Shown one piece after another: positions 1 to 64,000 of a stretch of 64,000 nucleotides of DNA. The DNA comes from Pomacea canaliculata (lineage: Eukaryota; Mollusca; Gastropoda; Architaenioglossa; Ampullariidae): NCBI RefSeq assembly GCF_003073045.1, contig NC_037597.1, forward strand, positions 3,410,190-3,474,189, given 5' to 3'. Made by a program: the position numbers and the translations under genes. Under the pieces are notes generated by a model. It worked only from the letters and a program-made list of their open reading frames with translations, did not search any database and was not told the origin of the DNA. Numbering within the stretch: the first letter of the stretch is position 1; each line of letters opens with the position of its first letter.

Positions 1-195
1 TAAGGCATTATTTTAGGTGAATTCTTGGAAATAAACCATCTGACATCCAATGAGTGTCCATTTAGTAACAAAGTACAGTTTTGGGTGTGTGTGTGAATGT
101 TTCATATCTAACAAAAAGTGGTTGATTTATCTTTATTTACTTTATACAAATTTTGGTCAGATCTTCAAAAAATATTTTTCTCTCACTTTCTGAAG

Positions 196-12761
<12,566 letters not shown>

Positions 12762-12802
12762 TTTAATGTCCATGAAGAAACAATCAGGGTAGTTAACTTG
12801 TA

Positions 12803-12956
12803 TGTCTAGCTAATGCTGTTTGATACTGACAATATTCATTGCAATGCTAAAAACTTGAGTGTCTTGCTAATGCTGTCTGCTACTGACAATATTTGTTGCA
12901 ATGCAAAAAAACTGTAATGTCTGCTAGCTCAATGCTGTCTGCTACTGACAATATTT
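12803..12956 (+). repeat. Tandem repeat of about 58 bp, 2.7 copies, in the EPRS1 3' UTR
   Basis: Three successive units start near 12803, 12860 and 12918. Each carries the core GCTGTCTGCTACTGACAATA (the first with small differences), and the third is truncated. They lie between the EPRS1 stop codon and its poly(A) signal, so they would be part of the mRNA. Confidence 0.85.
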
Positions 12957-13009
12957 TCAATATGAATCCTTACAGGCACACCAAGCTGTCACAATATTAA
13001 CTAGGATTG

Positions 13010-13015
13010 AATAAA
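13010..13015 (+). terminator. EPRS1 polyadenylation signal AATAAA
   Basis: An AATAAA hexamer about 250 bp after the EPRS1 stop codon, followed by a T-rich stretch. It is the only clear signal between EPRS1 and the convergent RPS29 gene. Confidence 0.7.
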
Positions 13016-13138
13016 GATTTCATCTTAAGTGTACTGTGTTTTACGGATTTTCTAAATACAACTTACACCAACCAGATGCATCCTTCCACACTTTAAAAAC
13101 TCGAAAAAACTGCCACAAGCTGGTCTTATAAGAAATCA

Positions 13139-13144
13139 TTTATT
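13139..13144 (-). terminator. RPS29 polyadenylation signal (AATAAA on the minus strand)
   Basis: TTTATT on the plus strand reads AATAAA on the minus strand, about 60 bp after the RPS29 stop codon. The two convergent genes therefore end only about 120 bp apart. Confidence 0.7.
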
Positions 13145-13204
13145 GGGTGTTTCCCATGTCTGAATTAAATGCATGGATATGGCAGCAAACTCCAATGCTT
13201 CTCC

Positions 13205-15426
13205 TCAATCGAGCTGTTGAGGGAAAAAAAAAAAGACCAATTACAAGATGTTCACAAATTGCACACTAGAAAAAAAAAAAAATGTTCCCAACCCCGCATG
13301 ACCGCAGGAAGTTATATCAATTTTTAAAACTTCATACAGCAGGAAAAGAACTTGAGATGTGTAATGAGACAAGATAACTTCAGTAGAGTAAAAATCTCAT
13401 ATGTAAAGAATTTAAACTATGCATGCATTCTTAGAACACTGGTACAAGAGCTGACGTCTCAAGAAGAATCATGTCCTACAGTCATAGCAAGTCCCGATGT
13501 CTCAGGCAGAACCAAAGTCTCCTTATGGTCTGTCCTTGTGTTGGGTTGACGAACGAGTCTTCTATGAAATATGCATCTCGACTGATTAGCAGACATTTTG
13601 TGGTTTTAATTTTCAAAAACACATAAAGCATGAGTTGCTTTTTTTTTCATGCTATTTTAATTCAGATGTGACGTTTGTTGGTGTTTAGCAAACTATGAAA
13701 CACCTGCTCGCACAGTGCCAAAAAGTGAGCCAATATATTCTGTAAACCTCAACAGTTGTCGTTCATACCAAATCTGTCATAAGCACAATACAACAATTAA
13801 CTTCAGGTTGCATTTATTGAAGAAAATGTTTAATGTACAGTCTTTATATAGGTCCAGTCATAAAACTGTGACGTAAAGCGCACGAGGAGACGGTTCTACC
13901 TGAGACCAAGTCTAGTCACAAGGCTACTTTCAAGCCAGATGAAGTTACCAGCAAATCTAACCTAGCCAGCACAATCATCTACACACCTAACAGTTCTTCC
14001 ATATTAATGTTTAATATTTTGGAAAAAGTCCATGCATGACAGAAACATTTTTTAAAAAAGCAAATGCAGGGTGTCTGTGTCCTAGATATTTGATGTGCTT
14101 GACACTGCAGTTTCTTTGCTGTACAGCAAAAGCATAGCACAACAGTACACCGCATAAGCCCTTTCCTTTCTCTCGTTACTTTACTGAGTGAGAAAGTCTA
14201 GGCATGCTCAATTAAGCACCACACTAGGCCTTGCTTAAGCCTGAACAGATCTTAAAGTAAATGGGACTTTGCCCAAGATGGCACAAAGCTAACCTGGTCT
14301 TATGTCGGTGGTCAACCCGCCCAAGCTCAACAAACTACAGCTACGCTAAACATTTTAATTAGGGTTGTTGTCTTGAATTTGTTACTGAAAATATATTGTC
14401 TGTTCAAAGTAAATGTAAAAGAACAGAATGCAGATGTGAAAACATGGATTAAAAAAGTGATTTCCACTCACCTTTTTGAAGCCAATGTCTGCTGCATACT
14501 GCCGGAAACACCTTCTGCATATATTCAGACCATATTTTCTTATGAGACCATGAGTGTTGTTGCATACACGGCTGCACAAAACCAAAAGCAATTATAAAAC
14601 ACTTTGTTATGAAGTCCAAAATCCCTGGAAAACGAGCATAAGCAGTTATGTTTAACCGGCTTCAATCAGGTATCTTTCAAGGCATATTAAAAAAAAAAAA
14701 CAACTCTAAATTCAAAAACTCGTTTCCACTCGCTTAAACCGGAGGCTTAGATTTTTAAATTTGAGCATCAATTGCATGAATGTGACCTACAGATATTCAA
14801 GGAACAAAAATTTTAAAAGAAAACATTTTTTTCCAATAATGAAACGTGAAGCATAAACGGGTTTAACACTGGCATAGTGGCTAAATGAAATTCTGCAAAC
14901 GTCCATCATTGATAATGGAATCTGAAGTGGAAATTTTTTCAAATAATCCACTATTAAACACGGTACATGCTAATACAATTTGGCCTATTAAATCTAAGAA
15001 TTTATACATGCTTACAAAATGACACATCGCGATTTACTTGTGTTGAAAATACTAGTAGATGTGAAGCGCATGTCTAAAATGTATTCACTCACTATGCTGA
15101 AATCTATGAGTATGATACCTAGCTCTGTATCATGTGAAAAATACTGAAAAAAATAATTGTCACCATATATTTTCTGCTTGATTTTGTTGTATTAGTAGAA
15201 TATACATGCTCTCAGTGTCCTAACAATTCCACGCACGTGGTGGTTTCCTATCTAATATGCCTCATTACGTGCGTCATATATGTGTTTCTTTAAAAACTTT
15301 TCAAAAACTCTAACAAATAACTTGTTGGTAAATTAATTCCTCAAGAGAATAGCAACATTCATACCAGTAGCGCGAGCCTGGGCCGTATCTTCGAGGATGT
15401 GAGTACCAGATAGATTGGAAACCCAT
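13205..15426 (-). CDS. RPS29: 40S ribosomal protein S29 (uS14)
   Basis: Small zinc-binding protein of the 40S ribosomal head. Three exons on the minus strand: 15426-15365 ([20 protein letters not shown] plus two bases), 14571-14472 ([20 protein letters not shown] and onward to GFKK) and 13213-13205 (L, D, stop). Joined, they give exactly 56 residues, the length of human RPS29, ending KKLD where human has IKLD. The zinc ligands C-x2-C and C-x2-C are present (CRVC, CRRC); the first Cys is rebuilt across the first intron. All four splice junctions are canonical GT-AG. The gene is complete, with no breaks, and converges on EPRS1. Confidence 0.96.
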
Positions 15427-15436
15427 GATGGCTGTC

Positions 15437-15447
15437 GAGAGAAAGAA
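15437..15447 (-). promoter_or_regulatory. Pyrimidine tract before the RPS29 start (TOP-like)
   Basis: On the minus strand TTCTTTCTCTC lies 10 bases before the ATG of RPS29. Ribosomal-protein mRNAs usually start with a C followed by such a tract (5' TOP), which places them under mTOR/LARP1 translational control. The following CGACAG could instead be a splice acceptor, so the start of the transcript is not settled. Confidence 0.45.
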
Positions 15448-18400
15448 CGTAGAGCGCACCAGCCGCAAGTTGGTATTGTCGCTACCCAGCATGCACAGCT
15501 ACGCTTACCTTCATATACAAGATTAAGAAGGGTTTCTTTCGGTGTTTAATAAAAACAAACATTTATTTAATTTTATCTCTTTGGTTACTTATTTGTTTTA
15601 TTATGAACCCAATTATATTACCTCAGAGATGGTTGGATCTTACCAACTTTGAGGGTGAAAATCTTCTGCTAGCTTTACTTTCTCGTCTCCAACAACTTTG
15701 TGTCATCCATTTTGTGTCTGATGATTGTCTTTTCTCGACGACTTAACACTTAACGACTTACACTAATTGAGTTTTATTTTTTCATATGTTATAGTTCTTG
15801 GTATTATTCATTTACGGACTTGTTTCTGCTTTTTAGAAGTTTCTATGCAAGTAATCATGCCCAAGGCAAAGTGTAATCGTTGGAATGGTGTCATTGTCGT
15901 TTGATTACACCCTGTCGACATCGGAGATTGTTTCACAGCGGAAACAGTATTTTAGTTATGTCTAAAGCTAATTGACCTTTGGTCATGAAGGTTAGAGAGC
16001 CTGATTTCCACGACTCATCGATGTGGTTTTGTGTATGTTTTTGAGAGGGGTCTCCGATGTTGCTTCTTCATATTTGTGACCCCGGTGTGGCAGTCATGGT
16101 GCCTGTTTACTCTCTGGCTTGTATATCTACTTCTTCTATCTGGATAACATCGTTCTGTAATTGCTGTATATCTTTTAGAATCTGGCTGGTTTTCTCACTG
16201 GCCAGACAGTTTGCTGCTTTTTTTTGTTTTTGGTCGATAGCTCACCTTCTGTCTCTTTAAGATAGTTTTTCTTTAGGTTGTCATCATTAAATGGTTTGTT
16301 GTGCTTCCACAACGTGTATCTTTATATTATGTCTAGAGAGCAAATTGTTTCATGCCATGCAGCTCAAGACAGCTTTTGGCATTAAAAAGCAAGTTATCTA
16401 TTCTGCTTTGGTTTTGTGGGCTCTTGTATTTCATCCAGTAGAAGCAACTTTTTTCATCTGAATTTGTGAATGGTGTTGTACAGTTGTTGGAGCGGATTAT
16501 GCCAACCTAAAATATAATGTCTTTCTAAATTTGGGTATTGTTTCTTAATCTGTGTCTAGGATTGTCTTTAACTTTCCTAGTCAACCACTGACGGAGACAA
16601 TTGATTTGTAAAGTGATTAAATTTATGAAAATGAATGATTTTTCATTAAACATGTGAAAGAAGTGAATCTTAATTTTGTAATTTCTGTGCTCTTTTTGAT
16701 GACAATGTTTATAACATTTTTTTAGAATTTGTTAAACTTCATTAACATATAAAATAATGTTCTTTCCCTAAGTATTTTGATAGTGTTTTATAAGAAAAAA
16801 AATTAGTTAATTTATACATGATATGCATATTGTGGACATCAATCTGCCAATAATATGATACAAAGAGAATTAGCACCAGAGTAATGAGACTTGCTTTCCA
16901 AACAAGATTTGAAGCTATAATTTGTGAGAAACAAAATTTGCAGTATTTATATATTTATTTCATTTCTAACCCTAACCTTCTCTTTATCTCTCTCTTTCAC
17001 ATGCGGCAATCACACACATACACAAAAAAGTCAGTTTGGCCTATCTTAATGTATATTTAGTTTTGTTGCAAATGTAAGGTTCTGACAGAAAAGACAATAA
17101 TAGTAAAATTATGACTGATAATCATTAAGAATTCTCATTTCATTCCTCTAGTAATTTCTGAAGTCTTTCTGATGGGCAATCTATTAACATGGGATAATAT
17201 AATAAGCTCATGCACTGCTTTAACGTTCCCAAAGCTAGCACTAGTAACCCATTTTGTCTTGTATTGATGATACAATACCATTTCACTAAAAAGTGCAGTT
17301 TTTAAAGTACACAGCTATGAAAGATTAAACAATTTCATCTTTGTCTAATGACACCACAATCATCACTAAGCAACTCTCAACTCTTATCAGCTCAGCATGG
17401 TAGAAAACACTTTAGCTTTAGACAAAATAAACTGACATTTTTTGGACCCACAATTGATAGCAGTACTGTTATAAATGCAAAACACATTTAAATATTTAGC
17501 AATGAAACATTTCGTAGGAATAAAATGACATGGGCTATGATGCAGGAAAAACCATTGTCAACAATGCACGCAGACAGTTACACTGAATTATGTGAATCAT
17601 GTGGACGGATGTGGTTTGTTGGGCTTGGCTCTAAAAATCGTACAGCTGCCAGAAGACTGTAGTATTACATTTTAGGCGTCATTAGAGTTTTCAGTATAGA
17701 ACTTAGGGTGCTTCCTTCATCCAATGTATTTTAATGATACATTATCAGTATTATATAACCAATACATTCTATAAAAAAAAAATGGATAGTATATTTTTGG
17801 AATCAATAAATGTTTTGGCAAAGACAGGACATTCTCAGTGAAAATTACAGCCAATGAAACAGGGGCCAGACAAAAACATCTGGCTGAGATCAACTTCTGT
17901 AAATTATTGCATCAATGTGTACATAGTGTCCAGCTTGAGTGTTACATGCTTGTTTAAAACAAAATCATATCATATTAATGCACAAGCTCTAAAATTAAAA
18001 AAGTCTACGTCTCTTTCTCTCTAAATGTATGCGTGCACTTTCTCTTCCTCCAACACTTTGTTATTTCAACAGTCTGTAAACAAGAAAACTGTTACTGGTC
18101 TAGTAGTCTTGATTTAATAAATTTACAAAAAATTAATTTATGAAATTAAGTTACTTAATTTTACAAAAAACAATTTCCTTAAATAAGGGGCAAACATTGT
18201 TTCAGTAATTGCAAAATGGGTATTGTATCTGCCAACTTTTTCTGCATTCCAGGAGTCATTAGGGTTTGTATGCAGACTTTACAGGGAAAAACAATAGTCA
18301 TGTATGAATCGGCTACAAAATTTAGAATTTTATCATCATTATTGTCAACACCATAAACATCACCATCTGACCAGACTACCTATTGACAACTCACCATCTT

Positions 18401-19413
18401 GACAATACTCTGACATTCCCTGGGATGTGCTGTATATCATTCACAGTAATTTCATAAACATCTGTTTTTTTATTATTGTAAAGATCATAAAGACAGACAA
18501 GTGAAGCATGACATTTCTCAGATGAAATAATGTCAATCTTGAAATCGTGCAGAAATATATTTCAAGGTAACTTTATTGAGAATTTACTCAACTTATCCAG
18601 CAGTTAATTTTCTAGCATGGCTTCTTCTAGAAAAACTACTTGAAGCCCAGCCATGGGTTAGCAAATTCTCACCTCTTCTAAAACTGGCATTTCAGTACAC
18701 AAGACTGATGTAAAGACATCTAAAATTGTAATAATCCATCAGTGTTTTATATAGCAAAGTTCAGGTTACATTTTATGTAGGTGGAAAAAAAAAAGAGTAT
18801 AACAATAGCTCTATAAAATTCTTGCTTCTTTGTGCAAATTGTTCCAGTGTATATATATTTCAAAAAGAATAAATATGTGCAAATAGCAAGTTCATGAAAG
18901 TTACACAGTAAAGGACAAAATGTTAATAAAGTAAAATAAACAAAATGTTCATCTTTTTATGACATAGCATAGCTTACTAATATTTACAACATAGTATAGT
19001 TTGGTAATCCTCAATAATTATACACGAGACCTTTAGAACATTTCAAACGCAGCTAAGTTTGGTTTTAGGACTCTAGAAAACTGCATTATGCAGTTAATAC
19101 ACAAAATGATGGTTACCAAGAAAATCGGACCACATAAATACAGAGTAAATATTAATTTGAAATAGTACATATTAGTTTTCTTTGAACAATCAGCCGATTT
19201 AAACTAAGTCTCAAGCAAAAAATAACAACGGTATAGTTTCTTGACAGAAAATCCTGTCACCCTATTTACCCTATTAGCTACAGTACTGTCCGTTCATTAG
19301 TCAAAGGTCCTTTTACTACCCTGAAGGCTTGCATCATCAAAAGATTGATTTCTGATTGGGGAAAAATATACAATTTGCACCACCTGAAGTATTAAAGAAC
19401 AGGGGGAACACCC
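15448..19413. other. Intergenic DNA between RPS29 and SPATA7
   Basis: About 4 kb of AT-rich sequence. The part just above 15448 should hold the RPS29 promoter. The part below 19413 probably includes the SPATA7 3' UTR; one minus-strand AATAAA is at 18572-18577. Open stretches near 16.06-16.26 kb match no family I know. No RNA gene was recognised. Confidence 0.6.
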
Positions 19414-22400
19414 TCAAAAATCATCATCTGAATTTCTCTCTAAATCTCCTTCACGTCCATCATCTTCATCAGCATCATAGTCCTCCTCATATTCTTCGTC
19501 AGCCTCCTCCTCTCTAGTCTCTTCGGTGTCTGTCCCGTGAGCTGATGTTTGACGACTGTCATTGTATTTGTGTGCTGGAATGCATGACAACTCTGATGCT
19601 GCATCAGCATCACTCTCTACTTCAGGCTGCTTGGCAGCACTTGCATTTTGTCTCAACAACTTCCTTGGTTTAACTAGTGGTGAGGACTTTGCATGTTGTT
19701 CACCTCTGTCATCTTCATTAATCTTGGGATATTGCGTAGAATCTCCATTCATGCCCAATTCAGCATCATGCTGACCATCCTCTGCGACTTCTTTAGAACC
19801 AAAGTAGTCCCCATGATCCTTAAGAGCATGTTCCTCTGATTCAGCATCTTGAACAGTGAGGTCCATCTGATACTGTTTCAGGACTTGCGTTACAGACAAA
19901 TCATCCCCACTGTCATTTCTTACCTTCGAGCCTATGGTACTAAATACGTCAGTAGTTTCCCCAAATGTTAATGTATTTTGAGTCATTTCTAAAGATCCTG
20001 TTTCTGTGGTGTTGCCATTCATTTTCTTTTTATCTCCATTTTTTATTGCCTCAGCAAAGCATAGATCTTGATCTTCTTTTAAGCTCTTTTCTGCTGAGAC
20101 AAACTGTACCCCAAGGTCCATGCGAATATCTGTTATTATGGCACGCAGTCTTCTCTGAAATTTGCAAAGTTAGAAGAAGCGTTAGACAAAAAAATAGCTT
20201 ATCTTCATGCAGAAATTGTACAAGTCAGAATTATACAAAGAAAAATTTTGTGTTTTCAGATTTATACACAAAATGAATCTTTAATCTGAAATGCAAAAAA
20301 TTCCCAAAATAATACATACAGCATAATCCAGGACCAGAACAGCTAAAATAATTGTATTATAATAATTATATAATATTATTTAGCTCTCTTACACTCCCCC
20401 TCCCAATCTAAAACTCACCTCCTCAAGCTCTCCTTTTTTTCTTTCAATGTGGTTTTCAAATATTCTATGTAAAACCCTGCAGCACAATGCACACACAATG
20501 ATTTTTTTTAATTTGTTCAGTAATTTGACAACTTACACATTAAGTGTTGGGATTCTAATATAGTAGTTACAAGGGTATTACATGCCCATGTCACAAATGC
20601 TGTAAGACTAACACATTAATTATCATTTTATCAACAAGAATAATTTCTGGAAGAATAAATAAAAATCAAATTATCTTTGCACTTTGACAAGTTGTTTTTT
20701 TCCCCTCTGTTTTTTGATTAACAGAAAGAGCGCAAAAAAAATCCCTACATATAATCAGAAGACAGATTTGGGTTTGGTTTTGTTTTTTGCCATTTAGATG
20801 TGTTTTAAAGGATTAGGTACAAATGAAAACAGCTGCCTGTCAGAATCTGCAAGAACTTTTTTTTTATTCAGCTGGATTAATCAGGTTCTGACACACAGCT
20901 ATTTTTTTTTCTTTCTTTGCTCAGGGTACTCATGTGCAAGCAGCAGAAATAACAAGAAATATGGAATTCAGCATTAAATACTCACCTATCACTGCAAACT
21001 CCTCTGTTAACTATATCCTGTGTCACTTCTTGAGCAAATGCCACATACTTCTGTTCTTCTTCTCTGTACAAAGTAGCAAGAAAGCAAATGGGTGGTTACA
21101 GGGTTACAGCTTTGCAAATTGAAAGAAGAAAAACCTAATGTCATGCTTAAACAAATAACTGGTGCCTCCTACAGTGCACAATAAATTATTGGGCTCCTAG
21201 CCCACAGCTCACTTGAGCATTTGTGCCCATTTAAACTACAACACTTATGGCAAAAGCTGTTCTCATACACTATGTAGATGCATGTGTATTCGAGTGTTCT
21301 TATAGATGCATAAACATGAAAAAGCAAGATTTCTTGCAATACTGTACTTTTTAAGATTAATAATAGATAATAGATCATCACATTCTGACTGTAATCCTCA
21401 GTTACTCCTATCTTCCACATCAATTTTTCCTGCCCTTGAATGACCCCTTGCCTCACCCAACATTATGCTTATCTTCATCTCCAGTTAAATTTCATATCTC
21501 TGTGTACACATGCTTGCATGCATAGAAACACACACCATTATGAAAACAAATTTTAAGGAAGCCAAAAATCTGTAATTTATTCAGGATTGACTGCCACCTT
21601 TATCCAATCTAAAGTTCCATAACTTCTTCATTACCACTTAATATTTTCTGGATTATTTCCATAGTAAATATTTTGCAACAGACAACAACAAATGGCATTA
21701 TTTGATAATTAAAAATAATTGACAATTATGTGCTTTAAATAACAGAAATCAAATTGTTAAGTATCTAGAACATTTAAGCCAGAGCTGTAGCTGTGATACA
21801 AAATCATACATCATTTGTTTAAACTGGTGTTTTATGCCAATTTTTTAAGCTAGCAGCTAAGGCTACATCATAGTTATGTAGTCAGCACTGAAAATTGGTG
21901 CCCCACACAGTAGGAAAAAAAATGAGCAAGGCAGAGCAAAGATCAGAACCCAAAGCACCTGGTCTTTACTATATTTGTGACAAGCACGTTAACCATTGTG
22001 CTATCAGACCTCCTTAATGCAAACCATGGTGATTTTGAAGCATTTTACTCGATCTGTCGTAGAAAAAAAGCCAAACTTTAAACAAATATTTCACACAAAA
22101 AAATCATCTGATTTACTATCGCTTTCATTTCACTATCCTTTATATTAACGCATATCTTCTCATAAAGTCATTTATTTTACTATTTAATCATTTCTTACCA
22201 CAACAGAATCATGCTTAAAAGTAATTTTACTCAGTTAAAAAAATGTGCTGTTATGATGCCAACCACTCTCAAACTGATGAAGATTGTGCATGCATTTGTG
22301 TATACTCATATGTACATGCATGTCAACATGCAAATGCATGTCAGCTTGTACACATGGATATGTACACAAACACATAATCATGCACGTAACACTCAATTTC

Positions 22401-25400
22401 CAAGGAACAACCTAGCTTTGATCAAACCAAATTTCAAAAATGTACAAAAGTGCATTTATTGGAAGATGCAGTGCTGGTTGAAAGGCACTTAAAACAATTA
22501 GTACATAAAACCATTAACAAGTTTAGAAAAAAGAAAAAACACCAGCACCAACAAAACAAAAAGAAGAACATAGTAAAATAACAGACACTGATGTCACTGA
22601 CAAGGCTAATGAGATCCAGCAAAAAAGCAATATTTTAGAGCAAAGTAAACAAAAAATGAAAAAAACATTTAAAACATTCTGATTTTTAGGAGTATAGCAT
22701 GAAACATAAAAGTGACTCTGGCAGGGACTGATCCTAAACTACGGAGATGACTCGATCTTTGTCATCATCCACACAAATTTCAAAAAAGCAATCAGCAGAC
22801 TATGAAAATTTTACTTAATGAAATATAAAACTCAAATTTTAAAAATATACAAGTTCAAATAAGCCATCATTTAATAATGTGAAAATCCATTAGCTTCAAT
22901 ATGTTAACAGTAGAGGCTCAGTCCAGTCAGTAACGAGACTTATACATTATTAAGAAAAAAAAATAGTACACCCAAATACACATGCATGACCATATACTAA
23001 ATTTAATTTCCCCAAACTATTCCAAAAGGTTAAGGTTTTTTTTGTGTTGATTTAATGAAAAAAGCGTGTAAGTAAAGTCAAGGGTACAGAAGCATAAACA
23101 GAGACGGTGATTTACTCACGCCTGACTTAGACGACGACCAGTTGGAGATTTAATACCAAAGTACCTGCCAAAAAGACCAATTTTCTAGCTCTTATTTTAG
23201 AAACAATTTGCAAGCAATCTGTAACTCGTCATTCTAGTGATCATAAATACTCTATTATGTTTCACAGTCATAAAAAAATAACCTATAATTATGTCACTAC
23301 AGGGAGCTACATGCAATTTTGTGAAGTGTGAAGCTTCTAACAATTTAAGCTAGTGCAACATAACAGAGTCAAATCACACAAATAACTGTAATAATTTTAC
23401 CACACAAAATGAATGGTACAGTAAGTACATTATCATGAAAAAAAACATTAAAAAAAGAAAAGTATGTAAGTCATATCAAAACAATGATACAGTAATCGTA
23501 TAACATAAATATCTGAAATGGACTTGAAAATGTCCACCACAAAATAAAGGCATAAAAAGAATATTCTTACAAATCTGCAAGTCAGACAGAGAAGGCAATG
23601 TATATATCCAATAAAAGTAAGAGACATCAGCACATTACTAAAATGACATTTACTTTGTAGGCATCCCAGTTCGAGTGAAGCGAAGTACATCTGTGTTGCC
23701 CAAAGCAATGCTACTGTCAGGCTGTTCCTGTATGTCCTCAGAAAAGGCATCAGATTTAACAATGCCATTTCGAACTCTGATCTGAGCTTTTGAAGCCTGC
23801 TCCTGCAACCAGCTCTGGTGGTCTTTGTCCAGAGAAATGTTCAGAGGAGGTACGGTTCCTCTGTCACCATCACTGCGCAATGGTGCATGGCTCTGGAGAC
23901 TCATTTCCATCAGCATTGACTCTGTTAGTGTGTCTGTTATAGTCAAGTTCTCTGCCATCTTGGATTCGGCTGTGCTTCCTGGGTTTGGCTTGAGGTGCAC
24001 TGTCCTTGTTCCTATCTGTCTCATGGCTGTCCTCCCCTCTTTTGTTTCCATAAGGTAAGTTAGTTGTCTTTGGAGGAGTGTAATACTTATTTCCCTTCAT
24101 TTTCAAGTGTGACTCTCGGTTGCTTTTTAATGTACGTGGTGTAAAAGGTTTCTGGGGCTCTGTAAAAACATGAGCATGCTTATGCAAAACATCTCCATCA
24201 TATGTGACCTTCAGAGGGTTTGAAGCACGAGATGCATGTGACACATTGCTAGCAAGGGATGTTGCGGATCGAGATGACATAGGTCGCTGCCGCTGTTGGT
24301 AGTTTGTGCTCTGCACTGCCTGTGCCATCCCTTGGAATGTGGTTGAGTAAGGCCTCATTCTGGTGCCTAGCCCTCCTACTTCTGACTGTAACCCAGTTGT
24401 TACCAATGTACTATCCTGAGGTAAAGCCTTCATGGGCACACGAAGCGTGGTGCGCATAATTTCCTGAACCTGACGCTCCTCTTCATCTTCTGGTTCATCC
24501 TGTAAAATATGAATATGATCATAAATGACAACTTACACTGGTCCATACTGAAATTATTACTGACAGAAAAAGGTCCTAATGTGTGGTATCTTGGTGTGCT
24601 GAACACAAATATGACCATGAAAATTTTGTATTGGCTCTCTATTTGAAGATATTTGATATATCATTTTCTTTGTTTCATCGTATAAATTTATCCAGTGGGA
24701 CTGTAACAACATCCTAAATAAGCTGAAGGCTCCTTCCCCACTACTTTACTGAAATCTTGTCTGTCTACACCCCGGCTTGAAACCTTGGCTCCTCATCAGA
24801 CTCCCGCATTCTATCCTCCCTCCTACAAAGACATTCACCCTCTGTGCTGCTAAGCAGTGGAACTCTCTTCCACACCACATTTGCCACTCGGACTCCAAGG
24901 CTACATTCAAACGCTATTTAAAAATGTATCTGTTCACAAAGTACTATCCCTGAATTACTATTCTTAACTCCCTAACAGTACCTTCAGTCATGCTACCCAT
25001 CATGTAATGAACTCCATCTCAAACTGTTTACCGTATCTATATCCCTCCATACCTTCATCCATTGCTTTACATTCTACTCTTGTATCTTACATTTATGTTG
25101 TTCAGTGTGCCTATATGTACCTCACTGTCCACTGGCTGTTATCTTTCATTTATCATGATTGGACTGCGCAGAGAGTGCAATCTATCTTGGTCATGATGCT
25201 GCGCATTATAAGTTCATATTATTATTATTAATGCCTTTAAAGTGTGTTAATATCCTGGACGATTTTTGCTAAATTTGTAAAGAAGTGAGATTTGAAAACC
25301 AGAAGGAAAGTAGCACTTCTCAAGTGAAGAAGGCATATCATCTTTACTTATGATGCAAAGATTGGCAACCAAGACAAACCTTGAGCCCCACATTTATGTT

Positions 25401-28400
25401 GTGCTACATGCGCAACACAGCTTTCACAGTGGTTGAATGGCAAAGACCATCAATGTCCCCATGATGCGGAGAGAGCCAAGCAACCACACAAATGACTGTT
25501 ACTTCTGCTTGCTTCATCCTCTTTCCAGTTGGATAATGAAGCAAAAAAATGTGAGAATAGTCTACCCCCAACATTCCTTCTGCATTGAGACCAGTTCCAC
25601 TAGGTGAGGGACTTCCTATTTCAAACCTCCAGCAGAATATATTCTCTTGATTCAGCTGATGAGGATGAGAGTGAGCTGACCTGTTCTTCTCCATCAGTCA
25701 GCATGCAGTGATCCAGATTTTCACAGTGGTGTGTCATCAATCCCACACAGAATAACTCAGGAAGAACTAAATGACCTGGTTCGTGATTTGGATATCCAAG
25801 AACAAGGCAGAATTGCTAGGTTCAAGACTCCAAAAATGGAATCTTCTAGATGATGTCACAATTACTTCATATTGAAAGTGCTGCCAGCAGCTGGGGCCTT
25901 TCTTCAGAAAGGAAGGTTAATCTTGTTCTCTGTTTCTATATTGAGGGCCTCATGAATGTAGCAGTTGGAGAGAAGAATATCCAGCATCCAGCTCAGGTCG
26001 AGGCTCACAAAATCCTGCTACCAACTCTTCACATAAAACTAGGTTTGATGAAAACTTCGTGAAAGCCATGGACTGGACTTCCAGTACCTGCATGAAAAAT
26101 TGCCTCAACTCAACAAGACAAAGATTAAAGAAGGAGTTTTTGTTGGTCCTCAGATTCAAGAGCTCTTCAAAAATGACCGGCTCAAGAATTTGCTGCTGGG
26201 TGATGTGAAACAAGCATAGAATGCTTTTCGACTATTGTCTACAAACTTTCTCAGGAATGTTAGGGCAAAAAACTACAAGGAACTATAGTCAAAGACATGC
26301 TGATGCAGAATCATAAACCTGACTGCAAGACATCTGTCAAGATCCACTTCCTTCATTCCCATCTGGATTTCTTTCCTGACAACTGTGGTATAGTGATGAA
26401 TATGGCAAACGTTTTCATCAAGATATCACAACAATGGAAAAAAGATACCATGGAAAATTGTCCACTACCATGCTGGATGACTACTGCTGGACACTCCCTA
26501 CAGATGCTCCTGAACAGCTGTACATGAGACAGGCAAAGAAATCTAAGACATAGTCTATGACTTTTTTTTTTACAGATATTAGCCACAGGTCAATTACTAT
26601 ACACATGCATTTCGTGATGTACACAATAATTATTGCAGATTACAAAAACTCTAGAGCCAATTCTGCATTTTGATTGTCATATCCATGTTGACCACAAAAA
26701 TTGATAAGAAATTACTAATTTTATTTAAGTAACATGACTTTCGTAAAAAAATTGTTGACCAAGTTTTCATTTGATATTACTCACCGGCAGTTTCTAACTT
26801 GTCTTTAAGGTGTCATGTCCATATAGAATCAATAATTTTAAAGATCATCCCAGGTGGATCAGTCTTGTAAAAATGAAAACTGAGCCTTTATTTAATTACT
26901 TACCCACTGGGTCTCATCATATATATCATCATCTCTTGACTCTGGACGATATGACATGCGTGACGTGGGCCGCGAACCATACTTTTCAATAAGCCGCCTG
27001 TTTTTTCTGTCGCGCACTGCAAAAAGACACTTCATAAGAATACTGAGAGAAACTTAAATATCAGAAGACAATTGTTTTATAAATAATTGATGAAGCCTGT
27101 ATTTCAAAACTGATTAACTCTGGGATATACCTGGATGACAATGCTAACAAAATCAAATATTTCATTTTATATAAAGACAAATTTTAAACCCTCAAATATT
27201 GCTCAGAATCATCTCTCATCAGCACTTACTCTTTTGACTTGAGAACATAGACTTTGGAGGTGCATTATCAATTGCAGCTGAAATAAAATAATGGAACAGA
27301 TTTTGAGTTAGTGCATTCAAGTCTCATTATATTACCATTTCTGCTGTCAAATATGTTCACTATAATGACTACCAATGAAGAGAATGACACTAGTATGCAA
27401 ATAAAGAATTTGTTATCTATATGAGAATGTCAGCTACAAGCATAAAAATTCATAGAGTGAAATTATACTGTTTCTTCTGAGGCAATCATTCTCCTTGATG
27501 TATATATTACAAATCATAAATGACAGTCTAAGTTGAGCATATGCATAACAGGCTAGTGGAATTAACTTCTTTTCACGTTGAAATTGTGTTGGTTAAGACC
27601 TTCATCACTCAATTTCTGCCTTAAGCATCACACAAATTAGCATTGTCAAAAGAAACTCTCATTCTTGCTGATTCTCTCTCTCTCACACACACACACAGAT
27701 CTTTCTAAATCATGTCAACATTCTTACAAGGCTGAATAAAAGTTGATCTACAGTTAAAAGTTTTGCAAAACTAGTTATGGAAAAACTTACGCTTAGCAGT
27801 GCTGATTTTTCTGTAATGATTTGTCATATGATCCAAAACCAAAAGCTGGGTAGTGTATTTACTGGATGTTGGTGAAAGTGCTGCCCAAAGCAAATGCCAG
27901 AACAGTATACTAGTTGCAATTCTCAGTAATGCAAAGAATAACAAATGCATTTTTAAGAGCATTAATTGAAAGTGTTAACTTTTAAACTCACCTGAACAGA
28001 GGATTAACAAGACTCATTTTTATTTTCTTTAAAGATGAAACAAAAGAACAGCATAAACAATAATCCATTTTAAAGATAACCAAAAAAAGGTGGCGTTGAG
28101 ACTGTAAAAGAAATTTAAAGAATGTTTATAAGCTGTATGACTGAAAGAATTTCTTTTAAGTCAGAGGGGATGCCAAGAACACAAAGAACAAACCTTACAC
28201 AAATAATGCCAAACAGTCATGCATTTCAACATTATGCTGCAATTTCTGCTTTGTGATTATCTGGATATTCTCCTGATTTGATCTACATGTTTGATCACTT
28301 ATCTATTCTCTCTAGTCCAATGACTGTAGATCTGTCTCATCGACAACTTGGTCTATGACTGTCATCCGGCAGAAGAACAACCTGGTATTCCCATTAACTT

Positions 28401-28834
28401 ACAGAGCCACAGGATTTTTGTCTGTGTGGTGTTTTTGTGTTTATTATGTGGTGAGCCTGGCTTTGGCTAGGATATAACACTATAAAAGCTCCCACTATTA
28501 TCATTATTATTTTAAAAAGTACAGCAGCTGTTTTGATGACAATCCCACAAGAGAACAAAAAGAAGAATGCTGACAGCTTACAAATACTCTGGAAATCATA
28601 ATTCAATGCTAAATTGGAAATGTGATTTGTTTTAAACCACCAAAAAATCAGAAAAAAGTAGAATTCTATAAAAGAATGTCTATTTTTCAATTTAGATATT
28701 AGCATTTACTGTTGTAATTTTTTTTTATTTGTGCATATTCTGCATACAGTTTGCAGTTCAGAGACCAAAGAAAGTAGTGAATAATACTCACCACTGCTTT
28801 TGGTCCCTAGTTGTCCTTTTAGTGATGCTGTCAT
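19414..28834 (-). CDS. SPATA7: Spermatogenesis-associated protein 7 homolog (ciliary protein)
   Basis: SPATA7 works at the ciliary transition zone/photoreceptor connecting cilium with RPGRIP1; human loss causes Leber amaurosis or retinitis pigmentosa. Minus-strand coding exons: 28834-28792, 27880-27791, 27277-27230, 27016-26904, 24499-23654, 23164-23120, 21063-20986, 20476-20419, 20154-19414. Identity rests on three blocks shared with human: SLKGQLGTKSSA (human LFKGHLSTKSNA), KPFTPRTLKS with NKYYTPPK (human LPFTPRTLKT, RYYTPAK), and EEEQKYVAFAQEVTQDIVNR followed by VLHRIFENHIERKK and DIRMDLG. The start at 28834 is chosen because its frame has a stop just upstream; a 5' UTR exon must lie farther up. 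The C-terminal exon is long and ends in a strongly acidic tail. Exon 24499-23654 holds one frame break between about 24060 and 23870. Allowing for it, the protein is about 686 residues (human 599). Confidence 0.9.
21822..22015 (-). repeat. tRNA-derived SINE, copy 3 (reverse orientation)
   Basis: Read on the minus strand it starts GGTCTGATAGCACAATGGTTA, an A-box-like head, followed by GGGTTCTGATC in the B-box position. It ends GGCATAAAACACCAGTTT, the diverged family ending. It lies in the SPATA7 intron between 20986-21063 and 23120-23164, in the same sense as that gene. It is the most diverged of the three copies. Confidence 0.65.
24715..25232 (+). mobile_element. 3' end of an L2/CR1/Rex-type LINE
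   Basis: Plus-strand reading around 24830-24950 gives CAAKQWNSLPHHICHSD and then ATFKRYLKMYLF, the conserved C-terminal motif found after reverse transcriptase in L2, CR1 and Rex1 relatives. It is followed by a 3' UTR ending GCGCATTATAAGTTCATATT and an (ATT)n tail. Only the last half kilobase is present, as expected of a 5'-truncated copy. It lies in a SPATA7 intron in antisense orientation. Confidence 0.75.
25380..26550 (+). pseudogene. Decayed copy of an unclassified repeated protein family
   Basis: Plus-strand fragments such as REPSNHTNDCYFC, LHIKLGLMK, VKIHFLHSHLDFFPDNCG and LDDYCWTLPTDAPEQLY match, from memory, a large protein that recurs in many copies in aphid, hydra, sponge and other invertebrate genomes and is usually annotated as uncharacterized. 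The order of the fragments is that of the family. The copy is broken in several places and is not a working gene. Recurrence suggests a mobile element, but I cannot assign its class. It sits antisense in the large SPATA7 intron between exons 24499 and 26904. Confidence 0.6.
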
Positions 28835-29334
28835 ATTTCTTTTCTAAAAACTGGAAGAAAAACAATTGCAAGTTTTCCTCTATAATGTTAAGATGAGATA
28901 AGGTTAATATGCTATAAACATCCTTTCTCATCCAACAAATTTTATGTTCATGTGCATCTAAGTTTACTATGTGCCTGCTAAATAAAATGCTGGCTCAAAT
29001 TTGATATGGAGGATTGCAGCAGAGAGCACATTCAACTTACTCCATGTGGGCAAAGCTACGGAATGAGTGCAATGATGTTTATATTGTGCAAGCCACATTA
29101 TTGTTTATATCCAGTACAATGGTTTATTATGTCTGCATGTCTTTTTTGTAGATAATACAGAGTTGTCTGCTCCTGTCAAAGATGAATTAAACTGTGCAAA
29201 GAAGCTGCGCTGTACGTAGCGCATTGAAAGGATAAAGTAAATTTGTTGAGTAGTTTGTTGGGATTTGTTAAGATTTTGTTTGCATGGTTGTTTCTATTTC
29301 CATCCTCTGCATGAATATTGTCCATGTCATATCC

Positions 29335-29432
29335 TTGTCTTAAGCGCTGAGTGCATGCATGCTCCTTCTTTAATTGAGCGTACCATGCGCAATATAAATC
29401 ACAAGTTTATTATTATTATTAATTTTGCGTTA
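29335..29432 (+). repeat. LINE/SINE 3' terminus with (ATT)n tail
   Basis: The segment ends GCGCAATATAAATCACAAG followed by TTTATTATTATTATTAA. It has the same layout as the end of the LINE fragment at 24715-25232 (GCGCATTATAAGTTCATATT plus (ATT)n), which suggests a related family or a SINE sharing that 3' end. No coding part is seen. Confidence 0.5.
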
Positions 29433-30174
29433 TGAAGCACTATGATGTATTTTTCAAGTTCTTTGCATTATTTGTAGTTTCCCAAAAAACACCATACATT
29501 GAAAGCTGTTGTTTGACTGCTCAATCGTTATATCTGTTGGCTGCTGAAGAATGAATTAAATGACCCTCCTGACAGATGCATTGCGCTGCGTTCCTCTCTT
29601 AGATTATCAAAAAGGCAACCAAACTTGGAAGAAACACACACCAAGAAAATTACCTCACACTTATACAAATAAATCAAGGAAGAAAATCACCAAATTACCT
29701 GCAAAAAGCTCAGCAATGCACAAGTTAAAAAGTCCACATTATTCACTTTCAGGCTGGCTACTCAAATCACTCCAGAAGTGGCACCTAGTTTTCAACATTG
29801 TGCGCGACAATAGAACGCATTCGTGCGTCTTCACAGTAGCTTATTTAGTTAAATCCCGAACAGACTATATATACACGGCCAGTCCAAACCCGTCGGTCGC
29901 CATTATGGTTGCTACAACTACCTACATTAGCGCCGCCACCACTCGTCAAGGGAGGTAACTAACATAGCGATACACCTACGGAGTTATGTAGCTTCGTGAT
30001 ACAACTTGGACAAAAAGTCGTGTGGTCCAAAGTAACACAACCTAGGATAATACTCCGAAATAAACAAGTGGCTCAAATAAATGACTTCGTTATATTAGCT
30101 AATTTTTTCCTTTGTTTTGATAGCGGAATATGGCGTCTACCTCGGAAAACCCCTTTCATATAAACACTGAAAAA

Positions 30175-30193
30175 CCAATACTACACGGCCACG
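30175..30193 (+). promoter_or_regulatory. ER-stress response element (ERSE) of SYVN1
   Basis: The sequence is CCAAT, nine bases (ACTACACGG), then CCACG: a perfect match to the ERSE consensus CCAAT-N9-CCACG, bound by NF-Y and ATF6/XBP1. It lies 93 bp before the SYVN1 ATG. Human HRD1/SYVN1 is known to be induced in the unfolded-protein response through such elements, so spacing, position and gene function agree. Confidence 0.8.
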
Positions 30194-30285
30194 AAAGACT
30201 TGTTCTATTTTTGTCCATTTGACCTATTTCTGACGTAAACACCCGAAACGCCATTTTGATCTGTCCTCGTCTGTAAGCCGGCAAG

Positions 30286-33200
30286 ATGCGTTCTTTGCTA
30301 CTGTCTGGAGCAAGTTTTGCATTAACAGCAGCAGTTATTGCAAATGCCTACTATCAAAAGAAACAGTTTTATCCATCGGTTGTCTACATTACCAAGTCAA
30401 ACCCGAGTATGGCTGTAAGTAAATTGCCCACCCTGTCACTTCCAAGTGTGCAATAAGTAACAGTTAAGTAGTAATTAGTGTTAGATGCAGATGCTGAGAT
30501 TGTTTCGCGACAAACTCTGGCCCCGTAAATGGTAGAACATTACATTAATTTCCTTCAGTTAAGTGAAAATTAAAAATTAAAGTTTAGGTATTGTTGATGA
30601 CACTGATTTGTAGTCGCACAGGTTTTACGTCGTCCAGCTGAAACGGACAACCGAAAAGAATAGTAGGTGTGCAACATTGGAAGTAAAAGTTGTGATATAG
30701 CTGCTTATGTAGTCATTGATATTGAGTTAAATGATGGAGCCAGTTGCCATTCTTAAGTTGATCTTGCAAATATAGAGAATAAGAAAACATGACGTGTGCA
30801 GCTGCGCAGCTGTGAGAGAAGATTAAAAAATCGAAAGTGACACAGTGTCAGGTTCGCGTTTCTTTATATATATATTATCTTGATGAACAAAAGTTTCAGA
30901 TTCTGCGATAATAAATGGAAAGTGAATAAAACATGCCATTATTAAAGAGCAGTACCTTTTAGAAAATTTGTAGGACAAAGGTGTGAAAACTAACATTTGC
31001 TACATTCTTTAGTGATCTCGATATGTGGCATTCTACCACAGTGTATCTACCAATGAATATGTTATATATAAAGATTTGCCTCCACATCTTCTTTATTTCT
31101 CTAGCAGCATGTATATAAAAATAAGTTTTTCTCATTGGCTTCATTTCAGTTGTGCCACTCAAAATTTAGTTATTTGTGTCGGCTTAGTAGCAAAAGTAGT
31201 ACAATTTTTTTTTATGTTCTTATTCCACTAAATATTTAATAATATCATACTGTTTTTATTAGAATTTAGCAGATAAGATTGAAACAGGCAGTTAAGGATC
31301 TTTCCCCATGGGAAATATTGTAAATGTTGAAATTTCTGTTTGGATTTTTTAAAAACAAATTTTTTAACCTTTAGCATCAGTTAAATGTAAATGTTAACAG
31401 GAAAGAATATTTGCCAAATTTAGATAACTTCTTAACATCATGTGGCTATGTAGAGTGGCTTGCTCTCTCTCACTCACTAAATTTTTCTCTTTATAATGCT
31501 ATATTTGTGGCCTGCCTAACTCATTCTTTTGCCTTTAAGGTGATCTACATCCAAGCATTTGTTATTGTTATACTTATGGGAAAGCTGCTACGCAAGATAT
31601 TTTTTGGACAATTACGTGCTGCAGAAATGGAGGTATGTCATCAGTCTCATAATGCATTAATGTTTATCACAGATTCCTAAGAAAAAATGCTTTTGGAAAT
31701 AGCATCTTGTACCAAGTGTTGAAATGTTTTTTACACCTTCAGAGTTATTTATTTCAATTTGAATTGAAATAAATTTTTAATATGAAAATGACAGATTTTA
31801 TCATTATATATCAACTTATGTGATATTCTAGAGAACTATAGGTGGAGACATAGAAAGCTAGATAGAGGACTCAGATGTACTTATGTTTAGAAAACTGAAG
31901 CTACATAAAGATAGTCCTCCACTAATTTAAAGGCTCTAAAAAGTTTTGCTTGTAAGCATTGCAAGTATAGTTGCAATTTATATACATTTTTTTTTTGCAG
32001 CACTTGATAGAGAGATCCTGGTATGCAGTGACTGAAACCTGCTTGGCGTTTACAGTGTTCAGGGATGATTTCAGTCCACGCTTTGTGGCCTTGTTTACTG
32101 TGCTTCTGTTCCTAAAGTGCTTTCACTGGATGGCAGAGGATCGTGTTGACTTTGTAAGTTATTATCTAGATTGTTTTGTATGAAACAACACATGTTCTTG
32201 GTTTTATTGAGCACTATTTAGCTCAGTTCATTTTAACAAACAAATCAAGAAATTTAACTGGGGTCATGGTAAATAAGAGAATAAAATTTTCTTTTCTTGA
32301 AAACAGTTGACACACACAAAAAAAAAAGAAAATCAAGTGCATTGTTGGTTGAAAACATTTTTCATTATTTTTATTTAGTTATATCTAAAATTTTGACAAA
32401 AAGTTGAAGTAGATTGAAGATAGAAATTTGGTATTTTGGCCTATGATGCTTCAAAAAGTGTTTTTAAAATATTTCTGTTGGCAACTTAACTTTGATGATA
32501 TGAATTTGTTGTCATCATAGAAATTTGTTGTAAAAATTCTGTATAAAATATCAATATTATAATTTCTGTTTTCAGATGGAAAGGAGTCCAGTGATATCAT
32601 TTGTCTTTCACCTGAGGGTCCTTTGTGAGCATTTTTAAGTTCTTGGTCAGATACATGTTTAATGCCTGTCATTAGTTAACAGGTTTTATAATGATTAACA
32701 ATTAAAGCATGATACTAGTCACTTGATGTACTTAATTTAAGAGTTCATGGCAGTTGAAAACAGCAAATAACTGAAGCATGTTTACTGAGGGTTACATATT
32801 TTAAATATATTGTCACAGTAAATAGATTGTTTGTTTTAATTTTGCAGCTTTGCTAACTTTCCTTGGAGTATTAGATGTGTATTTTGTGAACCATGCTTAC
32901 TATTCAACCTTGCTGAAGGGGCCTACAGTACAACTAGTCTTTGGTTTTGAGGTGAGGTAATATAGTAACTGCTATGCCTTTTTGTTATGACTGTTTATTG
33001 TGGTCATATGTCCAGAAGATAATTTCTTTTTTTGCACAAGTAATTGAGATAAAGGTTTGTATCCTTCCTTGCTAATTTAAACAGATGGATAAACAGACGT
33101 CTAAGAATTAATTAGATAAATGTTTTTGCTGTTTGCAGTACTCCATTCTTCTGACTGTGGTGGCCATGACATTCATCAAGTATTTGCTGCATACAGTGGA

Positions 33201-36200
33201 CCTACAGAATGAAAATCCCTGGGATAATAAGGCTGTTTACCTTCTTTACACTGAACTGTTAATGGGTAATTACAGATAGAAGTCATTATAGCGCTGGAAA
33301 TCCACTGTACACGATACACACACAAATATCTTGCCTTGACAATGGCTAAAAGCAAAAACTAGAACACATAAAAATCATATGGAAGTACAAATGAGTATTC
33401 TGCAAACATAGTTCTTCTAATCATGCATTTGTAGAGGAAATAATTTTGACACCAATGTTTTTAAAAAGGAAACAAAAGTCACTATGCTGATGCTAATTTG
33501 AAAATGCTGAAATAGTGTGTTTGGTATTTACAGGATTCACAAGAGTGGTCCTTTATGTCTGTTTCATGGTGGTTATGATCAAGGTGCATACATTCCCACT
33601 GTTTGCTATACGCCCCATGTATCTTGCCAGCAGGTCAGTAGCTTGAAATCGCCACATTACAAAAATAGATGAAGTGTTATAATTAGTCTGTTTGCAACAT
33701 TCATGGCTTATCTTTTAATTCAGATATGTATGATTTCAGATCTTTCAAAAAGGCATTGCAGGATGTGATCATGTCTCGCAGAGCTATCCGAAACATGAAC
33801 ACGATGTGAGTAGCAAATGATCTGGTTTCTGTATGCATGCACATGTGCATGTGTGTTAATGATCTTCCCATTTCAAAAAATATTTTAGCATTGTTGATTA
33901 TTCCTTAACTGTAAATTTTTTAAAGAAATGCAGAAGTTGTATATGATGGATATGTTTCTTGGCCAAAAATGGATTATGAATGTAATGTTATGCTTTCAGG
34001 CAGGTTTTGTGAAGACAGTCTGTTGTTTCCAGTATATTCAAAAGTATATAGTGTGCATGCGCGCACACACACACACAAGACACCCATGTTAACCCAAACT
34101 AGGCTTTGGGCCTTTCGCTCTTGATTTATGTACCTTCTCCTTTGTAGGTATGCAGATGCCACACCTGAAGAACTGGCATCTGGAGACAATGTGTGCATCA
34201 TCTGCAGGGAAGAGATGACCCAGTCCAGCAAAAAGCTGCCATGCAACCATATTTTTCACACTAGCTGTCTGCGCTCCTGGTTCCAGCGCCAGCAGACTTG
34301 CCCCACATGCCGCCTTGATGTTCTGAGAATGCCACGACCTTCTGCTACCCCAGCAGCAGCAGCAGCAGCAACAGCAGCTGCACCTCCCATTGCTCAGGCT
34401 AATAATGCCCCACAGCAACTTTTCCAAAACTGTGAGCAAAATCTGTTGAGAAAACTGTTTAGCATGGTTTAGGCAGGATGCATTGCGCACAGTTTTGGCT
34501 TTATTTATTAATGATTTTGTGGCGATTCCAACAGAGCAAATAGTTACTGGTATTAGAATACATCTGTGTGGTTTGTTTCAGTCAATGGCATGTTTGGAGG
34601 TTTTCCTTACGCCTGGCCACCAGTCCCTCCTGCTCATGCAAATGGACAACCAGGAGCACAGCCACAGCAAGGTGGAGAGAGAGATGGGGAATATGTGCGT
34701 GCATGTGTTTGAGGAAGTGTATGAGACAGTGCATTAGATATATAGAGCATTGAAAGTATAAAGCATTGATACCAGTACTCTTTGTTTTCTTCTCAGAAAT
34801 CTATTACGATATAATGTTCCACTCACAGGGACACAACAAAGTGTTCCATCAGCAGGAGGAACAACTACCAGTGCAAACAACAACACTACACCAGCAGCAC
34901 CAGGGAGTCCTCCACCATTTCCCCCTTTTTCCCATCTATGCCCATGTTTATGCCATTTGGTAAGTAGCCAGCTTCTTACAAGAAGTCCAAATGCCTCACA
35001 AAGGCCTATATTATAAATGTCAACTTTGTAAACCCTGGAATTAGGCTTGTTTTCATGTTTTAAAAATATACATTTGTAAATATATTTGTATTTATAAATA
35101 TACAGTTTATACATATTTATAATGTGTAATGACTAAAAAGTTATTGATATTATTTCTCCTGAAATCCTCCTGTCTAGGGTCACATTTACCAGGCATTCCC
35201 ATCCTGCAAATCAAATGATTTTCTCTGTCTAGGTTTCCCCCCACCTCCTGCAAATCTTGGTGGATTGAGTGATTCTGAGCTGCGATCTATGGAAGGAACA
35301 GAGAGAGCTAATGTGGAAGCCCGTATCTACTGGTTACGGGATATCCAAGCCTTACTAGATGGTGCCATGATGTTGATATCTCAGTACAATCAAGTAGCAG
35401 CCACAGTTGGGTGTGTTGGGTGAATTTTATAATTGTAAAGTTATTGTCAACTTATACATCTTTGCACAAGAATGAAGCGTTGTGTCATTATTTTGGTTTA
35501 ACACATTAGCTTCAAGCCACTTAAGCTTGATGTCAGCTTCTTAAAATACGTGACATTTGTAGGAATTGATTAGAAGCACTTAAAAGGCAATGATAACAAA
35601 GCCCTCGTTGGAAGGGGATGGGGGGTTGGCAGCTATGTAGCTTATGCTTATTAAATGATGCTGTAATTTGTGTATAGAACTGCTGTTGGTATTGTCTTTC
35701 AGAATGAGTGGGATCCATGTGCCACCAACCGGTTCACAAACATCTACAGCAAAGGACACAGCCTCAACAAAGACGAAGCCAGAAGGTCCTATCCCAGAAA
35801 CCAACCAGGCTGAGACAGTGACAACAAATACAGACACATTGCCCAAAGTTTCGTCATCAGTCACATCGCTTAATTCTCCCAGTTCAAAAAGCTTAGAGGA
35901 AACTTTAGGTACTTGAAGAATTTGTATCACTTTACCACATACAGCTCCACATCATTTACTCATTCCCCAAATCTGATGGAATAAACTTATTGTAGAAAGA
36001 TGTTAAAACCTTAACTAGATAGATACATGCACTTTCTCATTTGGAGGAATCTTGACAGTGTCAACTTAGAAACATATCCATGATTACAATGCTGTCAGTG
36101 CAAAAAAAAAAAAATCTTCCCTGACTGGCAAGCTTCTTGGAAATTAAGCCAGAATTTCAAAACCTCCCCAAGTGAAATTTCACTCTAGCTCCTTAAAATG

Positions 36201-36783
36201 TCATTACATTTGTGGTGTTACCATTTCTTATGGCTCAAGTTTTATTTTTTAATTGTATTTCTTTGTATGTAAGTACATTTATTAAGGACAGTTTTAAAAG
36301 ACCATCTGTGTGGTTCACTGAAATGTAGGTAACTTTGAGTAGACTAAAACATTTTGTTCACAAATTTTCAAAATATATTTATTTTTGGCCTTATGATAAG
36401 CATTGACAAGTGCATGTAAAACAGTGGGATTAAAACACTGTAATAATAATTCATGTTAGTTTCTGGCTGTAAGTGTAGGAATCAAAGCTTTTCAGAAACA
36501 AAGTTCATTTACCAGGATTCAGCCAAGAGCGTTATATCTTCGTCCTTTTTTGTTGGTGTGTAACAAATAACCAGTTTTGAAAATGTTGCTTTTAACATTA
36601 ATTTCAGACTTTTCAGGACTGGAAGGAGCGACAGGATTTTCTGGTCCAAAAGAAATGGATCTTCCAGCATGGGAAGATCCACGAGAAGATGAGCATGAGG
36701 ATGAGCTTCATGAAGTGCGTCGCCGCCGTCTAGAACGTTTCTCTCAAGAAGGCAAGAAGAAGGAAGACTTTGATTTAGACTGA
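30286..36783 (+). CDS. SYVN1: E3 ubiquitin-protein ligase synoviolin/HRD1
   Basis: ER-membrane ubiquitin ligase and retrotranslocation channel of ER-associated degradation. Exons: 30286-30414, 31540-31632, 32001-32153, 32576-32624, 32848-32951, 33139-33265, 33534-33633, 33740-33805, 34148-34431, 34582-34671, 34829-34959, 35233-35410, 35703-35908, 36608-36783. The hydrophobic N-terminal region closely follows human HRD1 (FFGQLRAAEMEHLIERSWYA, ETCLAFTVFRDDFSPRFVAL). The RING-H2 finger is in exon 34148-34431: CIIC, then LPCNHIFHTSCLRSWFQRQQ, then CPTC. Next come an Ala/Thr run and proline-rich exons, then a coiled segment (SELRSMEGTERANVEARI) like the human C-terminal part. The stop follows an acidic/basic tail (HEVRRRRLERFS). 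One base appears missing in the T run of exon 34829-34959; with it the gene is 629 codons including the stop (human 617 residues). Confidence 0.97.
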
Positions 36784-37204
36784 TCTGGAGAGTGTTGTGG
36801 TTTTTTATTTTTTAAATGGGGCTCACATAGCTCAGCTGTTTTGCAAGGAAACATTGGAGTTGGCCATATTTTGCATGAATGCAGTTCACATTATCTGAGT
36901 TGGTGCAAACTCTTCCAGCAGACAGAGTTTTTCGGTTGAGAACGTCACAAAATTCCCTTGATATGCACGAAGACTTCTTGCCTTTTGGGACAGGGAAACT
37001 GATTTTTCAGTGTATTTATGGTCATTTGTGATTCACATACATGCAAACAAAACGGGGAACTTTTTTCATCACCTGCAACTTTTATGGTTATGCAGGATCT
37101 TGATGTGTGAGAAGTTACTGAAGATTGTGAAACCTGCGCCATATTCTGTTTATTCTTACCGTAGTTTTCAGATGTATGGAGATGGTGGCTGGGGAAAGAT
37201 TTCT

Positions 37205-37210
37205 AATAAA
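37205..37210 (+). terminator. SYVN1 polyadenylation signal AATAAA
   Basis: AATAAA about 420 bp after the SYVN1 stop codon, followed by a GT-rich stretch. It is the first good signal downstream. Confidence 0.6.
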
Positions 37211-38375
37211 ACTTGTGCATTATGCCAGTCTTGGTCCTCGCTCCGCATCCAGAATTTGTATATAAGATGATTGTATCTGCGGGTCTTTTTAATCGAGCAT
37301 TTCCATTATACTAAAAGAGTGAAACTATACCAACATCATTTACACTAAAACTGCATTATGTATATTGTGTTTTAACAATGTCTTTTGGGAACTGCCATGC
37401 ATAAAGCATATTTAAAAATCTTGAAAAGTGCCTGCAAATTTCCTACAGATCAATTATCAGAATTCTTTCTCCCCAGGAAGCTGCCTCCATCTTTAAAAAA
37501 AAAAGCTCAAAATAAGACAGTACAGTTATTGCAACTATTTGTGATTTCTAGGAGGATTTTTAATTTTAACTTTATGACCTGTCCCTTATCCCATATCACT
37601 TTGTTTCAACCCTGGCTCCCTGTAATGTGTGTATGTGTGGGGAAGTTGATCCTAATGGTCTTGGGAAGAAATTATCTGGATATCAAGGGAAAGCAGTGCA
37701 AGCATTCTCCCCATTCATATACTGCACCGTCTTCTGTGTCGTGGTTAAAATCAAATATAAACAGGTAAATTATCAGGCAGAAATGCATGTGAAATGTTGG
37801 CAGCAAATCTTAAATAACAGTGGTCCTTATGCCAGTAATTGCATTATTCAGATTGTCATCTCATGCAGATGGTGCTTTTCTGATGGAAATGAATGCATTT
37901 GCATGATAAACACCTCTTTTTCCCATCCGCTGAACCTCTTGACCATTCATCAAGCCATAGGTTTACAAATTACTGTTGATTAGTTATTGTGCCTCCTTAC
38001 GTTGAAGCTAATTCTAGCCTATTGTAAATAGGTCAGTGCACCTTCATTGTTGATCCAGCTCAGTCCATTGTCCTGCAATAAAAGCCAAATCATGGATGGT
38101 CTTCAGACTTGTACATACACAAGTACGTAGAAACAAGGACACATGTCCATGTCGCAGGCACATGGAGTTCAAACTGCCAATCTGTCATAATTTTTCTCAA
38201 AAGCTTATCCCATCTTTTGGGGTTTTTTTTAAATATTTTTTGCAGTCTGCCCTTTCTTCAATAACTCCACTCTGCATCTGACCACCACATACTATCCATC
38301 CCAAAGATTTATTTTTTCACCCTTTTACTGGTACCAGCTGATGACCAGTTACGCTAGTTCTCTGTTATGTCATCA

Positions 38376-38661
38376 GGGGCCGTAGTTATAAAGTGACAGC
38401 AAGTTGTTTCCACAGGGCAAAATGGGGAACTTGATGGAAAGCATCTTGTTTCTGAAGTTATAAAGCGATTTCCTGACCCCGTGGACACTTCTTCATGCTC
38501 TTTATCCTTGGGTACCTTATCTTCTGCTTTATAACTATGGATCCAGCGGGAAAAAAACAGCATCTGTGGGGTGGGACACAGTTTTATAACTTCGGAAACA
38601 AGATGCTTGTCCTTGAATTCTTCATGCTGCCCTAGGGCAACAGCTTTATAGCTATGGCCCC
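38376..38661. mobile_element. Foldback MITE with long imperfect inverted repeats
   Basis: The left end reads GGGGCCGTAGTTATAAAG and the right end, reversed, GGGGCCATAGCTATAAAG. The two arms (about 38376-38468 and 38570-38661) also share AAGCATCTTGTTTC and GAAGTTATAAA, with small gaps between the blocks. The spacer is about 100 bp. No clear target duplication is seen at the ends, so the superfamily is open; GGGGCC ends occur in PIF/Harbinger-like groups. Confidence 0.7.
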
Positions 38662-39449
38662 AGAAGATATCTGGATAGATGCAGCAGTTGACAACTCTCA
38701 CCACTTAGGCTTGTCATTAGCAGCAGTGAACAAGTCCTGCGCAGAAATTACCAGTCCACTCCTTTTGTTATAAAAGATTTTTACTAAATGTTTAGCCAAG
38801 ATGCCTTTCTATGCTGCCCCAGAACATTAAGATTTCCATACAAATTTCTAGTGAGGGTTTCCAACACCCCCTTCTTCCACAAACCCAACCCCCACCTCTC
38901 TACTGTCTAACCCAACTGTAAGTCTCTCCCAACATCACAAACCCTAGTTTACAAAAAAAAATATCTTCATACAAATGTGTGCACTCACACTAAGTTTGCT
39001 TGATGCACAAGACAATAAATTTAGACATTCTCTTGTCAACAGTAGCTTATCATCTACAGCAAGGACTTGTGTTAACAAACAATGGAGGCCTGTATTAGTG
39101 TTCGAGTCATGTAGAAATGTGTTAAACCGTGCTGCATAACTCAAATCATGTCATAAAAATTTTCTTAGGCTGAAAATGTAAATGATTTGGTACTGGGAAT
39201 CTGAAAATGTACAAATTTAAGTTGTAGGTACCATCTCCTAAAGCATTTTGTGCTAAACCAATAAAATGTTAGTGACAGTTTGACATGCATGAAGTATGGT
39301 AATAAAGCAGCTTCTATATCAGGGTGAAGATCATGATAATTTTAATTAAAAAAAGGTGAAGGTAGTCGTGGTCATTGGTCTAACCACTAGGCTATTCTCT
39401 TCTTCTCATATTAATGCATTGATGTGATTTCTATCTGAAAATGTTTAAT

Positions 39450-39621
39450 TAGGGCTTCTGCTTACGCAAAAAATTGCGTACAGTACGCATTAAAAGTTCG
39501 GAGGACCCCTTCAGTTTTCATCAATGGGGTCCCATTCAAATTTGGGCGAAGAACAGGGACCCCTTAAAAATCTGAAGAAGGGTCCCTGGGACCCCAAAGA
39601 ATTTAGCCTTAGCAGAAGCCC
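39450..39621. mobile_element. MITE with AGGGCTTCTGCT ends and an 8 bp target duplication
   Basis: The left end is TAGGGCTTCTGCTTACGC and the right end, reversed, is GGGCTTCTGCTAAGGC. TGTTTAAT flanks it on both sides (39442-39449 and 39622-39629). Inside are several GGGACCCC/GGGGTCCC blocks. An 8 bp duplication with short inverted repeats fits a non-autonomous hAT-type element. It has no coding capacity. Confidence 0.7.
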
Positions 39622-40567
39622 TGTTTAATAATTTTAATAGTCTGAAAACCCCCAACAACTTTAACCAAGGGTTTGAAAACCCCTGAAAATTGTAACAGGG
39701 GTCTCAAAACTCCTCAAATTTTATGGATGGGAAACACTGATTAATACTTAGAACAAAATCCTTATTTCCTTGCCCTCACCCACTTCTCTCTCTTTTTGAG
39801 GTGAGTAGAGGAGTGCTAATTCTTTTAACACCTACTTTTTCTTTCCCCAAAATGCCTGACTTCCTCAGATGCAGTTCTGACTTCATCTATTAGTACTTCA
39901 CAAACCTCTACTATCAGAGAATTTCAAAACTTTTAACAGCTTTAGCCCTAGAAACCCCTTTAAGAATGAATAAACCATTTCTTTAAATGCTTTTTGAAGT
40001 TTAACTATCATATGATTAATTTTATTTTGATTGAAACTTTTGTCTTAGTGATGGAATTTTGTCATGTGGGAAAAATGGCCTTGTGAGCAGTTGAAAACTG
40101 TGCCGGTCCTCAAATTTTAAGCAAGCTGCCTAAATGCCATGATTCTTCCAGGACTGGACAATTGTTTCCCTTGATTTTTGTTGAACTGCAGAAGTTTCAG
40201 AGAGAATTTCGATGTTTCCACCAAAGTGAACACATGAAAAAAATTACTCGGTGTAACACCTAAGCACCAAGACAAAGACTCCTTTTAAGATGTCTGTATA
40301 TTAGTTTAACATTTCTCTTTTCCTCCGTCTGTAACAATTAGGAGTAGATAACATTTTTTAAGCAGTACAGGGTGTGAAATCAGGTTAATGTTATCATGTG
40401 ATGTACAACATTTTTGTAGATGTGTATGCTGAAGTTAATTATCTTTGGCATAACCTCAACATCATATCTAGAGCAAAAGAATCCCCACAGCCAAAATATT
40501 GTCTTTCTCTAACTTAAAAATGTATTTCCATTACCAATACTCTGTCTCTCCAACAAGTTCACCTGTT

Positions 40568-43500
40568 TCACTTTCGAAGGGCATACACAGGGTCTCCAAC
40601 TCTGATCACACCAGGGATATCTATGGTTGCATTAACTCCAAACAATGGGGCTTTGCCGTACTCAGGAAAGCAACGCAGACTGGAAATATCAATCAGAATT
40701 TCATTAGTTTCTCCATGATAAAGTTATAAATGCATCACAAGTAAACTTTTCTTCACTTTTGCAACTAATTGTTGTTAACAATAACACAGGATTTTAAAAA
40801 ATTGTATGTCTTCCTCAGTCCTCAATAAACAGCAACTGAAATTTTGGAAGTCATTTTTGCAAATTGATTGAAAGTGGCTGGTTACGTTACTAATATATTT
40901 GTGAAACCAGTAATACATGTGACGTCATAATGTCAGAATAGAGCACAGGTATTTGTCCTTTCTCTGACTTGAAAAAAATAAACCATACCTGGTGGAATAC
41001 AATTTCACAAAATCAAATCCAAATAAAACCAACAAACAAAACCTAATTAACAGGAAACATGACAAATGAAGCAGTAGTAAAACATGGTTACATACGTTCT
41101 CAATGTTTCCAGAGGCTCCGAGTTAGGGTCCCGTTCTGCGAGGTCCTCATCTATAGTTGTCATAATACACCTGAAATTTTAAAGAGAACAGTCCCACAAT
41201 TTCATGAAAAGCTCTCAACACTTCTTGTAATAGACATCTCTTCTAACCTCGAAGCATTTCATTTTACAACTTAACCTTCAATATAATTTTTGTTCTCACC
41301 TTTTCAGTATGATCCTTGTTGATTTCTTTCATTGAATCAGTTACAATAAAATATAAAATTAACAATAAAATCAGTTACCAAATGCCATCAGCTCTCATTT
41401 TCTGTCAAAAATAACTTAATGCTGAAGGTCTCCATCATTCATCCAGGTGCCTCACTGTCATCGTCATGACTAGACTAACCTGGTACATGGATCCAGCATT
41501 CTGAAAGTAGCTGATCCACCAATCTGAATCTCCTGCCAATTGTCCTGAAAGAATACGGGTACTACAAAAATTCTCTTGAAGAAGGAAATGTGTCCTTTTT
41601 AAAGCTTACCAAATTACAGCAACAGCATGAAACTGAAAAATACAATTATGTATTCTTAATATGCCTGTAGGCAATAAATACCATTTAACAACCAAGATAC
41701 TTTACAGTCTCTTGCAATAATTTTTTTATGGTAACAGAAGTAAGCAGGCATCTTCTATTTCCTGTCATACTTGCAAACTTAAGATGCAACTCCTTACTCC
41801 CAATACTCCTATTTTTCAATATTTCTAATTCTGAACTTATTATTCACAAATCACACAGACTAAAATCTGTCAACTTTTGAAAAACTTTGAATATTGCTGT
41901 TTACACAGAATCACTGGAAACTATTTCTGTTTTGTAGGATTCACAATGAGACCTCAAGCAACAGATCTGATGGAGAAGCTGCCAAAGAGAAGAAATTTTC
42001 CATTTCATCAAAAGTATTAGTATGTAATAAATGCTGAACATTTCTTTTAATGGGGTTAGCGTCCACTTCCTTCTGCCAAAACTCTTTAAAACTGCAGTAG
42101 TTTTTCTGTCTTTATTTTAATCAAATTTAAATAAATCTTACTTACCTCATCAAATGCCGGACTACCAGAAATCACAATGGATGGTCGAAAACGTTTCATG
42201 GGCACTGGACTTTTTAAATGGTCATTGACAAATGCCAGGGATTCCTCGGTTGCCACCAGGTAACCGCAATAGTCACTAAATACAGACTGCATAAACACAG
42301 ACAACGAAGTTCAGACCATTTTATTATTTCATACCAACTAAAACTGTTATTGTCATTGTTTGGATACAGTATGTAAGGGTCTGGAAACTAAGTTTCATTC
42401 TATTCTTTATTTGAAAATCTATAATTGTTTTTCTGCTTTTGTAAGTGGGGACAGAATCTAACTTTTTAAAAAGCCTTGCTTTTCTGCACCAAAAACCAAA
42501 AAAAAAACTATATACTTTGAGAAACTGTTTTACTTTTTTAACTTCCCGTTCTTGTGTTACTCACCTGATCACCAGGTAAAGCAGGATTTCCCCATGGCTT
42601 GTTGGTCCAGGTAAGTTCTCGACGCTGAAGTCCTGGTGCAGAGAACAGCAAACGCAGGTTTGGCATTTGAAGAAAAGTTGAAAACCAGAAAGCAGCATCA
42701 TCTCCACAGTCCATTCCTTCCAATCTGTCCTCCCAAACCCTATTAGTATATTTTTCTGAATCAGTTACCAAGAAACCTGTATCACTACCTAAAAATTAAT
42801 CTCTGCCACATAGTCTTAGATCTATTGTTGCCTTCAGGTCTGGTCCCAGGGTAATTGTCTAAGATTCTGAAGCCTTACCAGCTGATTTATTCACTACAAT
42901 CTGTTTATGCAGACCTCCTGCATGAGTCTTGCATCAGACAAGACACATTTTGTGTTGCTCCTTTTCCCTTTGTTGGTTGTGTTGCTCCTACTGCTTCTAT
43001 ACTGACCACCTTTCATCTACTTCTTAATGTCATTATTTCCTTTTCTGAACACTTCTCATGCTTTCTGGACTGGGTAGCTGTTTTGGGGCTGCTTTTCTCT
43101 CCTACTTCAAGGTCCTCCTTTAGTCACAGAGATCTAAAAAGTCTTTGTTGTTTGTTATTTTTCTAACTTCTTAGTACCTTCAGCTATTGATAGTAGTATC
43201 TCTTTGATAAAACCAGTGAGGGTGTCACTTTCCAGTTTTAGGGTGGCAAATTTACCTCCAGCTTGGGCCTTGCATTTGGGCCTCACAGATTCTATAAGTC
43301 AGAGCAATGGTTGAAGCATTTATACATCATTTTGAAAACAATAAGGTCTCTGCCTGTCTGCACCTGGACAGGTCTTTGTTCTGGCCTTGTTAATGCTGGA
43401 TTTAAAAAGCTTCAGCACTAACAGCAAATGACTTGGTTATGAACATGGTTATGGACCAAAGCTACTGTTCTTGATTCCTTGTGTGGATGGAGAGAACTGG

Positions 43501-45831
43501 CTATGGTGAGTCCATGGCAATGTGAAAGCTCTAAAACTCTTAGACCCCTGTTGTGGGGTAGGCCAATGCTGGTAAGTCTCTGATCTGATCTGTGATCACT
43601 GAGTACAATTAGGATGTTCTTCTCACTTCTGCCTTTATGGCTCTTTCCAGATGATCATAGAAGTCTTCCATTTTGTTTTCTTTGTGGATGTGTGTCAAGG
43701 TTAAACTGGACAATGGGAAGATTCTGAGATCTGGCAGAGATGTGGAGATCAGCTTGCCAGCAATGGGTGTACAGCTGGTGATGGCTGTGACCAAGTGTCC
43801 ATGCACCAATGCCATTTTCATGTTTGGTTTCCTTTTTACTGCACCAAAGTTTGTGGCCTTTCTCCCTGTTTCCTCAAGCCCTGGCCATCTGATCTCTGCC
43901 AGTTCCATGATATTTTAATGGTCTCATGACAATACATGAGTGAATTCTCTCACCTTGCCATACTTGTATAATGCATGGATGTTCCACATTTTAAGTTCCA
44001 TCATTTGTCAGCATTATAGCTTTATGGCTATAGTCTCCATAATGTGTCTTAGTTTTACATTTTTGACTGTGATTGTCTCATGGATGCAGTGAGCATGCAT
44101 ATTAGCCAGGATGTAGGATATAGGGCTACACAAGTAAACTTTATTATCATCATCATCATCACTTGACAGATCTAGACCCCAAAAGATAAAAGAAACTTCG
44201 CTCAAGTACTTAATCAGCAGGTAACAGAACTTTGATAAAAATCAATCCTGACAACTATCCCAGGTGCAGCTATTTGTGTAACAAATGTCTATACAGTGCA
44301 ATTTACAAACCTGCATTTGGTGACCTTTGACCTGTCTGGAACCATATCAACAGGGATGGTCAAAGCTGGCATTCCAGGAGCATTGAAGGTCAAGTCATTT
44401 TCATTAATGGTAACCTGAACAAGGGCCATTCTTAATGATTGCCGTTGAGTGATGAAGTCGCCATTTGATCGTGCAACCAGCCAGTGCCTGTTCAGAAATG
44501 TATAGATTTCAAAATATAAAGGAAAGAAGAGCATATACCAAGTTTTCTATCATTAACATTGCTGACATCAATTAGGCTGATTTGACAAAAGTGATGACTA
44601 AGCTACACATATGAAGAGACTTTTCAACATAAGCGGATAATATTTTATTTAATTAATAAAGAAATGCTTTATTGAATATGCTACTGTCTGAGCTTATTGG
44701 CATGAAACAGTAATTGACTATACAAGTGGCCTTTCCATTGTTCTAAGGCAGTGGTTCTTAACCGGGGTTCTATCAAACCCTAGGGGTTCGGTGAGTCGGT
44801 CTCAGGGGTTCGGCGGAGCCTTCGCCTTAGAGGTCAATCGACCCACCCGACTGTTTATGTAAATTCGTGATGACACTAAAGAAGGGTTCGGTGAATGTGC
44901 ATATGAAACTGGTGGGTTCGGTACCTCAAACAAGGTTAAGAACCACTGTTCTAAGGTGTATAATATAAATCTGTATATTATTTACTGGCATAACGTGTGT
45001 CTGTATTTACTCTTTTAATACATCTGGTTTATGAGCATAAGTGTGTATGGATGTTAGCATGTAAGTTTATTAAGAATCGACCTGTTTGTAGTTTTTGTAT
45101 TTGTGAAGTACTCAGCAAATTATTCAGGTAAAGCTTTCTATAAATATACCTTATTATCATATGTAATGATGATAAAAAGAGCCAAATCAGGCTACTAAAA
45201 GTGATCAAATGCACTTTACTATTTCAGCTTCTTTTGAGTGCCAAACTTTACTCATAAGCCCTTTAGCAATACTTATTGAGGATGTGATGGTATAGACATA
45301 TATAATACCAAGCCAGTTTAAAGCCTTGAAGCTTTAATTCAGCAAGTGAAGTTAAAGTACATGCAGCAAGCTCGGATTTCATCACTGATTATGTAAATCA
45401 ACCATGCAACTTCTCAAATCTGGAAATAGTTAACAAAAAGAGATTAACTATTATATAAAGTTTTTTAGTGAAACGACTTTTTTTCCCCCGACAGTTACAG
45501 CAGCAGTATTTTGTGAGTGAATTTTCGCTCTGAAAATGATGCAACTGTAACTGGCAAGAAAAAAACTTCGTGTAACATAAGGTCACAGAAAAGCAATAAT
45601 CAACCTGTCTGTCACTTTTCCAATCTGCAATCCAACTGCTGTGCAGTAACCGCTGTCCACAGAAGTCCCGCGGCAGGATTTCACGGGGTAACAATTTAAC
45701 TGCGTAACCCTGCCAACGTGCACCATCATGCGTCGTCTGTTCCTCCTCGTTATTGAACCAAAAGCCAATTTGGCCACAGCGCCTACAACTAAGGCGGCAA
45801 AAACTGTGGCTTCTGTGTGTTTGTCGCCCAT
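40568..45831 (-). CDS. Mitochondrial amidoxime-reducing component (mARC), copy 1
   Basis: Molybdenum-cofactor enzyme of the mitochondrial outer membrane that reduces N-hydroxylated compounds with cytochrome b5 and its reductase. Minus-strand exons: 45831-45605, 44487-44311, 42739-42565, 42286-42146, 41544-41480, 41170-41096, 40679-40568. All splice sites are canonical and the 972 coding bases give an unbroken 323-residue protein (human mARC1 337). The N-terminus has a membrane segment (residues about 9-27, ATVFAALVVGAVAKLAFG) followed by a basic run, the usual outer-membrane anchor. The MOSC_N barrel follows (VGRVTQLNCYPVKSCRG), then GMDCGDDAAFW, FRPSIVISG and, across an intron, PCTRCIMTTID, where the second Cys matches the molybdenum ligand of human mARC1. 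It ends APLFGVNATIDIPGVIRVGD. Ortholog status to vertebrate MTARC1 or MTARC2 cannot be decided. Confidence 0.93.
43180..44010 (-). mobile_element. Decayed endonuclease fragment of a LINE
   Basis: On the minus strand 43908-43609 reads MELAEIRWPGLEETGRKATN, later GKLISTS and ENKMEDFYDHLERAI. This order resembles the AP-type endonuclease of RTE-like LINEs (SEIRWPG, then LITARF, then EDFYDQL). Weak similarity continues to about 43180. It is short, decayed, and in the same orientation as the host mARC gene, inside the intron between exons 42739 and 44311. Confidence 0.45.
44749..44948. mobile_element. hAT-type MITE, copy A (200 bp)
   Basis: Both ends carry the inverted repeat CAGTGGTTCTTAACC. An exact 8 bp duplication, TTCTAAGG, lies at 44741-44748 and 44949-44956. 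The ends and duplication length fit a non-autonomous hAT-type element. There is no coding capacity. It lies in the first intron of mARC copy 1. A second copy of the family is at 57951-58136. Confidence 0.92.
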
Positions 45832-46894
45832 CTTCGTCAGGCTTCACGCTAATGCAATGAAGAAGGGATTCTGTGAGTGCTCGACCCGCCCCGACCTCTC
45901 GAGACAATGGCGGAAGCCTCCTCGGCGTAACTCGGGCTGCAGCCGCCTCTCACGACCTTTCAGTCTGCTACACAGGTCGCTACACTTACACAACAGAAAT
46001 ACAGGACTGCATGCAATGTTGCAGAAGTAAAAATGCCCTAGAAAGATAACATGAACCTGTAATTTATCGCGTGACATTAGGTCTGATTAGGAACACAAGA
46101 TAGTGTTATGTGACTGTAACTTTGCGCGAGCAGACTACAGTTGATAAAGTTTTATTAGTGAAAAATAACTTAACCTTGTTAATGTTCCAGAAATAAGTGG
46201 AAAATAACATTGTTAACGCACAAACAAACTTTCGTCAACAAACTAAATATTCGATTCACATTATTTGCAGTGAACTGACATTATTAATTATTGTCGCGCT
46301 CGTGTTTCAATCATCTGCATCATGTTGACTTCAGGTCAGCGTGACCCTAATTGACGGCGCGTGCTAATTTTTTTTTCTCTCTCTTTTCTGGGTTGGGATC
46401 AAGGAAAGGTCGATAGGTGCATTAAGGAGGGCACCTCCCGACCTCCCTGTATGCAGTGTAAGCATTCGTCGTTGAAAGAAAAAAAAAAAAAAGCAACAAC
46501 AACTATAGCTGTACGCGTTCATTCAACAGAAAACGCGGGATCGGCAGACGACTAAAGTACATACGACACTGAAAACCGCTCTAACCCCGATATGTCATCT
46601 CGTGTCTGCGAATGCTTCGGTGAACTTACAAGCTCTACTATTCCTATATAAGGTAAAATTAATTCACACAGAAGACCCAAAAGACGATTATACCTTGTTC
46701 TGGTTCTCGATGACTCTTGGGCTCCGTAATGGTCACAGAAACGCATCCACTAATGCAATGATGAGGAAGGCGGCGACGAACAAAGAATTACGAGATATAA
46801 AAGAAACTGCCCCTCGTCTGATGGTATAGGTACAAATACCAAGGTACCAAGAGCAACAACTGCTCGCGTTTTTGCTCGACTTGTTAGTCCGACA
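45832..46894. other. Upstream region of mARC copy 1, to the LINE insertion
   Basis: The part next to 45832 (45.85-46.0 kb) is relatively CpG-containing and should carry the mARC copy 1 promoter. Farther out are a pyrimidine/purine-rich stretch near 46370-46500 and nothing else recognised. At 46883-46894 lies the left copy of the LINE target duplication. Confidence 0.5.
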
Positions 46895-49800
46895 CCCCTG
46901 TGGGACCCCGGGGTATGCTTGCCTAGCAAGCATTGTAAGAATAGGGTCCCTGCCATCCAGCCAGGCATGTCGTAAGAGGCGACTAAGGTGGACACCTCAC
47001 CTAGAGGTAAATTAGGTTGTGTAGGGCTAACAACCCCACCATGTAAAAAAAGTATGTTACAGAACTAAACCAGAGAACTCGTCACAGATGGCGGAGGTAA
47101 TGAAGCACACCAGGTGACTGGACTAATGACGGACGACAGCCAAACCCGAAAGGGAGCTGGCGCCCCGACAGTAGATTTACTGAAGCCGAGGCAGAAGTTG
47201 AGGTGGGGTGCTGGAACGTCCAGACCTTGTACCAGACTGGCAGGATGCTCCAACTAGTCAAGGAGTTTGACAACTACAACTTGGACATCCTGGAGTCAGT
47301 GAGGTCAGATGGACCGGCACGGGAAAGAGGAGACTAGCGTCAGGACATACCATCTTGTTCTCAGGAAGATCAGACGCTCAGCACTCTGAAGGAGTAGCTC
47401 TACTCCTCAACAAGAAAACGGAAAAGGCACTGCTGGAATGGAAGCCTTATGGACCTAGGCTTTGAGAGCAAGATTCCATTCAAAGTACACCAAGCTGACA
47501 GTGCTAGCCTGCTATGCACCAACAAATGACTCTGAGGCAGAAGACAAGGATGCTTTTTACGATCAGCTCCAAGCAGCCTCAGAGAGCGTTCCAGCCCACG
47601 ACATGTTGCTCATCATCGGCATCTCAATGCCAAGGTGGAAGTGACAACACCTGCAGGGAGCATGTCATGGGCAAACATGGAATCGGAACCATCAATGACA
47701 ACGGAGAGAGACTGGCAGACTTTTGTGAAGAAAACAACCTACTGATTGGAGGCACACTCTTCCCACACAAAGACATCCACAAGGCAACATGGACATCACC
47801 AGATGGGAGCACAAAGAACCAGATAGACCATGTCATCATCAACCGAAAATGCAGGAGCTCACTTCAAGATGTTAGAGCCTACAGAGGAGCAGACATTGCC
47901 AGTGACCACACTCTTGTGATAGCCACAGTTTCCCTGAAGCTACGTCGATCACGAGGAAAACAGGCACGTCAGCAGAGAGTGGACTCTGGCAAACTGAAAA
48001 ATCCAGTCATCGAAAGGGCCTTTGCTATGGAAGTAAAGAACAGGTTCCAAGCACTAGGAGACCAACAAGAGATGACCTTAGACGACTTCAATCGAGTCTT
48101 ACAGGAATCAGGAGAGAAAATACTGGGCTTCCAACGAAAAAAGAAAGAACAGTGGATCAGAGAAGAGACATGGAAGAAGATAGAAGAGAGAAAGTCAGCC
48201 AAACAAAGAATCAACAGCACCAGATCTGAACGCCTGAAAGAACAACTCAGACAAAGATATGCAAACTAAACAAAGAGGTAAGAGGATGGCAAGAACCGAC
48301 AAAAGAGACCACATAGAGAAACTGGCAGATGAAGCAGAAAATGCAGCAAGTAAAAAATAACCTGAAGACACTGTACAAGATAAACAAACAGCTAAACAAC
48401 GGGTTAAGAACAGTGATGTGCCAGTGAAAGACGTGAACGGTAATGTCATCGAGGAGAGGCAGAAAAACTACAGCGCTGGAAGGAACATTTTGAGTCGGTT
48501 CTGAACAGACCAGATCCCCCTCAGCTTGCAGACATCCAGCCAGCAGATATTGACCTTGACATCTGCACAGACCCACCAAGCCTGGAAGAAGTGACAGCAG
48601 CAGTCAAGACAATGAAGAGCGGCAAAGCACCAGGGCAGATGGAATAAACAGCAGAGATGTTGAAAGCTGATGTGAATGTGACAGCTCCCAAGCTGACTGA
48701 AATCTTCAGACAAATTTGGGAATCAGGGCAGGTCCCTGTTGCGTGGAAGACAGGGCTCATCTTCAAGTTACCCAAGAAAGGAGATCTTGGAGACTGCAAT
48801 AATTGGAGGGCATAACACTTTTTCCCTCACCAGCAAGGTCTTCAGCAAGATTGTTTTGTCAAGACTGACGGCAACTCTTGAGAAAGACCTCCGACCACAG
48901 CAAGCAGGATTTCGTCTCTCCGGGCGATCCTGCTCCGAACACATCTTCATTCTGCGACAGATTCTGGAGCAGAGCAACGAATGGAACACACCGCTGTACA
49001 TCAATTTCATCGACCTGGAGAAGGCTTTTGACAGCATCCACCGCGAGTCCTTATGGAAGATCCTGAGGCATTACGGAGTCCCTGCAAAACTTGTTCAGGT
49101 CATTGCAATGCTGTACAGCGATTTCAAATCCCAGGTTGTCTGTGACACGGAGCTCACAGACCCCTTCAACGTCAGTACCGGGGTGAAGCAGGGCTGCATT
49201 CTGTCGCCGTTTCTCTTCATCCTGGCCATGGACTGGATCATGAAGACTCCACCGACAGTGAGAGGAGAGGGATCAGATGGACCATGACTATGACAGCAAC
49301 AACAACGCTGGAAGACTTGGACTTTGCTGATGACATTGCCCTGCTGTCACACCGCCACCAAGACATGCATGAAAAAACAAAGGCCTTCTCAGAAACAGCT
49401 GGAAACCTTGGCTTGAAGGTCAGCACAAAGAAAACGAAAAGTATGAGAGTGAACGCCAGAGTCCAAGACGGCATCAAACTAAATGGAAAGAGATTGAGGA
49501 AGTTGACAGTTTCACCTATCTTGGGTCCAAAATGTCAAACACCGGGATGCGGAGGTGGAGATTCGAGCCCGACTGGCGAAAGCCAGCCAGGCCTTCGCCT
49601 CACTCAGAGCACATGGAAGGCAAAAAACATCAGCCAGAAGATCAAGCTGAGAATCTTCAAGTCAAATGTTATCAGCACCCTCCTTTACGGATCAGAATCA
49701 TGGAAGATGACCAAAACCATCAGTAACAAGCTTGACGTCTTCCAAAACAGATGCCTCAGGCGCATACTTAACATCTTTTGGCCAAATACCATCACCAACG

Positions 49801-50967
49801 AAGAACTCCACCGAAGAACTGAAACCGAGTCCATCACCACGCAGGTTCAACGAAGGCGTTGGCGATGGATTGGACATGTGCTCCGCCAGCAGACAGCAGA
49901 CCTTTCCAGAGTCGCCCTACGATGGACTCCAGACGGCCGAAGAAAACGAGGCCGCCCAAAGGAAACTTGGAGAAGAACAGTGGAAAGGGAGATGAAAGGA
50001 AAGGGCTGGACATGGGGTCACCTAGAGCGGGTTTCAGCCGATCGACATCAGTGGCGGACTCTGGTTGAGGCCTTATGTGCAACCTGATGCACGAAGAGGA
50101 ATAGATAGATAGAAATACAGTGGAACCTCGGTTAACGAACTTAATCCGTTCTGGAAAGCTGTTCGTTAACCGAAATGTTCGTTATCCGAAACAATTTTTT
50201 CCATAAGAAATAAAGGAAATAGATTTAATTGGTTCCCAGCCCTTGTTGACTCGCTAATATTTGAAAGTTACAGGCTATATATATATATAGGTATTTGTTT
50301 TAATGAGAACAGTTATAATGCAGTATAAATGGAGTTAAATAAACATAAAAAACATTAACCAAAGCATTTAAACATCAGAAAACTTGCCGTTTTGACGGCG
50401 TGGTTGGAAGCAGGTGTGGGGAGGAAAGGGTGGAATTACTGCTTGGATTCCCCCTACATGAGCACACGTGACATTATAAAATCGGGGTTGACTTCACTTT
50501 TCTTTAACTTTGAGGTTAAAGAAAATATCCTGTGCAGTGTCTGCTCCTTCTGCCTTTTTTGTAAAACTTTTCGGTAATACGACATCACATATCCGACAGA
50601 CTCATGCCACCTTCATACTTTGAAATCATTTCCTTTTTCAATTCATTTGTTGGTCGCTTCCTTGTCATTACCTCACTATTATTAATTGCTCTTAATCTTC
50701 TTTGGAGCCATGATTGAGGATTATCTTATTAAAATAAAGCACAACAATCACTAAATAAGAAGGATGCGCATAGATAAGGAACGACTGATCGTAACTGTGT
50801 CTCGAGCGCGAATGATGACATGCTGGTCGGTCACGTGTGGTTCGCGTGGCTGTTCGTTATCCGAAATTTTGTTCGCTATCCGAGACAAACTTTTAACGAA
50901 ATTTTTGTTCGTTAACCGAAATATTCGCTATCCGAGGCGTTCGCTAACCGAGGTTCCACTGTAGATA
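46895..50967 (+). mobile_element. Near-complete RTE-like LINE, decayed, interrupted by a pogo-type element
   Basis: A non-LTR retrotransposon of about 3.2 kb once the inserted element at 50118-50961 is discounted, a typical RTE length. The duplication GTTAGTCCGACA flanks it (46883-46894 and 50968-50979), and it ends in a (GATA)n-like tail. Order of domains: 5' leader; AP endonuclease at about 47200-48000 (VLACYAPTND, later NQIDHVI and ASDHTLV); reverse transcriptase at about 48830-49360 (QQAGFRLSGRSCSEH, NFIDLEKAFDSI, TGVKQGCILSPFLF, catalytic LDFADDIALL); C-terminal region at about 49700-50085 (RRRWRWIGHVLRQ, then RKRGRPKETWRR). No ORF1 or RNase H is seen. The frame breaks at least four times (near 47.2-47.5, 47.62, 48.3-48.8, 49.25 and 49.53 kb), so it is inactive. 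Clade assignment to RTE is by motif memory. Confidence 0.88.
50118..50961 (-). mobile_element. pogo/Tigger-type DNA transposon remnant, nested in the LINE tail
   Basis: The ends are inverted repeats CAGTGGAACCTCGGTTAACG and, reversed, CAGTGGAACCTCGGTTAGCG. The element is flanked by TA (50116-50117 and 50962-50963), the Tc1/mariner/pogo target. More copies of the subterminal motif GTTCGTTAACCGAAA occur at both ends. On the minus strand near 50.59-50.71 kb are MAPKKIKSN and then, in another frame, RKRPTNELKKEM with YEGGMSLSDM, which resemble the start and first DNA-binding domain of Tigger/CENP-B-like transposases. The catalytic part is gone, so it is an internally deleted, non-autonomous copy. 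Confidence 0.88.
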
Positions 50968-50979
50968 GTTAGTCCGACA

Positions 50980-53665
50980 GCGCCCAAGAAGAAGCTGGTG
51001 TTGTACTCGCATACATCGACGCTGCTGTACTGTTCACAGGACCGAAAATATCTCAGGGTTCCATACTCTCGGTTATCCGAAGAAAGGAGGGGCTGAAGAG
51101 GGATTGTGTAGCCGCTGTCGTTAGGACAGTGCTGTACGGCTGGCGCAAGTAACGCGACCCACGAGCTGCACGGGACTGACGTAGACGGCGTCTCACCGCC
51201 GCTGCACGTTACACGCGCAGCACGTCGACTGCCCTTAGAGCGTTGACGATTGAGGGGATATCACTCCAACCACCTCATCTACCCTACAGACTCCATAATT
51301 CATCTTTCATATCTACCCTAATGTCTGACTCCATTACCTTTCGCATAGGGATTGGGGCAGTATTGCAAATGTGGTAGAGGAACTCTTTTTCTTTCTTTTT
51401 TTTAACCAAGCCATGGAATTTGTTATAAGGGAGAGCATACAATAAAAAAAAATTGCCGGTATTATCTACACACAAGAGAGACATAATTATGTAGGTTGTG
51501 ATTTATTATGTATACATTGCATCACCTTATTTCTATCAAAAGAAAGGGCGGTGTGGTGGCTCAACGGTTAACGCCTGTCACTAATACAGTGACGGTTGGC
51601 TGTCCTCTAGGGCTGGCTGCTATTTTCTGTCATGTGGCATCTGTTTACACGGCTGGCTGCCTTACCGTGATAATATCTATATTATAGCCTTAGTTGCTGA
51701 CTCGGCGTAAAACACCAATCCAGAGAATTTTCCTTGCGGCCGAATACCGAGCTGTGATCCATTTTCAGCAAATTCAAATTATGCATTTGTACCAGATGAA
51801 GTAGAGTTGCTTCCTTGTTTTATTCGTCTGATTTGGGGACTTTTTGAAAAACGATCCTCCAAGCATCTTATAAATAAAGCAGAGTGCGGTTGCATGTTGT
51901 GTACGTGGTTCTTTAACATTCAACGAACTGTTAATGCAAGACGTTAAGAGATTTTAAAAATAATTACACGTTTATGTTAAGTTCCCTAATTCAACGATGA
52001 AACCTTTTATTTTAACTAGCAAGCAATAGATATATATCCGGGAAAAAAAATGCACAGTAGCTGAACTTTACATGAACCCAGATGTATGCACTTTTAAACG
52101 CTCGGAGGAAACCACGGACGTGTATAGGTGGACTGCTGTCTGTCTGCCGAGACCAACACTTAGCCTCTCGCGAAGTTTTCAGCTGTTAGTCTCGGCGAGC
52201 CTTAACAATGAATGTGACTAAACCGGAAGCTTTGTACACACCTGCCTCGTTTTATTAGATGACTGAATTGTCTGTCGGCAGTTCAGTAATAAAGTTCGTG
52301 GAGGAAACTGCTGAACCCTGAAGGAGTGTAAAGTACACGTATAACGATAATGGGCGAGGCGAGTGGTCATATTACAGGGGTTGGAGGGGGATTATGAAAT
52401 ATATAGCTCTGAAAACACAGGTTACCATGAATCCAGTCACAGCCAGAAAGTACTCGTTGGATAACGTTGAACGTTAATCGTTGTGAGACTGGTTTCGGGG
52501 ATATAGCTCTACATAAATATTCACTGACACGCCAGGTAAAACTCTTTTGTTCGTCTAAACAATGTTTGTATCACGAAAACGGGCTATAGGCTGATGGCGT
52601 TTCTAACTACGTGAGACCTTTAACTGTAAGCTTACCTTGGGGGTGTCTGAAAGGAGAAGAGGGGGAGTGGGAATTAAGAGACCTCCCTGGATTAATTCGA
52701 GTTGGAAAATAATACAGATGATGTACTATTTAGCTTCTTCAAGTGAGCTAAACAAACAAAAAACCTGGATCCACACCGAAATCCCCGTTCAACGTTGTTA
52801 ATCAAGACTGATTTATCTGAACATGTGGTGCAGTGATGGCTGGGAATCTGTCCGCAGAAAAAGGTTCATATGCCACATATACTGCCCACTTCCCTCCGAA
52901 CGCAAAGCCAGCTGTCGCAGGACAAGGATTCTGAAACTGAACTTATTTCGCTCCCACCGACCTGTAAAGCCGGACTGGCAGCGCGGATATTCTAAAAACC
53001 AAAATCATGCGGCAGAGTGAAACACGATAGCAAGTTGAACCGCGGGCCAACGGCCGCTTGTTTGCTCGATCGTTACACGTGATGCCCTCAGCATGATCCA
53101 CGTTTGACTGGGACCGTTAAAACTGCCCAGCCTTTCATGGGGCCCATTATGCTGCTTAGTTTCAGTTCAAACTGACGCGCTGCTGAGATTGCTATAATCA
53201 TACACAAAACAAAAGAATGGGAAAAAAATGGCTGGAGCGAACAACATTCAGAAAGATGATGGGATGGTTCAGGAGAGTTTGATGAATGGATTTCTCCGAG
53301 CTACTGGTAGGTTCATGAGGTTTATGGATACTTCACAGAAATCTTGAAATTTACCGATGGACAGATTCATTCATCATTCAACTTTTCTCCAACGAAATAT
53401 TTAAAGAAAAGACACAATTCAAATTTACTTTATCTTTTTTTTAACACTTTTATACCAGTGATTTACTCTTCCTATACAGATGGCACTCGCAGATGCGACC
53501 ATTAATTAAGTGCATGCGTTCATTGTTTTAAAAAAAAGCCCCAACAAACATCATTTGCATAACCTGAAGCATATTGTAAACTCATTCTGCATACATAGCC
53601 AGAAATAAAGACCTATACACAGTACGTATGTCTATTCCTTATTCCAAGATAACGAAGCGGAGGAG
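50980..53665. other. Intergenic DNA between the LINE and mARC copy 2
   Basis: It contains a SINE at 51546-51720. The region around 50.98-51.26 kb is rich in CpG and 52.0-53.1 kb is mixed. Below 53666 the mARC copy 2 3' UTR is expected. No gene, RNA gene or further named repeat was recognised. Confidence 0.55.
51546..51720 (+). repeat. tRNA-derived SINE, copy 2
   Basis: It aligns by eye with the copy at 5724-5903: head GTGGTGGCTCAACGGTTAACG, then CACTAATACAGTGACGGTTG, and the ending GACTCGGCGTAAAACACCAA. The B-box region is shortened compared with copy 1. It lies in the intergenic region before mARC copy 2. Confidence 0.8.
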
Positions 53666-56600
53666 TTAGGGGGCAGCCGTCGTAGGAAGGACTTGAATGC
53701 TGCCTCTCTTGGCATACACAGCATCCCCGACACGAATCATCCCCGTTTTGTCCAGAGTGTAGTTCACACCAAATAATGGCTTTGGTCCGTATGGCTCAAG
53801 CAGTCGGAATCTGGAAAAAATAAGATAAATGATAGCGACTTTTTATGCGAGAAAACTACTCAGATGAAATTTCACTTGATACGCGGAGTTAAACTTTGAA
53901 CAGCTGCATCGCTTGCTGTTTCGATTGATTTCAGCTCAAAACCTGTTGGAATACACAAAGGTGAGGTGTTTTTTTCCCCTGCATGCGCCTCACGTAAATG
54001 AAGGATATTTGCAAGTGTGCAACCGTCTTGTATCGAGCTTCCCTCCTCACTGTGTGTATGTGTGTCTTCCTACCTCCCCTCATTTACACACACATCGATG
54101 ATGATGATGATTGATTGATGATTGATGATGATGATGATTGATGATTGATTGATTGATTGATGGATGATTGATGGTGATGATTCGTAACGTCTAGTCACCA
54201 CAAACATCACAGCTAGAACCAAAAATGGGCCTCAACACCAGTTAAAGAGCCGATTGCGGGAACAAACAAGAACGCCCAAACATCGCAGACTACTGTAGCC
54301 CTCGCTTCTTACTTCTTGAGCGTGGACAGAGGTTCTTCTTCTTGGTCCTTGACCCCTTTCTCGGGGTCGACGGTGATCATGAGGCAGCGCGAGCAGTGGT
54401 CTATGGCCCGCAACTCCACGTCCCCGATGTGCAGCGTCGTCCACATGTCCTGGACAGTCAAACATAGCAGCTGGCAGGCGAGTGAAGCCTTATTTATAAA
54501 TATGTGGTTGATCTTTCGCTCAGTTTTAACCCCTCCTGGTATGGAGATGAAATAAACATTCACTATCCAGTGTCAGTCCGCCCTGGTTTGACCTTTAACC
54601 CAAATAAACAAATACATAGGACAACAACGCATTACAGTTGTTTTGTGACGAGTGCGGCGTAGGACACGCTGCACTTATCTGTCATCTGTGTCACAAAGGT
54701 CACTCTTTATACAGATCGCTTATAGCAGGCATTGCGAAGATTTGTTCCCTCCTTGTGACAGCAGTTTATCATCTGTTCGACTGGCTTGGAAACCGATACA
54801 CAGACGTGTTTGCCATCTTTGTTGACCAATCTGCCCCACTCGGACAAATTAATATGTAATATCTTACTTTACCTATATTGTTAGTTAAGCTATGGAGGCG
54901 ACACCACTGATGAGCTGTCAGTTGCCTTTAATCGAGCCACAATGCCGCTTTTTTGTGGAGGTTAAGTGTGTCTCCCGTTACCTTCCATTAATCCTATCCA
55001 TCGACTCGCATTAGGCCTCGTTTTGGAAAGCCGGAATTAAAGTGGATTTCTCCAACTCGAGCGCATCCTGCTGCATCAAAAATAGCTTTTAAGTTTATAG
55101 GTTATCACAAAGCAAACCTTCTCACTTCAGCAAAGGCCGGACAGCCTTCGACAACGATGTTAGGCCGGAAGTTGCAGGCTGTAACTGGCTTCTGTAGCCG
55201 CTGGTTGAGCAAGTGTATGGAAGCCTTGGTCAGGACGTTGTACGAACAGTTGTCAGCGAACGCCATCTGAAACGCATCAACACACGTGACTAGGTCGTGT
55301 ACACTTGGCTTCTCGAGGCTATTATAGCTGACAACCCGCGATATTCTTTGATACTGGAATTGAAAGTATAGTATTACTGGACTGATGATTGATGAATGGC
55401 TGACTAACCTCACTGATCGAGACCTCACCAATGCTCGTAATGTTTACACTATCTAAAGGGAAAGAACTTTAAAATTTCGATAGTCCATGAAGGCGAAGGA
55501 TGGACAACAGACCCAAAATGTGACCAATATTTTAAGATCAGCTTTAATGCAGAAATTATTTTGTCGTCGTCCATGTAATCGTTTGGGTCATTAATCACCA
55601 TTTCAAAAGACACGACAAATCAAAAGCACAATCGAGAGCAGGAACACACAATGATTCCGACATTAGTACTCACGATAATAATGACGATAATGGTGATGAC
55701 TAGGGCGACTGTGATTATTAACTTACGCCAAAGAGAAGCATCTTTGCTTAAACATGATCTTTATAAAACGGCGTTTTTGTTTTTTTTTTTTTTTGTTTTT
55801 TTTCTTTTGTTACTTTTGTTTGTTGTTTTCGTTTTGTTTGTTGTTTTGTTTTTATTTTTTTGTTTTTTTGGTCTGTTCAATACAATTTTCGACTAAATCA
55901 TTTGTTTCACACCTCTTTTCGTGTATGTATTTGTACCTATTGTGTAAAAAGCTCAATCACACCTGCTTTCCGTATATGTTTCAGTTACACTTTAATGAAC
56001 AGAGAGCCCAGCAGAGTAAGCTGGCAATGACAGGTGACATACCAGATCGCCCGGCCGAGCCAGATGCGGCCAGGGCTTGAGGTTCTTGTAGGAGTCTCGC
56101 TTGTCGAGCCCGGGGGCGGAGAAGTGGAGTCGCAGCCCCTCTCTCTTGAAGAAGCGACACAGCCACTCGGCCACTGCGTCCCCGCAGTCCAGGGACGTCA
56201 TGGTGTCCGTTTTCACCCTGTCGTTTGTTGGCGAGGGAACAGGATGCATTATTTCGCACGTGTCATTCACTGGCAGTCATTCTGTGGCATAGCATTAAGA
56301 GCCACGAATGTTCGTCATTCACTGACAGTCATTGTGTGCTAATGTCCTATTAATATTATCGCATCTACATCCTGGCCTTACAACGAAGACAGTAGGGATT
56401 GCGAGACTCTATTCACGCCGTCCACGTCGAGACCGTAACTGTCGTCACAGCCGGTTGAAATCTAGTTAATCATAACCGCCAGTAAAATCTTGATGTGATT
56501 GAATGCATCCGTACAACAAGACCGAGTTCTATTATTTGTTTTATGTGTTGACAAACATGGGTCGTTGTCGTCGTCATCGTCGTTCGCCTCCTCAAATCCG

Positions 56601-59458
56601 TGCTCCTAAAATTGTCCAGCACTTCTATAAAGAAAAAGGGAGAGGGGAAGAACAATTTCACTTTCGCCATTCACAGTGAAACCTCCCAATAGCAAGCGGA
56701 AAGACAAACATTCGGATTCAACTATACCGGTGAGTAACTTACGTAACTCTGCGGAGTCCCTCGGCGTTGACAGGAGGGTTGGCGGGGATGCTGATGGCCT
56801 CCATGCCTGGAGCGTTCAGCTGTATTTCATTGTCACGCAGACCTGGACAGAGATGAGAGCCATGGTGGGCTCTTGTCGCTGGGTGAGGTATACGCCATTG
56901 GCTGTCGCGACTGTGAAGTGTCTGGTAGATAGAAATCATCGCATAAATGGTGGTGGGCGCGTGTAAAAACGCAGCAAAGAAAGTTACGGCAAAAGAAGGA
57001 CGATACCTTGATTATTTCACATTTAGAATGCTATAGCTCGGGTGTTTTGACAAAAAACTCCCTGCGAATAAACGGAACCCCCGACACTCATGCATTGCGC
57101 ATGCGCTAAACTTTATCTGCTCGACTTCCGTTTAGTTTTCTCTGCTTGTCTGCTCGTTCAAAAGTTCTTGACCCTAAATCTGACGCAGACCGTATCCTGA
57201 ATCAATGCCTATCTCAAGGGAATGTTCAAATCGGTACACCGTTCCAGCAAACAAGTGTCACGGTGTCCCGAAACGAGATGTGAACCCAGTGCCTCTTTGT
57301 AGCGGTAACAAATTAGTGTTTTAATCACTACACTACCCAAAGCTCATGTGAGAAAGACTGAACACCGTATCGCCTTTTATAGTCTCGACTGTTTATGAGA
57401 AAGACGAAGAGCTAGTCAAGAAGTCTCTGAAGGCAAACACTTTTTGTCACCACTCATTCTCTCTTCTGTCTCTCAAATCATTCTGTCTCCCTCTGGTGGT
57501 GCAACAGGTGGGTGTTTGTCACAGTCCAGACACCATAGAAACAGACAGCCGACTCCACACACAAATGTACACCGGTGTGGTGCTGACAGGTCTCTCGGCA
57601 TGTTTGGCATCTCCAAAATAACTACAACTGATGAGGGAATACATCAATCCAGCGCATTTGCATCGCAAGTAATCTATAGCTGTTCCCGTGCAAGAGATTT
57701 AATATCCTTTGTACCATCAGAATAGGGAGTCAATATTCAGACGATTCCACGTATTCTTTCTGTGCATGTAGCATTTGCTTACAGCATCTGTTATTGATTT
57801 AGCGATGATCAGAGCTCTTATCTCTTTGTTGGTCCACACGTATCCTCTCATTTATAATATGGCTGGTCTTGAAAAAAAAAAAAGAGGGGTGTATCGCTTT
57901 AATATTTCATTTGGTTAGTAGTTAAACACTCTTCACAACACTTTTTAACCCAGTGGTTCTTAACCTTTTTTGAGGTACCGAACCCACAAGTTTCATATGC
58001 ACGTTCACCGAACCCTTCTTTTTGTCATCACGAAATGCGGGTGTGTCTTGACCTCCGTGGCGGAGGCTCCGCCGAACCCCTGAGACCGACTCACGGAACC
58101 CCTAGGGTTCGATCGAACCCCGGTTAAGAACCACTGTTTTAACCTGTATTTTTGAACTGTACAACGAGCAGATTTCAACACAAGAAAACTCATGGACCTA
58201 AAAAATTTAGCCAATCCAAACTAAAAACAAAACCCAACAGATTTTTAAAAAATTACAACAGTTCTAAAGAATCCTGATACGTCCTGGAAATAATAGCTTC
58301 GCGTGAAACGACAAATATCATTATGATAAGGTATTGTGTTGAGCATTGGCTACATCTTTTGAGCATTATAGAGATTGAATTATGCTATTATTAAGCTGGA
58401 TGTCTTGTTATTTGAAGTTCCAATAGTATGGACGTTTGGCCGAATTAGGGCGTTTTCTGTTTCAACTTCCGAAAAGATGATTGCTACTTAAAGAAAATTT
58501 CTCAACCACATAGATTACATTATAAAAATATTTTAGTGGTGTACTGTCGTGTTTGTGTGAACGCGTATGTGTAAATTCACCCATCTTGAAATTTGCTGAT
58601 GGGTCTAGCTATAGACAATAGAGCTCAACGGATATCAAACAGAATATCCTTGACTACTCAATGGTGCCCTCATAGTTAAATAATACATTCACTCTGTTAT
58701 TTTATGTTTTACCTTTAAGTTCTGTCATCCTCTGCATTGTCATTGTTAATCTGTCACATTCGTGTTAAATTTTGTTGTATAATCACCTCATAAAACACAC
58801 ACACACGTGTGACAGATTTGTCATCTAACAATGCTTGTCAATAAAACTAACAATACCGATTCTTCTTTTTTTTCTACCTTTAACATCGAGGTACGCCATG
58901 TACCTGCAGTCATTACAGTGCATTACTTATTTCTGCTAGTCAAGCCATGTTTGATTGCTTTTATCTAGTCTTACTTTATTTAAAAAAAAAAACTGGCGAT
59001 ATGTGTGTGCATGTCACATGTGACCGTAACATACCAGCTGAGAGAACGGAAGTCAACCGTAGCGAGCCGGTTACCCCAGCTATTGCCTTTTATATGTATA
59101 GTGCATTCTAAGTGGTTCGACCTGTACATCCGAGTCGAATTACAATACATTCAACCCTGCCGTAAAGGACAAGTGAACTCAGTCTTCAGTTTATAACCAG
59201 CTCGACTCACCTGTCTGTGACTCCTGACCACTTTAACCCGAATTTTGTACATTCTCCTTCTTCAATTTGAAGACCACGAAATGACTTGATTGGGAAGCAC
59301 CAAAGCTCTGACACCCGACCTACAAACTCATAACCCTCGATCCTGCTGGCTGGCGATAGTTTGCTTCGATACAGGTAAAGACCAGCCCCGAGTTTCAATG
59401 CCGACCCCGCAACCAGGGTAGCGAAAATAGCAGCTGAACTTTCATGTACACCCGTCAT
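53666..59458 (-). CDS. Mitochondrial amidoxime-reducing component (mARC), copy 2
   Basis: Tandem paralog of the gene at 40568-45831, same strand and family. Minus-strand exons: 59458-59211, 56921-56743, 56217-56043, 55266-55126, 54449-54313, 53810-53666. Exon borders match copy 1 except that copy 1's exons 5 and 6 are one exon here (54449-54313). The N-terminus has a hydrophobic segment (AAIFATLVAGSALKLGAGLY) before the MOSC_N start (VGRVSELWCFPIKSFRG). Then LDCGDAVAEW, FRPNIVVEGCPAF and DHCSRCLMITVDPEKG, with the molybdenum-ligand Cys. The C-terminus extends about 15 residues beyond copy 1 (KRGSIQVLPTT). Exon 56921-56743 lacks one base near ISVQ/GLRDNEI; with it the protein is about 341 residues. 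Exons 3 and 5 are clearly richer in G+C than copy 1. Confidence 0.92.
54095..54184. repeat. GATG/GATT microsatellite
   Basis: About 90 bp of mixed GATG and GATT units in an intron of mARC copy 2, close to exon 54313-54449. It is interrupted and compound. Confidence 0.9.
55775..55895. repeat. Low-complexity T/GTTTT tract
   Basis: About 120 bp of T runs broken by G and GTTTG units, in the mARC copy 2 intron between exons 55126-55266 and 56043-56217. Open frames over it are artefacts of composition. Confidence 0.85.
57255..57344 (-). repeat. tRNA-like SINE head (different from the main family)
   Basis: On the minus strand it reads GGGTAGTGTAGTGATTAAAA (A-box-like) and, about 45 bases on, GGGTTCACATCTCG (B-box-like), the spacing of a tRNA promoter. 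The would-be acceptor stem does not pair, so it is not a tRNA gene. A SINE head is the likeliest reading. Confidence 0.45.
57951..58136. mobile_element. hAT-type MITE, copy B (186 bp)
   Basis: It has the same inverted repeats as copy A (CAGTGGTTCTTAACC) and, read on the minus strand, close to 90% the same sequence by eye. An exact 8 bp duplication, TTTTAACC, flanks it (57943-57950 and 58137-58144). It lies in the first intron of mARC copy 2, in the opposite orientation to copy A. Confidence 0.92.
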
Positions 59459-62400
59459 CTCCCCCGTGACCAGACTAGTCAGTGTTTTATCATGGACGTC
59501 ATTAAGCCGGAAGCTTACTGGTATGGAGCCTCGTTCTAGTATGTCCTTCTTTAACCTGCCAGTTTAATCACCACCATTTGACACACAACAACACACGCGG
59601 CCCATCCATTACGATAGCAGTGAACAGACAATAACAGCCACTTGACTACTATTGGGTCCCATGCACGAACCGACAGAAAGTATGTTATCGGCTGTTCGTA
59701 ATTTAGCGTCTTTTGTGGGTCACTTCATCAGGTCTGTCATCAAACCATCGATTAACCTGAACTAAGACCTCAAATAACAATAATATACGTTTAATTCGTT
59801 GTGATTAATAAATGCGAGTAAAATTTTGTTGACGGTTGTTTAAACGAGATAGGGTGGGTAATTTATGTGGACAATGACAATCTTGCCGATCAGACCTGTT
59901 CCAGTTTGAGGAGCAACCAAAGAAATTTTCATTTTAGTGATAAATAAGATATTCCTCCACGAGGTACGTTCTTAAGCTTGCAGCTCAAGGCCTGGTTATA
60001 GTGTAGACCCATCATTCACAAAGTGCCTAAAACCAACTCTCCCTCAGATAACCTATTTTTGCAAACGCTTCGTCACTGGATGTTCAGCGGTTATCACTTG
60101 GGCTTTAAATCTGCCTTAAGTAGGGCATTATTATGGCCATGGTTTATGTATAAAGTTATGCGCTGCTTTCCCCAAATGACGCGAAGCAAAGACCTAGAAA
60201 TTCTCGCAATGATTGCACGGACACTGTTGTCGCTCATGTACATGCGCACCCCGTGTCAACTTGTAATCCACTGATGTTCAGATCATGCCTTAAACAGCAG
60301 CTACATGGGTCCAACATTATCCACAGTAAATCTGTGCCTGACATGTACCAAAAGTTAACTCAGCAATGTTCATAAAATGTAGTTTACCATCCCCAAAGTG
60401 AAAGATGGACTTGAACATATCCAAGATATTAAATCTGCCCCAAATAAACGTGTACCTTAATTCTCTACCTAAACATTCACTTTCCCTTTCTTCCACCACC
60501 AGAAGAGAAGGAAAAAAAAAAAAAGCCCAACACTGAAAGGCTTCTAGGGTAAAACCTGTAAACTGTCAAAGAATTTGTGTCATATCAATTTAAATTTCTT
60601 TCTTTTTGTTTTAGACTGACACAACTGATATGAACTGCACCAACATACAAACAGTATCACAAAAACCAATTTCCCCCACCTAGTGATCAATGTAGCACTG
60701 TGCATAAGGCATTCGTCCACCTTTGGAGACAAACACGCTCACTTTCAGCATGGCATTTATTTTTGAACATGTTAAGGGATATGATAAAAATTTCCTTGCT
60801 ACAAGTCGAGCCTAGCTTCTCTTTGTGACACTTTTTTGTTATTGTTGTCCTCCTTGTTGCCTTCAACCCTATATTTTCTAGCACAGTCACTTTTTTTAAA
60901 AAATAAAAACCACAATGTCATTTTAAATGCATTCAACCATGCTTCAATAGTTTTAACATGGCATTTCTTCAAAATGACACAAAAATATACATATATACAG
61001 CATTCCCAATCTGCTAACATTGGAAGGCTCCAGTCTGTAAACCCAACTCCCTTCACTGAAACCAAAGCTGCCATTGGGGTGTTCGGTAAGTACACATTCT
61101 TTTGAAATGGAAGATGGCGGTAGATTATGTCTCTGCTGGACAAGAACTGACTGCTAATGGTCGTACTGTTGCCGTAGTCACTGGAGATGATTCTTTATAC
61201 ATTACTCAAGATCTGAATCTTCAGGAAAAATATAAAATGCTTAGGATGATGCTGATACACATGTACAAAATGATCATCATCTAATGCTTTAGTCACAACA
61301 GATAAGAGATCGATTTTTTGATGAAATGAGGAAGTAACTGTATGGTGCAAATGCATTTTAACAAAAAATACCTGCCACTACTTCAAACCTGACCTTACAT
61401 GTGCACCTGGCACAAAGTCTATAAGAAATGCTGCACATGGGAACCACTATCACCACACCACCCTCTGAAGTCAAGAAACAATTTATGGAATCATGATACA
61501 TCAGAACCCTTGGCAAGAGCAAAAAAGGAATTTGGGAAGGTGAAGGGGAAGGGAGGGTCAGGGAGAATCCACTCTTGTACAGTTTCTCTTGTGCGTTCAC
61601 AATTTGGGTCAGCCACAAGTCTTTCCCATAAACACAACAGTTTTTGCCATCCACCAAACCAATGTCATAAAAGTGGCTGTCTTATAAAGTAAAAAAGAAA
61701 ATTAGGATACTAAGCTGGCATTTTTGGATACTTTAGAAGATGGCAGGTGTGTGGCAACCTTAATGAACTAACTCTAGAATATAAAAAAAGCAGATCAAAC
61801 TGAACAGCAGCAAATCTGTTTTATGAGGGCCAGAGCAGGAAGCAGCTTTCTCAACAATCTCCTGTCTTCTTATTATTTCTAATACAAATAATATACATTT
61901 TGCTTGTTCTTTCTTATATCTCATCACCTGGATGCATTTCCCCTGAAGTATAGACTTCTACAAATTTTCAGTCATGTCTTTGCACAACCACAGAAAGGTG
62001 AACATCACAAAATAAAGGACATTTCTGAGGACTACTCTGTGTAAACTTAAGCCGTCCACAAAACAGACTTTGCTGTGTAATGGATACAAAACAATCCCTG
62101 GAAGATAAAAAGTAACTAATCCTGTGCAAAGAATTTTATCTATTCATAAAAACCACAATGGACACAGTTTTTGGACATTTACTTAAACACAACCTAAAGA
62201 AGGCATCTGACATAGCTAATCACATACTGACATGCAGTTTTGATCCCACTTCAGAAATTTGGTCTGAAAACATAATCCTTGAGTGATCTGACATTTTCCA
62301 GTTATATTTTGTAAACACAAATGTTCTCTATTATCTAAACCCAATGGGTCCTTCACTGTTCTGCACACACAAGACTACAAATAGCTGACACCAGACACTG

Positions 62401-64000
62401 TTTATTGACAATTTGGCAAGGACCTATGCATATATATATCTATGCACAGACTGTTCACACAACTGCTTGGTGGAAACAAGTCAATATGACTTTGATGGAC
62501 ACGGAAAATGTATAGTGCTGAAAACAAGAACTTTTTCTTTGATAATAACAGAAAGCAGCTTCTTCCATGCTGACATTTGTCTTCTACCATCATCCACAAT
62601 CCAGGTACAAGAAATATTCACCTTGCCACAGATAAAAAAAAAATGCATTTACATGCATCAAATGTGTGCATGTAAAAGAGAAACATGCTAGAACTGTTGC
62701 TTTCATTCATCAATGCAATTAGTAGCCAGTTTTTTCTTAGAGTTGACTGCATGCACAACCTAAAGACAACTACAGGCAGGTTTCACTTGCTCTTATTTTG
62801 TGTCAGCACAAGGCAGAAGAATAGGCAAATGAAGCACACATTCTGTAAGTGGGGTTTCAAAGGTTTAAAATTTCATTGGACAGGCCGGCAGTCAAAATTT
62901 ATAACATTTCAAGCATTCAAGAAACAGCTGTCACATTTGTGTTATTTTCACCTTAATTTCCTACAGATTATCCCCCCTCCCCTTTCTTTGGCTATAATTC
63001 ATTCTTGGTATCCTTGAAGTTATAACTTCCTTAGAGCAAAGACATTTAATACTGTTACTAAACATAATGCTAAGCAAACAAGACAACAAAAATTTCTGAC
63101 AAGATACACAGCAAAAGGACTTATTTCGTGACCATCTGTGTGGACCAAACAAAATAATAGGTAAATGCAATAAGTATTTTAACTGTGATCTTTATTTTAA
63201 TCACGAAAATAATCTACCATAAAATTATTTTGGCTCGACTTGTAAACGGTTTCATTTTTAAGATGCAGTTTTGTAGACGTATCTAGTTTTACTGATAATT
63301 CCCTTCCTAACTACTGCACTTTGGAAGAAGACCCTCTGATATCTATAAAGCTGATGACAAGTTTCATGAAACTTTACACATTTAGATATCTTTTAATTGT
63401 CAAGGCAATATCAATATACAAATACAACCTCTTATGATCCTGCTGACTGAAATGAGCACTAAGTTTTAATTATTGTTACTAAAATAAATGAATTGCAATG
63501 GCATATCCTTTGACTGAGATTCTTGAACACTAATATTCTTGGAGAACAGTTATGAAATGTTATAATTATGGTATGATCACAAAACTACACATAAATGCTG
63601 GTCTCAAATTTTAGCATATTGAAAGATGATCTTTTTGCTGCTAGACAAAGTTGAAGTAACATTTTCAGTGCAGATTTTAAGTTTCAGTTATTTTCAAGGT
63701 TAAAATTATCCTTGCATTCCATCTACAGAAAATTTTGCCAATGATATTAAAACTAAAAATCAATAACAGGTATGTGGCTTTTGCCCTGAACTCTGTATTT
63801 GGTTTGGCAGTGTCTTGAGCTTCTTCACAAAGATTTAAGTGTAGCACAATTTTAAGCTTGGGGTGCTGTTGTGTTGGAGGGAGGGGGGAAGACTGATGGT
63901 GGTGCAGGGGTTTTGAGTTGTGGGGAGGGGACTGGTTTTCACATCTTTCACAACTTCCATAAAAGCACTGAACTTTTTGTATTGCCCAATCCCCCCCCCC
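59459..64000. other. mARC copy 2 upstream region and gene-free right end
   Basis: The first few hundred bases should hold the mARC copy 2 promoter. From about 60 kb on the DNA is AT-rich, with homopolymer runs and short accidental open frames only (for example 61358-61657 and 62685-63017). It could be a long 3' UTR or intron of a gene beyond the window. The last bases are a C run at the window edge. Confidence 0.5.

Follow-up and report, generated by a model that had tools for sequence, protein, structure and literature searches.

An exact ERSE upstream of SYVN1/HRD1 in the apple snail Pomacea canaliculata and its recurrence at other UPR genes

The SYVN1 locus

The window, a 64-kb stretch of DNA, derives from the genome of Pomacea canaliculata (apple snail) and contains SYVN1/HRD1, so that both the molluscan origin and the gene identity of the original prediction were confirmed. 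Nine SYVN1 exons joined with GT-AG borders gave an open frame of 368 residues on the forward strand. Exon 1 comprises 43 codons from the start codon (30286..30414, +). Exons 2-5 (31540-31632, 32001-32153, 32576-32624 and 32848-32951, +) and exons 6-9 (33139-33265, 33534-33633, 33740-33805 and 34148-34430, +, the last boundary being approximate) were assigned by homology, and exons 2-9 encode the membrane part and the RING. The protein matched synoviolin in the PDB with an E value of 7.3e-181, the match extending over the membrane part and the RING and including an orthologous N terminus. Query residues 2-355 aligned to residues 3-356 of the synoviolin chain, and the SYVN1 start codon was therefore taken to be the orthologous one. 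Further SYVN1 exons, to about 36780 (+), were seen outside the assembled frame.

SPATA7 was identified on the reverse strand from 23870-24532 (-), which matched the Pfam family HSD3 with an E value of 5.6e-17. A likely first coding exon of this divergent gene was read by eye at 28792..28834 (-), and its assignment to SPATA7 is probable. SPATA7 (-) and SYVN1 (+) are head to head, with the ERSE described below between them. Between the two genes, at 29870-29960, TATATATA and a GTTGCTACAAC string were seen by eye; these may be an RFX-type X-box of SPATA7 as a ciliary gene. Elsewhere in the window, exons resembling glutamyl/prolyl-tRNA synthetase were found at 3540-11302 (+); 3540-4010 holds a WHEP-TRS domain, and a class II synthetase core scored below threshold at 10922-11302. 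Retroelement-like open frames occupy 47514-50087 (+), of which 48739-49287 matched a reverse transcriptase (Pfam RVT_1, E value 1.9e-19).

The ERSE upstream of SYVN1

CCAATACTACACGGCCACG at 30175..30193 (+) is an exact ERSE (CCAAT-N9-CCACG) in the same orientation as SYVN1, with both halves and the 9-base spacer read from the sequence. The CCAAT box (30175..30179, +) is a predicted NF-Y site and the CCACG half (30189..30193, +) a predicted ATF6/XBP1 site, both roles following the account of the mammalian element in PMC8301375. A total of 92 bases separate the element from the SYVN1 ATG at 30286, its final base lying 93 bp before the A of the ATG, exactly as had been predicted. The exact pattern has this single match on both strands of the window, and dinucleotide shuffles of the window contained it in 3 of 100 cases (mean 0.03).

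Neither the exact UPRE octamer (TGACGTGG/A) nor an exact ERSE-II (ATTGG-N-CCACG) was found in the SYVN1 promoter at 29786-30486. The octamer search gave only TGACGTAA at 30231..30238 (+), whose TGACGT core at 30231 is set in a sequence that departs from the UPRE consensus. It is a weak candidate for a second bZIP site, and TGACGT cores of this kind were common among the fetched loci. A repeat origin of the SYVN1 promoter was considered and rejected, 29850-30420 matching one place in the genome.

Genome-wide background

The Pomacea canaliculata genome (440,159,624 bases, 440.16 Mb, in 24 contigs) was searched for the same pattern. Exact CCAAT-N9-CCACG occurred 373 times (0.847 per Mb) and the reversed pattern 311 times, so a lone ERSE match is unremarkable and weak evidence in itself. 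The version with an N10 spacer occurred 239 times, with reversed controls of 311 (N9) and 286 (N10). These counts did not establish that the N9 spacing is in excess across the genome, since 18 of the first 100 N9 sites listed were close forms of one repeat-like sequence. This sequence, with CCAATCGTCAGCGCCCACG or close forms of it, was present at many places in the genome (for example L001:1501-1519 and L002:1501-1519) and may spread ERSE strings through it. Most ERSE strings in the snail genome look like chance matches.

The bases following CCAAT were compared between the 82 N9 sites that remained of the 100 listed after the 18 repeat copies were removed and 70 N10 sites listed from contigs C1-C3. 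Among these listed sites, CA or CG followed in 16/82 (N9) and 1/70 (N10), and CA, CG, GA or GG in 26/82 and 17/70; the answer was mixed and was left unused. The spacer CCAATATAACACGGCCACG of a match at C1:28706126 is similar, but no gene could be assigned to this site by eye.

The SYVN1 element could itself be such a match, in which a CCAAT box, a frequent component of promoters, is followed by CCACG at the N9 distance through coincidence. The genome-wide counts, including the share from one repeat, speak for this, as do two further ERSE matches (L004 and L005) whose adjoining frames were by eye glutamate-receptor-like and retroelement-like and are not UPR genes. Against it, about 0.00025 exact ERSEs are expected per 300 bp at genome density, SYVN1 is a UPR gene, and an element of the same spacing was found at 5 of 19 other ER loci, as set out below. 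Coincidence is accordingly considered highly improbable.

Survey of UPR loci

Further loci were chosen by homology through Pfam family searches of the same genome, XBP1 and SDF2 being obtained through a sequence query. The test set comprised 19 ER chaperone, ERAD and UPR loci other than SYVN1 and DNAJB11; most DnaJ loci, cytosolic HSP90 and SEL1L lay outside the survey. Locus names rest on Pfam family hits and PDB matches. The best PDB matches of the corresponding pieces were BiP, BiP again for the BiP-like gene, GRP94 (endoplasmin), calreticulin and Derlin-1. Two PDI-type loci, L022 and L024, scored best with the multi-domain PDIA4, followed by P4HB and PDIA3, so that they are PDI-type genes whose paralogue names (P4HB-type and PDIA3-type) are only likely. 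The names HYOU1, PDIA6, HSPA13, SDF2 and DNAJC10, the paralogy of MANF and the PDI-type status of L020, L025 and L026 go beyond the family hits and are putative. The J domain of the DNAJB11-like gene had DNAJA3 as its best PDB match; this gene (L006) is a putative DNAJB11, judged from its sequence and a first exon resembling a signal peptide.

Exact ERSEs were found in 5 of the 19 loci, namely the BiP-like gene (L009), HYOU1 (L016), GRP94 (L033), calreticulin (L034) and XBP1 (L039). At genome density 0.13 would be expected in the set (Poisson 2.7e-7), and the ERSE is thus shared by several snail UPR genes beyond SYVN1. Near the gene start of three more, BiP (L010), PDIA6 (L021) and the P4HB-type PDI (L022), the looser CCAAT-N10-CACG was present, canonical BiP having the ERSE in a one-mismatch form only. 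One locus, the PDIA3-type L024, carried an exact ERSE-II (L024:8069-8079) 75 bp before the ATG, and one, Derlin-1, an exact UPRE (L036:3850-3857) 67 bp before the ATG. The fetched stretches of the other 9 of the 19 loci, some of which may miss the promoter, had no exact ERSE, ERSE-II or UPRE; these were MANF (L014), HSPA13 (L015), DNAJC10 (L027), calnexin (L035), a second Derlin (L037), SDF2 (L038) and the PDI-type L020, L025 and L026.

The ERSE of the BiP-like gene was visible in the genome list before the locus was fetched; the locus itself was obtained by searching for the HSP70 family. XBP1 and SDF2 were added once the hypothesis was in place; XBP1 had an exact ERSE, its CCACG running into CCACGTCA, and SDF2 had none. 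DNAJB11 was excluded from the statistics because it had been met through its ERSE.

Several individual loci had features of their own. GRP94 has three clustered ERSE-like sites (L033:5948-6035), of which one is exact and the others each have a single mismatch. The BiP-like gene (C1:12785500-12795499) is a second, more divergent gene with its own exact ERSE, and canonical BiP, with the one-mismatch form, lies on contig C11. In the DNAJB11-like gene, the exact ERSE (L006:1501-1519) comes after the start codon, within intron 1. At C9:6985900-6995899, MANF (-) and an HSP70-like gene (+) appear to be head to head, with ~5 kb between the matched exons.

Spacing control and shuffles

CCAAT-Nn-CCACG was scanned over 31 spacers (n=0-30) in 17 UPR loci (148.3 kb) and 11 control loci (110 kb). 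The UPR loci gave 4 matches at n=9 and 1 over all other spacings; the control loci had none at n=9 and 4 at other spacings. When the tail was shortened to CACG, 8 matches fell at n=10 in the UPR loci (HYOU1 accounting for two, one of which is distant from the gene start) and ≤3 at each of the other spacings, and the controls had 1 at n=10 and ≤2 elsewhere. The enrichment in UPR loci is specific to the N9 spacing. The controls were HSC70, an HSPA9-type, an HSPA4-type and three inducible-type HSP70 loci, a TMX3-like locus, an unnamed thioredoxin and three DnaJ loci; the TMX3-like and a DNAJC16-like locus among them may be ER-resident and are not known as classic UPR targets. The UPRE octamer occurred in 5 copies among the control loci (L017, L018, two in L019, and L031) and is therefore too short to count alone.

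The 300 bp upstream of the ATG were also compared for 10 genes with a named ATG, SYVN1 included. An exact ERSE was present in 4/10 and CCAAT-N10-CACG in 6/10; over 3000 rounds of shuffling of this set the means were 0.004 genes (maximum 1) and 0.019 genes (maximum 2), respectively. The ATGs had for the most part been identified at genes in which an element was already known, so this set is biased and the 19-locus count is the fairer measure.

Taken with the identical element at other snail UPR genes, the position of the SYVN1 ERSE in a UPR gene is far beyond chance. Chance was rejected for the regulon on the basis of the spacing scan and the 19-locus count, and was retained for single matches genome-wide.

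The recurrence of the N9 spacing among UPR genes also bears on a further alternative, in which the element acts for the divergent SPATA7 or is simply an NF-Y box in the core of a bidirectional promoter and takes no part in the stress response. Bidirectional promoters often carry NF-Y boxes, and the head-to-head arrangement of SPATA7 and SYVN1 would suit either role. A CCACG at fixed spacing is nevertheless unneeded by NF-Y alone, and SPATA7, a ciliary gene, is not known to have a role in the UPR. With the spacing recurring as it does, such a role is considered very unlikely.

Distance to the start codon and transcription start

Eight genes, SYVN1 among them, have their element 67-146 bp before the ATG. 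The gaps between element and ATG were 92 bases for SYVN1, 95 for PDIA6, 109 for the P4HB-type PDI, 117 for calreticulin, 136 for XBP1 and 146 for GRP94. In BiP, the BiP-like gene and HYOU1 the element is 622-749 bases before the ATG, and the first exon appears to be non-coding. The ERSE of SYVN1 therefore occupies a promoter-like position as do those of snail calreticulin, GRP94 and XBP1, in line with the place foreseen for it. Transcription of SYVN1 probably starts between the ERSE and the ATG, with which the gaps in the other UPR genes agree.

If transcription instead began at about 29900, with 29955-30123 as a putative intron of the 5' UTR, a real ERSE would lie inside the 5' UTR. This overlaps with the preferred explanation and differs from it in the transcription start. 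Donor-like GGGAG/GTAACT and acceptor-like TTTGATAG/CGG junctions (border at the slash) are present. An upstream open frame of 30 codons (30130..30222, +), which overlaps the ERSE and would be relevant only if transcription begins upstream of the frame, also counts for it. So do the ERSE in intron 1 of snail DNAJB11 and the human XBP1 ERSE at +33 to +51 (PMC8301375). Scored with a splice matrix built from the eight SYVN1 introns, the donor reached 7.1 (real donors 7.0-12.0) and the acceptor 4.3, below all eight real acceptors (10.4-20.6); the real sites trained the matrix, which is thus a rough guide only. Scores at least as high were obtained for 98/3564 GT and 142/3934 AG sites in the window, and the ATG gap of SYVN1 agrees with those of the seven other genes that have a coding exon 1. 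The upstream start is considered unlikely, and given the position of the human XBP1 ERSE it would not remove the function of the element.

Comparison with known systems

The mammalian ERSE-I, CCAAT-N9-CCACG, is described on HSPA5, HSP90B1, CALR and XBP1 in PMC8301375, which thus records an ERSE on human XBP1. The snail elements share with it both exact halves, the spacing and the closeness to the gene start at GRP94, calreticulin and XBP1, with one mismatch at BiP; they differ in belonging to a mollusc, where binding of NF-Y, ATF6 and XBP1 and induction are predicted.

The human and snail SYVN1 promoters represent the same gene with the same class of element. The snail ERSE is 93 bp before the ATG with no exact UPRE at 29786-30486, whereas the human promoter has a UPRE. 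By the title of Yamamoto et al. 2008, the human HRD1 promoter reportedly has a functional UPRE that is bound by XBP1 and not by ATF6. For human HRD1, PMC4971459 places an ERSE-I at -506 and one UPRE at -2303, and states that overexpression of ATF6 and XBP1 induces the gene. The claim that human HRD1 is induced through ERSE-type elements is too simple in view of the UPRE at -2303 and the functional UPRE of that title. In mammals the ERSE is tied to quality-control genes and the UPRE mainly to ERAD genes, as stated in PMC3645738; in the snail, by comparison, HRD1 has an ERSE and neither UPRE nor ERSE-II at 29786-30486, and Derlin-1 has a UPRE.

The plant pERSE is CCAAT-N10-CACG with bZIP28 as the partner (PMC3645738). 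The distance between the NF-Y half and the bZIP half is the same as in the snail, where BiP, PDIA6 and the P4HB-type PDI fit this looser form, although the plant element belongs to another kingdom and has its own partner, bZIP28. For C. elegans hsp-4, PMC6448932 describes only deviating ERSE-II-like elements, ATTGG-N6-CCACA, together with a CRE-like element, and reports that the induction under study (developmental, in seam cells) persisted after deletion of the ERSE-II-like elements. Snail and worm have the same two half-sites and a BiP-type promoter in common; spacing and last base deviate in the worm, and the snail has the exact mammalian form. Among open-licence papers, no report on ERSE or SYVN1 regulation in molluscs was found by title or abstract in a search that also took in invertebrates more widely.

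Interpretation

CCAATACTACACGGCCACG is a genuine ERSE by its sequence and very probably a working one in the proximal promoter of snail SYVN1/HRD1. On the best reading, SYVN1 would be part of a molluscan ERSE regulon of the mammalian type, with NF-Y and ATF6/XBP1 as the presumptive factors and with their binding and induction taken by analogy. XBP1 exons and NF-YA-like exons were found in the snail genome with a sequence query, the ATF6 part of which had no match in that genome. ATF6, IRE1, PERK and XBP are named among Pomacea canaliculata genes in PMC6129957, and the presence of ATF6 therefore rests on that source.

In mammals ATF6 binds CCACG only with NF-Y on CCAAT, and XBP1 can bind independently (PMC8301375). 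By extension from mammals, NF-Y would constitutively occupy the CCAAT box of SYVN1. ER stress would free ATF6 and lead to splicing of XBP1 mRNA, and SYVN1 would then rise together with the chaperones. The DNA code through which the snail controls its response to misfolding is probably largely that of mammals, since the ERSE precedes its HRD1 and adjoins several of its protein-folding genes.

Agreement between snail and mammals on XBP1, calreticulin, GRP94 and BiP with one mismatch favours common descent of the ERSE as a whole. A more far-reaching reading, to which we give even chances, is that the cis-code of the mammalian UPR predates the split of molluscs and vertebrates and was kept in this gastropod on XBP1, GRP94, calreticulin and, in looser form, BiP. 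ERSE-II and UPRE would also be in use, partly on other genes, and C. elegans would have drifted. In the snail lineage HRD1 would depend on the ERSE typical of chaperones and not on a UPRE, so that a single NF-Y/ATF6 element would link folding with disposal.

The SYVN1 element itself is one more ERSE; of greater interest is a molluscan regulon of the mammalian type. Views on how early animals wired the transcriptional UPR are based mostly on inference from vertebrates, flies and worms. Exact ERSEs on molluscan XBP1, GRP94, calreticulin, HYOU1, the BiP-like gene, DNAJB11 and HRD1, together with the ERSE-II of a PDI gene and the Derlin-1 UPRE, suggest that the vertebrate code is old. This idea is testable through mollusc and annelid promoters, for which the snail sites provide a short list for reporter mutation.
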